This document shows, piece after piece, positions 1-64,000 of a DNA stretch of 64,000 nucleotides. The position numbers and the translations under genes are program-made. The DNA comes from Aliiroseovarius marinus (GTDB lineage: Bacteria; Pseudomonadota; Alphaproteobacteria; Rhodobacterales; Rhodobacteraceae): positions 64,069-128,068 of the forward strand of contig NZ_ML178715.1 in assembly GCF_004360145.1 (NCBI RefSeq), read 5' to 3'. Positions within the stretch are counted from its first letter, which is position 1; every line of letters starts with the position of its first letter. A model generated the notes under the pieces. It saw nothing but the letters and a program-made list of their open reading frames with translations, made no database searches and was not told the DNA's origin.

Positions 1-214
1 GAGGCGAGAAAGTAGAGCGGCGAATATTTATCCGCGGGACGTGAGGTTTGCATCGGATCTCTCCATTCATATTCGTAATCTTGAATATCTTATAATTGCA
101 ATTGCAACAGTTAGCAAGCGGCCTGCAGTGCACAGATTGTCGCGGGGGGATTTTGCGGGGATTTACCGATTGTTAACCAAGGCATCGCAAGCTGCACGGG
201 AAGGAGACCCACCC
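1..214. other. Non-coding leader, no gene seen
   Basis: This stretch is more AT-rich than the rest and carries no convincing coding sequence. An open frame runs in from position 41, but it lacks a ribosome site and its first 58 codons look non-coding. The segment presumably holds the promoter of the lipoprotein gene starting at 215; I could not fix -35 and -10 boxes with confidence. Confidence 0.5.
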
Positions 215-529
215 ATGCGCCTTGCCCATTCCCTTGTTTTTCTGGGCCTTGCAGCCCTTACCGCCTGCGACAGCCCCAGCCCGCAGTTCATGCATCGCGA
301 TACCGCAACCACGCGGGTCGAGGTCGAGGGCTCGACCTTTTCCGTCCATCAGCGTGAAAACTGGGTCGAGGTCTATCGCATCGGATTCGAGGCTCTGCCC
401 CGCGTCCCGGTGATTCTGGCGCGTTCAAAGATCGCGATTGAACAGGCCACCGGATGCAAGGTGGTCAAAGGGTCGCTCAGCGGGGATCAGGCCATCCAAA
501 GGGCCGAGATTGACTGCGACGAAGGTTAA
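215..529 (+). CDS. Small putative lipoprotein, 104 aa
   Basis: A short secreted protein of unknown function. The first residues form a lipoprotein signal peptide ending in LAALTAC, so Cys20 is the likely lipidated residue and the protein would sit in the envelope. The mature part has no domain I recognise; two further cysteines near the C-terminus (in GCKV and IDCDE) could form a disulfide. The ATG at 215 was chosen because AAGGAG lies at 201-206 and because the signal peptide starts there; the open frame extends upstream to 41 without support. It converges with the acetyltransferase gene, and the two 3' ends overlap by four bases. Confidence 0.7.
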   Translation: MRLAHSLVFLGLAALTACDSPSPQFMHRDTATTRVEVEGSTFSVHQRENWVEVYRIGFEALPRVPVILARSKIAIEQATGCKVVKGSLSGDQAIQRAEIDCDEG

Positions 530-1008
530 ATACCGGGTGCCGGCACTATCACCTTGGAGAACTCGAAAGAGGTCGGGCGGTCAAATCCCGGATGGCTATG
601 CGCGGCGGTCTTGGTAAACCCCAACCGCTCGAACGTACGGTGGTTCTCCACCAACTCAACCCGCGTTTTCAGACGTAGAACCGACAGGCCCAACGCACGC
701 GCCCGCTGTTCGGCCAGATGGATTAGGCTCCGCGCCAGACCCTGACGTTGCGCGCCCGGGTGCACGGCAAGCTTTCCAAGATAAAGCTCAGGAGGGTCCG
801 CTTCGGGGCGCGGTGTCAGAAACACGCAAGCCTGTTCGCCGATCACCCAGACCTCCCCTATCCGCGCTTGCTCGGCGATCTCGTCCTCGGTCAACTGATG
901 CAACGAACTCGGCGGATCAATCCGCCCCTCCATGCCCGCAAAGGCCACGCGAAGTAGCGCCAAAATCGGCGCCATATCTTCGTCCGACCTAAGCTGGCGG
1001 GGTATCAT
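526..1008 (-). CDS. GNAT family N-acetyltransferase
   Basis: Predicted cytoplasmic acetyltransferase using acetyl-CoA; substrate unknown. The 160-aa protein shows the GNAT order: a variable N-terminal half, the strand LYLGKLAVHPGAQ, the acetyl-CoA loop QRQGLA near residue 90, and the C-terminal NHRTFERLGF motif typical of this fold. The start at 1008 is set by an ATGA overlap with the cobN stop codon, which implies translational coupling; an in-frame ATG lies 16 codons upstream inside cobN. Its place as last gene of the cobN unit suggests co-expression but does not reveal a B12-related role. Confidence 0.85.
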   Translation of the reverse strand: MIPRQLRSDEDMAPILALLRVAFAGMEGRIDPPSSLHQLTEDEIAEQARIGEVWVIGEQACVFLTPRPEADPPELYLGKLAVHPGAQRQGLARSLIHLAEQRARALGLSVLRLKTRVELVENHRTFERLGFTKTAAHSHPGFDRPTSFEFSKVIVPAPGI

Positions 1009-4000
1009 CTGATCTGATCCAGCATCGCGCGGGCTGAGTTTGACCGCGGCGTCCACAGACCGCGTTCAATCGCTTCGCGCAGACGCTCGGCGATCTCTTT
1101 CAGGGCCGGATCATTGTGTTCCTCGATGAACTCGCGGGTGTCGTCATCTTCGATGAAGGCGCTGTAGACCAGATCAAAGTGATGGCTGCGCACAGCGCCC
1201 GTGGTGGCCGCAAAGGCGAACATGTAATCGACCGTCGCCGCGATCTCGAACGCGCCTTTATAGCCGTGGCGCTTCACCCCATCGATCCATTTCGGGTTTA
1301 CAACGCGCGACCGGACCACGCGGCCAATTTCATCTTCCAGCGTGCGGATCACCGGGCGTTCGGGGCGTGAGTGGTCGTTGTGATAGATCGGACGATCCCG
1401 GCCCTGAAGGGTCGACACAGCCGCCGCCGCACCGCCTTCGAACTGGTAATAGTCGTCACTGTCCAACAGGTCGTGCTCGCGGTTGTCCTGGTTCTGCACA
1501 ATGGCTTCGACCTGACCAAGACGGGCCTCGAACCCTTCGCGGTCGCGGGTGCCTTCCGACCCCGCGCCATAGGCATAGCCACCCCATTCCAGATAGGCCT
1601 CGGCCAGATCGGCCTTGTCGGCCCAAAGCCGCTCGTCGATCATCGCCTGAAGTCCCGCGCCGTAAGCGCCCGGCTTCGAGCCATAGACCCGCGATGCCCC
1701 CTCGCCCGCTCGCACGCGCGCAGCGGCGGGGTTTACGTCGTCGGGTTCGTCCAGCGCCTGCACAGCGCGCGCGGCGCTATCAACCAAAGCGATCAGCTGC
1801 GGGAAGGCGTCGCGGAAGAAGCCCGACACGCGCAAAGTGACGTCGACGCGGGGACGGCCAAGCGCGGACGAGGGGATCACTTCGAACCCGGTCACGCGGC
1901 GGTTGGCGCTGTCCCATTTGGGTTTCACGCCCATCAGCGCCAAGGCCTGCGCGATGTCATCGCCGCCGGTGCGCATGTTGGCGGTACCCCATGCCGTCAC
2001 CAGCATCGTGCGCGGCCAGTCGCCATGGGTTTGCAGGTGCTTGTCGATCAGCAGGCTGGCCGATTTCCACCCCAGCGCCCACGCGGTTGGCGTCGGCACG
2101 GCGCGGCTATCGACCGAGAAGAAATTCCGGCCCGTCGGCAGAACATCCAGTCGTCCGCGGGTGGGCGCGCCGGACGGCGCGGGGGCGACGAACTGCCCGG
2201 CAAGGGCGGTGAGGAGCCCCTCCCCCTCATCTGGTCCACAGGCGCGGACCGAGGGCAGAACCTGCGCGTGATAGGCATCAAGAACCGGACGCGTTGCCGC
2301 GAACTCCTCCGGCACCTCATCCCATGCGACCGCCATCTGCGCCAGCAGCTCCAGCCGCTCGACCGTGTCACCATTGCTGCGCCAGTTGCCCGCTTCAATT
2401 GCCTCAAGCCGCGCATGGCGTGGGCCGTCATATGTGGCCGCCATATCGCAATCCAGCGGATCAATCTCCACGCCGCAATCCGCTGCCAAAGCCCGGATCA
2501 GGGACGCATCGCCCCCTTCACCCTGCCCACGCGGGACACGGACCAGCGCGATGCCCAGATCACGCTCCAGATCCCCGGTCGGAGACTGCCCGAACACGTG
2601 CAAGCCGTCGCGGATTTGTGCTTCCTTGAGTTCACACAGATAGGCGTCGAGCTTCGCCAGATCGCTATCCTCATCCTCGCCCGACATGCCCACATCGGCG
2701 TCCAGCCCGGTGGCGTGCGTCAGGGTCAGGATCTCGCGACGCAGGCGGTCGATGCGGCGGGGGTCGACGCCGGCGGCCTCGTAATATTCATCCACCAAGG
2801 CTTCCAGATCACGCAGCGGGCCATAGGTCTCGGCCCGGGTCAGGGGCGGCGTCAAGTGGTCGATGATCACCGCCTGCGCACGGCGCTTGGCCTGCGTGCC
2901 TTCGCCGGGATCGTTCACGATGAACGGATAGACATGCGGCATCGGGCCCATCACGGCCTCGGGCCAGCAGGTCTCGGACAGGGCGACGGCCTTGCCCGGC
3001 AGCCATTCAAGGTTCCCGTGCTTACCCATATGCACCAGCGCATGCGCCCCGAACGTGTGGCGTAGCCAGAAATAGAAGGCCAGATAGTTGTGCGGCGGGA
3101 CCAGATCGGGCGAGTGATAGGTCTCGGTCGGGTCGATGTTATAGCCCCGCGCGGGTTGCACGCCGACGACAACGTTGCCGAACTCCAGTACCGACAGCGC
3201 GAACGAGCCGCAGTCGACCTCACCCGGTGTGAAGAACGGGTCTTGTTCGGGCTTGCCCCAACGGGTCTCAATCGCCTCGCGCATCTCCCACGGCAGTTGG
3301 CCGTAGTTGATCTGATAGTCCGACATCTGCAGGGTGACACCGCCCGTGCGCGCGGCCCGGTCGGTCAGCCAGTTAGTCGGCCCGGCCATCACCGCCTGCA
3401 TAAGCGTGTCGCTATCCGCAGGGACATCCGCAACCGCGTATCCCTGTTCCGCCAACAGCCCCAGCGCGTGCACCACGGCGGCAGGCGTATCCAGTCCCAC
3501 GCCATTGGCAAGACGGCCATCCTTGTTGGGATAGTTCGCCATGATCAACGCGACTTTGCGATCTGCCGTCCCAGCCCGACGCAAACGCGCCCAGTTCGCT
3601 GCAAGCTCGGCCACGAACTGCACCCGATCACCCAGCGCTTTGTAGGTCGCGATGGGGCATTCGGTGGCTTCATCAAAGAACGCCTCACCTTTGAAGCTGA
3701 TCGCACGGGACAGGATGCGCCCGTCCACTTCGGGCAGGGCCACGTTCATGGCGATGTCGCGGGCAGACAGGCCGGTTAAACCCTCGGCCCATGCCTCTTC
3801 GCTGGACCCGGCCAGCACCACTTGGAACACGGGGGCCGCGTTGCACCACGGGGCTTCGAATGGGTTCTGGCTGGGCGCATCGCCTGCGTGTGGCGAGCCG
3901 ACGGCGAAGGAGGTGCAGTTCAGGATGACCTCGGGCGCGGCCTCGGTGAACAGGCTTTCCAGTGTTGCGACCGAGACTGGGTCTTTCAAGGACGCCACGA

Positions 4001-4706
4001 ACACGGGCAGCGGATTCAGGCCCTGCCGCAACAGCGATTTCACCAGACGATTGATCGGGTTCAGCCCCGCGCCTTGCACCAGCGCGCGATAGAACACGAC
4101 GGGCACAACAGGGGCACCGTCGGTCCACATCTCTTGCGCAGCAGACAAATCAGCCACGCCTGCACCGGGCCAATAGACGCCCGCGCGCAGAAGGGGACGC
4201 GCGGCTTCGGGTTTGTCGCCGCCGTCAATCATCGCCTTGGCATAGTTCAGGAACCCGACCGCGTTCTCTGGCCCGCCCTCGACCAGATAGGCCCAGAGCG
4301 CATCGTAGTCCTCATCGGACACGGTCGACAGCGCGCGCAGTTCCGCATCGGGTTTGTCGTCGCCCGGCAGCAGCGCCAACGGCACACCCGCGTCGCGCAA
4401 ATGGGCGGCGTATTGTTCAGCCCCGTATTTCCAATAGCCGACACCACCCAGCACCCGCGCCACAACCAGACGGGACTTGGTCGCGCAGTTGTCGATATGC
4501 AGATCGACCGACATCGGGTGCGCCAGATGCATCATGTTGGCCAGTCGCAGACCCGGTGCGCCCGCCATCTCGGCCCGCGCTTGGGCGAGACCCGCAAGTT
4601 CCGTGTCTGCGGCCGAAATGAACACCAGATCCGAGGGCGTCTGCCCCAGATCAACCGGTTCTTTTCCGTCATCAATGCTGCCCGGAGTTGCTGCCAGAAG
4701 ATGCAT
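1005..4706 (-). CDS. cobN: Aerobic cobaltochelatase subunit CobN
   Basis: Large subunit of the ATP-dependent cobaltochelatase (with CobS and CobT) that inserts cobalt into hydrogenobyrinic acid a,c-diamide in the aerobic B12 pathway; cytoplasmic. The 1,233-aa length is normal for CobN. The CobN/Mg-chelatase H-subunit domain fills nearly the whole protein, with the signature MGKHGNLEWLPGK near residue 560 and FIVNDPGEGTQAKRR soon after. I chose the ATG at 4706 because AAGGGA precedes it and family homology (MHLLAATPG) begins there; the frame stays open upstream to 5054 only as antisense to other genes. The next gene starts in its stop codon. cobS and cobT are not in this window. Confidence 0.95.
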   Translation of the reverse strand: MHLLAATPGSIDDGKEPVDLGQTPSDLVFISAADTELAGLAQARAEMAGAPGLRLANMMHLAHPMSVDLHIDNCATKSRLVVARVLGGVGYWKYGAEQYAAHLRDAGVPLALLPGDDKPDAELRALSTVSDEDYDALWAYLVEGGPENAVGFLNYAKAMIDGGDKPEAARPLLRAGVYWPGAGVADLSAAQEMWTDGAPVVPVVFYRALVQGAGLNPINRLVKSLLRQGLNPLPVFVASLKDPVSVATLESLFTEAAPEVILNCTSFAVGSPHAGDAPSQNPFEAPWCNAAPVFQVVLAGSSEEAWAEGLTGLSARDIAMNVALPEVDGRILSRAISFKGEAFFDEATECPIATYKALGDRVQFVAELAANWARLRRAGTADRKVALIMANYPNKDGRLANGVGLDTPAAVVHALGLLAEQGYAVADVPADSDTLMQAVMAGPTNWLTDRAARTGGVTLQMSDYQINYGQLPWEMREAIETRWGKPEQDPFFTPGEVDCGSFALSVLEFGNVVVGVQPARGYNIDPTETYHSPDLVPPHNYLAFYFWLRHTFGAHALVHMGKHGNLEWLPGKAVALSETCWPEAVMGPMPHVYPFIVNDPGEGTQAKRRAQAVIIDHLTPPLTRAETYGPLRDLEALVDEYYEAAGVDPRRIDRLRREILTLTHATGLDADVGMSGEDEDSDLAKLDAYLCELKEAQIRDGLHVFGQSPTGDLERDLGIALVRVPRGQGEGGDASLIRALAADCGVEIDPLDCDMAATYDGPRHARLEAIEAGNWRSNGDTVERLELLAQMAVAWDEVPEEFAATRPVLDAYHAQVLPSVRACGPDEGEGLLTALAGQFVAPAPSGAPTRGRLDVLPTGRNFFSVDSRAVPTPTAWALGWKSASLLIDKHLQTHGDWPRTMLVTAWGTANMRTGGDDIAQALALMGVKPKWDSANRRVTGFEVIPSSALGRPRVDVTLRVSGFFRDAFPQLIALVDSAARAVQALDEPDDVNPAAARVRAGEGASRVYGSKPGAYGAGLQAMIDERLWADKADLAEAYLEWGGYAYGAGSEGTRDREGFEARLGQVEAIVQNQDNREHDLLDSDDYYQFEGGAAAAVSTLQGRDRPIYHNDHSRPERPVIRTLEDEIGRVVRSRVVNPKWIDGVKRHGYKGAFEIAATVDYMFAFAATTGAVRSHHFDLVYSAFIEDDDTREFIEEHNDPALKEIAERLREAIERGLWTPRSNSARAMLDQIR

Positions 4707-4769
4707 ATCGCGTCCCTTGCGTAAAGATGTTATGGACCGGGAAAACAAATCCCGATCAAGGTGAACCCT

Positions 4770-4934
4770 ATGGATTATAAAGCTGCCGGCGCGCCGAAAC
4801 CCGCCAAGGGCAAGCCCCGCCACTCCGAACACAACGCCCGCGGAACCGAGAAGAATCCGCTGAACCGCAAGGACGACAAATCGGCGCTTTTGGCGCGGAT
4901 GAAAGCGGCTGCCGACAAGGGTAAGAAGGACTGA
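4770..4934 (+). CDS. Small basic hypothetical protein, 54 aa
   Basis: A 54-aa lysine-rich, highly charged protein (start MDYKAAGAPKP, end AADKGKKD) with no domain I recognise, no signal peptide and no membrane segment. An AAGGTGAA ribosome site lies about five bases before the ATG at 4770. It is divergent from cobN (64-base gap) and convergent with the acetyltransferase gene at 4942, so it is a plus-strand gene wedged into an otherwise minus-strand B12 block. Its composition suggests nucleic-acid binding or a disordered protein, which is only a guess. Small basic proteins like this are commonly annotated as hypothetical in related genomes. Confidence 0.6.
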   Translation: MDYKAAGAPKPAKGKPRHSEHNARGTEKNPLNRKDDKSALLARMKAAADKGKKD

Positions 4935-4941
4935 ACGCCGC

Positions 4942-5394
4942 TCACAGCGCTTTCTCCATGAAGAGCGAGCTGTTGGCCTCGGGGTAATCCCCAAACGGGC
5001 CGCATTTGGTAAATCCGGCCCGTTCATACAGACGGTGCGCCGCATACAGCACATTGCCGGTTTCCAGCTTCATCGCCGCGTGGCCTTGCGCGCGAGAGGT
5101 GGCTTCGATCTGGCGCATCAGCGCCTCGCCCACGCCTTTGCCGCGCGCGTCGGGCGAGACGAACATCGACTTCACCTCGCCATAGTCGCCCTTATCGGCC
5201 AGAGCGCCGGTACCCAGAACCTTGTCACCCTCGCGTGCCACGAAGAACGAGATTTCGGGCACGCAGAGGTCGTCGATGTTCAGAAAGAAATTGTCCTCGG
5301 GCGGAAACAGGCTCTCCATCAGGGCATGGCTTTGCTTTAGCAACGCCGTGGCCTGTGGATCGAGTGGATCGCCGGGGACAACGTCAATCGTCAT
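4942..5394 (-). CDS. GNAT family N-acetyltransferase
   Basis: Predicted acetyl-CoA-dependent N-acetyltransferase of 150 aa, substrate unknown. The core strand VKSMFVSPDARG leads into the acetyl-CoA-binding loop RGKGVGEAL near residue 85, followed by the YAAHRLYERAGFTKCGPFGDY region typical of the PhnO/YjaB-like GNAT groups. The start at 5394 overlaps the cobW stop codon as ATGA, so it is probably translated by coupling with cobW and shares the cobalamin riboswitch. A link to B12 chemistry is inferred from position only. Confidence 0.87.
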   Translation of the reverse strand: MTIDVVPGDPLDPQATALLKQSHALMESLFPPEDNFFLNIDDLCVPEISFFVAREGDKVLGTGALADKGDYGEVKSMFVSPDARGKGVGEALMRQIEATSRAQGHAAMKLETGNVLYAAHRLYERAGFTKCGPFGDYPEANSSLFMEKAL

Positions 5395-6467
5395 GCGGTT
5401 AGCGCCTGTGCGATGGCGTCGCGGTCAAGACCCGACTGGCCGATGACCACCAGACGCGTCTCGCGGGTCTGAGTGCCGAAGGGCTGATCGAAATAGGTAT
5501 CGACGCGGGGGCCAACCGCCTGCAACGTCAGGCGCATCGGTTTGCCTTCAACGGCGGCGAAGCCTTTCAGACGCAGGATGTTGTTGGCGCGGATCACGTC
5601 GGCAACCTTCTCGGCGAAGGCTTTAGGGTCAGCGACCTCGCCCAGCGTGACGACGAAGCTTTCGAACGCATCATGGTCATGATCATGGTGGTGATGATCG
5701 TCGTCATGGTCGTGATGGTGATCATCGTGGTGATGATGCCCCTTCTCGTGCAGCGACAGGCGGGCGTCCATGTCATCTTCGGCACCGACGCCTTGGCCCA
5801 GCAGAACCTCGACCGGCAGCGCACCCATGGTCGAGCGCACAACCTGCACCCCGTCACGGCTTTCGCCCGCCAATCGCGAGACCAGCTGATCCGCTTCGCC
5901 TTCTGCCAGAAGGTCGGACTTGTTCACGACGATCATGTCGGCACAGGTCACCTGATCCTTGAACAGCTCGGACAGCGGCGTTTCGTGGTCCAGGTTCTCG
6001 TCCAGCTTCCGCTGGGCTTCCACGGCATCCAGATTGGACGCGAACTGACCGTCAAACACAGCCTTCCCGTCCACAACAGTCACAACGCCATCCACGGTTA
6101 CGCGGGTCGAGATTTCGGGCCACTGGAACGCACGCACCAGCGGCTGCGGTAGCGCCAGACCCGAGGTTTCAATCACGATGTGATCGGGCGGGGTGTCACG
6201 GTCCAGCAGCTTTTCCAGCGTCGGGATAAAGTCTTCGGCCACGGTGCAGCAGATGCAACCGTTCGACAGCTCCATGATGTCATCCTCGGTGCAGGTCTCG
6301 TCCCCGCAGCCTTTCAGGATGTCACCATCCACGCCCAGATCGCCAAATTCGTTGATGATCAGCGCGATGCGCTTGCCCTTGGCGTTGTCCAGCATGTGGC
6401 GGATCAGGGTCGTCTTGCCCGCGCCCAGAAAACCGGTGACCACGGTGGCAGGGATCTTTGCTTGCAT
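5391..6467 (-). CDS. cobW: CobW family GTP-dependent metallochaperone
   Basis: P-loop GTPase of the COG0523/G3E family, believed to deliver cobalt to CobN in aerobic B12 synthesis. The 358-aa protein has a Walker A loop GFLGAGKTT at about residues 12-20, the metal-binding GCICCTV (CxCC) motif near residue 72, the guanine-specificity motif NKSDLL near 180, and a very His/Asp-rich stretch around 240-270 that is typical of metal-handling members. The C-terminal CobW_C domain follows. A Shine-Dalgarno AAGGAGG precedes the start. A cobalamin riboswitch lies directly upstream, which supports the B12 assignment over zinc-related paralogues. The downstream acetyltransferase overlaps its stop. Confidence 0.93.
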   Translation of the reverse strand: MQAKIPATVVTGFLGAGKTTLIRHMLDNAKGKRIALIINEFGDLGVDGDILKGCGDETCTEDDIMELSNGCICCTVAEDFIPTLEKLLDRDTPPDHIVIETSGLALPQPLVRAFQWPEISTRVTVDGVVTVVDGKAVFDGQFASNLDAVEAQRKLDENLDHETPLSELFKDQVTCADMIVVNKSDLLAEGEADQLVSRLAGESRDGVQVVRSTMGALPVEVLLGQGVGAEDDMDARLSLHEKGHHHHDDHHHDHDDDHHHHDHDHDAFESFVVTLGEVADPKAFAEKVADVIRANNILRLKGFAAVEGKPMRLTLQAVGPRVDTYFDQPFGTQTRETRLVVIGQSGLDRDAIAQALTA

Positions 6468-6481
6468 CTTATCCTCCTTCG

Positions 6482-6498
6482 CCCGTCTCCCCGACGGG
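6482..6498 (-). promoter_or_regulatory. Hairpin between riboswitch and cobW ribosome site
   Basis: A perfect 6-bp stem (CCCGTC with GACGGG, 5-base loop) lies between the cobalamin aptamer and the AAGGAGG ribosome site of cobW. No U-run follows, so it is not a typical terminator. It may belong to the expression platform, acting on ribosome access. Confidence 0.4.
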
Positions 6499-6514
6499 TG
6501 GGTTGCGTGTGGGC

Positions 6515-6690
6515 ATGGCAGGTCTCCTGGCTTCGCGGGTCGAAGCGCGCCGCCGCCTTCCCGACCCGAAGGTCAGTGGCGCTGGCGGGCGCTCTCCGCT
6601 TACAGTCGCGGGGGCGGCTGCACCATCAAACCCCGGATTGGGTCGTCCCCGGTGCATTCCCTTTTGTCCCATTGGGAACCATGCAGAACG
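6515..6690 (-). promoter_or_regulatory. Cobalamin (AdoCbl) riboswitch
   Basis: Read on the minus strand, the segment holds the conserved blocks of the cobalamin aptamer in order: GGTTCCC with GGGAA about 20 bases later, the CCGCGACTGTAAGCGG core, the B12 box GCCACTG, and the 3' closing block AAGCCAGGAGACCTGCC. It ends about 50 bases before cobW and should repress the cobW-acetyltransferase unit when adenosylcobalamin is plentiful. The 5' limit is approximate. Confidence 0.93.
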
Positions 6691-6835
6691 TCTTTGCCGT
6701 GCAAGGGGGCAAAGGGTCAAGATCGAAACCGACCTTGGACGGGGGAATGGCGGCACGGGAATCCCGCCCAAACGGCACCAAATGCAATATCTTGTGGATA
6801 AGTTGCCCATTTCGACCACATATCGGCCACCGCCG

Positions 6836-6864
6836 TTGACTCCTGCAACTTCCCTTCGAACAAT
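6836..6864 (+). promoter_or_regulatory. Possible sigma-70 promoter of smc
   Basis: TTGACT at 6836-6841, a 17-base spacer and AACAAT at 6859-6864 give a plausible housekeeping promoter about 35 bases before the smc start codon. The -10 box is a weak match, so this is only a prediction by eye. Confidence 0.35.
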
Positions 6865-6900
6865 CATTGGACAGTAAGAATCAATTATGAGGCAGACCGC

Positions 6901-9900
6901 TTGCGGTTTTCAAAACTCCGTCTGAATGGCTTTAAAAGCTTTGTAGACCCGACCGATCTGGTGATCGCGGACGGGCTGACGGGTGTTGTGGGACCGAACG
7001 GTTGCGGCAAATCCAACCTTCTGGAAGCCCTTCGCTGGGTCATGGGCGAGAACCGCCCGACCGCCATGCGCGGCGGCGGGATGGAGGATGTGATCTTTGC
7101 CGGTGCGGCCTCGCGCCCGGCGCGCAACTTTGCCGAGGTGTCGCTGTTATTGGACAACAGCGAACGGCTTGCCCCGTCGGGGTTCAACGAAAGCGACAAT
7201 TTGGAGATCGTGCGCCGGATCACCCGCGACGCGGGCTCGGCTTACAAGGTGAACACCAAGGATGTCCGCGCGCGTGACGTCAGTATGCTGTTTGCGGACG
7301 CCTCGACCGGGGCGCATTCGCCTGCGCTGGTGCGGCAGGGGCAGATTTCCGAGCTGATCAACGCCAAGCCCAAGGCACGCCGCCGCATTCTGGAAGAAGC
7401 TGCAGGGATCTCGGGCCTGTATCAGCGCCGCCACGAGGCCGAGTTGAAGCTGAAAGGGACCGAGACCAATCTGGCGCGTGTGGAAGATGTGATCGAGCAG
7501 CTCGCCTCGCAGCTTGGGCAGTTGGCGCGTCAGGCTCGGCAGGCCGCACGCTATCGCACCATCGGGGACGACCTGCGCCGCGCCGAAGGGCTGCTTCTCT
7601 ATCGTCGTTGGAAAGAGGCAGACGCCGCCCGCGCCGAGGCACAAGCGCAACTGACCGAACGTGTGAAGGCTGCGGCGGCTGCCGAGGGCGCCTCGCGTCA
7701 GGCGACCAAAGCCCGGCAGGAAGCCGAAGACCGCCTGCCGCCCCTGCGCGAGGAAGAGGCTGTTGCCGCCGCCATCTTGCAGCGCCTGCAAGTCCAGCGT
7801 GACCAGCTGTCGGATCAGGAAAGCCAAGCCCGCGCGCGGATTGAGACTCTGACCAGCCGCATCGCGCAACTGGCCCGCGACATCGAACGCGAAAGCGGGT
7901 TGAACAAGGATGCGGGCGAGACGATTGAACGTCTGGAATGGGAACAGGCACAGATTGCCAAGGCGTCCGAAGGCCATGACGACGCGCTTGAGGCGTCCAA
8001 TGCCGATGCCCGCGACAGTGCGGCGATCTTGCAGGAACGTGAAGGCGACCTGACCCAACTGACGGAAGACGTCGCGCGGCTGGCCGCGCGCCACCAATCC
8101 GCCCACCGCCTGCTGGATGACAGCCGCAAAACGCTTGAGAAAAGCGAAGGCGAAGCCACGCGGGCGCGGTCCGCGATGGACGACGCCAAGGGCGCGGTAG
8201 ACCAGGCGGCGGCTGATTTTGAAGCGGCTGGTGTAGCGCAAACGGCGGCGGCCAAGGCATCCGAAGACGCGGAAGCAGCTTTGGTTGCCGCCGATGAAGC
8301 CCGCGCCGAGGCACAATCGCGCGAGGCCGATGCCCGCGCTGCCCGATCATCCGCCGAGGGCGAGGTAAACGCCCTCCATGCCGAGGTTCAAGCCTTGTCA
8401 CGTCTGGTCGAACGCGATGCGTCTGAAGGCTCGCAGGTGCTGGACGCTCTGCGGGTGAAATCGGGCTACGAGAAAGCCTTGGGCGCAGCGCTGGCAGATG
8501 ACCTGCGTGCCCCCGAGATCGAGGGCGAAGCGCCGTCCGGCTGGGCCTTACTGCCGGGGTATTCGCAAGCGCAGTCCCTGCCCGACGGCGTGAATGCCTT
8601 GTCCAACTATGTCACCGTGCCGGAAGTTCTAGCCCGCCGGATGAGCCAAATCGGTCTGGTCCACACCGAAGACGCTGCGCGCCTGCAGGCCGAACTGAAA
8701 CCGGGGCAGCGGCTTGTCTCGATGGAGGGTGACTTGTGGCGTTGGGACGGGTTCCGCGCTGGGGCGGAAGATCAGCCCTCAACCGCCGCGCTGCGTTTGG
8801 AACAGCTGAACCGCCTGCAGGAACTCAAGCAAGATCTGGAAGAGGCCACCGCCCGCGCCGATGGTGCCCGCGCCGCCCATGACATGCTGAAAACCCGGCT
8901 GGTCGAAACGACCGAGGCCGACAAACGTGCCCGCGATGCCCGCCGCGACGCCGACCGCGCTGTGACCGAAGCGAACCGCGCCCTGTCGCGCGCCGAGGCC
9001 GATCGCAACATCGCGGAAGGCAAGTTGGAAAACCTCGGACTGGCGCTGAAACGCCACGAAGAAGAAGCCATGAGTGCACGTCAGCGTCTGGCCGAAGCGG
9101 AAAAAGGCGTCGCCGATCTGGGCGATCTGGACGCCGCCCGCACGCAGGTGGAAGAGGTCAAAATGGCCGTCGAAGCCGCGCGGATGACCATGATGTCCAA
9201 GCGCTCGGCCCATGACGAATTGCGCCGCGAGGGCGAGGCGCGGACCCGTCGGTCTCAGGAGATCACCAAGGAAATCTCGGGCTGGAAGCACCGTCTGGAA
9301 ACCGCGGGCAAACGGATCGCCGAGCTGGACGAGCGCAAGACCGAAAACGAAGCCGAGCTGAAAGACGCCCAAGCCGCGCCAGATGAACTGGCCGCAAAGC
9401 GCGACGAGCTGGCCGATGCCATTGGCGAGGCCGAAACCCGGCGCAAAGCCGCAAGCGACAAGCTGGCCGAGGGCGAAACCGCCGAACGCGAAGCTGCCAA
9501 TGCGGAACGGGACGCCGAACGCGCCGCCGGTGAAGCCCGCGAAGCCCGCGCCCGCGCCGAAGCCCGCGCAGATGCAGCGCGCGAAACAGTCGCGCTGGCC
9601 GCCGAGCGCATCCAGGAAGAAATGGAGACCACGCCGGACGCCCTTCTGGAAACGCTGGATGCAGATCCGGAAAAGATGCCCTCGTCCGAACAAATCGAAC
9701 ACGACGTGAACCGTCTGAAACGCCAGCGGGATTCGCTGGGCGCGGTGAACTTGCGCGCCGAGGAAGACGCCAAGGAAGTTCAGGAAGAGCACGACAATCT
9801 TTTGTCCGAGAAGACCGATCTGGAAGAGGCAATCAAGGCCCTACGCACCGGCATTTCGAGCCTAAACAAGGAAGGCCGCGAACGTCTGTTAACCGCGTTC

Positions 9901-10356
9901 GAGCAGGTGAACGAAAGCTTCGGCACACTGTTCAAGCACCTGTTTGGTGGCGGCGAGGCCAAGCTGGTTCTGGTCGAAAGCGACGACCCACTGGATGCGG
10001 GTCTGGAAATCATGTGTCAGCCTCCGGGCAAGAAACTGTCGACGCTCAGCCTGCTGTCGGGGGGTGAACAGACCCTGACCGCGCTGGCGCTGATCTTTGC
10101 CGTGTTCTTGGCCAACCCCGCACCGATCTGTGTGCTGGACGAGGTTGACGCGCCGCTGGACGACGCTAACGTGACCCGGTTCTGCGACCTGCTGGATGAG
10201 ATGACCCGCCGCACCAACACGCGCTTCCTGATCATCACGCACCACGCCGTGACGATGGCGCGGATGGACCGTTTGTTCGGTGTGACGATGGCAGAACAGG
10301 GCGTTAGCCAGCTGGTCAGCGTGGACCTGAAGAAGGCCGAGCAGATGGTTGCCTGA
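6901..10356 (+). CDS. smc: Chromosome partition protein SMC
   Basis: ATPase that, with ScpA and ScpB, forms the condensin-like complex that compacts and segregates the chromosome. The 1,151-aa protein has the N-terminal half-ATPase with Walker A GPNGCGKSN at about residues 31-39, a long first coiled coil, a hinge around residues 510-630, a second Glu/Ala/Arg-rich coiled coil, and the C-terminal half-ATPase with signature LSGGEQTLTALAL and Walker B CVLDEVDAPLDD. The start is TTG at 6901: family homology (MRFSKLRLNGFKSF) begins exactly there, and the only nearby ATG (6887) is out of frame. A TTG start with no strong ribosome site suggests modest translation. Confidence 0.96.
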   Translation: MRFSKLRLNGFKSFVDPTDLVIADGLTGVVGPNGCGKSNLLEALRWVMGENRPTAMRGGGMEDVIFAGAASRPARNFAEVSLLLDNSERLAPSGFNESDNLEIVRRITRDAGSAYKVNTKDVRARDVSMLFADASTGAHSPALVRQGQISELINAKPKARRRILEEAAGISGLYQRRHEAELKLKGTETNLARVEDVIEQLASQLGQLARQARQAARYRTIGDDLRRAEGLLLYRRWKEADAARAEAQAQLTERVKAAAAAEGASRQATKARQEAEDRLPPLREEEAVAAAILQRLQVQRDQLSDQESQARARIETLTSRIAQLARDIERESGLNKDAGETIERLEWEQAQIAKASEGHDDALEASNADARDSAAILQEREGDLTQLTEDVARLAARHQSAHRLLDDSRKTLEKSEGEATRARSAMDDAKGAVDQAAADFEAAGVAQTAAAKASEDAEAALVAADEARAEAQSREADARAARSSAEGEVNALHAEVQALSRLVERDASEGSQVLDALRVKSGYEKALGAALADDLRAPEIEGEAPSGWALLPGYSQAQSLPDGVNALSNYVTVPEVLARRMSQIGLVHTEDAARLQAELKPGQRLVSMEGDLWRWDGFRAGAEDQPSTAALRLEQLNRLQELKQDLEEATARADGARAAHDMLKTRLVETTEADKRARDARRDADRAVTEANRALSRAEADRNIAEGKLENLGLALKRHEEEAMSARQRLAEAEKGVADLGDLDAARTQVEEVKMAVEAARMTMMSKRSAHDELRREGEARTRRSQEITKEISGWKHRLETAGKRIAELDERKTENEAELKDAQAAPDELAAKRDELADAIGEAETRRKAASDKLAEGETAEREAANAERDAERAAGEAREARARAEARADAARETVALAAERIQEEMETTPDALLETLDADPEKMPSSEQIEHDVNRLKRQRDSLGAVNLRAEEDAKEVQEEHDNLLSEKTDLEEAIKALRTGISSLNKEGRERLLTAFEQVNESFGTLFKHLFGGGEAKLVLVESDDPLDAGLEIMCQPPGKKLSTLSLLSGGEQTLTALALIFAVFLANPAPICVLDEVDAPLDDANVTRFCDLLDEMTRRTNTRFLIITHHAVTMARMDRLFGVTMAEQGVSQLVSVDLKKAEQMVA

Positions 10357-10425
10357 TCCGGCAACGCCCTTGCCCCAACCCGATCATCCCCCTAGGCTGA
10401 CCCAAAGTCTGATTTGGAGAAGCTT

Positions 10426-10893
10426 ATGAAATCCATTCTTTTTTCCGGCGCGATGGCACTGTCCCTGTTGGCGGGACACACCGCATCTGCCCAGCAGGTC
10501 AAAGCCTCGGAACCTGAAAGCGTGCTGGCCTATTTCGAAGACCTTGGCGCGCCTGCGAAGCTGGTCGAAGACAACGTCGGCGACCCGTCGGTCGAGGTGC
10601 AGTATTACGGCACCAGCATGGTCGTGTTCTTCTATGGCTGTCGAAACAACACCAACTGCAACTCGCTTCAGTTCTTCGCTGCCTACACCAAGGACAGCGA
10701 GATCTCGCTTGCCGGTCTGAACGACTGGAACGCCGAGCAACGCTATGGCCGGGCCTATGTGGCCGAAGACGGCCGTAAGATGCTGGAGTACGACATTTAC
10801 ACCGGTCAGGACGGCGTCAGCATGACCGACTTTGACGAGATCTTCGACATCTGGACCGAGGTCGTCGAAAGCTTCGAAGACGCACTGTCTTGA
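10426..10893 (+). CDS. Secreted YbjN domain protein
   Basis: A 155-aa protein with a clear signal peptide (cleavage likely after HTASA, about residue 22), so probably periplasmic. The rest matches the YbjN-type fold: an alpha/beta domain with VLAYFEDLGAPAKLVEDN near the start and the NDWNAEQRYGRAYV segment in the middle. Function of YbjN proteins is not well established; the fold resembles type III secretion chaperones. Two cysteines in GCRNNTNCNS may pair. The ATG at 10426 is preferred to a TTG four codons upstream because GGAGAAGC precedes it and the signal peptide begins there. It has its own terminator. Confidence 0.8.
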   Translation: MKSILFSGAMALSLLAGHTASAQQVKASEPESVLAYFEDLGAPAKLVEDNVGDPSVEVQYYGTSMVVFFYGCRNNTNCNSLQFFAAYTKDSEISLAGLNDWNAEQRYGRAYVAEDGRKMLEYDIYTGQDGVSMTDFDEIFDIWTEVVESFEDALS

Positions 10894-10900
10894 AACATGC

Positions 10901-10932
10901 CGCCCCCACCCTGATGGCTGGGGGCGTTTTTC
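10901..10932 (+). terminator. Rho-independent terminator after YbjN gene
   Basis: A perfect 8-bp GC stem (CGCCCCCA with TGGGGGCG at 10919-10926) is followed by a run of T residues on the plus strand. It lies between two convergent genes and directly abuts the 3' end of the transglycosylase gene. Confidence 0.85.
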
Positions 10933-12114
10933 TTAAAGAGCATTCAACAGCTTGGAGGTCGGCCACGCATCGGCGGGCAGGCCCAGACGGATCTGCTCTT
11001 GCTGAATAGCGGCACGGGTTTTCGCGCCCAGAATGCCGTCGATCTTGCCCACATCATGCCCGCGCGCAGCCAGTTTCTTTTGCAGCGCTTTCATCTGCTG
11101 ACCCGTGAAGGCCGGGTCGGGGTTGCCTGCGTCGAAGACCGGCGCGCCTTCCAGCCGCGTTGCGAAATAGGCGGCGGTGGTCACGTAGACGAAGCTTTGG
11201 TTCCACTCGAAATAAACGTTGAAGTTGGGGTAGGCGATGAAGGCCGGCCCCTTGCGTCCTTGTGGCAGAATGATCGAGGCCGGCAGGGTCCCCTTCCCCA
11301 GCTTCCCGCTGCGGGGTTTCACACCCAGTGCGGCCCAGTCGGACACGGATTTCGTGGTGTTCAGCCCGGTCTCTGCCCAGTTCAGGTTTGACGGCACCGT
11401 GACCTCTTGCAGCCACGGCTCGCCCGCGCGCCAGCCCAACCCGCGCAGCATGTTGGCCCCTGACAGAAGCGCGTCCGCAGGGGTCTTGCGCAGGTCGATC
11501 TTCCCGTCGCCATTGCCGTCCACGCCCGCCTCGATGATGTCACCGGGCAGCATCTGCACCATGCCGATCTCGCCCGCCCATGCGCCGGTCGAGGTCGCGG
11601 GATTGAAGGCACCGGCCTCGTACAGTTCCAGTGCTGCAAAGACTTGCGGCTGGAACAGTTCCGGGCGGCGGCAATCATGCGACAGCGTCACCAGAGAGTT
11701 CAGCGTGTTAAAGTCCCCTTGGAAGGCGCCATAGTCGGTTTCAAACGCCCAGAACGCGGTCAGGACACCGCGGCTGACGCCATATTCGGCCTCCATTCGG
11801 TCAAAGGTGGCGGCGTGCTTGGTCAGCATGGCGCGGCCCCGGTCGATCCGGTTCTGGCTAATCAAACGGCGCGAGAAATCGACGAAGGGCCGTTGGAAGA
11901 TCCCCTGCGCACGATCGGCTTTCAGCGTAGCCGGATCTTGCCGGACCGACGCGAAAAACTTGTTCACGCTGGCTTTGGAGTGCCCCTTGGCGATGGCCGC
12001 GTTCTTCATGGCGCCCACGAAGCCCTTGAAGCTGCCGCCACAGGCCACATTTTGCGCCTGTGCGGGAAGGGCTAGTGTCATAGCCAAAACCGCTGCGGAA
12101 ATTATTTTTTGCAT
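10933..12114 (-). CDS. Lytic murein transglycosylase with peptidoglycan-binding domain
   Basis: Predicted periplasmic enzyme that cleaves the glycan strands of peptidoglycan, forming 1,6-anhydro ends. The 393-aa protein has a signal peptide (cleaved near AQAQN), an SLT_2/MltB-type catalytic domain with the expected glutamate Glu125 in FWAFETDYG, the EIGMVQMLPGDI region and an NGDGKIDL loop, and a C-terminal PG_binding_1 domain at about 330-390 (QQMKALQKKLAARG). It lacks a lipobox, so it is probably soluble. Related proteins are annotated MltB/SltB. It stands alone on the minus strand. Confidence 0.92.
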   Translation of the reverse strand: MQKIISAAVLAMTLALPAQAQNVACGGSFKGFVGAMKNAAIAKGHSKASVNKFFASVRQDPATLKADRAQGIFQRPFVDFSRRLISQNRIDRGRAMLTKHAATFDRMEAEYGVSRGVLTAFWAFETDYGAFQGDFNTLNSLVTLSHDCRRPELFQPQVFAALELYEAGAFNPATSTGAWAGEIGMVQMLPGDIIEAGVDGNGDGKIDLRKTPADALLSGANMLRGLGWRAGEPWLQEVTVPSNLNWAETGLNTTKSVSDWAALGVKPRSGKLGKGTLPASIILPQGRKGPAFIAYPNFNVYFEWNQSFVYVTTAAYFATRLEGAPVFDAGNPDPAFTGQQMKALQKKLAARGHDVGKIDGILGAKTRAAIQQEQIRLGLPADAWPTSKLLNAL

Positions 12115-12158
12115 GTGAATACCTTGTTCTGCTCGGCAGGCAGATTACCGGATTCGCA

Positions 12159-13076
12159 TCACGTGACAACCGCAACTAGGAACACGACGCCCAGCAGGAC
12201 CAACCATGCCGACCAGAGCGCATCGACGGCCTGATCGACCTCTTTCGCGCCAATGTCGCGCGCGCCTTCGCCGTTCACCCACGGGAAGTCCCGCATTTCG
12301 CCATGATAGGCGCGGGGACCGGACAGGGCGACGTTCAGGGTGCGGGCCATTGCGGCCTCGGGCCAGCCTGCGTTGGGCGAGCGATGCAGGGGCGCGTCGC
12401 GACGGATCACCGACCACGCGGACCATTGGCGGCTGGCAAGGATCAGGATCAGCGCAGTCAGGCGGGCGGGTATCCAGTTCAGCACATCATCCAGTCGCGC
12501 GGCGAATTTTCCGAACTGTTCATAGCGTTCGTTGCGATAACCGATCATGCTGTCGGCGGTGTTGACCAGCTTATAGACCATCAGCCCCGGCAGACCTGCG
12601 ATCAGGAACCAGAAGGCAGGCGCGACAACCCCGTCGGAGAAGTTTTCGGCCGCGCTTTCAATCGCGCCGCGGGCGATGGCGTCATCCGTCATGTCCTTGG
12701 TGTCGCGCCCGACGATCATGGCGACGGCCTGACGGCCCTCTTCGGTCGTTTGGCGCAGGGCGTCGGCCACGGCCTGCACATGTTGCGCCAAGGATTTCTG
12801 CGCCAGAAGGATTGCGGCTACGATGATTTCCAGCAACCCGCCGAAGGGAAGGTACTGGATCACTTGGCCAAGTATCCCGGCCACGGCGGCCAGAACGAAA
12901 ACGCCCAGCGCACCGTTGAAGAAGCGGTTGTCGCCTTCGTTTAGATTGCGCTCTAGCCACCCAATCGCGCGGCCCATCAGAACCGCCGGATGCGGCACCC
13001 GTTTCCACGCCCAATCGGGCTCGCCCAGGAAGCCGTCCAAGATTAAAGCCAGAACCAGAGGTGCTGCGTAGATCAT
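12159..13076 (-). CDS. cobD: Adenosylcobinamide-phosphate synthase CobD/CbiB
   Basis: Integral membrane enzyme that joins the aminopropanol-phosphate arm (or a threonine-derived precursor) to adenosylcobyric acid. The 305-aa protein has several hydrophobic segments and the family motifs DGFLGEPDWAWKRVPHPAVLMG at the N-terminus and RGAIESAAENFSDGVVAP in the middle. The ATG at 13076 overlaps the cobC stop codon as ATGA, so the two genes are translationally coupled; the open frame extends 39 codons upstream inside cobC. The symbol follows the Pseudomonas denitrificans naming; the Salmonella equivalent is CbiB. Confidence 0.93.
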   Translation of the reverse strand: MIYAAPLVLALILDGFLGEPDWAWKRVPHPAVLMGRAIGWLERNLNEGDNRFFNGALGVFVLAAVAGILGQVIQYLPFGGLLEIIVAAILLAQKSLAQHVQAVADALRQTTEEGRQAVAMIVGRDTKDMTDDAIARGAIESAAENFSDGVVAPAFWFLIAGLPGLMVYKLVNTADSMIGYRNERYEQFGKFAARLDDVLNWIPARLTALILILASRQWSAWSVIRRDAPLHRSPNAGWPEAAMARTLNVALSGPRAYHGEMRDFPWVNGEGARDIGAKEVDQAVDALWSAWLVLLGVVFLVAVVT

Positions 13077-14014
13077 AGGGCAGTCTCCAACTGTGCCCAG
13101 CGATCCGGGTGCGGCAGCCCAAGGCGCAGCCAGCGGGTCGAATAGGGGAAGATGCGCGACCAGACGTGGCGTTCGGCCAAGCGGTCCTGCCACGCCTGCG
13201 CGTCGTCCACATCGTACAGACGGAACAGCGTCGTGCCGCCCAACGCCTTGGCGCCCTTGGCGGTCATCAGGGCATCCAGACGCGCGGTGTCGTCCGCCAA
13301 CCGCACGCGCGTCGCGTCAGCCCATGCGACATCCTCAAGCGCCTGCGCGCCCAGTTCCAGTGCGGGGCCCGAGACCTGCCACGGCCCGATGGTGTCGCGC
13401 AGCTTGGCGATCAACGCGGGGTCTCCGATCACAAAACCCAGACGCAGCCCGGCCAGCCCCCAGAACTTGCCGAAGCTTTTCAGGATCAGCACGCCGGGTG
13501 TGGTCGCGGCGTCGATCAGGCTTTGATCGGGCATCACGTCACAGAAGCTTTCGTCGATCACCGTCAGCGTGCGGTCCAGATCCAGATCCGGCCAAACGCG
13601 ACCGTCGGGGTTGTTGGGGTGCACCACCACGCGGGTGGGGGCAGCGTGGTCGACGACCTCCCACCCCTGTGCCTGAAAGCCAGCGGCGTGTTCGTTATAG
13701 GTCGGTCCTTCAATCTGCACCTGTCCGGCAGGCAGAAGCGAGGGAATGCGGGCGATCAGAGCAGACGCGCCGGGTGCGGCCAGAACCGCTGCATCGTCAG
13801 GGACAGTCCAGAACCTGCGCGCCGCAACCTCAAGCCGCGCAAACGCGCCTTTGTCTGGCAGCGCGGTCCACGCATCGGCCGAGAACACGCCCACGGGATA
13901 GGGCAGCGGGTTGATGCCCGTGGACAGATCCAGCCAGCCCGTGCGCGTGCCGCCGAACCGTGCGATGGCCGCGTCCAGCCCGCCCCCGTGATCGCGTTCT
14001 TTGGCTTGGGTCAT
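13073..14014 (-). CDS. cobC: Threonine-phosphate decarboxylase CobC
   Basis: PLP enzyme of aminotransferase class I/II fold that makes the aminopropanol linker of B12 from threonine phosphate, acting with CobD. The 313-aa protein starts GGGLDAAIARFGG, carries the substrate-site STGINPLPYP, the conserved VVHPNNPDGR loop, and the PLP lysine in SFGKFWGLAGLRLGF near residue 180. The ATG at 14014 overlaps the stop codon of the DUF1636 gene as ATGA. The gene thus sits in a tight three-gene unit, DUF1636-cobC-cobD. The Salmonella name for the decarboxylase is CobD, so naming between systems crosses over. Confidence 0.9.
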   Translation of the reverse strand: MTQAKERDHGGGLDAAIARFGGTRTGWLDLSTGINPLPYPVGVFSADAWTALPDKGAFARLEVAARRFWTVPDDAAVLAAPGASALIARIPSLLPAGQVQIEGPTYNEHAAGFQAQGWEVVDHAAPTRVVVHPNNPDGRVWPDLDLDRTLTVIDESFCDVMPDQSLIDAATTPGVLILKSFGKFWGLAGLRLGFVIGDPALIAKLRDTIGPWQVSGPALELGAQALEDVAWADATRVRLADDTARLDALMTAKGAKALGGTTLFRLYDVDDAQAWQDRLAERHVWSRIFPYSTRWLRLGLPHPDRWAQLETAL

Positions 14015-14382
14015 GTGTCCTCCGGCAAGGGCGCGTGGCGCGTGACGAAATGGCCTTTCACGGCCTGCGGCCAATCGCGATAAGGGACCTGTCCGGTCTC
14101 ACTGCCCGCGTGGGCCACAGCGTAGTCGACGATGCCTTGGGCGGCGTCCTTAGACACCTCGAAGCGGCCCAGCGTGTAGCACAGCTTGCCATGCGCCTGA
14201 ACGGTCACGTTGCAGCTGTTGTCACAGCCCATCATGCAGGACACGCGGCGGGTGCGGACCTCGGTCCCATCAGCCTGCGCCTCGATCAGGGCGGCCAAAG
14301 CTTCGCCGTCGGTCTGCTCCATCCCGCGTTCAGCCCAATCGGCGTGTTTGCAGGTGTCACAGATGGTGATCCAAGTTGTCAT
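14011..14382 (-). CDS. DUF1636 putative iron-sulfur protein
   Basis: A 123-aa cytoplasmic protein of the DUF1636 family, often found in B12 gene clusters. The cysteine pattern is CDTC near residue 8 and CMMGCDNSC with a later LCYTLG, which resembles thioredoxin-like 2Fe-2S ferredoxins and suggests cluster or metal binding. Its exact role is unknown; in this operon a redox or cobalt-handling step is plausible. It is the first gene of a three-gene unit with cobC and cobD. I see no cobalamin aptamer in the 159 bases upstream, so this unit does not share the control of the cobW unit in an obvious way. Confidence 0.85.
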   Translation of the reverse strand: MTTWITICDTCKHADWAERGMEQTDGEALAALIEAQADGTEVRTRRVSCMMGCDNSCNVTVQAHGKLCYTLGRFEVSKDAAQGIVDYAVAHAGSETGQVPYRDWPQAVKGHFVTRHAPLPEDT

Positions 14383-14541
14383 GGCGCGCGCTCCTTCACT
14401 GTTGGGGATGGTTCAAACGGAAAATGCGGCGAAAGACAACGCAAATTGCGGCGAAGTGGCCGGGTTGGGCGACACAACGGCAGCAACGGTAAGATTGGCA
14501 GATGCTTCGGAACGTGTCATACCGCGCCCGCGGAGATTATT

Positions 14542-14940
14542 ATGCAAGTACTTATTATCGAGGAAAACCCCGATCTGGCCCGGATGTGGTCGGCGCATCT
14601 GACGCGTCAGGGGATGAACGTGACGCATGCCGCGTCGAAAATCGAGGCGCACACGGCGGTGACCGAACGCGCCTTCGACGTGGTCATCCTAGACGCTGAT
14701 ATTGACGGTGGGCGGCCGATTGCGCTGGCGGATTATATTTCCTATCGCCTGCCATCCGCGCGGATCATCTTTGTGACCGGTACCAGCTTCTTTTCCGATG
14801 GCTCGATCTTTGCGTTGGCGTCCAATGCCCATGCCTGCGTGCCAACAGATTCGGACCCAGCGGACATTGTCAGCCTTGTCGACCACCACGCCCGCGCCGC
14901 GCGCCTGCAGGCAGGCCCCTCGAGCCCCGCGGACAGATAG
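14542..14940 (+). CDS. Single-domain response-regulator receiver protein
   Basis: A 132-aa protein consisting of one CheY-like receiver domain with no output domain. The phospho-acceptor aspartate is present in VVILDADI (about residue 53) and the switch threonine in IIFVTGTS. The acidic pocket is EE instead of DD, and the conserved lysine of the KPF motif appears replaced: the strand reads ACVPTDSDPADI. It may therefore signal weakly or bind without phosphorylation. The ATG at 14542 follows a GGAG; earlier in-frame starts lie antisense to the DUF1636 gene and are not credible. No kinase is adjacent. Confidence 0.8.
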   Translation: MQVLIIEENPDLARMWSAHLTRQGMNVTHAASKIEAHTAVTERAFDVVILDADIDGGRPIALADYISYRLPSARIIFVTGTSFFSDGSIFALASNAHACVPTDSDPADIVSLVDHHARAARLQAGPSSPADR

Positions 14941-14995
14941 CACGCACCCGCAGGTTTCGGCTTCCGTTTCCGGATAAACGAACTAAGGTCGCGGC

Positions 14996-15625
14996 ATGAC
15001 ACAGAATACCCGCGTCACCGCCGTGGTCTTTGACATCGGCAACGTCCTGATCCGCTGGCAACCGGAAGAGCTCTATGACCAATGGGTCGGTCAGCCCCGC
15101 CGGGAAGAAATGTTCGCCGCCGTCGATTTGCATTTCATGAATGAACTGGTCGATCGGGGCGCGGATTTTCGGCAGGTGATCTATGATACGGCAGACAAAC
15201 ACCCGACCTACGCGGAAGAAATCCGCTGGTGGCATGATCGCTGGCTCGACATGGCCAGCCCCGCGATTGACCTGTCGGTGGCCACATTGCGTGCGTTGAA
15301 AGCCCGTGGCGTGCCGGTCTTTGCCTTGTCGAATTTCGGCATCGGCACGTTCGAGGTCGGAGAAGCCGCCTATGACTTCCTGTCTGACTTCGACCGCCGC
15401 TATATCTCGGGCCATATGGGCGTGACCAAGCCCAGCGCGCGGATCTATCAGATGCTGGAAGACGATTGCGGCCACGCACCAAACGGCCTTCTGTTCACCG
15501 ATGACCGCGAAGAAAACATCGACGCCGCCGCCCAGCGCGGTTGGCAGACCCACCATTTCACCACGCCCCGCGCGTGGGCCGACACTCTGATCGCCCGCGA
15601 CTTGATAAAGGAGAGCGACCTGTGA
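14996..15625 (+). CDS. HAD-IA family hydrolase
   Basis: Cytoplasmic haloacid-dehalogenase-type phosphatase of 209 aa. Motif I is FDIGNVLIRW with nucleophile Asp13; the usual second Asp is Gly, as in the YihX-type glucose-1-phosphatase group. Motif II is the serine of ALSNFG, motif III the lysine of GVTKPSARIY, and motif IV is FTDDREENIDAA. The substrate is not predictable beyond a small phosphorylated metabolite. Its stop overlaps the next start as GTGA, so it is coupled to the cyclodeaminase-family gene; the pair likely forms an operon. Confidence 0.88.
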   Translation: MTQNTRVTAVVFDIGNVLIRWQPEELYDQWVGQPRREEMFAAVDLHFMNELVDRGADFRQVIYDTADKHPTYAEEIRWWHDRWLDMASPAIDLSVATLRALKARGVPVFALSNFGIGTFEVGEAAYDFLSDFDRRYISGHMGVTKPSARIYQMLEDDCGHAPNGLLFTDDREENIDAAAQRGWQTHHFTTPRAWADTLIARDLIKESDL

Positions 15626-16536
15626 CCCCCGAACTGATCCCGTTTGACGCCGATGCCCTTCTCAGCTGGCAGGGTCTGGCCGACGCTTTCCTTGCGGACC
15701 ACACCAAACCCAAGGCCGAGATCGGGGACACGTTCCTCTATCGTGGCGAAGACACCATGTTGACCCGCTCGGCTTGGATCGATGGGCTGGGGATCGCGGT
15801 GAAGACCGCCAACATCATGCCGGGCAATCCCGGACGCGGCGAGCCGATGATCCATGGGGCGGTGAACCTCTATGATGATACCACCGGGCTGCTTGAGGCC
15901 ATCGTGGATTTCCACCTTGTCACCAAGTGGAAGACGGCTGGCGACAGCGCCCTTGGCGCGCGGCTTCTGGCGCGGCCTGACAGCAAGGTCGTTTTGATCG
16001 TCGGCGCGGGCACGGTCGGGCGCAATCTGCGCGCGGCCTATGAGGCGATGTTCCCCGAGGCCCGTTTCCTGATCTGGAACCGCAGCCCGGAAGGTGCGGC
16101 CAAGTTTGCGGACGATTTCGACAAGACCGAGGCCGTCGACTCGCTGGAAGAAGGCTTTGCCCAAGCGGACATCATCACCTCGGCCACCATGACGACAGAT
16201 CCCCTGATCAAGGGCGACTGGCTGCGCCCCGGCCAGCATCTGGACCTGATCGGCGCCTATCGCCCTGACATGCGCGAGGCCGACGACACCGCCCTGACCC
16301 GCGCCCGCCTGTTCATGGACAGCCGCGACACGGTGCTGGATCACATCGGCGAATTCAAAGACCCGCTGGCCCGCGGCGTGATCAGCCGCGACGACGTTGT
16401 GGGGGATCTATACGACCACAAGGATGGCGTCTTCACCCGCCAACCCGACGACATCACGCTCTACAAAAACGGCGGCGGCGCACATCTGGACCTGATGACC
16501 AGCCGCTATATCCTGAAGGCGTGGCAGAAGCGGTAG
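15622..16536 (+). CDS. Ornithine cyclodeaminase/mu-crystallin family protein
   Basis: NAD(P)-dependent enzyme of the ornithine cyclodeaminase/mu-crystallin superfamily (304 aa), which includes ornithine and lysine cyclodeaminases, ketimine reductases and alanine dehydrogenases; the precise reaction is open. The Rossmann loop VLIVGAGTVGRNL is near residue 130, followed by WNRSPEGAAKFA and ADIITSATMTTDPLI, typical of the family. The lysine in FHLVTKWKTAGDSALGARL matches the conserved active-site region. The start is GTG at 15622, overlapping the HAD stop, with AAGGAG nine bases before it; homology begins there. Confidence 0.88.
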   Translation: MTPELIPFDADALLSWQGLADAFLADHTKPKAEIGDTFLYRGEDTMLTRSAWIDGLGIAVKTANIMPGNPGRGEPMIHGAVNLYDDTTGLLEAIVDFHLVTKWKTAGDSALGARLLARPDSKVVLIVGAGTVGRNLRAAYEAMFPEARFLIWNRSPEGAAKFADDFDKTEAVDSLEEGFAQADIITSATMTTDPLIKGDWLRPGQHLDLIGAYRPDMREADDTALTRARLFMDSRDTVLDHIGEFKDPLARGVISRDDVVGDLYDHKDGVFTRQPDDITLYKNGGGAHLDLMTSRYILKAWQKR

Positions 16537-16540
16537 GCCC

Positions 16541-16578
16541 CAAAAACAACAAACCCCCGAAGCGGCTGCTGCGGGGGT
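16541..16578 (-). terminator. Rho-independent terminator of rpsU
   Basis: On the minus strand a perfect 7-bp stem (ACCCCCG with CGGGGGT, 12-base loop) is followed by TTGTTGTTTTT. It lies about 40 bases past the rpsU stop codon. Confidence 0.85.
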
Positions 16579-16620
16579 CGCTGTGGGGCATGTTGCCATG
16601 TCCCGGAATGCCTTCAGGTC

Positions 16621-16827
16621 TTAAAGCAGACCTTCACGCTGCGCTTTCTTCCGAGCCAGCTTACGCTGACGACGAATCGCTTCCGCTTTCTCACGGGCTT
16701 TCTTCTCGGAGGGTTTCTCGAAATGCTGCTTAAGCTTCATTTCACGGAAAACACCTTCACGCTGAAGTTTTTTCTTCAACGCACGAAGCGCCTGGTCGAC
16801 GTTGTTATCGCGAACCGATACCTGCAT
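16621..16827 (-). CDS. rpsU: 30S ribosomal protein S21
   Basis: Small-subunit ribosomal protein of 68 aa, very basic, starting [20 protein letters not shown] and ending in the arginine/lysine-rich [17 protein letters not shown] tail expected for S21. It acts late in small-subunit assembly and in initiation near the anti-Shine-Dalgarno. The ribosome site AAGGTGGTG lies just before the start, and the stretch GTGGTTGTCACCAC around it can fold into a small hairpin, which could modulate translation. The gene is monocistronic with its own predicted promoter and terminator. Confidence 0.97.
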
Positions 16828-16881
16828 GTGGTTGTCACCACCTTTCTAAGTTAGAGTTTGCAAAAAGTTGCAGGAAGCTGG

Positions 16882-16910
16882 CTCATAGCAGCGACGAAGC
16901 CTCTTGTCCA
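16882..16910 (-). promoter_or_regulatory. Predicted sigma-70 promoter of rpsU
   Basis: On the minus strand TGGACA (16905-16910), a 17-base spacer and TATGAG (16882-16887) lie about 55 bases upstream of the rpsU start. Spacing is ideal and both boxes match four or more consensus positions. Confidence 0.5.
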
Positions 16911-16938
16911 GTTCGCCCTCAGATGCGAGGAAATAACT

Positions 16939-17619
16939 ATGATTGAAAAAGACAAATTGCTTGAGGCGGCCCTGAACCACGTCCCATTTGACGGGTGGTC
17001 GGAGGCAACCCTTATCGCTGCTGCCGAAGATTGCGACCTGACCGAATCTGACGCGCGCGCGATGTATCCGCGTGGGGCGGTGGATCTGGCGCTGGCCTAT
17101 CACCGCGCAGGCGACGCCAAGATGGTCGACCGGTTGACCGCCGCGGACCTGTCCGAGATGCGCTTTCGCGACAAGATCGCTGCGGGGGTGCGCTTTCGGT
17201 TGGAAGTCGCGGATAAGGAACTGGTCCGCAAGGGCATGGCCTTCTTCGCGATGCCGCAAAATGCCAGCGATGGGGCGGCTGCGTTGTGGCAGACTTGCGG
17301 ATTGATCTGGGAGACATTGGGCGACAGCTCGACCGATCTGAACTGGTACACCAAGCGGGCGACGCTGTCGGCGGTCTATTCATCCGTCGTGCTGTTCTGG
17401 CTGGGCGATGAAAGCGAGGGAGATCAGGACACATGGGCCTTCTTGGACCGTCGCATCGACGACGTGATGCAGATCGAGAAATTCAAAGGACAGGCCCGCG
17501 GATCGGCGCTGTATAAGGCGTTCATGTCGGGGCCGGGCAAGATCTTGGATACGATCAAGGCCCCCGGCACTCCGAATCCGAACTACCCCGGCCGCTGGCA
17601 CCCAGACGAGGACGAATAA
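16939..17619 (+). CDS. COQ9 family protein
   Basis: A 226-aa homologue of mitochondrial COQ9, a TetR-fold lipid-binding protein that presents ubiquinone intermediates to the COQ7 hydroxylase. The N-terminal helix-turn-helix-like part (LLEAALNHVPFDGWSEATL) and the C-terminal COQ9 region with WYTKRATLSAVYSSVVLFWLGDES, the best-conserved stretch, are both present. The ATG at 16939 is chosen because GAGG precedes it and homology starts there; the open frame runs 27 codons upstream without support. Its stop overlaps the next start (TAATG), coupling it to a quinone-oxidoreductase gene. Confidence 0.92.
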   Translation: MIEKDKLLEAALNHVPFDGWSEATLIAAAEDCDLTESDARAMYPRGAVDLALAYHRAGDAKMVDRLTAADLSEMRFRDKIAAGVRFRLEVADKELVRKGMAFFAMPQNASDGAAALWQTCGLIWETLGDSSTDLNWYTKRATLSAVYSSVVLFWLGDESEGDQDTWAFLDRRIDDVMQIEKFKGQARGSALYKAFMSGPGKILDTIKAPGTPNPNYPGRWHPDEDE

Positions 17620-18602
17620 TGACCAACACCATGCGCGCAATTCAGATCACCGAGCCCGGTGGTCCAGACGTCCTGCAACTGTGCGAAGAACCCATCCCGA
17701 CCCCGCGCCCGGGCGAGATCCTGATCAAGGTCGCCTATGCCGGGGTAAACCGCCCCGATGCGTTGCAACGTGCGGGCAGCTATGCCCCGCCCCCCACCGC
17801 AAGCCCCCTGCCCGGCCTTGAGGCCTCGGGCGAGGTTGTGGCGCTGGGCGACGGGGTGACCCAGTGGGCCGTGGGCGACAAGGTCTGTGCCCTTCTGCCC
17901 GGTGGTGGCTATGCAGAATACGCGACAACTCCGGCGGCCCACGCCCTGCGCATCCCCGACGGCATGGGGATGAAAGAAGCCGCCTGCCTGCCCGAAACCT
18001 TCTTCACCGTCTGGTCCAACGTCTTCATGCGCGGTGGGCTGCAAGCAGGCGAGCGGTTCTTGGTCCACGGTGGCAGCTCGGGCATCGGCACCACGGCCAT
18101 TCAACTGGCCAACGCCTTTGGTGCCCGCGTCTTCACCACCGCTGGCTCGGACGAGAAATGCGCCGTGTGCACCGATCTGGGGGCCGAACGGGCGATCAAC
18201 TATAAAGACGAAGATTTCGTCGAGGTACTGAAGCCCGAGGGCGGTGCCAACCTGATCCTCGACATGGTGGGTGGGGGCTATATCGCCCGCAACATCAAAT
18301 GTCTGGCCGTAGAAGGCCGCATGGTCCACATCGCCTTTCTGTCCGGCCCCAAGGCCGAGATCAACTTCGCGATGATCATGGCCAAACGCCTGACCGTCAC
18401 CGGATCGACCCTGCGCCCGCAATCGGATCTGGCCAAGGCCCGCATCGCCGAGGAACTGGCCGAGAAGGTCTGGCCCCTTCTGGATGCAGGCCGCATCGCG
18501 CCGGTCATGGATCAGGTCTTCGCGCTGGAAGACGCCAACAAAGCCCATGCCCGGATGGAAACCAGCCAGCATATCGGCAAGATCGTGTTGGAGATCCGCT
18601 AG
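17619..18602 (+). CDS. NAD(P)H-quinone oxidoreductase (zinc-less MDR, PIG3-like)
   Basis: A 327-aa medium-chain dehydrogenase/reductase without catalytic zinc, of the TP53I3/PIG3 quinone-reductase group. It has the N-terminal GroES-like fold (PRPGEILIKVAYAGVNRPDALQR, PGLEASGEVVALG) and a Rossmann domain with HGGSSGIGTTAIQLA near residue 145. It probably reduces quinones or enones with NADPH. The gene overlaps the COQ9 stop codon by one base and its own stop overlaps the sulfotransferase start, so the three form a tight operon. A second in-frame ATG lies four codons in. Confidence 0.9.
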   Translation: MTNTMRAIQITEPGGPDVLQLCEEPIPTPRPGEILIKVAYAGVNRPDALQRAGSYAPPPTASPLPGLEASGEVVALGDGVTQWAVGDKVCALLPGGGYAEYATTPAAHALRIPDGMGMKEAACLPETFFTVWSNVFMRGGLQAGERFLVHGGSSGIGTTAIQLANAFGARVFTTAGSDEKCAVCTDLGAERAINYKDEDFVEVLKPEGGANLILDMVGGGYIARNIKCLAVEGRMVHIAFLSGPKAEINFAMIMAKRLTVTGSTLRPQSDLAKARIAEELAEKVWPLLDAGRIAPVMDQVFALEDANKAHARMETSQHIGKIVLEIR

Positions 18603-19249
18603 TGCCCTATATCGAACATGGCGGAAAACGGATCCTGTTCGTCCACATCCCCAAGACGGGCGGGTCTTCAGTCGAAGACTGGCTCGCCTCGATTGCGCCG
18701 CTTCGGCTGCATAACCCGATCCCGACCAACGGGCTGCGCCTGACCCCGCAGCACCTGCGGATGACGGATATCGAAGCCATGTTCGGCGCGGATTATTTCG
18801 ACTTTGTCTTTGCCATCGTGCGTGACCCGTACAAGCGGATCGAATCCGAATTCAAAATGCGCACGGAACGCTCGGCCGATGTGATCGCGTCGAAAGGCCG
18901 TTTCCAGTCATGGCTGGATCGCGTACTGAACAAGGCCAAGACGGATCCGTTCTTTCTGGACGGCCACCTGATCCCACAATGGGACTTCCTGACCGAGGCC
19001 TGCACGATCTATCGGTTCGAGGATGGCATTGGCGAGATCATCAAGGACGTGGCCGAGAAAACCCGCCTACCCCTGCCCCACGAGATCCCGCACCATCGTG
19101 GCTCAAAACCCCAGCAGGTCGAGATCAACTGGACGGCGCACGGCACGATCACGACGAACCAGAAGTACCGGGCAGATTTCGAAAACCTCGGCTACGAGAT
19201 GCGGAAAACGAGCTTTAAGGCGCGCGTGGTTCACCTTTTGAGGTCGTAA
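18602..19249 (+). CDS. Sulfotransferase family 2 domain protein
   Basis: A 215-aa P-loop sulfotransferase-type protein. The PAPS 5'-phosphosulfate loop is VHIPKTGGSSVEDWL near residue 17 and the 3'-phosphate region is IVRDPYKRIESEF near residue 75, both as in family 2 sulfotransferases of carbohydrates. The acceptor is unknown. Translation starts at GTG 18602, which overlaps the stop of the quinone reductase; the open frame upstream is only a shadow of that gene. Its presence in a quinone-related operon is unusual, and the glycan locus with more sulfotransferases is about 20 kb away. Confidence 0.82.
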   Translation: MPYIEHGGKRILFVHIPKTGGSSVEDWLASIAPLRLHNPIPTNGLRLTPQHLRMTDIEAMFGADYFDFVFAIVRDPYKRIESEFKMRTERSADVIASKGRFQSWLDRVLNKAKTDPFFLDGHLIPQWDFLTEACTIYRFEDGIGEIIKDVAEKTRLPLPHEIPHHRGSKPQQVEINWTAHGTITTNQKYRADFENLGYEMRKTSFKARVVHLLRS

Positions 19250-19891
19250 CTACTTGATCGGATCCAGCAACGCCCGCTGCGCCGTGCAATCGCGCACCAC
19301 GTCGCGGGCGCATGTTCTGGGTTCGAGGTCTTTGGTCAGGCACAGGCGCGCCTCTTGGATGCGGTCGGCTTTGCAGGTGATGGTCAGCATGTCCGCGTGC
19401 CAGTCGGGATTGGCCTGAAGGAATGCCTCTTCCACCACGGACGCAGGCAGGCGCACGGAATTGGTTAGTTTGCGGAACACTTCGGGGCGGTTCACGGCGC
19501 CAAATGCCTTTCGCACGAGGTCATAGTACACTTCGGCTTCAATGCCCGCGCAGGACCCGTGTTTCTTCCACTGATACCATGCGGCCCCACCCGTACCGAA
19601 CAGATCGGCCTGTGCTGCGGTCATGGATCGGGACGGCGCACGCACGGCGGTTTTGCAATAGCTCGGCCAGCCGTTTTCGTATTGCGGCCACAGCCCATGC
19701 ACGACCCAGCCCAGATCGCGTGACGGATCGCATTGCTCGGACCCGCGCTGATCGCCGGTCGTGGCACACCAGTTGGGAGACCAGCTGAGTGACAGGACGT
19801 AGTAATCGAAATCCCCGGCGCGTTCGCCCTCGGCCACGCAGGCCCATGCTGCACTCAGCCAGATCAAGCCGCTCAAGACCAGTTGACGCAT
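19250..19891 (-). CDS. Ribonuclease T2 family protein
   Basis: Secreted or periplasmic endoribonuclease of the T2 family (213 aa) with a signal peptide ending near CVAEG. CAS I is VVHGLWPQYENGWPSYC with catalytic His65; CAS II is WYQWKKHGSCAG with His111. In canonical members the residue four before this histidine is the catalytic glutamate (as in HEWxKHGTC); here it is Gln107, so activity may be altered. Several cysteines fit the family's disulfides. It converges with the preceding sulfotransferase gene with no gap. Confidence 0.88.
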   Translation of the reverse strand: MRQLVLSGLIWLSAAWACVAEGERAGDFDYYVLSLSWSPNWCATTGDQRGSEQCDPSRDLGWVVHGLWPQYENGWPSYCKTAVRAPSRSMTAAQADLFGTGGAAWYQWKKHGSCAGIEAEVYYDLVRKAFGAVNRPEVFRKLTNSVRLPASVVEEAFLQANPDWHADMLTITCKADRIQEARLCLTKDLEPRTCARDVVRDCTAQRALLDPIK

Positions 19892-20038
19892 TTGCCCTTC
19901 CCTCTTTCACCTTCCTTCCTTATATAGACCCCAAGTTCCCCGACAACGGAAACCCGTCTGGAAGGTCAGAAGACGCCAGACAGCCCAGCCAGGGCGCGGG
20001 AAAGTTGTATCCGGGCCGATATTGTAAGGAGTGTTCAG

Positions 20039-20776
20039 ATGAGCAAACTGATCATGGCAAAAGCCACCGCTGTTTGGCTGGTGGACAACACGACGATCAG
20101 CTTCAAGCAGATCGCGGATTTCTGTGGCCTGCACGAGCTGGAAGTGCAGGGCATTGCGGATGGCGACGTCGCCACCGGTGTTAAAGGTTTCGATCCGGTA
20201 GCCAACAACCAGTTGGATCAAGAAGAGATCGACAAGGCCGAAGCGAACCCGCTGCACAAGCTGAAGCAGAAGTTCTATGCCGCAGCCGCCGGTGAAGAAA
20301 AACGCCGTGGCCCGCGCTATACGCCGCTGTCCAAGCGTCAGGACCGTCCGAACTCGATCCTGTGGCTGGTGAAGTTCCACCCGGAACTGGCCGACGCCCA
20401 GATCGCGAAGCTGGTCGGCACCACCAAGCCGACCATTCAGGCAATCCGCGAGCGCACCCACTGGAACATCCAGAACATGGAGCCCATCGACCCGGTTGCT
20501 CTGGGTCTGTGCCGTCAGAGCGAGCTGGACCAGGCCGTTCAGAAAGCCGCTGCCAAGCAGGCTAAAGAGGGTGGCGTCATGTCGGATGACGAGCGCCGCA
20601 AGCTGGTTTCGACCGAGCAGAGCCTGGCAATGGATACCGAGCCCAAGATGCCCAGCGCCATCGAAGGGCTGGAAACCTTCTCGTTGTCCGATGCACCGGA
20701 AGAGAAAGAGGAAGAACTGCCCGATGCAGACAGCTTCTTCAACCTTCCGGACTCGACCGACGAAGACGACGAATAA
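20039..20776 (+). CDS. trcR: Cell cycle transcriptional regulator TrcR (DUF1013)
   Basis: A 245-aa protein of the DUF1013 family, restricted to Alphaproteobacteria and known as TrcR in Caulobacter, where it contributes to cell-cycle gene expression with RNA polymerase. The conserved part (MAKATAVWLVDNTT, QIADFCGLHELEVQGIADG, HPELADAQIAKLVGTTKPT) contains two helix-turn-helix-like segments and fills the first 170 residues. The last 70 are acidic and probably disordered. AAGGAGTG precedes the ATG at 20039. It is monocistronic with a strong terminator. Confidence 0.92.
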   Translation: MSKLIMAKATAVWLVDNTTISFKQIADFCGLHELEVQGIADGDVATGVKGFDPVANNQLDQEEIDKAEANPLHKLKQKFYAAAAGEEKRRGPRYTPLSKRQDRPNSILWLVKFHPELADAQIAKLVGTTKPTIQAIRERTHWNIQNMEPIDPVALGLCRQSELDQAVQKAAAKQAKEGGVMSDDERRKLVSTEQSLAMDTEPKMPSAIEGLETFSLSDAPEEKEEELPDADSFFNLPDSTDEDDE

Positions 20777-20783
20777 GATCCCA

Positions 20784-20810
20784 AACCCCGGCCCCGCGCC
20801 GGGGTTTTTC
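20784..20810 (+). terminator. Rho-independent terminator of trcR
   Basis: A perfect 9-bp stem (AACCCCGGC with GCCGGGGTT) with a 5-base loop is followed by TTTTTC, eight bases after the trcR stop codon. Confidence 0.93.
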
Positions 20811-20915
20811 GTTGCCGGATCCGTGCGCCTCAAATTTTCCGGGTCTTGTTAAGTTCCTGTTCACCGTGATCGACGATGCTGCCTTGGACAGTTTCGGAAG
20901 ACCGGAGAACCGGGG

Positions 20916-23117
20916 ATGAAAATCGAAGATATTCTTGCACAGGAACGGCGGGCCAGAATGGCCGCTGAACGGCTGTTGGCCCAGAAACAGGCCGAGCTAT
21001 CGGATGCCAACCGAATACTGTCTTTGCACGCATTATCACTGTCGGACGAGATTACCGAGACCCGCGAAGTCGTCGAGGAAATCAAAGGGGAGAACACCCA
21101 GGTCCGCGCAGACCTAGAGCGTGCCAACAAGGAAGTGGTGATTGCCAAACGGCGGCTGTGGGATTCGCTGGAGACCATCGAAGATGGGTTCGCCGTCTTC
21201 GATCAGACCGACCGCATGATTGCCGCCAACAGCGCTTATCTGAAGCCCTTCGATGGTCTAACCTGTGTGGCGCCGGGCATCCGCTATGTCGATATCCTGA
21301 GCATCGCCACAGAAGAAGGCATCGTGGATATTGGCGACCTGCGCCCGCTGGTGTGGCGCGATATGATGCTGGCGCGCTGGCATGCCCCCAAACGCGATCC
21401 GCTGAATTTGCGCCTGTGGGACGGCACCCATATCCGGCTGATCGACCGACGCTCGCGCGATGGGGATATGGTGTGCCTTGGGCTGAACATCACCGAAACC
21501 ATCACCTATCAAACCAAGTTGAAAGAGGCCCGCCACCGTGCCGAGGCCGCAAACCGAGCCAAGTCCGCCTTCCTTGCCAATATGAGCCACGAAATTCGCA
21601 CGCCAATGAACGGCGTTGTTTCGATGGCCGAGCTGATGGCGGAAGGCGAGCTGGACGACGAACAGCGCCTGTATGTGGATACGATCCGCAAATCCGGCGA
21701 GGCGCTTTTGACCATCATCAACGACGTGCTGGACTACTCGAAGATCGAAGCCGCGAAGTTGGCGCTCCACCCTGAGCCCTTCGATCTTGAGAAAACCATC
21801 CTGGACGTGGTGACCCTGCTACAGCCCACCGTGCAGGAAAAAGGCATCCAGCTGTCGATTGATTTCGACCTGTTCATGCCCACGAAATTCATGGGTGACG
21901 CAGTACGCTTGCGGCAGATTTTGACCAACCTGATCGGCAACGCGGTCAAGTTCACGTCGGAAGGGCATGTGTTGGTCCGCGCAATCGGTCTGCCTGCTGA
22001 CGATGACAAGGATTACCGCGTGCATCTCTCGGTCGAAGACAGTGGCATCGGTATTCCAAAGGACAAGCAAGCCCACATCTTTGGCGAGTTCAATCAGGTC
22101 GAGGACGAACGCAACCGCCGCTATGAGGGCACCGGACTGGGCCTTGCCATCGTCAAGCGCCTCGTCAAGCTGATGGACGGTGAGATCTGGCTGGAAAGCG
22201 AAGAGGGCGAGGGCTCGTGCTTTGGGTTCAACATCTCGCTACCCGCGCTCGAACATGTGGTCGAACCCAACCTGCCGGATGCACCGGGCAAAGCCGTGCT
22301 GGCCCTGACTGACGGGCTGAACAAGACTATCTTAGAAAAACGCCTTAAGGCGCTGGGGTTTGAGGTCACGCTGACCTCAGCGACCGCCAATTTAATGGAT
22401 ATGTGCCATGGCGCACGGCTGGTTTTCGTGGACGAGGCGCTTTGTGCGACCGCGTCATCAGTTGCCAATCCGTTATCGGCTCTGAAATCCGCTTACCCTG
22501 ACAGCACTCTGATCCTTCTAACCCCTCCGCAGAAACGCGAACCAGATTGCAGCTGCACTGCCGTCACGTCCTATATCCTGCACACCCCTGTCTTGCGTGA
22601 GGTGCTGTTCGACACGCTCAGCCAGATCAGTTCAGCGCCCAAGGTGCTGCCCGAGGAACCGCCACAGGTCGACACCCAACCCGAAGATACCGTCACACCC
22701 GTCGATCATACCCGCGCCATGCGTGTGCTGGCCGCCGAGGATAATAAGACCAACCAGCTGGTGTTCTCGAAGCTGGTCAAATCCCTGAACATCGACCTGC
22801 GCTTTGCCAATAATGGGCTGGAAGCGGTCGAGGCATTCTTGGATTTCAAGCCTGACCTGATCTTCATGGACATTTCGATGCCCGAGGTCGACGGCAAAGA
22901 AGCCACCCGTCGCATTCGCTTGATCGAGCAAGATCAGAACATGCCCCGCACCCGCATCGTCGCCCTGACCGCGCATGCGATGACAGGCGATGCGGAAGAG
23001 GTCATGGCATTCGGATTGGACAACTACCTAACCAAACCGCTGCGCAAATCGGTCATTTTTGACGAGATCATGGGCAGTTGCCCCGGTGACGCGACGGCGC
23101 CGATGGACGACGTCTGA
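20916..23117 (+). CDS. Hybrid sensor histidine kinase/response regulator
   Basis: A 733-aa cytoplasmic hybrid kinase without membrane segments. Order: an N-terminal coiled coil (1-80), a PAS-like domain (about 82-200, ETIEDGFAVFDQTDRMIAAN), HisKA with phospho-acceptor His225 in NMSHEIRTP, HATPase_c with the N box ILTNLIGNAVKF, DSGIGIP and GTGLGLAIV, a degenerate receiver-like segment (about 455-570), and a C-terminal receiver with Asp652 in IFMDISMPEVDG and lysine in LTKPLR. It likely senses an internal signal and passes phosphate to an unknown histidine phosphotransferase or regulator. No partner is adjacent. Confidence 0.93.
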   Translation: MKIEDILAQERRARMAAERLLAQKQAELSDANRILSLHALSLSDEITETREVVEEIKGENTQVRADLERANKEVVIAKRRLWDSLETIEDGFAVFDQTDRMIAANSAYLKPFDGLTCVAPGIRYVDILSIATEEGIVDIGDLRPLVWRDMMLARWHAPKRDPLNLRLWDGTHIRLIDRRSRDGDMVCLGLNITETITYQTKLKEARHRAEAANRAKSAFLANMSHEIRTPMNGVVSMAELMAEGELDDEQRLYVDTIRKSGEALLTIINDVLDYSKIEAAKLALHPEPFDLEKTILDVVTLLQPTVQEKGIQLSIDFDLFMPTKFMGDAVRLRQILTNLIGNAVKFTSEGHVLVRAIGLPADDDKDYRVHLSVEDSGIGIPKDKQAHIFGEFNQVEDERNRRYEGTGLGLAIVKRLVKLMDGEIWLESEEGEGSCFGFNISLPALEHVVEPNLPDAPGKAVLALTDGLNKTILEKRLKALGFEVTLTSATANLMDMCHGARLVFVDEALCATASSVANPLSALKSAYPDSTLILLTPPQKREPDCSCTAVTSYILHTPVLREVLFDTLSQISSAPKVLPEEPPQVDTQPEDTVTPVDHTRAMRVLAAEDNKTNQLVFSKLVKSLNIDLRFANNGLEAVEAFLDFKPDLIFMDISMPEVDGKEATRRIRLIEQDQNMPRTRIVALTAHAMTGDAEEVMAFGLDNYLTKPLRKSVIFDEIMGSCPGDATAPMDDV

Positions 23118-23879
23118 TCACCCCTCGTCGCGCAGGAACACCGGCTGGTCCGGGGTGCTCATCTCGGGCTGGTATTGGTAACCGCCCAGATCGAACTCGG
23201 TCAGGGCCGCAGGATCGCGCAGGCGATTTTGCACCACATAGCGCGCCATCGATCCACGCGCCTTCTTGGCATAGAAGCTGACCACTTTCGGCGCGCCGTT
23301 CTTCATCTCCATGAATTGGGGCGTGATCACGCGCAGCGCCAACCGGTCCTTCTGCACAGCCGAGAAATACTCGACCGAGGCACAATTCACCAAAACCTCG
23401 CTTTGGGTCTCGTCACCCGCTGAGTTCAAAGCATCCGCAATGCGCGGCCCCCAGAATTCATAGAGGTTCTTGCCGCGCGGGTTCTGCATCCGCGTGCCCA
23501 TCTCAAGCCGGTGCGGCGCGATCTGGTCGCGTGGGCGCAACAGGCCGTAAAGGCCCGACAGCAGACACAGATGGTCATCGGCATAGCGTAACGCGTCTTC
23601 ATCCAGACTGGGCGCATCAAGGCCCGCATAGGTATCGCCCGCGAACATCTCGATCGCAGGCTTTTCACCTTCGCCACTGCCAAACGCGTCGAAGCGCTCG
23701 GCATTCAGCGCACCAAGCTTGGGCGAGATATGCATGAGCTTTTGCAGCCCCTCCGCCCCGACACCCCGCGCGGTTTCCGCCAGAATTTCGGCCTGATCCA
23801 AGAACCGAGGCCGCGTGCCCGCCCCGTTCAGGGCCGGTTTTTCGTCCAATCGTTTGGCAGGGGAAACCACAACCAGCAT
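23118..23879 (-). CDS. yaaA: Peroxide stress protein YaaA
   Basis: A 253-aa DUF328/YaaA protein. In E. coli YaaA lowers free intracellular iron during hydrogen peroxide stress, limiting DNA damage; the fold binds DNA. Conserved features here are the N-terminal MLVVVSPAKRLD, the LSGLYGLLRPRDQIAPHRLEMG stretch in the middle, NCASVEYFSAV, and the C-terminal KKARGSMARYV. It begins one base after the recQ stop codon, so the two genes are co-transcribed, which fits a DNA-protection theme. Confidence 0.95.
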   Translation of the reverse strand: MLVVVSPAKRLDEKPALNGAGTRPRFLDQAEILAETARGVGAEGLQKLMHISPKLGALNAERFDAFGSGEGEKPAIEMFAGDTYAGLDAPSLDEDALRYADDHLCLLSGLYGLLRPRDQIAPHRLEMGTRMQNPRGKNLYEFWGPRIADALNSAGDETQSEVLVNCASVEYFSAVQKDRLALRVITPQFMEMKNGAPKVVSFYAKKARGSMARYVVQNRLRDPAALTEFDLGGYQYQPEMSTPDQPVFLRDEG

Positions 23880-23880
23880 G

Positions 23881-25923
23881 TCAGTCCTCTTCGCTTAGAA
23901 TTTCCAAAAACGCGGGGCCGAACCGTTCGGCCTTGGCGTCATTCATCCCCGGCATACGGCCCAGATCTCCGATGCTCATCGGTTTGCGTTCAGCAATTTT
24001 ACGTAGGGTGCCGGGCGCAATGGTCAAGTATTTCCCGGTGCCATCTTCGCCACGCAGCAGTTCCGTCGCGGCGTCCTGCAACCGGTCAAACAGACTGCCC
24101 GCCGCGCGGCCGGCCAGTTTGCGGCGGGCGGGGTGCATGTGCTCGACCTCGCCTGCGATGACTTGAAGGAAGTCGGCCCCATAGCTTTCCAACTTCTTCG
24201 CGCCAACGCCGCCAATCCGCGCCATGTCGTCCAACGTGGCGGGTCGGGTTTCGGCCATTTCGATCAGGGTTTTGTCGGTGAAGACCACATAGGCGGGGAC
24301 GCGGGCGGCCTCGGCCAGCGCGCGGCGTTTGGCTTTGAGCGCCGAGAGCAGCGGCGCGTCTTCCTCAGACACCAGCATCTTGGCGGCAGGCCTGCGCGCA
24401 GCTTTCAACGTGTCGCGCCGAAGCGTGACCTGCGCCTCGCCCCGCAGGACCGGATGCGCCTTTTGCGTGATGCGCAGCGCGCCGTGGCGTTCCGGATCGG
24501 GTCGCACCAGATCCAGCCCCAGCATCTGCCGGAAGATCGCCTGCCACATCGGCTTTGTATGGTCCTGCCCCACCCCGAAGGTCGGCAGGCTGTCATGGCC
24601 ACGTTCCTGCACACGATCCGTCATCGTTCCGCGCAGAATGTCGATCAGATGCCCTGCGCCAAAGCTTTCGTCCGTGCGCAGAATGGCCGACAGCGCCTTC
24701 ATCACGTCGACCGTTCCGTCGAACAGATCTGGAGGGTTGGAGCAGAGGTCGCAATTCCCACAAGGTTCAGCCTCTTCCCCGAAATAGGCCAGAAGCTGCT
24801 GGCGGCGGCAACCATGTGCCTCGGCCAGACCCAGAAGCGCATTCAGACGCCCGTGATCAGCAGCGCGGCGTTCCGGCGGGGCAAGCCCTTCGTCGATCTG
24901 GGTGCGGCGAAAGCGGATGTCGTCGGCACCGAACAGGGTCAAAGTTTCGGCTGGCGCGCCATCGCGGCCCGCGCGGCCGATTTCTTGGTAGTAGGCTTCA
25001 ATGGATTTCGGCAGATCGGAATGGGCGACCCAGCGGATGTCTGGCTTGTCGACGCCCATGCCGAAGGCGACTGTGGCGACCACGATCAGCCCGTCTTCCT
25101 GTTGGAAACGGCGTTCGACCTCGCGGCGGTCATCGGGCTCCATGCCGCCATGATAATGCACGGCCGCGTGGCCCGCATCGCGCAGAGCGTTGGCCAAGGT
25201 TTCAGTCCGGGCGCGCGTTCCAGAATAGACGATGCCCGACTGGCCCTTGCGGGCAGCGGCAAAGGACAGAATTTGTTGGCGGGGCGAATTCTTGGCGGCA
25301 AAGGCCAGATGGATGTTGGGTCGGTCAAAGCCCCGCAAGAACGCAGCGGGGGCGACACCGTCAAACAGCTTCTCGACAATCTCGGCCCGGGTTTCTTCAT
25401 CGGCGGTCGCGGTAAAGGCGGCGAGAGGTACGTCCAACATGCGGCGCAGCTCGCCGATCCTCAGATAGTCGGGGCGGAAATCGTGGCCCCACTGGCTGAC
25501 GCAATGCGCCTCGTCCACGGCGATCAGGCTGGTGCCGATCCGACGCAAAAGGTTCAGCGTCCCGCCCGAGGCCAAACGCTCGGGCGCCATATACAGCAGC
25601 TTCAGCTCGCCGCGCTCCAACGCGTCAAACACCGCATCGGTTTCTTCCTGCGTGTTGCCCGAGGTCAGCGCCCCCGCCGACACGCCCGCCGCCTGCAGCC
25701 CACGGACTTGGTCGCGCATCAGGGCAATCAGCGGCGAAATCACCACCGTCACCCCGTCGCGCACCAGCGCAGGCAATTGAAAGCACAGGGATTTTCCACC
25801 ACCCGTTGGCATGATCGCCAAGGTGTTCTGACCATCACACACGGCCTGCACGATCTCGGCCTGACCGGGCCGAAAGTCATCGAAGCCGAAAACGGATTTC
25901 AGAAGATCAAGGTCGCGGGGCAT
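23881..25923 (-). CDS. recQ: ATP-dependent DNA helicase RecQ
   Basis: 3'-5' superfamily 2 helicase of recombination and repair (680 aa). Visible are Walker A MPTGGGKSLCFQLP near residue 40, DEAH in AVDEAHCVSQWGHDFR, motif VI QEIGRAGRDG, the zinc-binding cysteines CGNCDLC after about residue 375, the winged-helix region, and an HRDC domain (ALKAKRRALAEAARVPAYVVF). A second HRDC-like segment ends the protein (TIAPGTLRKIAERKPMSIGDL), making it longer than E. coli RecQ. It heads a two-gene unit with yaaA. Confidence 0.96.
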   Translation of the reverse strand: MPRDLDLLKSVFGFDDFRPGQAEIVQAVCDGQNTLAIMPTGGGKSLCFQLPALVRDGVTVVISPLIALMRDQVRGLQAAGVSAGALTSGNTQEETDAVFDALERGELKLLYMAPERLASGGTLNLLRRIGTSLIAVDEAHCVSQWGHDFRPDYLRIGELRRMLDVPLAAFTATADEETRAEIVEKLFDGVAPAAFLRGFDRPNIHLAFAAKNSPRQQILSFAAARKGQSGIVYSGTRARTETLANALRDAGHAAVHYHGGMEPDDRREVERRFQQEDGLIVVATVAFGMGVDKPDIRWVAHSDLPKSIEAYYQEIGRAGRDGAPAETLTLFGADDIRFRRTQIDEGLAPPERRAADHGRLNALLGLAEAHGCRRQQLLAYFGEEAEPCGNCDLCSNPPDLFDGTVDVMKALSAILRTDESFGAGHLIDILRGTMTDRVQERGHDSLPTFGVGQDHTKPMWQAIFRQMLGLDLVRPDPERHGALRITQKAHPVLRGEAQVTLRRDTLKAARRPAAKMLVSEEDAPLLSALKAKRRALAEAARVPAYVVFTDKTLIEMAETRPATLDDMARIGGVGAKKLESYGADFLQVIAGEVEHMHPARRKLAGRAAGSLFDRLQDAATELLRGEDGTGKYLTIAPGTLRKIAERKPMSIGDLGRMPGMNDAKAERFGPAFLEILSEED

Positions 25924-25983
25924 GTGTGTGCTGCTCGGTGTTTTGCCAGCACAATCCCATGCCCGCGCGTGGGCAGCAAGGGG

Positions 25984-26274
25984 TTAGTAGGCGGCCGAGT
26001 ACAAAGCGTCGTTCAGCACGATCCGAATGGCCATCAGCGCAATCAGGGCGACCAGCGGCGCCAGATCCAGATTACCCAAGTTGGGCAGGAAGCCACGGAT
26101 TCGGGAATAGATCGGCTCGAGCAGTTTATTCAGGCCGAACCAGATCTGCGCGACGATCGGCTGGCGCAGGTTCAGCACCTGGAAATTGATCAGCCAAGAC
26201 ATGACGATGTGCACGATCAGGATGAACCAAGCAATTTCGGTAAGCATCAGAAGGATTTTAAGAATGCTGATCAT
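25984..26274 (-). CDS. YggT family membrane protein
   Basis: A 96-aa integral membrane protein of the YggT family with two hydrophobic segments: about residues 2-30 (ILKILLMLTEIAWFILIVHIV) is split over the first helix, and a second at about 65-85. Between them lies the family motif NPIVAQIWFGLN-like stretch (here RQPIVAQIWFGLNKLLEPIYSRIR). The role is unclear; homologues affect osmotic shock tolerance or division-related functions. The ATG at 26274 has AAGGAG six bases before it; an upstream in-frame start at 26304 is less likely. Confidence 0.88.
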   Translation of the reverse strand: MISILKILLMLTEIAWFILIVHIVMSWLINFQVLNLRQPIVAQIWFGLNKLLEPIYSRIRGFLPNLGNLDLAPLVALIALMAIRIVLNDALYSAAY

Positions 26275-26400
26275 GTCGGCTCCTTGCAAGTTGGTCACAC
26301 CCATCTAGGTCGCCTGACCCGCAAGAGCAAGGGTGACGCGCGGTTGGCATTGACGTTTGGGGAAAGGCGCGGCAGGGCAACCACATTCATAGGAGCCGCC

Positions 26401-26931
26401 ATGTACCCCTTCGTCCGCATGATCAAAGAGATGGTCAAATTCGCCAAGGCCGAGCCGCTGCCCGTCGATGGCGTCCATATCAGCCACCACCGCTGCTGGC
26501 CGTGGGATATCGACCTATGGCGCGAGCTGAACAATGGCCGCACCCTGACCATGTATGATCTGGGCCGCATTCCGCTGGCGGGTCGCACCGGGCTAAGTCG
26601 CACCCTGATCAAGAACCGCTGGGGACTGACCATGGCAGGGGCCAGCGTGCGCTATCGCAAACGCATCCGCACCTTCGCGCGGTTCGAGATGCGCAGCCGC
26701 TTGGTCGGGTGGGACGACAAATTCTTTTATGTGGAACAAAGCATGTGGCTGGGCGAAGACTGTGCGAACCAGATCATCTATCGCTCGGCGGTGACGGATC
26801 GCAGCGGGATTGTATCTACGGACAGGGTGCGAACGGCCATTGGCCATGCGGGACCCGCGCCCGCGCTGCCTGAATGGGTACAAGCCTGGATCGCGGCTGA
26901 CGCAACGAGACCTTGGCCCCCCGAAATGTAA
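26401..26931 (+). CDS. Acyl-CoA thioesterase, hotdog fold
   Basis: A 176-aa protein resembling the thioesterase family that includes THEM6 and 4-hydroxybenzoyl-CoA thioesterase-like members. Characteristic parts are the HHRCWPWDIDLWRELNNGRTLTMYDLGR region near the N-terminus and the strand FARFEMRSRLVGWDDKFFYVEQSMW. The substrate is unknown. The ATG at 26401 follows AGGAGCC at a good distance; the frame is open far upstream only as antisense to recQ and yggT. Divergent from yggT across 126 bases. Confidence 0.82.
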   Translation: MYPFVRMIKEMVKFAKAEPLPVDGVHISHHRCWPWDIDLWRELNNGRTLTMYDLGRIPLAGRTGLSRTLIKNRWGLTMAGASVRYRKRIRTFARFEMRSRLVGWDDKFFYVEQSMWLGEDCANQIIYRSAVTDRSGIVSTDRVRTAIGHAGPAPALPEWVQAWIAADATRPWPPEM

Positions 26932-27000
26932 TCCCCTTGCCCGCGCGCCTGTTTCCCTGTTTGATCAACAAAAAGCACACAGGCATCTTCAGGGGCAAAC

Positions 27001-28332
27001 ATGGCAGAGATCTCGGCACGCAAGCGCATCTGGGGATGGTTCTTTTTCGATTGGGCCAGCCAACCATATAACACGTTGATCCTGACCTTCGTATTTGCTC
27101 CGTATTTCAAGACCGTTGTTGGCGATGGCGCACAGGCGCAGGCCAGTTGGGGATTTGCCGTTGGCACCTGTGGCCTGATCATCGCGATCCTCGCCCCCAT
27201 TCTGGGCGCCTTCGCCGATAACTCGGGCAATCGTCTGCGATGGATCTGGCTGTTCTCGATCATGTACGTGATCGGCAGCTTCGGGCTGTGGTATGCAGCC
27301 CCCGATAATTTCAACATGACGCTTATTCTGATCCTCTTCGGCATCGGCCTGATCGGGATGGAGTTCGCAACGATCTTCACCAACGCCATGCTGCCCGACC
27401 TCGGCTCGCGCGAGGAAATCGGCAGCATTTCAGGTAATGGCTGGGCGTTTGGCTATATCGGTGGCCTTCTGACCCTGATCATCATGCTGGCGCTATTCGT
27501 CGAGCAACCAAACGGCAAGACCCTGATCGGCATGACACCCCCGTTCGGGCTGGACCCCGCCGCGAAAGAGGGCACGCGCTTCGTCGGCCCGCTGACTGCG
27601 GTCTGGTATGCGCTGTTCATGATCCCGTTTTTCCTATGGGTACGTGATCCGAAACCGGTCAGCAGCGATCCCCTGTTGGTGCGTCACGCGCTGGCGAGCC
27701 TTTGGAAAACGCTGAAATCCCTGCCCCACTCGCCCAGCCTGTTTGCCTATCTCAGCAGCTCGATGTTCTATCGCGATGCGCTGAACGGGATGTACACTTT
27801 TGGTGGCATCTATGCGGCGGGCGTGTTGAACTGGTCCGTGGTCGACGTGGGCATCTTCGGCATTCTGGCGATCATCACTGGCGCGATTTTCGCATGGATC
27901 GGCGGGCGCGCAGACAGGCGCTTTGGCCCGAAGCCCGTCATCACCACCTGCATTCTGGTGCTGACCTTCGTGGCCATCTGTATCGTCTTCATCTCACGCG
28001 AGAGCGTGTTTGGCATGCCGGTCGAGCCTGACAGCAAGCTGCCGGATATCGGCTTCTACATCCTGGGCGCGCTGATCGGGGCCGCGGGTGGCGCGCTGCA
28101 ATCGGCCAGCCGTACCATGATGGTCCGCCAAGCCAACCCGGAACGGATGACCGAAGCGTTTGGCCTCTATGCCCTTGCTGGCAAGGCCACCAGCTTTCTT
28201 GCGCCCTTCCTGATCGGCATCATCACGGCGGCGACGGGCAGCCAGCAGCTCGGCGTCTCCCCGCTTATCGGGCTCTTTGTTCTGGGACTTGTCCTATTGA
28301 TCTGGGTTAAACCCAAAGGCACTCACGCGTAG
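27001..28332 (+). CDS. MFS transporter, UMF1/Atg22-like
   Basis: A 443-aa inner-membrane transporter with about 12 hydrophobic segments, of the UMF1 family related to the yeast vacuolar effluxer Atg22. The N-terminus (WGWFFFDWASQPYNTLILTFVFAPYF) is the family hallmark, and GGALQSASRTMMVRQANPERMTEAFGLYALAGKATSF near the C-terminus is also typical. The substrate cannot be predicted; amino acids or peptides are guesses from Atg22. A short gap to mepA (8 bases) suggests joint transcription. Confidence 0.9.
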   Translation: MAEISARKRIWGWFFFDWASQPYNTLILTFVFAPYFKTVVGDGAQAQASWGFAVGTCGLIIAILAPILGAFADNSGNRLRWIWLFSIMYVIGSFGLWYAAPDNFNMTLILILFGIGLIGMEFATIFTNAMLPDLGSREEIGSISGNGWAFGYIGGLLTLIIMLALFVEQPNGKTLIGMTPPFGLDPAAKEGTRFVGPLTAVWYALFMIPFFLWVRDPKPVSSDPLLVRHALASLWKTLKSLPHSPSLFAYLSSSMFYRDALNGMYTFGGIYAAGVLNWSVVDVGIFGILAIITGAIFAWIGGRADRRFGPKPVITTCILVLTFVAICIVFISRESVFGMPVEPDSKLPDIGFYILGALIGAAGGALQSASRTMMVRQANPERMTEAFGLYALAGKATSFLAPFLIGIITAATGSQQLGVSPLIGLFVLGLVLLIWVKPKGTHA

Positions 28333-28340
28333 GTTTTCAC

Positions 28341-29216
28341 ATGAAACTGTTTCACAAGCTCATCCTGATTGCTGGCCTCGCCCTAACCGGGGCGCCAGTC
28401 GCCGCCCAACAACCCGCGAAAGAGCTGTTCGGTGCGGCGCGGAAGGGCACGGCAAGTCGTGCAGCCGCGTTCGGATCGTACGCGAAAGGCTGTCTGGCCG
28501 GGGCCGAGCAACTGGCCGAAACCGGGCCGACATGGCAAGCCATGCGCCTGTCGCGCAATCGCAACTGGGGCCACCCCGAGTTGATCGACTTCGTGGAAAA
28601 ACTGTCGCGCAAAGCTGCCCAGCAACCCGGATGGAAGGGGCTTTACGTCGGCGACCTCAGCCAGCCGCGTGGTGGTCCGATGCTGACCGGGCACCGTTCG
28701 CACCAGATCGGACTGGATGCCGATATCTGGATGCTTCCGCCCAAACGCCTGAACCTCAGCGCGTCCGAGCGCGAGGCGCTGTCGTCGATTTCGACCCGCC
28801 GGTCCAAGGGCGCTTACGTAAACAAGAACTGGACCCGCGCCCATCACGAGATCATCAAGGCCGCCGCAAAAGACAAACGCGTGGCGCGGATCTTTGTTTT
28901 CCCCGGCGCCAAGGTACAGATGTGCAAAGACGCCAAAGGCGACCGGCGTTGGCTGCGGAAAATCCGTCCGTGGTGGGGGCATCACTATCACTTCCACGTC
29001 CGGCTTTCCTGTCCCAAGGGCGTCAAGGGCTGCGTAAACCAAGCCCCGCCACCCGCAGGGGATGGCTGCAAAGACGCCGAGAAATGGGTTCAGGATATTC
29101 TACATCCCAAACCCGCACCGAAGCCCACGAAACCCGCAACGCCGCGCAAGCCTCGCGGTCCTCTGACCCTTAAGGATCTTCCCAACCAATGCGGACCCGT
29201 TTTGTCATCGCGATAG
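28341..29216 (+). CDS. mepA: Penicillin-insensitive murein endopeptidase MepA
   Basis: Periplasmic zinc metallopeptidase that cuts D-alanyl-meso-diaminopimelate cross-links in peptidoglycan (291 aa). A signal peptide ends near APVAAQQ. The LAS-type metal sites are visible: [11 protein letters not shown] (His and Asp) and the C-terminal HHYHFHVRL. Conserved cysteines fit the disulfides known in E. coli MepA. The C-terminal tail is rich in Pro and Lys. Its last 28 bases overlap the next gene in another frame. It follows a transporter gene by 8 bases. Confidence 0.93.
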
Positions 29217-30115
29217 CGGCACTTGCCGCGCTTCTGGCGCTTGATCTTGGGGCGCAGCCGGTGTCGGACGCCCAACTGGTGTCCGCCTATCGCTGGCATG
29301 GCACAGGTGAAAATTTCGGCGGGTTTTCGGGGCTTGAGGTCAGCGAAGATGGCACGGACTTCATTGCGATCACCGACCGTGGATATATCGCACGCGGCAG
29401 CTTTGCGCGCGAGGACGGTGTCATCACCGGCCTAAACACCACCCGCCTTGGCCCGCTAAAATCCCCCAAAGGCACCCCCTTTGGTCGGTTCCGGGCCGAC
29501 AGCGAAGGGTTGGCCACGCATATGACCGGCCCGATTTACGTCAGTTTCGAGGCCAAACACCGCGTGATGCGCTTTACCGGTTTACGGACCAAGGGGCGCG
29601 TGCTGGAGAAGCACCCGGATTTTAAGGGACTGCAGAACAACTCGTCTCTGGAAGCCTTGGCCATCGACCGCGTCGGCACGCTTTATACAATCCCCGAACG
29701 GACGGGCGTCGAAGGCTCGCCGTTCCCGGTCTATCGCTTGCGCGCCGGCGGTCAGACATGGGATAAGCCCTTCTCGATCCCGCGCTTTGCCCCGTATCTG
29801 CCCGTCGGTGCCGATATCGGCCCGGATGGGAAGTTCTATCTGCTGGAACGTCACCTGAGCGGCATTCTGGGCTTCACCAACCGCGTCCGCCGCTTCGACA
29901 TCACGCCCGAGGGCTTCAAGAACGAGGTCGAATTGCTGCGCACCCCCGTTGGGCTGCATGACAATCTGGAAGGGCTTGCGGTCTGGCGCGACACGGATGG
30001 AAATATCCGCCTAACCATGGTGTCCGACGACAATTTCAAGTTCTACCAAACCACGGAATTCGTCGAATATGTGGTCCCCACTCCTGCGAAGCCTGCGGGC
30101 GACGTCGCGAACTGA
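29189..30115 (+). CDS. Secreted esterase-like phytase domain protein
   Basis: A 308-aa exported protein with a signal peptide (about 22 residues, ending LGAQPVS) and a domain of the esterase-like activity of phytase type, predicted to fold as a beta-propeller. Supporting segments are [32 protein letters not shown], and [13 protein letters not shown], where acidic residues may bind calcium. Phosphoester hydrolysis is implied by the family name but is not shown. The start at 29189 lies 28 bases inside mepA; the signal peptide supports it. Confidence 0.82.
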
Positions 30116-30231
30116 CGCGACATCCCCCTTGTTTGCAAGGGTTGATCTGTCCGTTTTCCCACTGTAAGAGCACTCCGTCCCTGACATTCAGGGGCCAAGT
30201 CTCCGCAACCTTGCTAAAACGGACCAACAAC

Positions 30232-30852
30232 ATGACCCGTCTTCTTCCTGGCGTTATCGCCATGGCCGCCATCGTCGTGGCCTCTAACATTCTGGTGCAA
30301 TTCCTGTTCGGCAACTGGCTGACCTGGGGCGCCTTCACTTACCCGCTTGCCTTCCTTGTCACCGACGTGATGAACCGTGTCTACGGTGTGACCGCTGCGC
30401 GCAAAGTCGTTCTGGTCGGCTTCGTCACCGGCGTGATCTGCAGCTTCATAGGCACCCAAATCATGGGCGAGTTCGGTCCGCTTGTGACCCTGCGCATCGC
30501 TATGGGATCCGGCCTTGCCTTCCTGACCGCACAGCTGCTGGACGTCGCGATCTTTGACCGCCTGCGCGAAGGCCGCTGGTGGCGCGCGCCGGTTGTCTCG
30601 ACCCTGATCGGCAGCTCGGTGGACACCGCGATCTTCTTCACCATCGCCTTCTCGGGCACGCTGACCTTCCTTGAACCGGCCAACGACGTTAGCTGGGCGG
30701 GCGAGGTTTTGCCGCTTCTGGGCGCAGGCCCGATGGCCCCGCTGTGGGTATCTTTGGCGGTTGCTGACTGGATGGTCAAACTGGCCCTTGCATTGCTTGC
30801 ACTGGTGCCTTTCCGCGTCTTGGTCACAAAACTTTCACCAAATCCTGCGTGA
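30232..30852 (+). CDS. Queuosine precursor transporter (VUT/YhhQ family)
   Basis: A 206-aa membrane protein with about six hydrophobic segments of the VUT/YhhQ family, which imports preQ0 or preQ1 for queuosine tRNA modification. Family landmarks are TYPLAFLVTDVMNRVYG near residue 40 and APVVSTLIGSSVDTAIFFTIAF in the second half. The ATG at 30232 was chosen because the hydrophobic N-terminus begins there; the frame is open for 33 codons upstream but looks non-coding. No clear preQ1 aptamer precedes it; a small hairpin (CCCTGA with TCAGGG) lies at about 30178-30195. Confidence 0.9.
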   Translation: MTRLLPGVIAMAAIVVASNILVQFLFGNWLTWGAFTYPLAFLVTDVMNRVYGVTAARKVVLVGFVTGVICSFIGTQIMGEFGPLVTLRIAMGSGLAFLTAQLLDVAIFDRLREGRWWRAPVVSTLIGSSVDTAIFFTIAFSGTLTFLEPANDVSWAGEVLPLLGAGPMAPLWVSLAVADWMVKLALALLALVPFRVLVTKLSPNPA

Positions 30853-30920
30853 AAAGTTTTGACAAACGCAAAATATGTGGCACGCTCCTAGATATAGAAA
30901 CAGCGAGAAAGGAGGTGTCC

Positions 30921-30962
30921 ATGTCGAGAGATACAACGGAGCGAGGTGCCGGGACAATCTAG
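30921..30962 (+). CDS. Possible 13-aa leader peptide
   Basis: Within the structured element an ATG six bases after AAAGGAGG opens a 13-codon frame, MSRDTTERGAGTI, ending in TAG. The ribosome site is among the strongest in the window, yet it is the very sequence paired with a downstream anti-Shine-Dalgarno. It could be a leader peptide or a decoy ribosome-binding site. Coding is uncertain because the frame is so short. Confidence 0.3.
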   Translation: MSRDTTERGAGTI

Positions 30963-31046
30963 ATCGCGACGCTCCGGGGCAGCCCCCGGATCGGAACGCG
31001 GGCCGAATTGACCCAGGTCTAACCGGTCCCACCTCCTACATTCTCG

Positions 31047-31078
31047 AAAGGGTCGTCCTGCTGGGGCGGCCCTTTTTC
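31047..31078 (+). terminator. Rho-independent terminator of the structured element
   Basis: AGGGTCGTCC pairs with GGGCGGCCCT over about ten base pairs (two G-U), with a short loop and a following TTTTT. It separates the candidate RNA from arfB. Confidence 0.85.
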
Positions 31079-31123
31079 GTATCTGCCATTCCCGTTGCGC
31101 ATCCGATTGGATAGGGTGCCCTT

Positions 31124-31543
31124 ATGATCCGCGTGAATGACGATATCACCCTGAAAGATTGGGAGCTGAGCGAGAGCTTTTCGCGTTCCTCAGGCCCCGG
31201 CGGGCAGAATGTGAACAAGGTCTCGACCGCCGTCGAATTGCGGTTCGAGGCCGCGCGCTCGCCGCATCTGTCGCAACCGGTGAAGGCACGACTGAAGCGG
31301 ATCGCCGGACGCAAATGGGCGCAGGACGGCGCGATCACCATCCGGGTCGAGGACACAAGAAGCCAAGCCCGCAACCGCGAGATCGCCGCCGAACGTCTGG
31401 CCGAGATGATCCGCAAAGCGCTGGTTGCCCCCAAGCGGCGCATTCCCACCAAACCAACCAAGGGCTCTCAACGCCGGCGCATGGATGCCAAAACCAAGCG
31501 CGGGCAGGTCAAAGCCCTGCGCGGGCGGGTCACCGACGACTGA
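31124..31543 (+). CDS. arfB: Alternative ribosome-rescue factor ArfB
   Basis: Peptidyl-tRNA hydrolase that frees ribosomes stalled on mRNA lacking a stop codon (YaeJ/ICT1 family). The 139-aa length, the catalytic GGQ at residues 26-28 in SSGPGGQNVNKVSTAVELRF, and a basic C-terminal tail (KPTKGSQRRRMDAKTKRGQVKALRGR) that enters the empty mRNA channel all fit ArfB and not full-length release factors. It starts 46 bases after the terminator of the structured element and seems to be a separate transcript. Confidence 0.94.
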   Translation: MIRVNDDITLKDWELSESFSRSSGPGGQNVNKVSTAVELRFEAARSPHLSQPVKARLKRIAGRKWAQDGAITIRVEDTRSQARNREIAAERLAEMIRKALVAPKRRIPTKPTKGSQRRRMDAKTKRGQVKALRGRVTDD

Positions 31544-31633
31544 CGCCACTTACTTAACAACGCAATTAATTTGCTTTGCGCCCAGCAAGCTGGCATAGTC
31601 GGCACAGAAACACCCGGCACAGTGGAGCATGAC

Positions 31634-32911
31634 ATGGCGGACACCTCTTCGATCCTGGAACGGCGCGCGCGGCTTCTTGGCCCGAACATGACCACCTTCT
31701 ATCGCGAGCCAGTTCATGTGGTCCGCGGCGAAGGGACATGGCTGTGGGATACGGACGGGAACCGCTATCTGGACTGCTACAACAACGTCCCGCATGTCGG
31801 TCACGCCCATCCGAAAGTCGTCGAGGCGATCACCAAGCAGGCCGCGACCCTGAACACCCACACCCGGTACCTGCACGAAGGCATTCTGGACTATGCCGAA
31901 CGTCTGACGGGCACGATGGATCACGGGCTGGACACGATGATCATGGTCTGCACCGGGTCCGAGGCGAACGACATCGCCCTGCGCATGGGCCGCGCGATGA
32001 CCGAGAAGGTGGGCATCATCTGCACCGACAACACCTATCACGGCAACACGGATCTGGTCAGCCAGATGTCATCGAAACGCACGCCGATTGGCGGGCCGGT
32101 GGAGTGGGTCAAGAAGGTGCCAGCCCCGGATACGCTGTCTCCGCTGGGCGGCAGCGCCGAGTCGCAACCACAGGCCTTTGCCGACGAGATCCAGCGCGCG
32201 ATTGATGAGCTGGAGGAGGCAGGGTACGGCTTCGGCACGCTGATCCTCGACCCGTTTTTCGCCAATGAAGGCTTTCATACGCTGCCCAAGGGGTTCCTTG
32301 ACCCTGCGGCCGCGGTTGTCCGTAAGGCAGGCGGCATCATCATCGCAGACGAGGTGCAACCGGGCTTTGGTCGGACTGGGCGCAATTTCTGGGGGCATGA
32401 CCGGATCGGGTTGGTGCCTGACATCGTGACGATGGGCAAGCCGATGGGGAACGGGCATCCCGTCGCAGCGGTCGTGACCCGCCCCGAGATCATGGCCGAA
32501 TTCCGCACCCGCTTTGGGTACTTCAACACCTTCGGCGGCAACCCGGTCTCTGCGGCGGCGGCGATGGCGGTTCTGGATGTGCTCGAAGAAGAAGAGCTGG
32601 TCCAAAACGCACGCGATACGGGTGACTATGCGTTGGGGCTGTTGAAAGAGCTATCCCATCCAATGATCGCCGACACCCGCGGCGCGGGCATGTTCATGGG
32701 CATCGAGTTCACGCGCGACGGCGACCCGGAAGGCGCAACGACATTCTGCAAAGATCTGGTCGAGGACATGCGCAATCGCGGTGTGCTCTTGCACCTGATG
32801 GGGCGGCATTATCACGGGATCAAAATCCGTCCGCCCATGTGTTTTGACCGGTCGCAGGCCGACCTTTTGGCCGAAACGCTGGACGCCGCGCTGAAGGCGG
32901 TACCTGCATGA
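31634..32911 (+). CDS. Class III PLP enzyme, ETNPPL-like aminotransferase/phospho-lyase
   Basis: A 425-aa PLP enzyme of aminotransferase class III. The stretch YLDCYNNVPHVGHAHP and LNTHTRYLHEGILDYAERL closely recall ethanolamine-phosphate and phosphohydroxylysine phospho-lyases (ETNPPL/PHYKPL). PLP lysine is Lys269 in MGKPMGNGHP; the cofactor aspartate is in IIADEVQPGFGRTG. The ATG at 31634 follows GTGGAGC. Its stop overlaps the start of a phosphotransferase gene (ATGA), so a kinase-then-phospho-lyase route for an amino alcohol is plausible. A plain transaminase role cannot be excluded. Confidence 0.85.
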   Translation: MADTSSILERRARLLGPNMTTFYREPVHVVRGEGTWLWDTDGNRYLDCYNNVPHVGHAHPKVVEAITKQAATLNTHTRYLHEGILDYAERLTGTMDHGLDTMIMVCTGSEANDIALRMGRAMTEKVGIICTDNTYHGNTDLVSQMSSKRTPIGGPVEWVKKVPAPDTLSPLGGSAESQPQAFADEIQRAIDELEEAGYGFGTLILDPFFANEGFHTLPKGFLDPAAAVVRKAGGIIIADEVQPGFGRTGRNFWGHDRIGLVPDIVTMGKPMGNGHPVAAVVTRPEIMAEFRTRFGYFNTFGGNPVSAAAAMAVLDVLEEEELVQNARDTGDYALGLLKELSHPMIADTRGAGMFMGIEFTRDGDPEGATTFCKDLVEDMRNRGVLLHLMGRHYHGIKIRPPMCFDRSQADLLAETLDAALKAVPA

Positions 32912-33852
32912 GCCCTTTCTTGAAACAGGCCCTCAAGGCATGGGGCGCGCAGCATGTGCGGATGATCAAGGATCGCGAAAACGCAGTGCATGAGGTGCGA
33001 ATTGCCGGCAAGCCCGCCGCGCTGCGGTTGCACCGTCCGGGGTACCAGTCCAAGGCCGCCATTCGGTCAGAGCTCGACTGGATGGCCGCGCTGGCCGAAC
33101 AGGGTATGCGGGTGCCGTCTCCTATCCCGACGACCGAAGGCGACCTTGTGTTTTCACTGGACGCGGACCAATGCGCGACGATGGTATCGTGGGTCGAGGG
33201 CGCGCCGATTGGGGAAAGTGGCGTGCCTCTGGACGGCTCGCCAGATGATCAAGCCGCGCTATACCGCAAAGTCGGGGCCGAGCTGGCGAAACTGCACAAC
33301 CTGACCGACGATATCCCCCTGCCCGAGGGCTTCACCCGTCACCGCTGGGACATCCCCGGCCTGCTGGGGGACGACCCGTTTTGGGGGCGGTTCTGGGAGT
33401 GCCCAGCGCTGCGCGAGGACGAGCGCAACTTGGTGCTGCGGGCGCGGGCTGTGGCGCATGATCTGGCCTCGGTCTACCTTGAAAACGGGGCGGATTTTGG
33501 GTTGATCCACGCGGACGTGCTGCGTGAAAACGTGTTTATTCACAAGGGCTTGCTAACCCTGATCGACTTCGACGACGCGGGCTTTGGGTTTCGGCTGTAC
33601 GACCTTGCGGTGATGATGTCGCAGAACGAACAGGAACCCGCGTATGAGGCGATCAAGGCGGCGGCGCTGGCGGGGTATCGGGAACACCGGGCGCTGAGCC
33701 AAGAGGCGGAAGACCTGCTGCCTATGTTCTTGATGTTACGACGTTTTGCGTCGATGGGCTGGGCGGTTCCGCGATACGATCCGACCGGCCCCGAGGTCGC
33801 CAGCTATACCCAAAAAGCCGTCATCGCCGCCCGGAATTTCCTTGGGGGATGA
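32908..33852 (+). CDS. APH-family phosphotransferase, hydroxylysine-kinase-like
   Basis: A 314-aa kinase of the aminoglycoside phosphotransferase/homoserine kinase type II fold. The Brenner motif is GLIHADVLRENVF with catalytic Asp near residue 210, and the metal motif is LIDFDDAGFGFRLYDLA. Given translational coupling to an ETNPPL-like lyase, I infer phosphorylation of a small amino alcohol such as hydroxylysine or ethanolamine, by analogy with human HYKK and PHYKPL. It converges with the reverse transcriptase gene. Confidence 0.85.
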   Translation: MSPFLKQALKAWGAQHVRMIKDRENAVHEVRIAGKPAALRLHRPGYQSKAAIRSELDWMAALAEQGMRVPSPIPTTEGDLVFSLDADQCATMVSWVEGAPIGESGVPLDGSPDDQAALYRKVGAELAKLHNLTDDIPLPEGFTRHRWDIPGLLGDDPFWGRFWECPALREDERNLVLRARAVAHDLASVYLENGADFGLIHADVLRENVFIHKGLLTLIDFDDAGFGFRLYDLAVMMSQNEQEPAYEAIKAAALAGYREHRALSQEAEDLLPMFLMLRRFASMGWAVPRYDPTGPEVASYTQKAVIAARNFLGG

Positions 33853-33972
33853 GGGCCGCGTGACGGGCGGAAATGCTTAGACCTTTTATCGCGGGACAGG
33901 TCGGGGCTTTAAAAAATTTTAACGGCGTTTTGGGGTGGGTTTTAAAGGGTTTAAAGGGGAAATTGACCGAGT
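33853..33972. other. AT-rich flank of the reverse transcriptase gene
   Basis: The gap between the kinase gene and the convergent reverse transcriptase gene is visibly AT-rich in its right half, with a tandem 9-base repeat TTTAAAGGG at 33941-33958 and the run TTTAAAAAATTTTAA near 33908. A small 5-bp hairpin (GACCT with AGGTC) is at about 33882-33904. No gene or clear terminator is seen. It may hold the outer edge of the inserted segment. Confidence 0.5.
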
Positions 33973-35613
33973 TCAAAGCGGGGGCTCATAATTTCCGTGA
34001 GCATGCATAAGAAAAGCGAAGAGTTGGTTAGACGTTCTTCTGCGCCGGAGGCGTTCTACGTTATCTCGCCGAGACCTTCGGAAAGTCTTCACATTTCGAT
34101 TGATGTCATAGAACTCGATCCTTCTAGCCTTGAGAGTTGAGAAGTAAGGATCCGAGTCCACATGGTTTGTGGATTCCGCACTTTGAAGCCACCCCTTCAC
34201 GTCGGCTTCATAAGCGAGAAGCCAATTTTCATCGCGCAAAGATGAAGACGTCATTTTTTGCTGCAATGTCCACAACTCACTACCTCCTTCGAGCAAACTA
34301 AGTCGTTCTAAGTCGAGAAGTATCAGCGAGCAGACCGAACTAGACATTTCGATCACAAGATTCGCAAGATCTTTGGATATCTCCCGGCGAAGTGCTTTCG
34401 CGAGGAAAAGCGCCCATGCGACTTCCTCGGTATGCATCAACGGTGCGGATGATCGAATTACGTCGTCAATCAATCGGTCTAGCCGTCTGGCAGAAACTGA
34501 GAAGCCGTTGAGCCGATAATTCGCAAGAATCTGAGTTACGATTGGAATAGTCAGATTGTCCGCGCGCGCGATCTTAAAAAGGTACCCCTCAAACAAAGAG
34601 AAATTCGCTCGCGTTATGGGAAACGAGCGAGCTAGTTTGATCGAGTAGAGCAGGACATTCTGCGACTTATTCTTAGCCGCGAGATCAAAACTTCTCGAGA
34701 AAAACAGTGATATTTGGCGTGATTGCTCCCGCGAGCTCGTGGCTTCAACCATGCAGTCCAGAAGCTCATCTGGCCAGAACGACCAAATGGGATCAGATGG
34801 GTGCAACACAGTTGTCTTCTCGATATTGAGATCCAAAGAATATTCAGCCATGGATCGAGAAAGCTTGCGTAGCAAGTCTTCGCCGTCGGAAGGACTTCCG
34901 ATTCCGATAAACCAGTCGTCAACATAGCGATAGACGTCTTCTGGAGCGACATTCGCCGAAGCGAGGAAATTCCGCTCCACACCAATTGCCAATACTTCAG
35001 ACAAGATCCTTGAGGTATCGGGCCCGGTTGGGATCCCTTGGCTTTGATTATCTTGGCACTTTCGTACAAGAATATCTAACTCTCCACCAATCGATGAATT
35101 TAGTGCAGAGCCAATGTTAGATTTACACCATTGCTTCCCTTCAAGAGCCCAAGCAATGGCGTGCGTATAAATAGTATCATAGAATCTCGAGATATCACTT
35201 CTGAAGATAAAGTCGTCGTTAGCTGACGCGTTGAGCTTGGCACTCTGAACTAACCTAAAATCGGGTTTCTCTATCGCCCGTTCGCCTTCTTCTGAGATAA
35301 TCGCCCTATCCAACGAAACGACGCCGTAGCTCAAATGGTCACGAATAGTTATCCAATTGTCAGAAATATGCTTAGAAAGATAATACTGGCTAATTGGATT
35401 GACGATCGCTAGCTGACGCCGTTTCAACCCAATACGCTTAATGGAATACCGTTCGTACTGTGTCTTGGGTGCGTAATTTGTTGGCCATGAATCTGTGATT
35501 GACTTGCGGTATTTGGCAAAACTTTGCGTGTTAAAGGGGGGAGGAAGTTCAATTGGGAAAAAGCCGCGCTCCAATAGAATTTTGAGGCGTTTCTGCTTTG
35601 TAATTGTTGCCAT
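33973..35613 (-). CDS. Reverse transcriptase, Abi/DRT-like, probable phage defence
   Basis: A 546-aa RNA-directed DNA polymerase. Motif A is FRSDISRFYDTIYTHAIAWAL with Asp140, motif B QSQGIPTGPDTSRILSEV at 190-207, motif C YVDD at 230-233, and motif D LNIEKT near 265. The C-terminal 270 residues are helical and leucine-rich with no maturase or endonuclease motif, which argues against a group II intron and favours the Abi/unknown-group (DRT) defence clades; the exact class is uncertain. The gene is much more AT-rich than its neighbours. Its ATG follows the pncB stop codon directly (TAG-ATG), with no ribosome site of its own except bases inside pncB. Confidence 0.85.
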   Translation of the reverse strand: MATITKQKRLKILLERGFFPIELPPPFNTQSFAKYRKSITDSWPTNYAPKTQYERYSIKRIGLKRRQLAIVNPISQYYLSKHISDNWITIRDHLSYGVVSLDRAIISEEGERAIEKPDFRLVQSAKLNASANDDFIFRSDISRFYDTIYTHAIAWALEGKQWCKSNIGSALNSSIGGELDILVRKCQDNQSQGIPTGPDTSRILSEVLAIGVERNFLASANVAPEDVYRYVDDWFIGIGSPSDGEDLLRKLSRSMAEYSLDLNIEKTTVLHPSDPIWSFWPDELLDCMVEATSSREQSRQISLFFSRSFDLAAKNKSQNVLLYSIKLARSFPITRANFSLFEGYLFKIARADNLTIPIVTQILANYRLNGFSVSARRLDRLIDDVIRSSAPLMHTEEVAWALFLAKALRREISKDLANLVIEMSSSVCSLILLDLERLSLLEGGSELWTLQQKMTSSSLRDENWLLAYEADVKGWLQSAESTNHVDSDPYFSTLKARRIEFYDINRNVKTFRRSRRDNVERLRRRRTSNQLFAFLMHAHGNYEPPL

Positions 35614-36906
35614 CTAAACTAAGACATCCATCTCTACCTGATCTCCAACACCAAATACACGTTTATAGCGAGCAATTTCAACCTCTGGCCCCATCGCCTT
35701 GTTGGGGTTGTCCGACAGCTTCACAGTGGCCCTTCCATTCGCTTTCACCGCCTTACAGACCAGCGAGAACGGGGCGAGGGCGTTGTCGGGGACGAGGTCT
35801 CGGAAATCGTTGGTCAGAAGGGTGCCCCAGCCAAAACTGGTGCGGACGCGGCCTGCGAATTGCTGGTGCAGTTCGATGATTTTGTCGGTGTCCAGACCGT
35901 CCGAGAAGATGACCATTTTCTGGGTGGGATCCTCGCCTCGCGCGGTCCACCAGTTGATGGCGGTCTCGGCGCCCGTGGCGGGGTCTCCGCTGTCGATGCG
36001 GATGCCGGTCCAGCCGGCCAGCCAATCAGGCGCGTTGTCCAGAAAGCCCTTGGTGCCATAGGTGTCGGGCAGGATGATGCGCAGGTTGCCGTCGTGTTCC
36101 TGCTGCCAATCGGCGAGCACGTCATAGGGGGCTTGGGCCAGTTCGGCGTCGTCTTGGGCCAAGGCCGCGTAGACCATGGGCAGCTCGTGGGCGTTGGTGC
36201 CGATGGCTTCGATGTCGCGCTTCATGGCGATGTGGCAGTTCGAGGTGCCGACGAAGCTGTCGCCCAACCCCTCCATCGCCGCTTGCACGCACCAGTCCTG
36301 CCAGAGGTAGGAGTGGCGGCGTCTTGTGCCGAAATCGGCAAGGCGGAGGCCGTCGAGGGCGCGGAGCCCGGAGATCTTCTCCCACGCGCGGGTCATGGCG
36401 CGGGCGTAGAGCACTTGCAGTTCGAACTTGCCCATGCCGCGCAGGACGGCGCGAGAGCGGAGTTCCATGAGGACGGAGAGCGCGGGGATTTCCCACAGCA
36501 TGACCTCGGGCCAGGAGCCTTCGAAGGTAAGCTCGTATTGGTCGCCGACGCGTTCGAGGTGGTAGGCGGGGAGGCGCATGTTCTCGAACCACTCCATGAA
36601 GTCGGAACGGAACATCTGGCGTTTGCCATAGAAGGTGTTGCCGCGTAGCCATGTACTTTCGCCGCGGGACAGGGTGAGCGAGCGGATGTGGTCGAGCTGT
36701 TCGCGCAGTTCACCTTCGTCGATGAGGTCGGCAAGGGGGACGTGTTTCGAGCGGTTGATCAGGCTGAAGGTGACTTGGGCGTCGGGCTTGTTGCGGAAGA
36801 CCAACTGGCACATCAAGAGCTTGTAGAAATCGGTGTCGATCAGCGAGCGGACGATCGGGTCGATCTTCCAGTTGTGGTCATAGACGCGGGTGGCGATATC
36901 TACCAT
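35614..36906 (-). CDS. pncB: Nicotinate phosphoribosyltransferase PncB
   Basis: Converts nicotinate and PRPP to nicotinate mononucleotide in NAD salvage (430 aa, normal length). Seen are DPIVRSLIDTDFYKLLMCQ at the N-terminus, LRALDGLRLADFGTRRRHS, the GTNAHELPMVY loop and IRIDSGDPATGAETAINWW. It starts directly after the pncA stop codon. The last 25 or so codons, from about 35,692 down to 35,614, switch to AT-rich codons (GTT, ATT, TTA, GTA, CGT) like those of the reverse transcriptase gene that follows, while the protein stays intact to the end. Confidence 0.95.
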   Translation of the reverse strand: MVDIATRVYDHNWKIDPIVRSLIDTDFYKLLMCQLVFRNKPDAQVTFSLINRSKHVPLADLIDEGELREQLDHIRSLTLSRGESTWLRGNTFYGKRQMFRSDFMEWFENMRLPAYHLERVGDQYELTFEGSWPEVMLWEIPALSVLMELRSRAVLRGMGKFELQVLYARAMTRAWEKISGLRALDGLRLADFGTRRRHSYLWQDWCVQAAMEGLGDSFVGTSNCHIAMKRDIEAIGTNAHELPMVYAALAQDDAELAQAPYDVLADWQQEHDGNLRIILPDTYGTKGFLDNAPDWLAGWTGIRIDSGDPATGAETAINWWTARGEDPTQKMVIFSDGLDTDKIIELHQQFAGRVRTSFGWGTLLTNDFRDLVPDNALAPFSLVCKAVKANGRATVKLSDNPNKAMGPEVEIARYKRVFGVGDQVEMDVLV

Positions 36907-37515
36907 TTAGGCCTCCAGTTTCACGCCAGCGGCGCGCATGTTGTCACGGGCGGCGGCCAGCGAGCCATCAAGGTCGATGGCGCGGCAGGCGGGTTCAAGG
37001 ACGGTGACGTCGAAGCCCAGTTTGGCGCCGTCGATGGCCGAGTATGCAACGCAGAAATCGGTGGCGAGGCCAACCATGGTCAGCTTGGTGATGCCACGGG
37101 TGCGCAGGTAGCCTTCCAGCCCGGTGGGAGTGGTCTGGTCGTTCTCGAAGAAGGCGGAATAGCTGTCGATCTGCGGGCGGAAGCCTTTGCGGATAACCAT
37201 GTCGGCGGGATCGGTCAGAAGGTCAGGGTGAAACGCCGCGCCGTCCGTACCCTGCACGCAGTGGTCAGGCCAGAGGACTTGGGGGCCATAGGGCATTTCG
37301 GTCATCTCAAACGGGGCTTTACCCTCGTGAGACGTGGCGAAGGACGAATGGCCCGCCGGGTGCCAGTCCTGTGTGAAGACCTTTACGGCGAAATCCGGCA
37401 GCATGGCATTGATCAGGGAAACGATCTGGTCCCCTTCGGCAACGGCAAGGGCACCGCCGGGGCAGAAATCGTTCTGCACGTCGATCACGATCAGGGCTTC
37501 ATCTGCATTGCGCAT
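36907..37515 (-). CDS. pncA: Nicotinamidase PncA
   Basis: Hydrolyses nicotinamide to nicotinate, feeding PncB in the same operon (202 aa). Catalytic Asp is in VIDVQNDFCPGG, Lys in MVIRKGFR and Cys in GLATDFCVAYSA; metal ligands are in TQDWHPAGHSSF. The last codons touch the first of pncB, so translation is coupled. The ribosome site AAGGAGG precedes the start. The family includes pyrazinamidases. Confidence 0.95.
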   Translation of the reverse strand: MRNADEALIVIDVQNDFCPGGALAVAEGDQIVSLINAMLPDFAVKVFTQDWHPAGHSSFATSHEGKAPFEMTEMPYGPQVLWPDHCVQGTDGAAFHPDLLTDPADMVIRKGFRPQIDSYSAFFENDQTTPTGLEGYLRTRGITKLTMVGLATDFCVAYSAIDGAKLGFDVTVLEPACRAIDLDGSLAAARDNMRAAGVKLEA

Positions 37516-37602
37516 GTCGGGTCCTCCTTGAAACTCAATGGGTAAGGACCGGGCGCGGTAGGGTCAAGTAAATGGCCAGACGACTTGTATAGAGCCGCCA
37601 CG

Positions 37603-37636
37603 AAAAAGGGGCGCGACAGTGCTGTCCGCGCCCCTC
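37603..37636 (-). terminator. Rho-independent terminator of the export-protein gene
   Basis: On the minus strand a 12-bp GC-rich stem with one bulged base (GGGGCGCG plus ACAG against their complements) is followed by TTTTTCG. It ends the capsule export unit about 20 bases after the stop codon. Confidence 0.9.
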
Positions 37637-37655
37637 AATTAAACGGCCTTTAGGA

Positions 37656-38756
37656 TTAAAGCTTGGTCACGTTGACCGCGACACCGGTCAGGTTGCGCAG
37701 CAGCCCAAGCAATGTGTTGGAGGCCGCGACAGAGCTTTCGGTGACAAGGACGGTGTCTTTGCTGTGGATCTGGAACTTGCCCGCGCTGAACAGACCGTCG
37801 GCGGTTGTCAGGTCGATCACAAAGACGCTGCGCGCATTGTCCGGCCCCTGATCGTCCTGGCGCACGACAGATTGCGGATATTCGCGCAGGATCAGGATCC
37901 CTTTGGGGTTGGCGCGGTTTTCCGACAGACCGCCGATCAGCGACATCGCATCAAGCGCCGAGATCTCGGATTTCGAGAACGGGATCAATGCTTCTTTCGA
38001 GGCCGCCCCCAGCGAGCGGAAATAGCGGCTGTCATTCTCGACGGCCAGCTTGTCGCCGGGGCGCAGGTAGGTGTCATAGGACGCGTCGGACATCACCTGT
38101 GACAGCGGGCGCAGATAGGTCTGATTGCCACGGACCAGCTTGACGCTGGGGTTTTCCAAGCCGCGCTCGGGGCCTCCGGCAGCGGCGATCGCATTCAGCA
38201 CAGTAAAGCTGGGGTCATCCAAAGTGATCGGTCCGGGGCGCGAAACGCCCGACACGACCGACACCGTACCGCGGGTGCCTTGCGTGACGTTCAACTGCAC
38301 CTGAGCCGACGGGATGGCTTCGACATATTTGCGCTGAATTCTGGCGCGGGCTGCGGAATGGGGCATGCCTGCGATATGCACCGAGCCAACGAAGGGCAGG
38401 AAGATTGTGCCGCCCGCCGAGACCAGCATGTTCTTCATCTCGACCGTGTTCTGGTTGGGAGACGACAGAAGCGAAGATTCCTCGCTGTCCCAAACAATCA
38501 CGTCCACGCGATCAAACGGCCTGATCGGCTTGTCAGCCGCTGCCGATCCGCGCGACGGCCACGAATAGTCGCCTTCGGCATTGGGCGCAGGCCAGCGTGA
38601 AATCGCCGGCAGGGTCGCTTTGGTCACGTTGTAAACGGCCAAATCCGCTCTGCTCTCAGACTCGCTTCCGACGATTTCGGACTGAACGGCCGCCCCACGA
38701 GGCAGGCCACAGCTAGCAAGAGCAAGGGCAGAAACTGCAATTAAAACAAAACGCAT
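37656..38756 (-). CDS. Polysaccharide export outer-membrane lipoprotein, KpsD/Wza-like
   Basis: Predicted outer-membrane channel component for capsule export (366 aa). The signal peptide ends in the lipobox ALASC, giving a lipidated Cys16. A Poly_export domain follows (about 80-165, RPFDRVDVIVWDSEE and SAGGTIFLPFVGSVHIAG), then SLBB-type segments (GPITLDDPSFTVLNAIAAAGG and IPFSKSEISALDAMSLIGGL). The ATG at 38756 gives the lipoprotein signal; an upstream start adds 11 unlikely residues. It lies 158 bases after kpsT and may have its own promoter. Confidence 0.9.
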   Translation of the reverse strand: MRFVLIAVSALALASCGLPRGAAVQSEIVGSESESRADLAVYNVTKATLPAISRWPAPNAEGDYSWPSRGSAAADKPIRPFDRVDVIVWDSEESSLLSSPNQNTVEMKNMLVSAGGTIFLPFVGSVHIAGMPHSAARARIQRKYVEAIPSAQVQLNVTQGTRGTVSVVSGVSRPGPITLDDPSFTVLNAIAAAGGPERGLENPSVKLVRGNQTYLRPLSQVMSDASYDTYLRPGDKLAVENDSRYFRSLGAASKEALIPFSKSEISALDAMSLIGGLSENRANPKGILILREYPQSVVRQDDQGPDNARSVFVIDLTTADGLFSAGKFQIHSKDTVLVTESSVAASNTLLGLLRNLTGVAVNVTKL

Positions 38757-38914
38757 ACGCGCAATCCCCAAGGTTATTTCGTGGTTCAAGGCAGCAAACC
38801 AATTGAGCGCACATTAGTAACGAAGCTGCGTTTTCTCAAGCGTCGAGACGTGGATTTCGATGTTAATTCCGAACTGTGCACAATTTGCAGTATCTCGGGT
38901 GAGTTGCAGTGGGA

Positions 38915-39568
38915 TCAGGCTGTCATCTCGCGATGCAATTCAATCGCTTCTTCAACATCGTCATAATAGGTCAGGCGCCCGTCATCCAAAATACACGCCG
39001 CATCGCATACATTCGAGATCACACGCAGGTTGTGGGTCACCAAAAGCGCACCGCTACTTTCCATTCGGTCACGGAAGACGCGCATGCTTTTCTTGCGAAA
39101 CGCCGCGTCCCCCACCGACGTGACCTCGTCCACCAGATAGACATCGAACTTGATGCCCATCGACAGGCCAAAAGCCAGCCGTGATTTCATACCCGAGGAA
39201 TAGGTGCGCACAGGCAGATAGAACTGCTGCCCCAGATCGGCGAAGTCTTCGACATATTCGCGCAGCTCTTCGGTATCGACCCCGTAAATGCGCGCAAGGA
39301 ACTTGGTGTTCTGCGCGCCTGTCAGATCCTTGTGAAAACTGCCCGCAAATCCGACTGGCCAACTGACGGTACCGTCAATCGCGATGGTGCCACTGTCCTG
39401 ACGCATCGTACCGGCGACCATCCGCAATAGGCTGGATTTACCGGCCCCATTGCGCCCCAGCAGGCCGACGACCTTGCCCGGTTCAAAATCAACCGAGATA
39501 TTGTCAGCCACGACCTTGGTTTGCCCCTGCAAGCGATACGCTTTGCGCAGTTTTCGGATCCGGATCAT
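38915..39568 (-). CDS. kpsT: Capsule polysaccharide ABC transporter ATPase KpsT
   Basis: ATP-binding subunit of the ABC exporter that moves lipid-linked capsule polysaccharide across the inner membrane, paired with KpsM. In 217 aa: Walker A GLLGRNGAGKSSLL near residue 38, signature YSSGMKSRLAFGLSM near 128, Walker B VYLVDEVTSVGD and the switch histidine in LVTHNL. The short length without a C-terminal carbohydrate-binding domain fits KpsT rather than Wzt of O-antigen systems. It follows kpsE by nine bases. Confidence 0.93.
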   Translation of the reverse strand: MIRIRKLRKAYRLQGQTKVVADNISVDFEPGKVVGLLGRNGAGKSSLLRMVAGTMRQDSGTIAIDGTVSWPVGFAGSFHKDLTGAQNTKFLARIYGVDTEELREYVEDFADLGQQFYLPVRTYSSGMKSRLAFGLSMGIKFDVYLVDEVTSVGDAAFRKKSMRVFRDRMESSGALLVTHNLRVISNVCDAACILDDGRLTYYDDVEEAIELHREMTA

Positions 39569-39577
39569 ACGGCGGCC

Positions 39578-40843
39578 CTATCGTCTGTCGCGGACCGAAT
39601 AATAGACCATGGTTGCCACCACCCAGATACCAATCAAGAACCCGGAAAGCGTGGCAAGAATAATCAGGCGCTGCGGGAATTGGGGCGTCTCGGACAAAGT
39701 CGGTTCGATATAGGCCGCAAGATAGCGCGACTTGCGCGCCGCTTCGGCGGTGGCCACATCCAAGGACGCCAGTGCGGACAGATAGGCTTGTTCGGCGAAC
39801 TGTTTGTCGACCGAAAGACGCTCGTAGTCGCCAATCAGGTTGGCATAGGAGCCATTCACCGTGCCATCGGTGTTGCTGAACCGCGCACGCTCTTCGGCCA
39901 GACGTTGCTCGATCACATCCACGCGGCGACGTGCCTGGATCAGGCGGGGGTCACTTTCGCGTGCCGTCTGCATCAGGATATCCAGATCGATCTGAGCCGA
40001 GGCCAGCTGGTTTTGCAGCGAGTTCAACAGCCCCATCCGGCCGACAATGTCTGCCTCGGGATCGATGATCTGGGTTTCAAGCCGGAACTTCTGGATCGCG
40101 GCACGCGCCGAGCTCAGGCGCTCGACGGCTTTCTCAAGCTCGCTACGGGCATAGCTGGTGGCGTCTTCGCGCGCGACGGCAGTCAGCTTGTTGATCATAA
40201 CGGTGCTCTCGTCATAGATCGCATCCGCGACGGCCTTGGCGTCTTCCGGCGTAAAGGCGGTGACCCGCACTTCGATCAGACCCGATCCGCTGTCATAGAA
40301 AACCTTCACAACCCGGCCCCAGAATTTCTGAAGCCCCTCGATGGTTGCATCGGGGTCGATGCCGAAAATCGGGTCGGAGGGCATGTGGTACATAGAGCGC
40401 AGGTCCAGCCGCTCGTCCACCAGCCGGACGATGCGCTGGCTTTGAATGAACTCGAACAGAACGTCGGTATCGGTACCACTGGACGATCCGGCCAGCTCGG
40501 TGATGCCACCCAGCATCTCGACCGGCGAGGCGCTATCTTCTGCCCGCACCGAGAATCCCAGATACGAGGCGTACTGATCCTTGGCGATGACATAGAGGTA
40601 TACCGTTGCCAAGAAGATCGGCGCCAAAACGCCTAGCAGGAACAACCTGCGGATCATCTTGTGCCGTTTGCGGGGGCGGGCGGGCTTTGCGTGCGGACGA
40701 GGGGGCGGAAGGTCCTTACCCGCCTGCTCTTCTTCGCCCCAGCCGTCATCATCCAGCTCGTCCTGCTCAGCATGTGAGATCTGGGCATCCTTGCGGAGTT
40801 CCGTCTCGGGCTTGGGGTTGGGCGCTTCAGAAGACTGGGTCAT
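39578..40843 (-). CDS. kpsE: Capsule export inner-membrane protein KpsE
   Basis: Periplasm-spanning PCP-type protein linking the KpsMT transporter to the outer-membrane channel (421 aa). A charged, Pro-rich cytoplasmic N-terminus (about 60 residues) leads into a membrane helix (LFLLGVLAPIFLATVYLYVI), a Wzz-like periplasmic part, a long coiled coil (about 200-330), and a second helix near 395-417 (LIILATLSGFLIGIWVVATMVYY) after the PQFPQR motif. It is divergent from kpsM with a 90-base gap, where both promoters must lie. Confidence 0.92.
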   Translation of the reverse strand: MTQSSEAPNPKPETELRKDAQISHAEQDELDDDGWGEEEQAGKDLPPPRPHAKPARPRKRHKMIRRLFLLGVLAPIFLATVYLYVIAKDQYASYLGFSVRAEDSASPVEMLGGITELAGSSSGTDTDVLFEFIQSQRIVRLVDERLDLRSMYHMPSDPIFGIDPDATIEGLQKFWGRVVKVFYDSGSGLIEVRVTAFTPEDAKAVADAIYDESTVMINKLTAVAREDATSYARSELEKAVERLSSARAAIQKFRLETQIIDPEADIVGRMGLLNSLQNQLASAQIDLDILMQTARESDPRLIQARRRVDVIEQRLAEERARFSNTDGTVNGSYANLIGDYERLSVDKQFAEQAYLSALASLDVATAEAARKSRYLAAYIEPTLSETPQFPQRLIILATLSGFLIGIWVVATMVYYSVRDRR

Positions 40844-40933
40844 AGGCTATCCACGGCAAAACATTTTGCAAACTATATGCATTAGCGGCAGTTATCGGAT
40901 ACCTCTTAGGACGAATCAACTCGATATTGCCGC

Positions 40934-41725
40934 ATGACCGCTTTACGCACAGCAGATCCAACCCGCTTCAAGATGGGACGCACTGTCGTCGCACTGATGC
41001 TGCGCGAGATGTCGTCGACCTATGGGCGGTCAAAAGGTGGATATGTCTGGGCTCTTGTCGAACCGATCAGCGGCATCGCCTTTCTGACCATCGTTTTCTC
41101 ACTTGCACTGCGTTCCCCGTCGCTTGGGGACAGTTTTGCCCTGTACTATGCCACGGGGATGCTGCCGCTGGGGTTGTTCCGACAGCTCAGCGCCAAAACG
41201 GCAGGTGCGATCAAATACTCGAAACCCCTATTGGGGTATCCACGCGTCACCTTCGTCGACACGATTCTGGCACGCGCCCTCTTGAACAGCCTCACGAATA
41301 TCCTGATCAGCGTCATGCTGATCGGCGGAATGGTGCTGATCAGCCCCTCTTTTGTCTTTCTCAACATCCCAGAAATGGGGCTGTCCTTTTTGATGGCAAT
41401 GTCACTGGGGGCCGGAATCGGAACGCTGAACTGTTTCCTGTTCTGGCGCTTCGACTGGTGGCAGTCGTTGTGGAAGGTGCTCATGCGCCCGCTCTTCATC
41501 ATCTCGGGCGTCCTATATAATTTCGATGACCTGCCTGTCTTCGCGCAGGATATTCTGTGGTGGAACCCGATTGTCCATGTGGTCGGACAAATGCGCATGG
41601 GGGTCTACGCCACCTACGAGCCGACCTACATCTCGTATATCTTCGTCTTTGCCGTTGCTCTGGCGACCATGTCGCTGGGATTGACCCTTCTGAATCGGTA
41701 CCACGACGACATCTTGTATCAGTAG
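40934..41725 (+). CDS. kpsM: Capsule polysaccharide ABC transporter permease KpsM
   Basis: Integral membrane subunit of the capsule ABC exporter (263 aa) of the ABC-2 type with about six hydrophobic segments. The N-terminal cytoplasmic part RTVVALMLREMSSTYGRSKGG and WALVEPISG, and the late WWNPIVHVVGQMR motif, are typical of KpsM/Wzm-like permeases. It works with KpsT and KpsE encoded on the other strand. It heads a plus-strand series of glycan-modifying genes, although 150 bases separate it from the next. Confidence 0.92.
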   Translation: MTALRTADPTRFKMGRTVVALMLREMSSTYGRSKGGYVWALVEPISGIAFLTIVFSLALRSPSLGDSFALYYATGMLPLGLFRQLSAKTAGAIKYSKPLLGYPRVTFVDTILARALLNSLTNILISVMLIGGMVLISPSFVFLNIPEMGLSFLMAMSLGAGIGTLNCFLFWRFDWWQSLWKVLMRPLFIISGVLYNFDDLPVFAQDILWWNPIVHVVGQMRMGVYATYEPTYISYIFVFAVALATMSLGLTLLNRYHDDILYQ

Positions 41726-41875
41726 ATGGGAAGTCGGGTTCCCGGCAGTGACCCACGTTAGATGGACTTGATCTGAATCCGGTAAGATGCGATTTCTCGC
41801 ACGCTGCACGGCCGCCTTTGTGCCTTAAGGATGACAGAGGCATTTGATACGTGAAGACATTGGAGTGGGCAGAGC

Positions 41876-42976
41876 ATGATTTTCGGCAAACGCAAAACAC
41901 CCGGTCGGGTGCTGCTGATCCATATTGGCGACCACAAGACCGGGTCGACCAGCATTCAGAATGCCTTTGCGAAAAGCTGCATTCAGATTGATGGCGAAGT
42001 CCCATGCTATCCAAACCGATTGAACCACAATTTTCTGCCCGCGGCCCTGAAAGACCGGTACGAAGGGAAAGGGCTGAAGAACGATGCGCGCAGCCGCGCT
42101 ATTCTGACCAAGCTGGGTCAAAGCCTGAAATCCGCGTCGACAAAATACAGCCTGATCTCGGGCGAGATGCTTGAACGCACCCCTCCTGCACTGCTGAAAC
42201 GATTCATCGATGATTACCTCGGGTCGGCATTTGATGACGTGCGGGTCATCGCCTATGTGCGTCCACATGCCGAACGGCTGCTGTCTGGCTATGCCGAAGT
42301 CACTAAAATCGGTGGCAATCAAACGAGCCTGCAGAAATTCTGCGACAACATGGCTAAAAGCGAGCGCCTGATCTACGCAAAGCGTTTCCAAGCATGGCGC
42401 GATGCATTCGGTGATCACTTCGTCCTGCGCCCAATGATACGTAGCGCCTTGACCAACGGATCCCTGTTGGACGATTTCATCACCCATGGGTTCGGAACCG
42501 AGGACTTCGTCATCACGCCGTTTGACAACGACAACCAGTCGCTGAACTTGCATGACCTGATGCTTTTGAAAGCATTGCAATCGCGCATCTCGGAGCAGCC
42601 CAAAACCACCCGGCACACGTTCGGCCGCGAAGTCGCCCGCCATCTAGAGCTGCACCCGTCGGAGACGACAGGCGAGAAACTGCAGATGCATCTCGACTTG
42701 GCCCAAAGCGTTGCCAAGCATTATGCCGAAGACGCCCGTGACGTGGACACTGCGTTTTTTGGCGGCGCGCCACTGCTTTCAAATGCGCTGCAGGCCGCCG
42801 CCGAAAAGGCCAGCCCAACGGCAATCTCGACCGAGCCGGCGGATCACTTCTCGGACAAGGAATTGCGCCATATCCACGCGTTGGGCGACCTGTTCAACGC
42901 GATGCTCGGCGCCACCGATACCGACTGGTCCAAAATCTTCCGCACAGCCCGCATTGATGCGCTGCACAAAGACTGA
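41876..42976 (+). CDS. Sulfotransferase-like P-loop protein
   Basis: A 366-aa protein whose N-terminus LLIHIGDHKTGSTSIQNAFAK matches the PAPS-binding P-loop of bacterial sulfotransferases (KTGSTS). A 3'-phosphate-type segment follows at VRVIAYVRPHAERLLSGYAE near residue 125. The rest has no recognised domain. It probably transfers sulfate to a sugar of the exported glycan, though activity is unproven. GGAGTGGG precedes the ATG. It is 7 bases upstream of a second such gene. Confidence 0.72.
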   Translation: MIFGKRKTPGRVLLIHIGDHKTGSTSIQNAFAKSCIQIDGEVPCYPNRLNHNFLPAALKDRYEGKGLKNDARSRAILTKLGQSLKSASTKYSLISGEMLERTPPALLKRFIDDYLGSAFDDVRVIAYVRPHAERLLSGYAEVTKIGGNQTSLQKFCDNMAKSERLIYAKRFQAWRDAFGDHFVLRPMIRSALTNGSLLDDFITHGFGTEDFVITPFDNDNQSLNLHDLMLLKALQSRISEQPKTTRHTFGREVARHLELHPSETTGEKLQMHLDLAQSVAKHYAEDARDVDTAFFGGAPLLSNALQAAAEKASPTAISTEPADHFSDKELRHIHALGDLFNAMLGATDTDWSKIFRTARIDALHKD

Positions 42977-42983
42977 GGGGATA

Positions 42984-43925
42984 GTGTTGAGACAGCTTTG
43001 GCTTCACATCGGCTCGCACAAAACTGGAACATCGTCGCTTCAACGCGCGTTGCGATTTGCACAAACCCATCAGTTGCTTGGCGATCTGACCTATGCCCGC
43101 TCACCCAAAAGCAAAAACATAAACAATCTGATTCGGGTCAAAGGCGAAGGCCGGACGCTTAGGACCAGAGTTAATTTTCGCGGACTGAAAGCAGTCTTCC
43201 CGACGACGGGCAACTGCATCGCATCCTCGGAAATGTTCTTCTGGATCCATAACCCACGACAGGTACGCAAACTCGCCCGGGTCTTGAAGCGACAATTCGA
43301 CGAGATCCACATCGTTGTCTATCTGCGCCGGCAAGACTCGCTCGCAATCTCGCATCGCAAGCAAGCCGTGATGCGCAGTGCTGCCGAGGGGTTCTATGGC
43401 CTACAACTCTCGGCCCTTCCGACTTATCAAGAACACTTCGACCACTATTTCAACTATGATCAGAAGCTGCGAATCTGGGCAGACGCCTTTGGGCCTGACA
43501 GCCTGCATGTGCGGAAATTCGAGAAATCCGCCCTGTTCAAAAACGACACGGTCGACGATTTCTTTCATCTTCTTGGGCTTACGGCACCCGATTGGGGCGA
43601 GCACGCAACCCCCCCCATGTCACGCAAGCAACTTTTGGTCGGGCTGTACCAACGCTCCAAGGGCATCGAGCGACAAGAAGTTATCGCGCTGATCAAACAG
43701 ATCGAGGATTCCGAAAAACTGACCCCATCGCGCGCACAAGCCTTGGCCTTTCTGGATCACTTCAACGATAGCAACCGCCGATTGGCCGAAATGCTTGGAG
43801 ACAAGACTGCCCCCCAGTATTTCGACATGGATCTGTCCCGCTATCCCGAGGTGGGTAACGACAACGTCTCGGATGCTGAAATCGAACAGTGGATCGCCGC
43901 GCATACTGCCCCGCAGCTCCGCTGA
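42984..43925 (+). CDS. Sulfotransferase-like P-loop protein
   Basis: A 313-aa relative of the preceding protein with the PAPS loop LHIGSHKTGTSSLQRALRF and a later IHIVVYLRRQDSLAISHRKQ segment suited to 3'-phosphate binding. The start is either GTG at 42984 or, one codon later, TTG at 42987; the latter is better spaced from GAGGGG. Longer forms into the previous gene are unlikely. The acceptor sugar is unknown. Codon use is somewhat more AT-rich than in the housekeeping genes, common in surface-glycan loci. Confidence 0.72.
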   Translation: MLRQLWLHIGSHKTGTSSLQRALRFAQTHQLLGDLTYARSPKSKNINNLIRVKGEGRTLRTRVNFRGLKAVFPTTGNCIASSEMFFWIHNPRQVRKLARVLKRQFDEIHIVVYLRRQDSLAISHRKQAVMRSAAEGFYGLQLSALPTYQEHFDHYFNYDQKLRIWADAFGPDSLHVRKFEKSALFKNDTVDDFFHLLGLTAPDWGEHATPPMSRKQLLVGLYQRSKGIERQEVIALIKQIEDSEKLTPSRAQALAFLDHFNDSNRRLAEMLGDKTAPQYFDMDLSRYPEVGNDNVSDAEIEQWIAAHTAPQLR

Positions 43926-43983
43926 TTTCTTGTAAGTTCGGCCCCGGCCCAATATACCATCCGCGACGTAGATAAGGTGCATA

Positions 43984-45813
43984 ATGAAAGTCTCGATTTA
44001 CTCCGCCTATCACAAGCTTTCGCCGCGGGTTTCGTCGAAAAGCATCCAGCCGATCCATGTTGGCGCCGCTCTGGCCAAGGCACCGTTGGCGGGGATGCTG
44101 TCCGATAACACGGGCGACAACATCTCGGACAAGAACGGGTCTTTTTGCGAGCTGACAGCGCTGTACTGGGCGTGGAAGAACGACCGTGACAGCGACTTCA
44201 TCGGACTGATGCACTATCGACGCCTCTTGGATGTGGCGGGCGAGATCGACAGCGGCCCGGCCGAGGCCTATGTCGGCGCCGTGGACATCGACAGCTGGAC
44301 CGCCCGCGCCGAGGCGTGGATGGAGGCCGAGCTGGACAATTGGGACATCGTGCTGCCACGCCTGCATGAAATGGGCGTCAGCGTCGAGAACAATTATCTG
44401 GCTGGACACCACAAGGAAGATTTCGACAAGATGCGCGAGGTGATCGCAGCGGATCACCCGGCCTATCTGGACGCCTTCAACACGGCGGCCAAATCGACCG
44501 ACATCCGGCTTGGCAACATCGCCTTGATGCGGCGCGAGGTCTTTGACCGTTATTGCGCGTGGCTGTTCGATATCCTGCTGAAGGTCGACGCGGCGGATAT
44601 TGATCGCAGCAACTACAGCCCCTATCAGTCGCGCTATATCGGCTTTCTGGCCGAGCGTCTGATGACCGCGTTCATCCTGCATGAGCAACAGACCAATCCG
44701 TCCACCCGCATCCGCGAAACCGCGATTGCGAACCTGTCGAAGGCGGTTGTCACGCCTCACCTGACCCAGCAGGACAAGCCCGCCGACGACGTGATGAACC
44801 TTGCGATCGCGGCGGACAGGAACTATCTGCCCCACGCCTCGGCGATGATGAGCTCGCTTCTGGCGCATGCGGATCCCAAGCGCCCCATTGCGCTGTATTT
44901 TCTGCACTCGGGGATCGAGGCAGATGATATCGAAATCTTTGACGGCTGGCTAAAATCCCAGCGCGGCAATATCCAGCTGCACGCCATCGACACCGGCAAC
45001 TACTTCGACGACAGCTATCGGTCGTCCAGCCGTGCGCCGTCGAACGCGACCTACAACCGGTTCCTGCTGTTCAACCTGCTGCCGGGGCTGGATCGCCTGC
45101 TGTATCTGGACGTGGACATTATCCTGAAGACGGATGTGGCCAAGCTGTATGACACCGACATCGGGGAGGCCAAGATCGGTGCCGTGCCGGATTGGATCAT
45201 GACCCGCACCCTGACCGGGCCCATTCCGACCATTGATCCGGACGTGCCGGACCTGTCGGCCTATCACCGTGAACGGCTTGAGATGTCGGACGAACAGATT
45301 GCGCGCTATTTCAACGCGGGTGTTCTGCTGTTCAACTTCAAAGCCATGGGCGATCTGAATGCTGTCGGGCGTCATCTGCTGCACGAGGCCCAGAACGGGC
45401 GGTATCTGTTCCGCGATCAGGACATACTGAACAAGGCGTTCAAGGATGACCTGTATGTGCTGGATGGGCGCTGGAACGTGTTCAACTCGGTCGATGCGGC
45501 CTATTCAAAGGTGCCGACGACCAACCACGCCAAGGCGATGGAAGCGCGGCGCGATCCGTGGATCATTCACTATGCCGACCGCGCGTATAAGCCGTGGCAT
45601 GGCGTGGCCGTCCCGCAATCGGGTCTCTACTGGCAGGCGCTGATCAACACGCCCTATTACGGCGAGGTGATGGCATCCCTACAGGCGGCCAGCCGTCGCA
45701 AGCTGTTCGACAAGACGCGCATCGTCGAGGCCGGAAAGGCCGTAGGGCAGAAGTATCCGGTGCTGAACCGCCCGCTTCTGATCACCTACAACACCATTCG
45801 CAAGATCCGGTGA
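43984..45813 (+). CDS. DUF4422-glycosyltransferase family 8 fusion
   Basis: A 609-aa two-domain enzyme, probably cytoplasmic. Residues 1-250 are a DUF4422 domain (NISDKNGSFCELTALYWAWKN, DFIGLMHYRRLLD, NYLAGHHKEDFD), found in many glycan loci. Residues about 265-545 are a GT8 retaining glycosyltransferase with DxD in LLYLDVDIILK (Asp376, Asp378), FNAGVLLFNF, and the C-terminal IIHYADRAYKPWH. The fusion suggests two successive glycan-building activities in one chain; the sugars are unknown. Confidence 0.88.
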   Translation: MKVSIYSAYHKLSPRVSSKSIQPIHVGAALAKAPLAGMLSDNTGDNISDKNGSFCELTALYWAWKNDRDSDFIGLMHYRRLLDVAGEIDSGPAEAYVGAVDIDSWTARAEAWMEAELDNWDIVLPRLHEMGVSVENNYLAGHHKEDFDKMREVIAADHPAYLDAFNTAAKSTDIRLGNIALMRREVFDRYCAWLFDILLKVDAADIDRSNYSPYQSRYIGFLAERLMTAFILHEQQTNPSTRIRETAIANLSKAVVTPHLTQQDKPADDVMNLAIAADRNYLPHASAMMSSLLAHADPKRPIALYFLHSGIEADDIEIFDGWLKSQRGNIQLHAIDTGNYFDDSYRSSSRAPSNATYNRFLLFNLLPGLDRLLYLDVDIILKTDVAKLYDTDIGEAKIGAVPDWIMTRTLTGPIPTIDPDVPDLSAYHRERLEMSDEQIARYFNAGVLLFNFKAMGDLNAVGRHLLHEAQNGRYLFRDQDILNKAFKDDLYVLDGRWNVFNSVDAAYSKVPTTNHAKAMEARRDPWIIHYADRAYKPWHGVAVPQSGLYWQALINTPYYGEVMASLQAASRRKLFDKTRIVEAGKAVGQKYPVLNRPLLITYNTIRKIR

Positions 45814-45817
45814 TCGC

Positions 45818-46513
45818 ATGAAGGCGGCCCTGAGATCCCTTGGAAAGCGCTTGCGACGCGGCCCAACGCCAACCCAGATCACGGGGCCGGTGCACATCAT
45901 TGCATCGCCCTATAAAACCGGGTCGACCTCGGTCGGGAAGTCGCTGATCGCACTGGGAGTTGGGCGTCGCGAGATGCAGCATGATGGCGCGCTTTTGAAA
46001 GAGATCAAACCGGCCGCGCGACGCTTTCGCAAGCAGCTTCAAGGCACCCCCGATTTCCGCGCATTCGAGGCCGCCCACAAGGATGAGGTGCTAGGGCAGT
46101 TCAAGCCGCTAGTGGCCAAAGCCGCCGCCTACGACATCTTCCACGATGCCCCGATGGGGCATACGCATATGCATCCGTTCCTCCGCAAGATCATCGCGCC
46201 CGAGGCGCGGTTCATCTGGGTCAATCGCGACGCCGAAGGCTGGCTGGAAAGTGTGCGCAAGTGGGAAACGTCCCACCCCGAGATCTATCGGCACCACGGC
46301 CTGTGGGAAACAGATCCGGATGCACGCATTGCCAACCGTTTGGCCTTTTGGTCGCGCCATCACGACGCGTTTCTGGCATTGGCCGAAGCCTTTCCGGACG
46401 ACTGCCTTGAACTTCAGTGGAACGATCTGAAAAGCTATGCGGCGCTGGCCGCGTTCTATGGCGTGGACGCACCGGATGACGCGTTCCCGCACACGAATGC
46501 GGCGAAGAACTAA
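45818..46513 (+). CDS. Small sulfotransferase-family protein
   Basis: A 231-aa P-loop protein with PAPS-type loop IIASPYKTGSTSVGKSLIALG near residue 27 and a 3'-phosphate segment RFIWVNRDAEGWLESVRKWE near 135, as in sulfotransferase family proteins of Rhodobacterales. The acceptor is unknown. It lies four bases after the GT8 gene, so the two are co-transcribed. Its stop codon forms the foot of a long inverted repeat that separates it from convergent cysH. Confidence 0.75.
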   Translation: MKAALRSLGKRLRRGPTPTQITGPVHIIASPYKTGSTSVGKSLIALGVGRREMQHDGALLKEIKPAARRFRKQLQGTPDFRAFEAAHKDEVLGQFKPLVAKAAAYDIFHDAPMGHTHMHPFLRKIIAPEARFIWVNRDAEGWLESVRKWETSHPEIYRHHGLWETDPDARIANRLAFWSRHHDAFLALAEAFPDDCLELQWNDLKSYAALAAFYGVDAPDDAFPHTNAAKN

Positions 46514-46559
46514 AGCGTTTCCAGTTATTGTTGGATCACAGCAATAACTGGAAACGCTT
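46513..46559. repeat. Perfect 18-bp inverted repeat, possible bidirectional terminator
   Basis: The arms 46513-46530 and 46542-46559 are exact reverse complements (AAGCGTTTCCAGTTATTG) with an 11-base loop. It fills the whole gap between two convergent genes, starting in one stop codon and ending five bases from the other. There is no U-run on either side, so it may stop or protect transcripts from both sides, or be a copy of a dispersed palindromic repeat. Confidence 0.8.
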
Positions 46560-46563
46560 CAGG

Positions 46564-47304
46564 TCAGTTTCCGCCGCGGACCATCTTCCCATCGACGAAG
46601 TGAATACCGCATTCGGTCTTTTCACTGTCCGCCCAGCGCCCGGCACGGGCGTCCTCGCCGGGTTTCACGGCGCGGGTACAAGGAAGGCAGCCCACGGACA
46701 GGTATCCACGCTCTTTCAACGGATGCTCCGGCAGCTCGTGTGTCTTGAAATAGGCCGCCACGTCGTCTGCGCTCCAATCCAACAGAGGGTTCACCTTGAG
46801 CCAACGGTCCTGCGTCTCGAACAGCTCAAGCTCCGAGCGTGTGGCGGCCTGCCCGCGCTTGCGCCCGGTGATCCAGCAATCCAACCCGCGCAGCGCGGCC
46901 AGCATCGGTAGCGTCTTGCGCACGTGGCAGCACAGGTCGGTGTTTGACTGGTGCAACAAACCTTCGGGATCATCCGCGTTTACGCTGGCCGGGCGGGGAT
47001 GGACGGTCTGGATGTTGCACAAGCCAAGCCGGGCGACCAGATCCTCGCGGTACTGAAGCGTCTCGGGAAAATGCATGCCCGTGTCCAGAAAGATCACCGG
47101 CACATAGGGATCAATCCGCGAGACCATATGCAGAAGCACGGCAGCCTCGGTCCCGAAGGACGACACAAGGCCGATCCGCCCGGGAAAAAGCGTCTTGATC
47201 GCGTGTTTCAGGACATCTTCGGCAGGAAGCCGGTCATAACTTTCCGTCAGACCCTGCGCTTTTTCACGCAGCTCGATGCGTGCATTTGTTTCCAGAGCGT
47301 GCAT
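46564..47304 (-). CDS. cysH: Adenylyl-sulfate (APS/PAPS) reductase CysH
   Basis: Reduces activated sulfate to sulfite with thioredoxin (246 aa). Substrate loop SSFGTEAAVLLHM and LDTGMHFPETLQYR are near the N-terminus. The pairs CC in DLCCHVRK and CxxC in SVGCLPCTR are ligands of a 4Fe-4S cluster, so APS is the likely substrate; the C-terminal catalytic cysteine is in KTECGIH. It lies just downstream of the UDP-sulfoquinovose synthase gene, whose product uses sulfite, although a terminator-like hairpin separates them. A general assimilatory role is equally possible. Confidence 0.93.
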   Translation of the reverse strand: MHALETNARIELREKAQGLTESYDRLPAEDVLKHAIKTLFPGRIGLVSSFGTEAAVLLHMVSRIDPYVPVIFLDTGMHFPETLQYREDLVARLGLCNIQTVHPRPASVNADDPEGLLHQSNTDLCCHVRKTLPMLAALRGLDCWITGRKRGQAATRSELELFETQDRWLKVNPLLDWSADDVAAYFKTHELPEHPLKERGYLSVGCLPCTRAVKPGEDARAGRWADSEKTECGIHFVDGKMVRGGN

Positions 47305-47339
47305 GTACCTGCCTTTGGTGTCTGGAGGACAAGAAAGTT

Positions 47340-47367
47340 AGGGCCGCTACCTTTCGGCAGCGGCCCT
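47340..47367 (-). terminator. Hairpin terminator after sulfoquinovose synthase gene
   Basis: A 9-bp perfect stem (AGGGCCGCT with AGCGGCCCT, 10-base loop) is followed on the minus strand by AACTTTCTT, a weak U-rich tail. It sits seven bases past the stop codon. Confidence 0.7.
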
Positions 47368-47374
47368 ATGTGCT

Positions 47375-48532
47375 TTACTTCCAGAGCGAGACGCAGGGGA
47401 TCTTGGTCTTGTCGCAGCGATCCGCGTATTTCTCGGCGATCTCTTTGACCTCGTCCATCAAGCCACCTTCCAGCTTGATCGGCTCAAGTCCCAGACCCAG
47501 GAAGCGGTCATTGGCGACGAACAGGTCGTTCTCGGCCGCTTCGTTGCGCGGGTTTTCCAGATAGGCGATTTCAGCGCCCATCATGTCGTGGATCATCTGG
47601 GCCAGATCACGCACGCGGTGCGTTTCAGTCATCTGGTTCAGGATGTTCACACGCTCGCCAGCTTGCGGCGGGTTTTCCAGTGCCAGCTCGATGCAGCGGC
47701 AGGTGTCCTGAATATGGATGAAGGCGCGGGTCTGACCACCGGTGCCATGCACGGTCATCGGGTATTCTACAGCCGCCTGCATGATGAAACGGTTCAGAAC
47801 AGTGCCATAGTCGCCGTCATAGTCAAAACGGTTGATCAGACGTTCGTCCATCTTGGTTTCGGCGGTCTGCGTGCCCCACACGATGCCCTGGTGCAGGTCG
47901 GTGACCTTTACCTGATCATTCTTGTTGTAGAAAGCGAACAGCAGCTGATCCTGGCTTTTCGTCATGTGATAGATCGAGCCCGGGTTGGTCGGGTACAGGA
48001 TCTCGGTCTCGGTCTCGCCTTCCGGCGTGTCGACCTTCACCTTCAGATACCCTTCCGGGATCTTCATGCCGGCGGTGCCGTAGCCGTAAACGCCCATGGT
48101 GCCCAAGTGCACAAGGTGGATGTCCAGACCGCTTTCCACGATGGCAGCCAGAACGTCATTGGTGGCGTTCAGGTTGTTCGACACCGTGTAGCGCTTGTGC
48201 GCCGAGGATTTCATCGAATAAGGGGCAGCACGCTGTTCGGCGAAGTGGATGATCGCATCCGGCTTTTCGTCTTTGATCAGCGTCAGCAGGCGGTGATAGT
48301 GCTCGCCCACGGTGAAGTTGTGGAACTGAATGTCCTTGCCGGTCAGCTCTTTCCAGACGCGGATACGTTCACCGATCGGGCGGATCGGGGTCAGGCTGTC
48401 CACCTCAAGCTCAAGGTCGATTTCACGGCGCGACAGGTTGTCGACGATAATAACATCGTGGCCGCGATTGGACAGGTGCAGGGCATTCGGCCAACCGCAG
48501 AATCCGTCACCACCTAGAATGATTACTTTCAT
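47375..48532 (-). CDS. sqdB: UDP-sulfoquinovose synthase (SQD1/SqdB-like)
   Basis: NAD-dependent SDR enzyme that makes UDP-sulfoquinovose from UDP-glucose and sulfite (385 aa). Diagnostic stretches shared with plant SQD1 are the NAD loop [46 protein letters not shown] (catalytic Tyr and Lys), QGIVWGTQT, and [21 protein letters not shown]. Here it is in a capsule locus and lacks the sqdC/sqdD lipid genes, so I infer a role in a sulfonated surface glycan; sulfolipid synthesis is the alternative. A related archaeal enzyme (Agl3) serves protein glycosylation, a precedent for glycan use. Confidence 0.9.
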
Positions 48533-48618
48533 GTTTCATTACCCGCTATAATAAGGTTGCTCGAGCTATAGACCCGTTTCCCTCGAAGGAAAACCTCTAT
48601 CCACGGCGCTGCGACAGC

Positions 48619-49575
48619 TCAGCGCGCATAATAGGCGTGGGTCTGCCGAATACCGTCCGCAAAGTCGGTGATCTGGTCGCCCAAAAGGACCTTCACATCC
48701 TCGGCCGAGGCGATCACATCGCGCGGTTCGGTCTTCAGAAGGTCTTCGGCTGGGATCTTGGTATAGTTCAGCGTCTTGCCGCTGGCCGCTTCGATCGCCC
48801 CCACCACATCCATCAACGTGGTCGAGACACCGGCCCCCAGCATATTCACACGGTCATAGGCCGCACCTTCGCGGACGCGTTTGGCTTGGGTCGCAATCCC
48901 GCGGCCCACGTCACCGGCATAGATGAAGTCGCGCGACTGCTTGCCGTCGCCGTTGATGAACACCTCGCCGCCTTCGACGATGGCGCGGGTGAAGGCGTGG
49001 ATGGCGCTTTTCTTCTTGTCCGAGAAGCGGCCATAAACGTTGGTCATGCGAATGACCGAAAACGTACCGCCGCGCAGCTCGACGAGCTTCTCAAGGATCA
49101 TCTCTTCCGCCGCCTTGGTCGCGCCGTAGAAGTTTTTCGGGCAATAGGCCGAGCTGGTGCGCACCTCGAATGTGCCGTCAAACAGCGCGCCTGCGGTCGA
49201 GATCAGAATAAAGTGATCGCCGGGCTGGACCGCCTCCATCACGAATTTCGAAGGGTTTGCAATGTTGGCATCGATGAAGTCCAGCGGGCGGTCTTTCGAT
49301 TCCGCCACGCGGGTTTCACCGGCAAGGAACACGAAAATACGGCCGCTGTCTTCCGACTTCTGCGCCTCAAGAAACTCGATCGCGCCAGCGTCCTCATAGC
49401 CGCCTGCAAAGCTGGGTAGATCCAGCGCTTCATGCCCCGGAACGGCATTGGACAGATCGTCGATCACCATGGGCTCAAGACCATCGAACTGGTCGTCCTG
49501 TGCGATCACATCAAGGATGTTGCGCCCCACGAAACCGAAGCCCCCGATCAGCACCAGCGAAGTTGAGTTTTTCAT
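48619..49575 (-). CDS. NAD-dependent epimerase/dehydratase
   Basis: Extended SDR enzyme of 318 aa acting on a nucleotide sugar. The NAD loop is LIGGFGFVGRNIL near residue 10, the catalytic tyrosine and lysine are in YCPKNFYGATKAAEE, and RMTNVYGRF and NGDGKQSRDFIYAGDVGRGI are typical of GalE/WbpP-like epimerases. Which epimerisation it catalyses is not clear; UDP-glucose to UDP-galactose would feed the mutase encoded nearby. It is 86 bases upstream of the sulfoquinovose synthase gene, in the same direction. Confidence 0.87.
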   Translation of the reverse strand: MKNSTSLVLIGGFGFVGRNILDVIAQDDQFDGLEPMVIDDLSNAVPGHEALDLPSFAGGYEDAGAIEFLEAQKSEDSGRIFVFLAGETRVAESKDRPLDFIDANIANPSKFVMEAVQPGDHFILISTAGALFDGTFEVRTSSAYCPKNFYGATKAAEEMILEKLVELRGGTFSVIRMTNVYGRFSDKKKSAIHAFTRAIVEGGEVFINGDGKQSRDFIYAGDVGRGIATQAKRVREGAAYDRVNMLGAGVSTTLMDVVGAIEAASGKTLNYTKIPAEDLLKTEPRDVIASAEDVKVLLGDQITDFADGIRQTHAYYAR

Positions 49576-49791
49576 GTCTGCTTGCCCGCCAAAATATCAC
49601 TACTCGTTGCCTGATCACCTAAAGTGCCTTGCCGTGAAGGTCAAACCTTGGACGACCAAATAGGGGCAGTGTTTCCCATCGGCACCGCGCAGCGCCACCG
49701 ACGTCGGTAAGAGCATTGACAACCCCAACAAATAAAGGGGAAAACCCCCGACGAGCGACACGCGCACCACAACAAGATCAAGGTTCTGAAA

Positions 49792-50769
49792 ATGCACGAC
49801 AATACCGGCCCGAATGGACGCTTGGTCGCCGTCGTCGTGACGTTTAACCGGCTGGACAAGCTGAAACTGACGTTGTCGAACCTGCTGGAAAACACACCTG
49901 CGGGCCTGGCCCGGATCGTTGTTGTGAACAATGCCAGCACCGATGGGACGGCAGACTGGCTGGCCACGCAGGACGATCCGCGACTCGACATTTTGACCAG
50001 CGCGACCAATCGCGGCGGTGCTGGCGGGTTCGAGCAAGGCCTGAGGCACGCCCTAACCCAGCACAAGGCCGATTGGTACGTGGTAATGGACGACGACGCA
50101 TGGCCCGAGCCGGGCATGCTTGACAGTTTCATGGCAGGTAACCGCCCAGACGATACAGCGGTCGCAGCGGCGGTGTATTATCCAGATGGACGCATCTGCG
50201 AGATGAACCGCCCGTCCGTGAACCCGTTCTGGTCGCCCCGTACTTTCCTGCGCACTTTGATCAAGCGGCGTGACGGATATCACATCTCGCCCAGCGCCTA
50301 TACAGCCGAACAGCCGACCCCGATCGACCTGACGTCGTTCGTCGGGCTGTTCATCTCGAAAAAGATGCTGGACACGGTGGGCCTGCCGGATCCGGGGCTG
50401 TTCATCTATGGCGACGACGTGATCTACACGCTGGGCCTGCGCAAACGCGGGTTCAAGATCGACTTCGATCCGTCCGTGCGCTTTGTCCATGATTGCTCGA
50501 CCTTTCAGAAGGACGACAAGAAGACCTACAAGCCGCTGTGGAAGGTGTACTATGCCTATCGCAACGGGTTGATCATGTATCGCAAGGCCGCGGGGATTTG
50601 GTTCTGGCCGCTGCTGCCGCTGCTGCTTCCAGCTTGGAAACGGGCGGCAAAACACTATGGCGATGACAAAGCAGCCTATGACGCCCTGCGCCGCGCGGCG
50701 GTGTCAGACGGGCTGAGACGCCGGACCACACGGTCGCATCCCGACGTGCTGGAGTTGACCAAGCGCTAG
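49792..50769 (+). CDS. GT2 glycosyltransferase, GlfT-like
   Basis: Inverting family 2 glycosyltransferase of 325 aa. The N-terminal GT-A part has VAVVVTFNRLDKLKLTL and VVNNASTDGT, with the metal motif VVMDDDAWPEPG near residue 100. The FVGLFISKKMLDTVGLPDPGLFIYGDDVIYTLGLRKRG stretch resembles mycobacterial galactofuranosyltransferases, and the gene lies close to glf, so transfer of galactofuranose is plausible. Upstream, 216 bases separate it from the divergent epimerase gene; I see no distinct element there. Confidence 0.86.
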   Translation: MHDNTGPNGRLVAVVVTFNRLDKLKLTLSNLLENTPAGLARIVVVNNASTDGTADWLATQDDPRLDILTSATNRGGAGGFEQGLRHALTQHKADWYVVMDDDAWPEPGMLDSFMAGNRPDDTAVAAAVYYPDGRICEMNRPSVNPFWSPRTFLRTLIKRRDGYHISPSAYTAEQPTPIDLTSFVGLFISKKMLDTVGLPDPGLFIYGDDVIYTLGLRKRGFKIDFDPSVRFVHDCSTFQKDDKKTYKPLWKVYYAYRNGLIMYRKAAGIWFWPLLPLLLPAWKRAAKHYGDDKAAYDALRRAAVSDGLRRRTTRSHPDVLELTKR

Positions 50770-50776
50770 GCCGAAT

Positions 50777-51880
50777 CTAGTCGTCCAACCCGAATTTCGC
50801 CCTGAGGCGCCGACGCAGCTTGCGCAGCTGATAGAACGGGCGCTCGAGGTCGCGCAGCCGTCTTGCGTGCTCTTCGTTCAGCTCGCGAGACAGATCGTCG
50901 ATCATGTTCTGCTGCGCGCCCACGATGCGGCTGAGATAGAACAGGGCGTCCTGCGTGCCGCTGTCGTAAAGGACGTCTCCCCCGACCGGGAAATCACCGA
51001 ACAACGCATCACGCCCCAACGCCAGCTGCGCCAGCTTGGCATTGTCGGCGGCACAGCGATCCAGAACCTTCTGGCGCAGTGCGGTCGACACGAAGCTGCT
51101 GTGCTTATCATCCAGTTCGGGCAGGTCGATCGCCTCGAACACCTTGCCAAACTCGATCGGACGCACCGGCCCCTCTTCCGTCCCGTTGTGCAGGGCATTT
51201 AGATAGCTTTGCGCCGGGCCAAGCGACACGTTCTTCACGCGCGCTTCAACCTCCGGGACCGCGTCCATGGGCAAGCCGAATTGCGCGAACAGATAAGGCA
51301 CACTGCCGCCCGCCTCGCGCATGGCATCATAGGTCATGACCCGAATACGGTCGCCCCCCAGCTTGGACCACGCACGATACTGCCCAAGATAATCCAGTGC
51401 GAACCAATTGCGCTCCAACCAGCTTTCGGGCGTTTCAATCCCGCGTTCCAGACTGGTTTTGTGCTTCAAACCCCACTGGCGATATGCGCTTTCGACCCAT
51501 TCGTCCTGACGGCGGAAGCAGATCGCAATCTCGACGGCATCGAAAACGGTGGTGTTCTGAATGAACTGATCAATCACATCGATAAGATCGGGCAGGTTCG
51601 GGGCCATACCGATGGCTTCGTTTGACCAAACGACGGTCGACACCTCGGGCGCGGCAAGGGCGGCAGCTTCGAGGGACCGCAGTGCGTTCGCCAGAGGCCC
51701 CGGCTCGCGTGCAAGATACTGCGCTTCCAGCTCTTCCTCTTCGGGCACGGCAAACTTGAGCCGCGGCCCCGCACAGAGGAACCCCGCCTCAAGCAGCGCC
51801 TCGTACCCATCGCGCAGAGCGTCCTGAAACGCAGTAGTTCCAGTTTTTCCCAGCCCGACGTGAAGGATCAGCTTTGTCAT
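50777..51880 (-). CDS. Sulfotransferase-like P-loop protein with C-terminal coiled coil
   Basis: A 367-aa protein starting LILHVGLGKTGTTAFQDALRDG, a PAPS-binding P-loop (KTGTT). A second conserved segment is VEIAICFRRQDEWVESAYRQWG near residue 120. The end is charged and helical (SRELNEEHARRLRDLERPFYQLRKLRRRLR), possibly binding the membrane or a partner. It is the fourth sulfotransferase-like gene of the locus and lies 10 bases after glf, so is likely co-expressed with it; galactofuranose sulfation is one speculative role. Confidence 0.72.
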   Translation of the reverse strand: MTKLILHVGLGKTGTTAFQDALRDGYEALLEAGFLCAGPRLKFAVPEEEELEAQYLAREPGPLANALRSLEAAALAAPEVSTVVWSNEAIGMAPNLPDLIDVIDQFIQNTTVFDAVEIAICFRRQDEWVESAYRQWGLKHKTSLERGIETPESWLERNWFALDYLGQYRAWSKLGGDRIRVMTYDAMREAGGSVPYLFAQFGLPMDAVPEVEARVKNVSLGPAQSYLNALHNGTEEGPVRPIEFGKVFEAIDLPELDDKHSSFVSTALRQKVLDRCAADNAKLAQLALGRDALFGDFPVGGDVLYDSGTQDALFYLSRIVGAQQNMIDDLSRELNEEHARRLRDLERPFYQLRKLRRRLRAKFGLDD

Positions 51881-51890
51881 ATTTTGCCCT

Positions 51891-53392
<1,502 letters not shown>

Positions 53393-56300
53393 ATGTTTAG
53401 TTTCGCTGGCACCTTGTCGGGTGCCAGTCAGTTATATGAATCAGGAATCACGGATCTGAAGATCGTCTGGCAGGGTGGCCAAGCGCATCTGGTGTCGATC
53501 AGTGCTTCCGCCAGCGGGTCCATGATCCATAGCATCGGCGCCGGTGGCGCGTTGACATTGACGGATCAGGTCTGGACAGGCGGGGGCGCGGTGTCGTCCT
53601 CGGTTCCCGTCCTCGAAACCGTCACACATCAAGGTGCAACCGTTTTGATGGCCTTCGGTCAAAGCGACTGGGACCTTGCCGGGCTGACACTTGAACCCGG
53701 CGCAACCTTGTCGGACCCAGCATCCTATCAATGGGGCCCGGACGGGGTGGGCATGCTGTCGGCACTGCACGCCACAACGATCAATGGCAGCACGCATATC
53801 TATGCCGCCAGCGTGACCGGTGCGGGCTTCTGCCACTACACGTTGGATGGCACCAATACGTTCGTATTGCAGGGGGATTTCAGCCAACCCGGATTTCAGG
53901 CGGAACCGGACCTGATTGACATCGAAACCGTCGATTTCGGCACACACAAGGTTCTGATCACGGCCTCGTCCTCGGGCGATGGTATTGCCAGCTATACGCT
54001 GGATGCCGTGGGCGCGCCGACGCTGGTGTCCGCGCATTCGGCCAGTACGGTGCTGCCGGTTGGCACGCCGACCAAGCTGGCCACTGGAATGGTCGGCGGT
54101 CAAAGCTTCGTCATCATGGCCAGCGCAGGCAGTTCGTCCTTGACTGTGTTCGAGGTCAACTCGGCTGGCACGTTGACCCCAACTGACCACGTCATCGACA
54201 ATAAGTTCACGCGGTTTTCGGATGTGACCGAACTGGCAACGGTCGAGCATGACGGGCGCCTTTATGTCATCGCGGGTGGGTCTGACGACGGCTTGTCCCT
54301 GTTCACGGTGCTGCCCGACGGATCGCTGGTGCATTTGGACACCGTTTGGGACACGAACGCGACGGCGCTTCAGAACATCGCCGCCCTTGAGGCCACTGTA
54401 GTGAACGGACAGATCGTCGTCTTCGCAACCAGCGAGACCGAGGAAGGGATCACCCAATTTACGATCGACCCCGACCCGGCGGGCGTGACCCTGACCGGCG
54501 GGATCTCGGGCGACACGCTGACCGGCGGCGCCGACAGTGACATCATTCTGGGCGGCTATGGGGACGACACCTTGGCGGGCGCTGGGGGGAACGACATCCT
54601 CAGCGACGGCGCGGGGACGGACACGCTGACCGGCGGGGCGGGCGCGGATCTGTTCATCCTCTGTGGCGACGGCACGCTGGACACGGTCACGGACTTCGAC
54701 CCCGCCGAAGACTCGTTGGATCTGAGCAGCTATCACATGCTGTACGATGCCAGCCAGCTTGACGTCACCTCGACCAGCTGGGGGGCCATCCTAACCTATC
54801 AGGACGAGGTTTTGCACGTCTATCGCGCGGGGGGCGGGGCACTGGACGCGTCGCATTTTCAGACCGCGGACACGCTGCTGCTGGACCGCCCACCAAACGG
54901 GTTCAACTATTTCCCCGAGACCGTGAGCGGCACTGCAGCCGATGACACGATCGAGGGCAATGCCGGTTTTGACACGCTCTATGGGCTGGCGGGAAACGAC
55001 ACGCTGATGTGGTCGGGCGGCGGCGACCTGTTTTACGGCGGCACCGGCGTCGACACCGTCAGCTACACGCAAGCGAACACAGGCGTTCTGGTCAATTTAA
55101 CCACAGGCGCGGCGGATCTGGCCGCTTGGGGCGATCAGTTTGATTCCATTGAGAATCTGATTGGCTCTGACTTCGACGACGTGTTGGTCGGGGATGCCGG
55201 GAACAACGAACTGATCGGAGGCGCCGGGAACGACATCCTGTGCGGCGGCGATGGTCAGGACCGATTGGATGGGGGTGCAGGGATGGACAGCGTCAGCTTC
55301 GCCCTCAGCACGCAAGGAATAACAATTTCACTTTTACACGGAACCGGAGGTGACGGAGACATGCTGATTAGTATCGAAGGGGTAATTGGTAGCGACCACG
55401 CGGACGATATCACGGGTGACAATGGCGAAAACCAACTGGCCGGCGGCGATGGCGCAGACATCCTGCGCGGTTTGGATGGCAACGATGCGCTTGAAGGAAA
55501 CGACGGCGACGACACGCTGTATGGCAATGACGGCGATGACACCCTGCAAGGGGGCGCTGGAGACGACACGCTGATTGGCGGTTATGGCAACGATACGCTT
55601 GAAGGCGGGAACGATGAGGACACGCTGGTTGGCGACCATGGAGATGACATTCTAGATGGCGGTGACGGTGACGACACGCTGATCGGCGGTGAAGGGGCAG
55701 ATCAGTTCATCGGCGGCAATGGCTTTGACACAGTGGATTACTCGGCACTTGGGTCGGGATTGGTTCTGGACCTGCAAACCGGGATTCACTCTGGCTGGGC
55801 GACCGGGGATCAGTTCAACTCGATCGAGGCCATCATCGCGACGGATTTCAACGACGATCTGACAGGATCCGATGGCGCCGAAACGCTGTATGGCAACGGT
55901 GGGGACGACACGATCCGCGCCAATGGCGGCAATGACACCGTGCTGGGCGGTCAGGGGCATGACCAGATTTGGGGTGGCACCGGGCATGACGTCATCCAAG
56001 GCGGCGACGGAGACGACCAGCTTTATGGGGAAAATGGGGACGACCGGCTTATGGGCGGCAGAGGCGCCGATGCGCTGTATGGCGGTGGCGGCATCGATAT
56101 CGCCGACTATAGCGATGTGACTGACGGGTTCGTCTTTAACTTCGCCACGGGTGAACGCACTGGCGCGGCGGCTTTGGACACGTTCGACTCGATCGAAGGG
56201 GTCGCCGGGGGCGCCGGGGCAGACACGCTGACGGGCGCTGCCAACGATGACATTCTGGAAGGCGGCGGCGGCAATGACCTGATCGATGGTGGCGCCGGGA

Positions 56301-57016
56301 ACGACCGGTTGATCGGGGGCGATGGCAACGACCGCTTCCTTGCCGGGGACGGTGCCGATCTGTTCGATGGCTCGGCGGGGGTCGACACGATCGACATGCG
56401 CGCCAACGCGACCGCAGCCGAGGTCGATCTGACAGCTGGGACAGGCGCTGGCAGCATGGCCGGCGATCAGTTCTCGAACATCGAAAACCTGTTGGGCACA
56501 TCGTATGACGACAGACTGATCGGAGATGGCGCTGACAACAGTTTCGAAGGACGCAAGGGGGCTGACGTACTGGCCGGAGCGGGCGGACGCGATAGTTTGC
56601 GCGGCGGCGGTGGAGCAGACCAGGTGAACGGAGGTGCTGGCAACGATAAGCTTTGGGGCAACAACGGCAGTGACAATCTGAGTGGCAGCGCCGGGCGCGA
56701 CGTCCTGCGCGGTGGCAAAGGACACGATGTTCTGGACGGCGGGGCCGGGCGCGACGTGATGTATGGCGGCGCCGGACAGGATACGTTCATGTTCAACGAT
56801 GGCAAAGATCGCATTCGCGACTTCGACAGCCAGCAAGATAAAATCATGTTCGGCAGCTCGCTGTGGGGTGGAGGCTCCAAGTCCGAGAAGAAGATCCTCA
56901 AATACGCTGAAATCAAAAACGGAAAAGCCGTGTTCGACTTTGGCGACGGCGACAAGCTGGTCATTGACGGGATCACCGACCTGTCGCAGCTCGAGGGCAC
57001 GATCGACTTCTATTAA
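53393..57016 (+). CDS. Large RTX calcium-binding protein, probably type I secreted
   Basis: A 1,207-aa acidic protein without a Sec signal. The first 360 residues look like a beta-propeller (repeats such as LYVIAGGSDDGLSLFTVLPDG). A first RTX block near 365-425 and a long series at about 510-1,140 show GGxGxDxLxGG nonapeptides, which bind calcium in the extracellular medium. The end (IRDFDSQQDKIMFG, then DGITDLSQLEGTIDFY) resembles the type I secretion region. No exporter is encoded here. I chose the ATG at 53393; GTG codons up to nine codons upstream are possible. Its role may be adhesion or glycan contact. Confidence 0.9.
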   Translation: MFSFAGTLSGASQLYESGITDLKIVWQGGQAHLVSISASASGSMIHSIGAGGALTLTDQVWTGGGAVSSSVPVLETVTHQGATVLMAFGQSDWDLAGLTLEPGATLSDPASYQWGPDGVGMLSALHATTINGSTHIYAASVTGAGFCHYTLDGTNTFVLQGDFSQPGFQAEPDLIDIETVDFGTHKVLITASSSGDGIASYTLDAVGAPTLVSAHSASTVLPVGTPTKLATGMVGGQSFVIMASAGSSSLTVFEVNSAGTLTPTDHVIDNKFTRFSDVTELATVEHDGRLYVIAGGSDDGLSLFTVLPDGSLVHLDTVWDTNATALQNIAALEATVVNGQIVVFATSETEEGITQFTIDPDPAGVTLTGGISGDTLTGGADSDIILGGYGDDTLAGAGGNDILSDGAGTDTLTGGAGADLFILCGDGTLDTVTDFDPAEDSLDLSSYHMLYDASQLDVTSTSWGAILTYQDEVLHVYRAGGGALDASHFQTADTLLLDRPPNGFNYFPETVSGTAADDTIEGNAGFDTLYGLAGNDTLMWSGGGDLFYGGTGVDTVSYTQANTGVLVNLTTGAADLAAWGDQFDSIENLIGSDFDDVLVGDAGNNELIGGAGNDILCGGDGQDRLDGGAGMDSVSFALSTQGITISLLHGTGGDGDMLISIEGVIGSDHADDITGDNGENQLAGGDGADILRGLDGNDALEGNDGDDTLYGNDGDDTLQGGAGDDTLIGGYGNDTLEGGNDEDTLVGDHGDDILDGGDGDDTLIGGEGADQFIGGNGFDTVDYSALGSGLVLDLQTGIHSGWATGDQFNSIEAIIATDFNDDLTGSDGAETLYGNGGDDTIRANGGNDTVLGGQGHDQIWGGTGHDVIQGGDGDDQLYGENGDDRLMGGRGADALYGGGGIDIADYSDVTDGFVFNFATGERTGAAALDTFDSIEGVAGGAGADTLTGAANDDILEGGGGNDLIDGGAGNDRLIGGDGNDRFLAGDGADLFDGSAGVDTIDMRANATAAEVDLTAGTGAGSMAGDQFSNIENLLGTSYDDRLIGDGADNSFEGRKGADVLAGAGGRDSLRGGGGADQVNGGAGNDKLWGNNGSDNLSGSAGRDVLRGGKGHDVLDGGAGRDVMYGGAGQDTFMFNDGKDRIRDFDSQQDKIMFGSSLWGGGSKSEKKILKYAEIKNGKAVFDFGDGDKLVIDGITDLSQLEGTIDFY

Positions 57017-57023
57017 TACGCAA

Positions 57024-57063
57024 CACCCGGGCGTGGGCGCACAACGCAACGCACGCCCGGGTG
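57024..57063 (+). terminator. Strong hairpin after the RTX gene
   Basis: A perfect 12-bp stem (CACCCGGGCGTG with CACGCCCGGGTG, 16-base loop) follows the stop codon by seven bases. It lacks a U-run, so it may act as a terminator with weak release or protect the mRNA 3' end. Confidence 0.6.
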
Positions 57064-57124
57064 CGCTCCCATTAAGCATTTTCGCCAATCACTTGGACGG
57101 AAACGACCTTTTTCGGAGAGCCCC

Positions 57125-57946
57125 ATGAGCCAGTCACCTGTCCTGTCCCTGCCCCTGATCCAGCCATCTCAGGCGCAAAAGCATGTCACCCATAACGAGG
57201 CGCTTAGGGTTCTCGATGTGCTGGTCCAACTGACGGTTCAAAGCGCAGATGGCACTGCACCGCCCGTCTCTGCCGCAGAGGGTGACCGCCACATCGTCGC
57301 CAGCGGCGCAACCGGTGACTGGGCTGGGCAGGATCACAACATCGCCCTGCTGGAAAATGGCACATGGCAGTTTTTCGTACCGCTGGAAGGTTGGCGCGCA
57401 GATGTTCTGGCCACGGCCGAGACCGTGCGTTTCAACGGCAGCGCGTGGGGGGAAGTGACCCCTGACACCAATAATCTGGATCTGGTCGGCGTCAACACCA
57501 GCGCCGATACGACCAACCGGCTTGCCGTGTCTGCGGACGCAACGCTTTTGACCCATGCGGGCAGCTCGCATCAGTTGAAGGTCAACAAGGCCAGCGCCGC
57601 CGATACAGGATCATTGCTGTTTCAGGACAACTGGTCCGGTCGTGCGGAAATGGGACTGGCGGGGAATGACGACTTCTCGATCAAAACCAGCACTGATGGG
57701 TCCAGCTGGAACAGTGCGGTTGTCGCCACCGGCGGTGGGGACGTTGGAATCGGCAAGACCCCCGATGCCAAGCTGGACGTGGACGGCGTTATGAAGCTGA
57801 CCCCAGTACTGACCGCCGATCTGCCCGCGGCGGCAACCATCGGCGCAGGCGGGATAGCCTTTGTGTCGGATGCGACCGGTGGTGCGCAGCTGGCCTATTG
57901 CGATGGCGCGGCGTGGCTGAAAGTGGCAGACGGCACGGCGCTGTAA
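57125..57946 (+). CDS. DUF2793 domain protein
   Basis: A 273-aa protein with an N-terminal DUF2793 domain (about 1-125: SPVLSLPLIQPSQAQKHVTHNEALRVLD and WQFFVPLEGWRADV). The family is seen in Rhodobacterales and in phage- or gene-transfer-agent-like tail contexts. The second half is low-complexity with beta character (DTTNRLAVSADATLLTHAGSS; GDVGIGKTPDAKLDVDG), like tail-fibre or surface proteins. No signal peptide. AGAG before the ATG serves as a weak ribosome site. It follows the RTX gene by 108 bases and may be co-regulated; function unknown. Confidence 0.85.
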   Translation: MSQSPVLSLPLIQPSQAQKHVTHNEALRVLDVLVQLTVQSADGTAPPVSAAEGDRHIVASGATGDWAGQDHNIALLENGTWQFFVPLEGWRADVLATAETVRFNGSAWGEVTPDTNNLDLVGVNTSADTTNRLAVSADATLLTHAGSSHQLKVNKASAADTGSLLFQDNWSGRAEMGLAGNDDFSIKTSTDGSSWNSAVVATGGGDVGIGKTPDAKLDVDGVMKLTPVLTADLPAAATIGAGGIAFVSDATGGAQLAYCDGAAWLKVADGTAL

Positions 57947-57963
57947 CCCACAGCGCCCTTTGA

Positions 57964-58602
57964 TCACTGCCCGCGAATACGGGCGGCACGACGACCTGGC
58001 AGCGGCAGAAGTTTTGCCGCTGTCAGATACAGAACATACAGATCCAGCATCGGCGACTTGTTCCGGTGATAGATCATGTCCAGATGCGCCTTTCGCGGAA
58101 TGCAGCGACGCACATAAACGTCTTCCGCTTCCTGCTGCGAATGACACTCGGCCAGCATCTTTTCCTCATGCGAATGAAAAATGATCGAGGCCAGCCCTGT
58201 GATACCGGGGCGGTCCAGCAGCACCTGCTGATAGATCTCGGGGCAGGTGGCGACATAACGTGGCTCGGGCGGGCGTGGGCCGACAAAGCTCATCTCGCCT
58301 TTCAGCACGTTCCACAGCTGCGGCAGTTCATCCAGGCGGTGGTTGCGAAGGTACCGACCCAGCTTGGTGATTCGACCCTTCTTGTGCCCCCCGGTGATGC
58401 CCACATTTTCATGCGCGGGCACGGTCCGCATGGTGCGGATCTTCATCAGGTCGAATTCCTGATCAAACGCCGTGTTCCGGCGCGAACGGTAGATGAACGG
58501 GCGTCCGTCCTTAGCAAGCACGATGACATAAAGAACCACCAGCGCGGGAATCACCGGCACCAGCAGCACAAGTGCCAACACGATGTCTAAAAACCGTTTC
58601 AA
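57964..58602 (-). CDS. Bacterial sugar-phosphate transferase (initiating glycosyltransferase)
   Basis: Membrane-anchored phosphoglycosyl transferase of the short (monotopic) type, 212 aa, which loads the first sugar phosphate on undecaprenyl phosphate. It has one N-terminal hydrophobic segment ([23 protein letters not shown]), then [19 protein letters not shown], and the catalytic and conserved [23 protein letters not shown]. Such enzymes usually start Wzy-type exopolysaccharides or glycans rather than ABC capsules, so a second polymer or O-antigen-like glycan is possible. Upstream, UDP-glucose dehydrogenase is 47 bases away. Confidence 0.92.
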
Positions 58603-58649
58603 CCTTTGCCCGTTCCTTGCCTGCCGCCCCCCAGATCTGGAAGGTTGCC

Positions 58650-59984
58650 TCAGTCATGCCACTCTCCGGTGCCGAACCCGCGACGCCCAACGGCACAATA
58701 GGCCGAGAACCCCGCACGCTTCGCATCCGATGGCGAATAGATGTTGCGCAGATCGGCCATGGCTGCTGTGTTCATGCATCCGGCCAGACGTTTTAAGTCC
58801 AGTGCACGGAACTCGTTCCATTCGGTCAGAAGCACAACCGCATCCGCATTCTCGGCAGCCTTATACGCATCTTCGAACCAATGTGCACCCGGCAAAAGTG
58901 CTTCGCCCTCGGCAAGACCTTGAGGGTCCACTACGCGCACGGTAGCCCCGCCGCCGATCAGAGCCGGAACAATGGTCAGGCTGGGGGCGTCGCGCATGTC
59001 GTCAGTGTTGGGTTTGAAGGTGACACCAAGGACGGCAATTGTCTTTCCCGAAACTCCACCGCCACACATATCGACGACCTTGTCGATCATCCGGCGCTTG
59101 GTCTCGTCGTTCACGCCGATCACGGTTTCGGTGATTTGCATCGCCATCCCGTTTTCCTGCCCGATGCGGGCCAGCGCCTTGGTGTCTTTCGGGAAGCAGC
59201 TTCCGCCATAGCCGGGACCGGCGTGCAGAAACTTGTTGCCGATGCGCCCATCCAGACCGATGCCCTTCGACACTTGCTTTACATCCGCATCCACACGTTC
59301 GCAGAGCGCAGCGATCTCATTCATGAAGGTGATCTTGGCAGCCAAGAAGGCATTGGCGGCGTATTTGATCATCTCGGCGCTTTCCAGATCGGTGGTCACA
59401 ATCGGGAAATCGCGCAGGAAGAGCGGGCGATAGATCTCGGCCATGACCTGTGCAGCGCGGTCACTTTCGACGCCGACCACCACGCGATCGGGCCGCATGA
59501 AGTCATCAATCGCAGCGCCTTCGCGCAAGAACTCGGGGTTCGAGGCCACGTCGAAATCTAGATCGGGATTGGCCTTCGCGATCACCTCGGCGACGCGACG
59601 GTTTGTGCCAACGGGCACGGTCGATTTGGTGACGACCACTGCGTAATGATCAAGCGAATCAGCAATTTCTTCGGCCGCCGCAAAAACATAGGTCAGGTCT
59701 GCATGGCCATCTCCGCGACGGGTGGGCGTGCCGACAGCAATAAATACGGCTTCGGCCCCGGTGACCGCCTCTTTCAGGTTTTCAGTGAAGGTCAAACGCC
59801 CGGCTTGGACGTTTTTTGCCATCAAGCTTTCCAGCCCCGGCTCGTAAATCGGAACCTTGCCCGCTTCGAGCATCTGAATCTTGCGCGGATCTTTGTCGAC
59901 GCAAACGACTTCATGTCCAAAATCAGAAAAACAAACCCCCGATACAAGCCCAACATAGCCCGTTCCAATCATCGCGATTTTCAT
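58650..59984 (-). CDS. ugd: UDP-glucose 6-dehydrogenase
   Basis: Makes UDP-glucuronate from UDP-glucose with two NAD (444 aa). The N-terminal Rossmann loop is MIGTGYVGLVSGVCF, followed by VDKDPRKIQMLEAG and IAVGTPTRRGDGHADLTYV; the catalytic cysteine is in GPGYGGSCFPKDTKAL near residue 260. The C-terminal UDP-binding domain begins with LGVTFKPNTDDMRDAPSL. It heads a two-gene unit with the sugar transferase and supplies acidic sugar to the glycan. Confidence 0.96.
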   Translation of the reverse strand: MKIAMIGTGYVGLVSGVCFSDFGHEVVCVDKDPRKIQMLEAGKVPIYEPGLESLMAKNVQAGRLTFTENLKEAVTGAEAVFIAVGTPTRRGDGHADLTYVFAAAEEIADSLDHYAVVVTKSTVPVGTNRRVAEVIAKANPDLDFDVASNPEFLREGAAIDDFMRPDRVVVGVESDRAAQVMAEIYRPLFLRDFPIVTTDLESAEMIKYAANAFLAAKITFMNEIAALCERVDADVKQVSKGIGLDGRIGNKFLHAGPGYGGSCFPKDTKALARIGQENGMAMQITETVIGVNDETKRRMIDKVVDMCGGGVSGKTIAVLGVTFKPNTDDMRDAPSLTIVPALIGGGATVRVVDPQGLAEGEALLPGAHWFEDAYKAAENADAVVLLTEWNEFRALDLKRLAGCMNTAAMADLRNIYSPSDAKRAGFSAYCAVGRRGFGTGEWHD

Positions 59985-60156
59985 CGGTCATAACTCTCAT
60001 ATAATTAAATAAACTGTATAAAATTGGTGCGGGAAACACTGCTGCAAGTCAATGGAGAGCGCCATATAATTGCCAACAAATGGCCTCGCATTCCTCAATT
60101 ACTTATTCAACAATCACGTGTAGGATCCGTCATTACCACTCAGATCGGAGACAGAA

Positions 60157-60792
60157 ATGTTGCGCACCTTGCTGCCCGTCCTCTTCGCTGCATGCCTTGC
60201 AGTGTTCCTGACACCTGCCGAAGCGCAGGCCAAATGTTCGGTCCAGCGGGTCGCGGGCGAGGAAAAATCCATATCCTACAAACGGTTGAACCAAGCCTTG
60301 CTGGACGCTGCGATCTTGGCGCAAGTGATCTATTACCGGTGTAAACACGGCCTGTCGAAGCTGGCTCCGGCCAGTGGTTTGCGCAAGCAAGCCAGCAAAC
60401 ACTCGATGTGGATGGCGAAGTCCGGAAAGCTTAGCCACAAGGCCTCAAGCGGGTCCAGCCGCAACCTAAAAGGGCGCCTTAAGGGGTCGGGATTGAAGTT
60501 TAAAACGGGGGCCGAGAACATCGGCGTCATGCGTTTTTACAATGTCGATGGACGCCGTTTTCTGATTCGCTCGTCTGGACAATGCGTATTCACAACACCT
60601 TCGGGCCAACGCATTGGGCCGCACAGCTATCGCAGTCTGGCCCAGTTGGCCGTGCGCGAATGGATGGAGTCGCCGAGCCACCGTAAGAACATTTTACATC
60701 GCAAACTGCGCCATACCGGTGCAGGAGCAGGGATTCGCCCCAACTCGCAGCATTGTGGTGCGGTTTTCCTTACCCAGATATTTCTGGGCTGA
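60157..60792 (+). CDS. Secreted CAP (SCP/PR-1) domain protein
   Basis: A 211-aa exported protein with a signal peptide ending near EAQAKC. The CAP domain is shown by ASKHSMWMAKSGKLSH, GAENIGVMRF and VREWMESPSHRKNILHRKLRHTGAGAG. Some CAP proteins bind sterols or lipids or have protease-like activity; in bacteria the function is mostly unknown. Several cysteines may pair in the periplasm. About 170 bases upstream, to ugd on the other strand, contain AT-rich promoter-like DNA near 60,000. Confidence 0.85.
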   Translation: MLRTLLPVLFAACLAVFLTPAEAQAKCSVQRVAGEEKSISYKRLNQALLDAAILAQVIYYRCKHGLSKLAPASGLRKQASKHSMWMAKSGKLSHKASSGSSRNLKGRLKGSGLKFKTGAENIGVMRFYNVDGRRFLIRSSGQCVFTTPSGQRIGPHSYRSLAQLAVREWMESPSHRKNILHRKLRHTGAGAGIRPNSQHCGAVFLTQIFLG

Positions 60793-60950
60793 TATTCGGG
60801 TATTGCATCGGTGCCACATCGGCTAAACTTTGCCATCATATGGGGATCAACCTGAAGATCAGACTTCCAATGCCGTCTCTTGTATGCGAAACAAAATGGG
60901 ACGGCTCGCTAAAGTAGTGGTGCCCGCTTATTAATTATGGAGTATGAAAC

Positions 60951-61160
60951 ATGAAAAATGTCATGACCCTCGCCGCAGCCGGCATGATCGCCCTGACCGC
61001 ACCTGCTTTTGCTGGTGGCTACAGCGATCCGGTTGTTGAAGACGAAATCGTAGTAGTAGAAGAAGCTGCAAGCTCGCTGGGCAACACCGGTGCTGCTCTG
61101 CTGGGCCTGGCCCTGGTTGCTGGCATCATCGCTGCTTCGGACTCGTCGTCGGAAGAATAA
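60951..61160 (+). CDS. Small exported membrane-associated hypothetical protein, 69 aa
   Basis: A 69-aa protein with a signal peptide (cleaved near APAFAGG), a short acidic stretch VVEDEIVVVEEA, a hydrophobic helix (LGNTGAALLGLALVAGIIAA) and an acidic tail SDSSSEE. If the signal is cleaved, the second helix could anchor it in the inner membrane. GGAG lies before the ATG, and a strong terminator follows, so it is a single-gene transcript, probably well expressed. No known domain. Similar small proteins occur in related genomes without a known function. Confidence 0.75.
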   Translation: MKNVMTLAAAGMIALTAPAFAGGYSDPVVEDEIVVVEEAASSLGNTGAALLGLALVAGIIAASDSSSEE

Positions 61161-61194
61161 TATCGGCTGCTTCGCAAGAAGCTTTCGATTGAAA

Positions 61195-61221
61195 CGGCAA
61201 GCCTTCGGGCTTGCCGTTTTT
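61195..61221 (+). terminator. Rho-independent terminator of the 69-aa gene
   Basis: A perfect 9-bp stem (CGGCAAGCC with GGCTTGCCG) closed by a stable TTCG tetraloop is followed by TTTTT. It lies 35 bases after the stop codon. Confidence 0.95.
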
Positions 61222-61490
61222 CGTTTGAGGGTCCGCGCGATTCTATTAAGGCGCGAATCACCCGGGTTGGATTGCGCCACGCACATCGCGAACTCTTTGG
61301 AGGAAAAATCTTCTTGGACCATTCCGATCAAAATGATCAGAACGTCGCCCAGCCGCGTTGACGGCGCTCTCACCCCCATGAGACTCGGGAAATTGGCAAC
61401 CAAAGGCGACCTGTCTTAGAGGGCAATGAAGTAGCTGAGAGAGACTGCGCCCGCACCTATGCGCGCACGCCGTTCACAGCCCCGGTTCGA
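61222..61490. other. Intergenic region without recognised features
   Basis: About 270 bases between two convergent transcripts. I found no credible gene: a GGAGG at about 61,300 precedes only a 16-codon TTG frame. No hairpin with a U-run is seen before the YjbF gene stop on the minus strand. Confidence 0.45.
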
Positions 61491-62231
61491 TTACAGGCGC
61501 AGGTTCTGAATGGCCAAGCTGCCGATCCGCTGACCGACCCACTGGCTGGATTTCAGCACGCGCCCCTTACCATCAACCCAATAGATGTTGGTGAAAGAAA
61601 TCTCGTCTTTGCGACAGGTTTCCTTCAGGATAGCCGCGGCCTCATCGATGTTACCCACAACCACCTTCTCGGTCCCACTGCGCCGCAACGCGCAGTTCAG
61701 GCGCAGCTCTGTCGTCTGGCCCAAGTCACCCAGATAGTAGTGCACGCGCGTGTAATCCGCGTCATTCCGGGACGTGATCGCCGAAACCGCCGCATCGATG
61801 CGCGAAGACATCAGGTCTTCCCCCAAGCCGCGTGTGTTGGTCATCACGCCACGATTATAGGTGATCCCCTGCCCCGGCGCGCTGCCCCACGTCACGTGAT
61901 CACCATTGCGGCCCACAGGGTTCATCGCCAGCACAGCATTGGTGTCAAGACGAACCACAATGGCAATCGGACCATCCGTGGCTGCCAGAGCCTTGGCAAC
62001 CAATACATTGGGGTCAGCCGGGGCTGCGGACTGCCCAGTGGCCGCTTTCGCGTCGGACTTGCCTTTGCCCACTTTCGAGGTCAGCTTGCCGCTTGCTTGC
62101 TTCAGAAAATCGCCCGTCACTTTAGACAGCTCGATTTCCTGCGCATCCGACCCACATGCTGTCAGACCGACAACAGCGCACAGCGCAAAACCTGCCGCAC
62201 GCAGCGGTTGTGTCAGATGAAATCCCAGCAT
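61491..62231 (-). CDS. YjbF family exopolysaccharide lipoprotein
   Basis: A 246-aa outer-membrane-type lipoprotein of the YjbF/GfcB (group 4 capsule) family. The signal peptide ends VGLTACGS with lipid Cys25. The mature protein has the YjbF fold region: VTWGSAPGQGITYNRGVMTNTRGLGEDLMSS and the C-terminal YWVDGKGRVLKSSQWVGQRIGSLAIQ. The ATG at 62231 is preceded by GGAGGTAACC, which lies within the end of the YjbH gene, two bases upstream. The pair is usually involved in exopolysaccharide export. Confidence 0.88.
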   Translation of the reverse strand: MLGFHLTQPLRAAGFALCAVVGLTACGSDAQEIELSKVTGDFLKQASGKLTSKVGKGKSDAKAATGQSAAPADPNVLVAKALAATDGPIAIVVRLDTNAVLAMNPVGRNGDHVTWGSAPGQGITYNRGVMTNTRGLGEDLMSSRIDAAVSAITSRNDADYTRVHYYLGDLGQTTELRLNCALRRSGTEKVVVGNIDEAAAILKETCRKDEISFTNIYWVDGKGRVLKSSQWVGQRIGSLAIQNLRL

Positions 62232-62233
62232 GG

Positions 62234-64000
62234 TTACCTCCAGAATTTGCCCCAACGGCCCGCATACGCATCGCCGTGGCCATCCTCGACCCAATCGAAC
62301 AAGCGACCATCGACCTGCAGGCGCGCGCCGCCGTCTCGCTCAAGCGAACGCAGCTGGGCAGAGGATTCACTTTTCGACGGGGTTCCCAGCGCCCATTCGA
62401 ACGGGATCGAAATACGGATGCCCTTGTCAAACGAGCCTTCGCCGAAATCTTCGGCCGACACGTTGGTCTTGGTGAAATAACCACCGACTTTCCAGCCATT
62501 GGCAAAGGTCCGGTCAACCGAGAAGGTCGCACCATAATCCCCAGCCAGATAGCGGCCGGCGTCCACGCGGGTCGAGAAGCCGTTGCCGAAATCGTAGTAA
62601 GCCGAGACATGCCCGGTCACGACATCATAGTCGCGGAAGCCGAAAAGCTGGTCATAGTCACGCTGTTTGACCCAGGCGACCTCGGCCCCGATGGCCAGCG
62701 GGCTGTCCACGGGTTTCCACAAAAGTTCGGCCGAAACGCCGCCAAACATCTTCTCCAGATACCCGACAGTCACGCGGCTATAGAGGTTTTTGCCCGGACG
62801 TTCATACCACGATGCCGTCAGATGTTCGATCGCAGGGTCACCCTGCTGTGCGTAAAGCGCGCCGTCGGTGCGCACATGGGGCAGGACCGACGTATTAAGG
62901 TATGTGTCATCGTCCAGGTTGCCAAAGATGCTTTTCTGAACCGCGCCCGACAGGATGATGTTCGGCGTCAGCTCGTACTTCGCGCTGAAGCGCAGGCCGA
63001 AATCGCCGCGAACCGGGCTGGACGGGTCAAAAAAGCTGAGTGCCAAATAGGGGGCCAGCGCCCAGGTGAACCGCGTGTCGTGGTTCGGCAGATCCGAGTT
63101 TCTCAGTGCGCTCGGCGCAGCCTCGTCAATGGTAACGCGCTGATACATGTCGATGGCCGGAGCATGCTCCAACCGTTCAATATCGCTACGGCGCATGGTC
63201 ACCGTCGACAGCGGAATGCCATTTTGCGTGACCGTGATTTCGAAGGACTCGACCGAGGCCGGCAGGGCGTGGGTCAGAATACGCGCGGTGCGCCCGATGG
63301 CTTGCGGTTGCGAGTTATAGCGCTTGTTGTCGATCTTCAACTCGGCCCGCGTGGCGGTCAGCGCCAGCGCTTTCAGGCGAATGCCTTCCTTGCCAAGTGC
63401 GTCCGAGACAACCCGCTGGATGTCGGCGTGATCTTCAGGTGTGGACACCCAATCGGTGCTCCACGCCACCGAATCCGCACGCGACGGGCGCGGCTTGACG
63501 GGCAAAGGTGCCTTTTCATTCCCCGACCGCGCCTGCGGTTTGCGGGGGTTCAGGCGAATGGTCAGCCCGGCGCCGAACATGCTGCCTGCAACGTAAGATG
63601 CGTTCAGGTGGAAGGCGGGTGACACCTCGTAATCGATGCCGAAGTTGAAGGGCGAGTTATATTCCAGCGTGCCGCGACGCTCTTCCACGGTGAACGCATC
63701 AGACGAATATTCTGCCTTGAAGGTCAGCTTGTCGTTCACCTTGTAGCTGAGGCCGGCAAACGGGGCGAAGTCACCGCGGAACCACTGGCTGAAGTTCAGG
63801 GTTCCGCCCTTGCCTGCATCCCAATCCGGACGGGGACCACCGATATTGCCAATGGGATTGTGCGAGGCCAGACGCCCCCATCCCAGACCACCGTGTACGC
63901 GCAGCTTGTCGCCAATGCTTTTCGTCGCGACAACATATTCGCTGGAATAGATCCCGGTGCCGATAAAGTCGCGGATGCCGACCGAGACCGCCGGCAAGTA
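62234..64000 (-). CDS. YjbH family exopolysaccharide protein, 5' end outside window
   Basis: Partial gene: at least 588 codons, with the N-terminus beyond position 64,000. The sequence starts in mid-domain (PAVSVGIRDFIGTGIYSSEYVVATK) and continues with beta-rich repeats such as FAPFAGLSYKVNDKLTFKAEYSSD and YLAGDYGATFSVDRTF, typical of YjbH (DUF940), an outer-membrane beta-barrel-like protein in exopolysaccharide production. The C-terminus is complete. It is translationally linked to YjbF two bases downstream, as in the E. coli yjbEFGH operon. Confidence 0.9.
   Translation of the reverse strand, partial: YLPAVSVGIRDFIGTGIYSSEYVVATKSIGDKLRVHGGLGWGRLASHNPIGNIGGPRPDWDAGKGGTLNFSQWFRGDFAPFAGLSYKVNDKLTFKAEYSSDAFTVEERRGTLEYNSPFNFGIDYEVSPAFHLNASYVAGSMFGAGLTIRLNPRKPQARSGNEKAPLPVKPRPSRADSVAWSTDWVSTPEDHADIQRVVSDALGKEGIRLKALALTATRAELKIDNKRYNSQPQAIGRTARILTHALPASVESFEITVTQNGIPLSTVTMRRSDIERLEHAPAIDMYQRVTIDEAAPSALRNSDLPNHDTRFTWALAPYLALSFFDPSSPVRGDFGLRFSAKYELTPNIILSGAVQKSIFGNLDDDTYLNTSVLPHVRTDGALYAQQGDPAIEHLTASWYERPGKNLYSRVTVGYLEKMFGGVSAELLWKPVDSPLAIGAEVAWVKQRDYDQLFGFRDYDVVTGHVSAYYDFGNGFSTRVDAGRYLAGDYGATFSVDRTFANGWKVGGYFTKTNVSAEDFGEGSFDKGIRISIPFEWALGTPSKSESSAQLRSLERDGGARLQVDGRLFDWVEDGHGDAYAGRWGKFWR

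Follow-up and report, generated by a model that had tools for sequence, protein, structure and literature searches.

The window (the whole 64,000-nucleotide stretch of Aliiroseovarius marinus DNA analysed here) carries a reverse transcriptase (RT) gene between the end of pncB and a convergent kinase gene. The genes and features of this region, with coordinates in the window, are:

31124..31543, + strand: gene with a GPGGQNVNK motif; marks the right-hand edge of this site in other genera
32908..33852, + strand: APH-family kinase gene, convergent; right border of the swap site in Aliiroseovarius
33853..33965, no strand: non-coding right flank, pieces of which (44-107 bp) recur at the site beside unrelated cargo
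33973..35613, - strand: reverse transcriptase filed as DRT6, 546 aa, with D140, YVDD 230-233 and candidate priming Tyr542
35614..36906, - strand: pncB (nicotinate phosphoribosyltransferase gene), with the left border of the swap site at its 3' end
35614..35690, - strand: terminal ~75 bp of pncB, AT-shifted (GC 0.47 over the last 100 bp)
36907..37515, - strand: pncA, nicotinamidase

The gene with the GPGGQNVNK motif, which we take to encode an ArfB-type release factor, lies two genes beyond the kinase-side border of the RT site. As described in the initial annotation, the open reading frame at 33973-35613 is real (546 aa, minus strand), its ATG directly follows the TAG of pncB with 0 nt between them, and the pncA and pncB identities are borne out by Pfam and NCBIfam profiles. 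The RT gene is AT-rich (GC 0.47, vs 0.61 for pncB and 0.63 for the kinase gene), as also noted there, is single-copy with one match in its own genome, and is accompanied by no second gene between pncB and the kinase gene.

The encoded protein contains the motif A aspartate (Asp140) and the YVDD sequence (230-233) reported earlier; in an alignment of 22 related RTs, the window RT included, D140 and D232 are invariant and D233 is conserved in at least 90%. Pfam RVT_1 matches at 35.9 bits (cut-off 29.6), and no other Pfam family was found at E up to 0.1, in keeping with the proposed lack of a nuclease or maturase domain. Among the best 25 of 52 matching PADLOC families, the top profile is Drt6 (525 bits, residues 8-522 on 2-497 of 511), followed by two Drt4 models; AbiK (119 bits), Drt3b (107 bits) and AbiP2 (82 bits) score lower, the AbiK and AbiP2 matches covering only about residues 27-269 and 47-269, respectively. 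No retron profile is among these 25 families, and no Rfam match lies nearby. The best phmmer match in the PDB is 9wy8_A (E 1e-73, residues 8-505), with UG15/DRT4 and AbiK behind it. An AlphaFold model (window protein plus nine viral-contig relatives; mean pLDDT 77.5, pTM 0.78) predicts the helical C-terminal half that had been proposed, and its top Foldseek match is again 9wy8_A, a cryo-EM structure described as 'hexameric DRT6' (TM 0.85/0.93, rmsd 2.4, 30% identity). Among the best 50 of 780 Foldseek matches, DRT4/UG15 structures reach TM 0.74-0.76 and AbiK and AbiP2, likewise composed of an RT and helical repeats, 0.55-0.67, all by query length. The protein does not cluster with group II intron RTs, whose structures reach at most TM 0.37 by query length (vs 0.85 for DRT6) and up to 0.56 by their own shorter length; the NCBIfam group II maturase model TIGR04416 gives 39 bits and misses its cut-off of 300. 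In a quick tree of 31 RTs, the window protein groups with eight Drt6 rows and six viral rows, apart from Drt3b and AbiP2, on a branch with an SH-aLRT value of 81, below the 95 of firm support; the tree gives no firm order inside the group.

From its sequence and predicted fold, we file the window RT as DRT6 (presumably the same as UG12), a new and rather distant member of a known antiphage family. The Abi/DRT-type assignment of the initial annotation stands in this refined form. The window RT resembles 9wy8 in its nearly full-length sequence and fold match, its catalytic aspartates and its apparent single-gene make-up, and differs in being a distant homologue with few acidic C-terminal residues and a marine Roseobacteraceae host. 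AbiK and AbiP2 are set apart by their low, partial PADLOC matches. It is improbable that the protein is instead a DRT4 (UG15) or belongs to a separate sister class that has a trigger and product of its own: the two Drt4 models do match almost the full length (454 and 443 bits), the DRT4 and UG15 structures share its architecture, and the nearest homologues are only ~35% identical, but Drt6 scores highest in PADLOC, both here and in eight of 10 related RTs scanned (the other two being AbiP2), the curated NCBIfam Drt4 equivalog gives 193.4 bits and misses its cut-off of 450, and 9wy8 is ahead of DRT4/UG15 in sequence (E 1e-73 vs 6e-20) as well as in fold (TM 0.85 vs 0.76). DRT6 is among the less studied DRT classes, and a distant member helps to ask which parts of the enzyme are required.

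According to two reports (PMC13213688, PMC13314766), DRT4 makes random single-stranded DNA (ssDNA) without a template, this ssDNA turns toxic once the phage protein ORF55 shields its 3' end, and DRT6 is a single-gene relative of DRT4 that is also activated by ORF55. Class 1 systems typically have HEAT-like repeats, and those studied so far are described as template-independent (PMC13174585, PMC13314766, PMC13213688); the priming residue of DRT3b is given as Tyr666 (PMC13174585). We consider it likely that the window gene encodes a DRT6-type Class 1 UG/Abi RT, a template-free antiphage enzyme carried as cargo of a recombining pncB swap site. The protein would consist of an RT domain and HEAT-like helical repeats and would probably be hexameric, working in a manner similar to that of DRT4. 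We infer that it synthesizes ssDNA without an RNA template, primed from its own tyrosine (candidate Tyr542 near the C terminus), and that this product would be degraded in uninfected cells. On infection, a phage DNA-binding protein, ORF55 being the reported activator of DRT4 and DRT6, would shield the ssDNA, which would then accumulate and stop the infected cell. The gene would have arrived as compact cargo in the swap site that separates the pncB 3' end from the convergent neighbour, and in which one short cassette, often of defence type, may be exchanged for another by homologous recombination through the flanks.

Each of the 15 proteins in the tree group of the window RT has a tyrosine among its final 16 residues, and 12 have one among the final six; in the window RT it is Tyr542. 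All six Drt3b proteins end in Tyr or Tyr-Ala, where the priming Tyr666 of DRT3b would lie. A C-terminal priming tyrosine is not universal in the group, since three of the 15 proteins (L153, L151 and L180) have a C-terminal Phe, their nearest Tyr lying 12-16 residues before it, and AbiK priming may be N-terminal, to judge from the title of PDB entry 7z0z (AbiK Y44F variant). Because of the Phe-ending proteins and AbiK Y44F, Tyr542 is only a candidate priming residue. The trigger and product of the window RT may differ from those of its relatives, as its nearest DRT6 relatives are only ~35% identical. The tails of the group show a further pattern: 10 of the 15 proteins (L033-L036, L151-L153, L175, L176 and L180) have at least 10 acidic (D/E) residues among their final 40, usually followed by a terminal aromatic residue (DEY, DDYFLY, EDF), and resemble the tails of ssDNA-binding proteins. 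The window protein, with three such residues (coding positions 33973-34100), L032, L178, L179 and largely L177 are without this acidic tail.

DRT6 was found in one of 21 Aliiroseovarius genomes. In the class, the Drt6 profile matches 11 of 385 genomes at E 1e-30, six of them, the window's own genome included, at more than 400 bits; the family is uncommon in the class. The gene is thus far from present at this site across all relatives, and its occurrence in one of 21 genomes, together with five genus genomes that have a near-empty site, agrees with the horizontal acquisition proposed in the initial annotation: the RT gene was probably acquired. In the named genome collection, no relatives were confirmed by peptide patterns. 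Of 209 matching plasmid records, seven span 80% or more of the protein (about 27-28% identity), and none of seven phage records does. The closest DRT6 relatives, L175, L176 and L177, are on IMG/VR viral contigs (32-36% identity), and prophages may carry the DRT6 type of the window. In a genus genome of other gene order, a 715-aa open frame (G013:C12 near 488308, L232) has a weak match covering a Drt6-like RT core; from its length it is probably a Drt3b.

In 15 of the 21 Aliiroseovarius genomes, pncB adjoins the convergent kinase gene; left out of this count are G001, G007, G013 and G019, with another gene order, and G009 and G010, in which pncB was not found. Five of the 15 sites (G004, G008, G012, G016 and G020) are near-empty, with 9-38 bp between the stop codons, and 10 are filled: nine inserts measure 1450-1851 bp and the tenth 3806 bp. 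On the kinase side of these 15 genomes, none of the six gaps in a seven-gene stretch is longer than 372 bp. The pncA side is less even, with one gap of about 1.05 kb in eight genomes and another of 2.3 kb in two, and beyond pncA several genes went undetected within the 20-kb stretch in a number of genomes. The 10 filled sites hold nine kinds of cargo:

G000 (window): DRT6
G014 (L059 1270-2908): PRTase-CE and NADAR proteins, NCBIfam DS32 (347.5 bits vs a cut-off of 250, and 240.2 vs 240)
G005: DUF5677 protein, weak PADLOC DitA match (92 bits)
G015 (L053 1392-3032): TIGR04141/DUF6119 protein
G003: pentapeptide and DUF900 hydrolase
G006 (L058 1627-3151): homologue of the G003 cargo, 70% DNA identity, in two overlapping frames
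G018: acyltransferase 3
G017 (L054 1330-2787): 485-aa protein, no match
G011: three small genes, one with an HTH
G002: IS1595 transposase, Gp49/HTH_37 pair and coiled-coil-like protein

The remaining PADLOC matches among the genus cargo are faint (at most 37 bits). At E 1e-3, no DNA similarity was found between inserts besides the G003/G006 pair and the right-flank stretch. The G006 cargo, split into two frames compared with G003, may be decaying. PRTase-CE and NADAR domains belong to nucleotide and ADP-ribose chemistry, and the DS32 antiphage pair of G014 lies at this position next to the NAD-salvage genes; that the two are functionally linked is only a thought.

For the other genera, 80 named pncB loci were examined, of which three duplicates of genus genomes were dropped to leave 77; one of these, L079 (not filled), is itself Aliiroseovarius. 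A locus was called filled when the stretch between pncB and arfB had a GC content at least 0.10 lower than that of pncB (nine loci); L097 was added by eye on its first 1.5 kb, and L075, with a difference of 0.08, was left out. By this measure, 10 of the 77 loci carry an AT-rich stretch directly behind pncB:

L138 (Jannaschia): ParA-like and HEPN
L085: PIN_8
L074 (Celeribacter): HSP90-like ATPase
L084 (Celeribacter): filled site, ArfB-like gene 888 bp from pncB
L132 and L115 (Pseudooceanicola): trypsin-like protein
L097, 7515-8837 (Maritimibacter): 440-aa protein, no match
L071 (Pacificibacter): filled site
L092: AbiD (243 bits)
L111: filled site

In eight of these 10 loci the insert is bounded on its far side by the end of the ArfB-like gene, at 0-134 bp from the final cargo ORF. 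Over the genus and the other genera together, the insert measures 0.9-1.9 kb at 18 of the 19 sites with a measured interval (L097 left out). Matches to known defence families are firm at three of the 20 sites (DRT6, DS32 and AbiD) and weak at one (DitA), and at the other 16 they are absent or only faint; the PADLOC scan covered at least one cargo ORF at 18 of the 20 sites and left out G006, L084 and small ORFs at several sites. No integrase was recognised among the scanned cargo ORFs, and one site holds IS1595. By ORF calls, eight of the 20 cargoes run with pncB and 12 against it. With this mixed orientation, the idea that cargo is bound to the pncAB promoter was rejected, and the promoter use proposed in the initial annotation is not supported as a general rule; read-through from pncB into the window RT is plausible.

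The right flank of the RT gene (33853-33965) is single-copy in its own genome. Pieces of it occur at the same site in G002, G003, G011 and G015, with 44 bp in G005, so that it is present at six of the 10 filled genus sites; it was not detected at the other four filled or the five near-empty genus sites. A further piece in G009 lies at a contig end, adjoining the kinase gene, and matches of 20-27 bp at other places in G008, G010 and G017 probably reflect chance. The flank thus has as its neighbour a TIGR04141 protein (G015), a three-gene unit (G011), an IS1595-containing unit (G002), a pentapeptide-DUF900 gene (G003) or a DUF5677 gene (G005). It was ruled out as an RT-specific RNA, because it recurs beside unrelated cargo and so belongs to the site, perhaps as a right-hand homology arm. 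This bears on whether the window RT depends on a nearby-encoded RNA template, like DRT2, DRT3a and DRT9, which we regard as highly improbable. Such an RNA is required by some DRT classes, and this flank is a conserved non-coding stretch downstream of the RT gene; yet it also occurs next to unrelated cargo, no Rfam family matches in 31000-40000 at E up to 0.1, the RT gene has no gap upstream, and template independence is reported for the Class 1 DRTs examined to date. No partner gene is present here, nor, by eye, is one common to the neighbourhoods of eight homologues. The initial annotation, which placed a template RNA, if there is one, in the pncB end, within the gene or downstream, was right about the missing upstream gap; given the reported template independence of Class 1 relatives and the unrelated cargo beside the downstream stretch, the search for one is probably moot. 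An RNA partner is dispensable for explaining the gene.

Filled sites of different genera share the end of pncB. Over the last 18 bp, identity between different genera is 0.81 for filled-filled pairs (140 pairs), compared with 0.65 for other-other (2546 pairs) and 0.64 for filled-other pairs (1388 pairs), in a comparison where few genera are labelled and some other-other pairs may be same-genus. At 18-36 bp the values are 0.72 for the filled set vs 0.64, over four windows from 36 to 150 bp the two sets are level, and at 300 bp the filled set is again ahead (0.82 vs 0.74), so kinship may contribute to the likeness of the ends. The last codon of pncB is GTT in 18 of 20 filled sites vs 15 of 72 other sites, the latter including loci with a downstream state assigned from composition alone; the Fisher value of 2e-8 is an overstatement, since related rows count repeatedly. 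Overlapping stop codons do not explain the codon, because GTT is present in all eight sites whose cargo runs with pncB. In the window, the last ~75 bp of pncB reach no more than 0.80 identity to any of 14 genus relatives, and were probably imported together with the cargo.

One pair of genomes, G005 and G014, carries unrelated cargo and differs in the last 67 bp of pncB. Between -600 and -60 their pncB genes show 0-6 differences per block of 60, and in the last 60 bp 21 of 60; the G014 tail resembles that of G011 (7/60 differences). In the rest of pncB the pair is 0.93-0.97 identical, in the first 300 bp of the kinase gene 0.97-0.99, and immediately outside, towards pncA, 0.80-0.89; four other pairs of this clade have 0.83-0.95 in that same part of pncB, and some pairs of the other clade reach 0.98 with no such pattern. 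As a trace of recombination, this block of raised identity is suggestive, not proof, and the recombination evidence as a whole comes mainly from this one pair. The G006 tail is closest to that of G002, and its whole pncB is closest to that of G014. A copy of the pncB tail was looked for at the far end of the insert at the 10 genus sites, in its last 400 bp and the adjoining 60 bp of the neighbour; none exceeded the best of 40 shuffles, which G003 equalled, and duplication of an attachment site was rejected on this ground. Copies of GGTTTA were rejected as an attachment repeat, as they occur near the far end in just three of the 10 genus sites. The joint change of cargo and tail between G005 and G014, the shared pncB ends and the lack of a far-end tail copy point to replacement of the cargo together with a bit of pncB by homologous recombination, as judged from these sequence comparisons. 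The window's own genome has a GTA_TIM gene (508.7 bits), presumably a marker of the Rhodobacterales gene transfer agent. Gene transfer agent particles hold about 4 kb, and their involvement at the pncB site is a guess.

We tentatively propose, as a real possibility that falls short of probable, that the 3' end of pncB is a docking site in several Roseobacteraceae genera for integrase-free defence cassettes of ~1-2 kb, which would move with the pncB tail by homologous recombination, perhaps in gene transfer agent particles, so that each strain holds one antiphage unit at a time; the small capacity of those particles would then account for the size limit. The shared pncB ends could also be read as the attachment sequence (the last ~18 bp) of a site-specific recombinase that acts in trans, and the insertion of cargo at the pncB stop regardless of the other neighbour and the uniform insert sizes fit that reading. 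Integration at a gene end would, however, leave a copy of the pncB end, which was not found above the best shuffle at the 10 genus sites, no integrase is recognised among the scanned cargo ORFs, and the changed 67-bp tail of G014, resembling that of G011, is explained by recombination; we judge such a recombinase unlikely. Somewhat unlikely, too, is that this convergent intergenic region just tolerates any gene that is acquired, the cargo having no special defensive role and the RT being an incidental passenger. Convergent gene ends are safe landing places, and some of the cargo (acyltransferase, trypsin-like protein, DUF900 hydrolase) is not obviously defensive; against this, the six kinase-side gaps never exceed 372 bp in the same 15 genomes, and DRT6, DS32, AbiD and a DitA-like protein among 20 sites look above chance as a raw count.

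With fixed core flanks, varied cargo, and 10 filled and five near-empty sites among 15, the pncB site has the layout of a core defence hotspot, and its presumed defensive character rests on the three firm and one weak family matches at 20 sites. The core defence hotspots cDHS1 and cDHS2 of Pseudomonas aeruginosa are framed by fixed genes, have median sizes of 26 and 6 kb, and are suggested to be transferred by recombination through their flanks (PMC10250203). The pncB site is like them in its varied low-GC cargo, which includes defence systems, in its fixed core genes, in the lack of a single mobile element and in the homologous recombination suggested for both. It differs in holding one compact cassette, mostly of 0.9-1.9 kb, and in occurring in several genera with a linked change of the pncB 3' end. 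Titles and abstracts from the open-access library consulted, and PMC13386836, hold no description of the pncB site, and on that basis it is an instance, so far unreported and unusually compact, of a known type of hotspot. The site matters more than the enzyme: its gene pair is fixed and easy to find and holds a single short cassette in each genome, so that candidate compact defence systems of marine Roseobacteraceae can be reached directly. If the docking-site proposal is true, the unknown cargo is a ready list of new compact defence systems, with the single-gene cargo of G017, G015 and L097 as candidates. The route by which defence genes turn over becomes testable through recent exchanges like the one between the G005 and G014 lineages. 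Outside the 20-site counts, G026 (an OLD-like ATPase with TOPRIM) and G031 also carry cargo.
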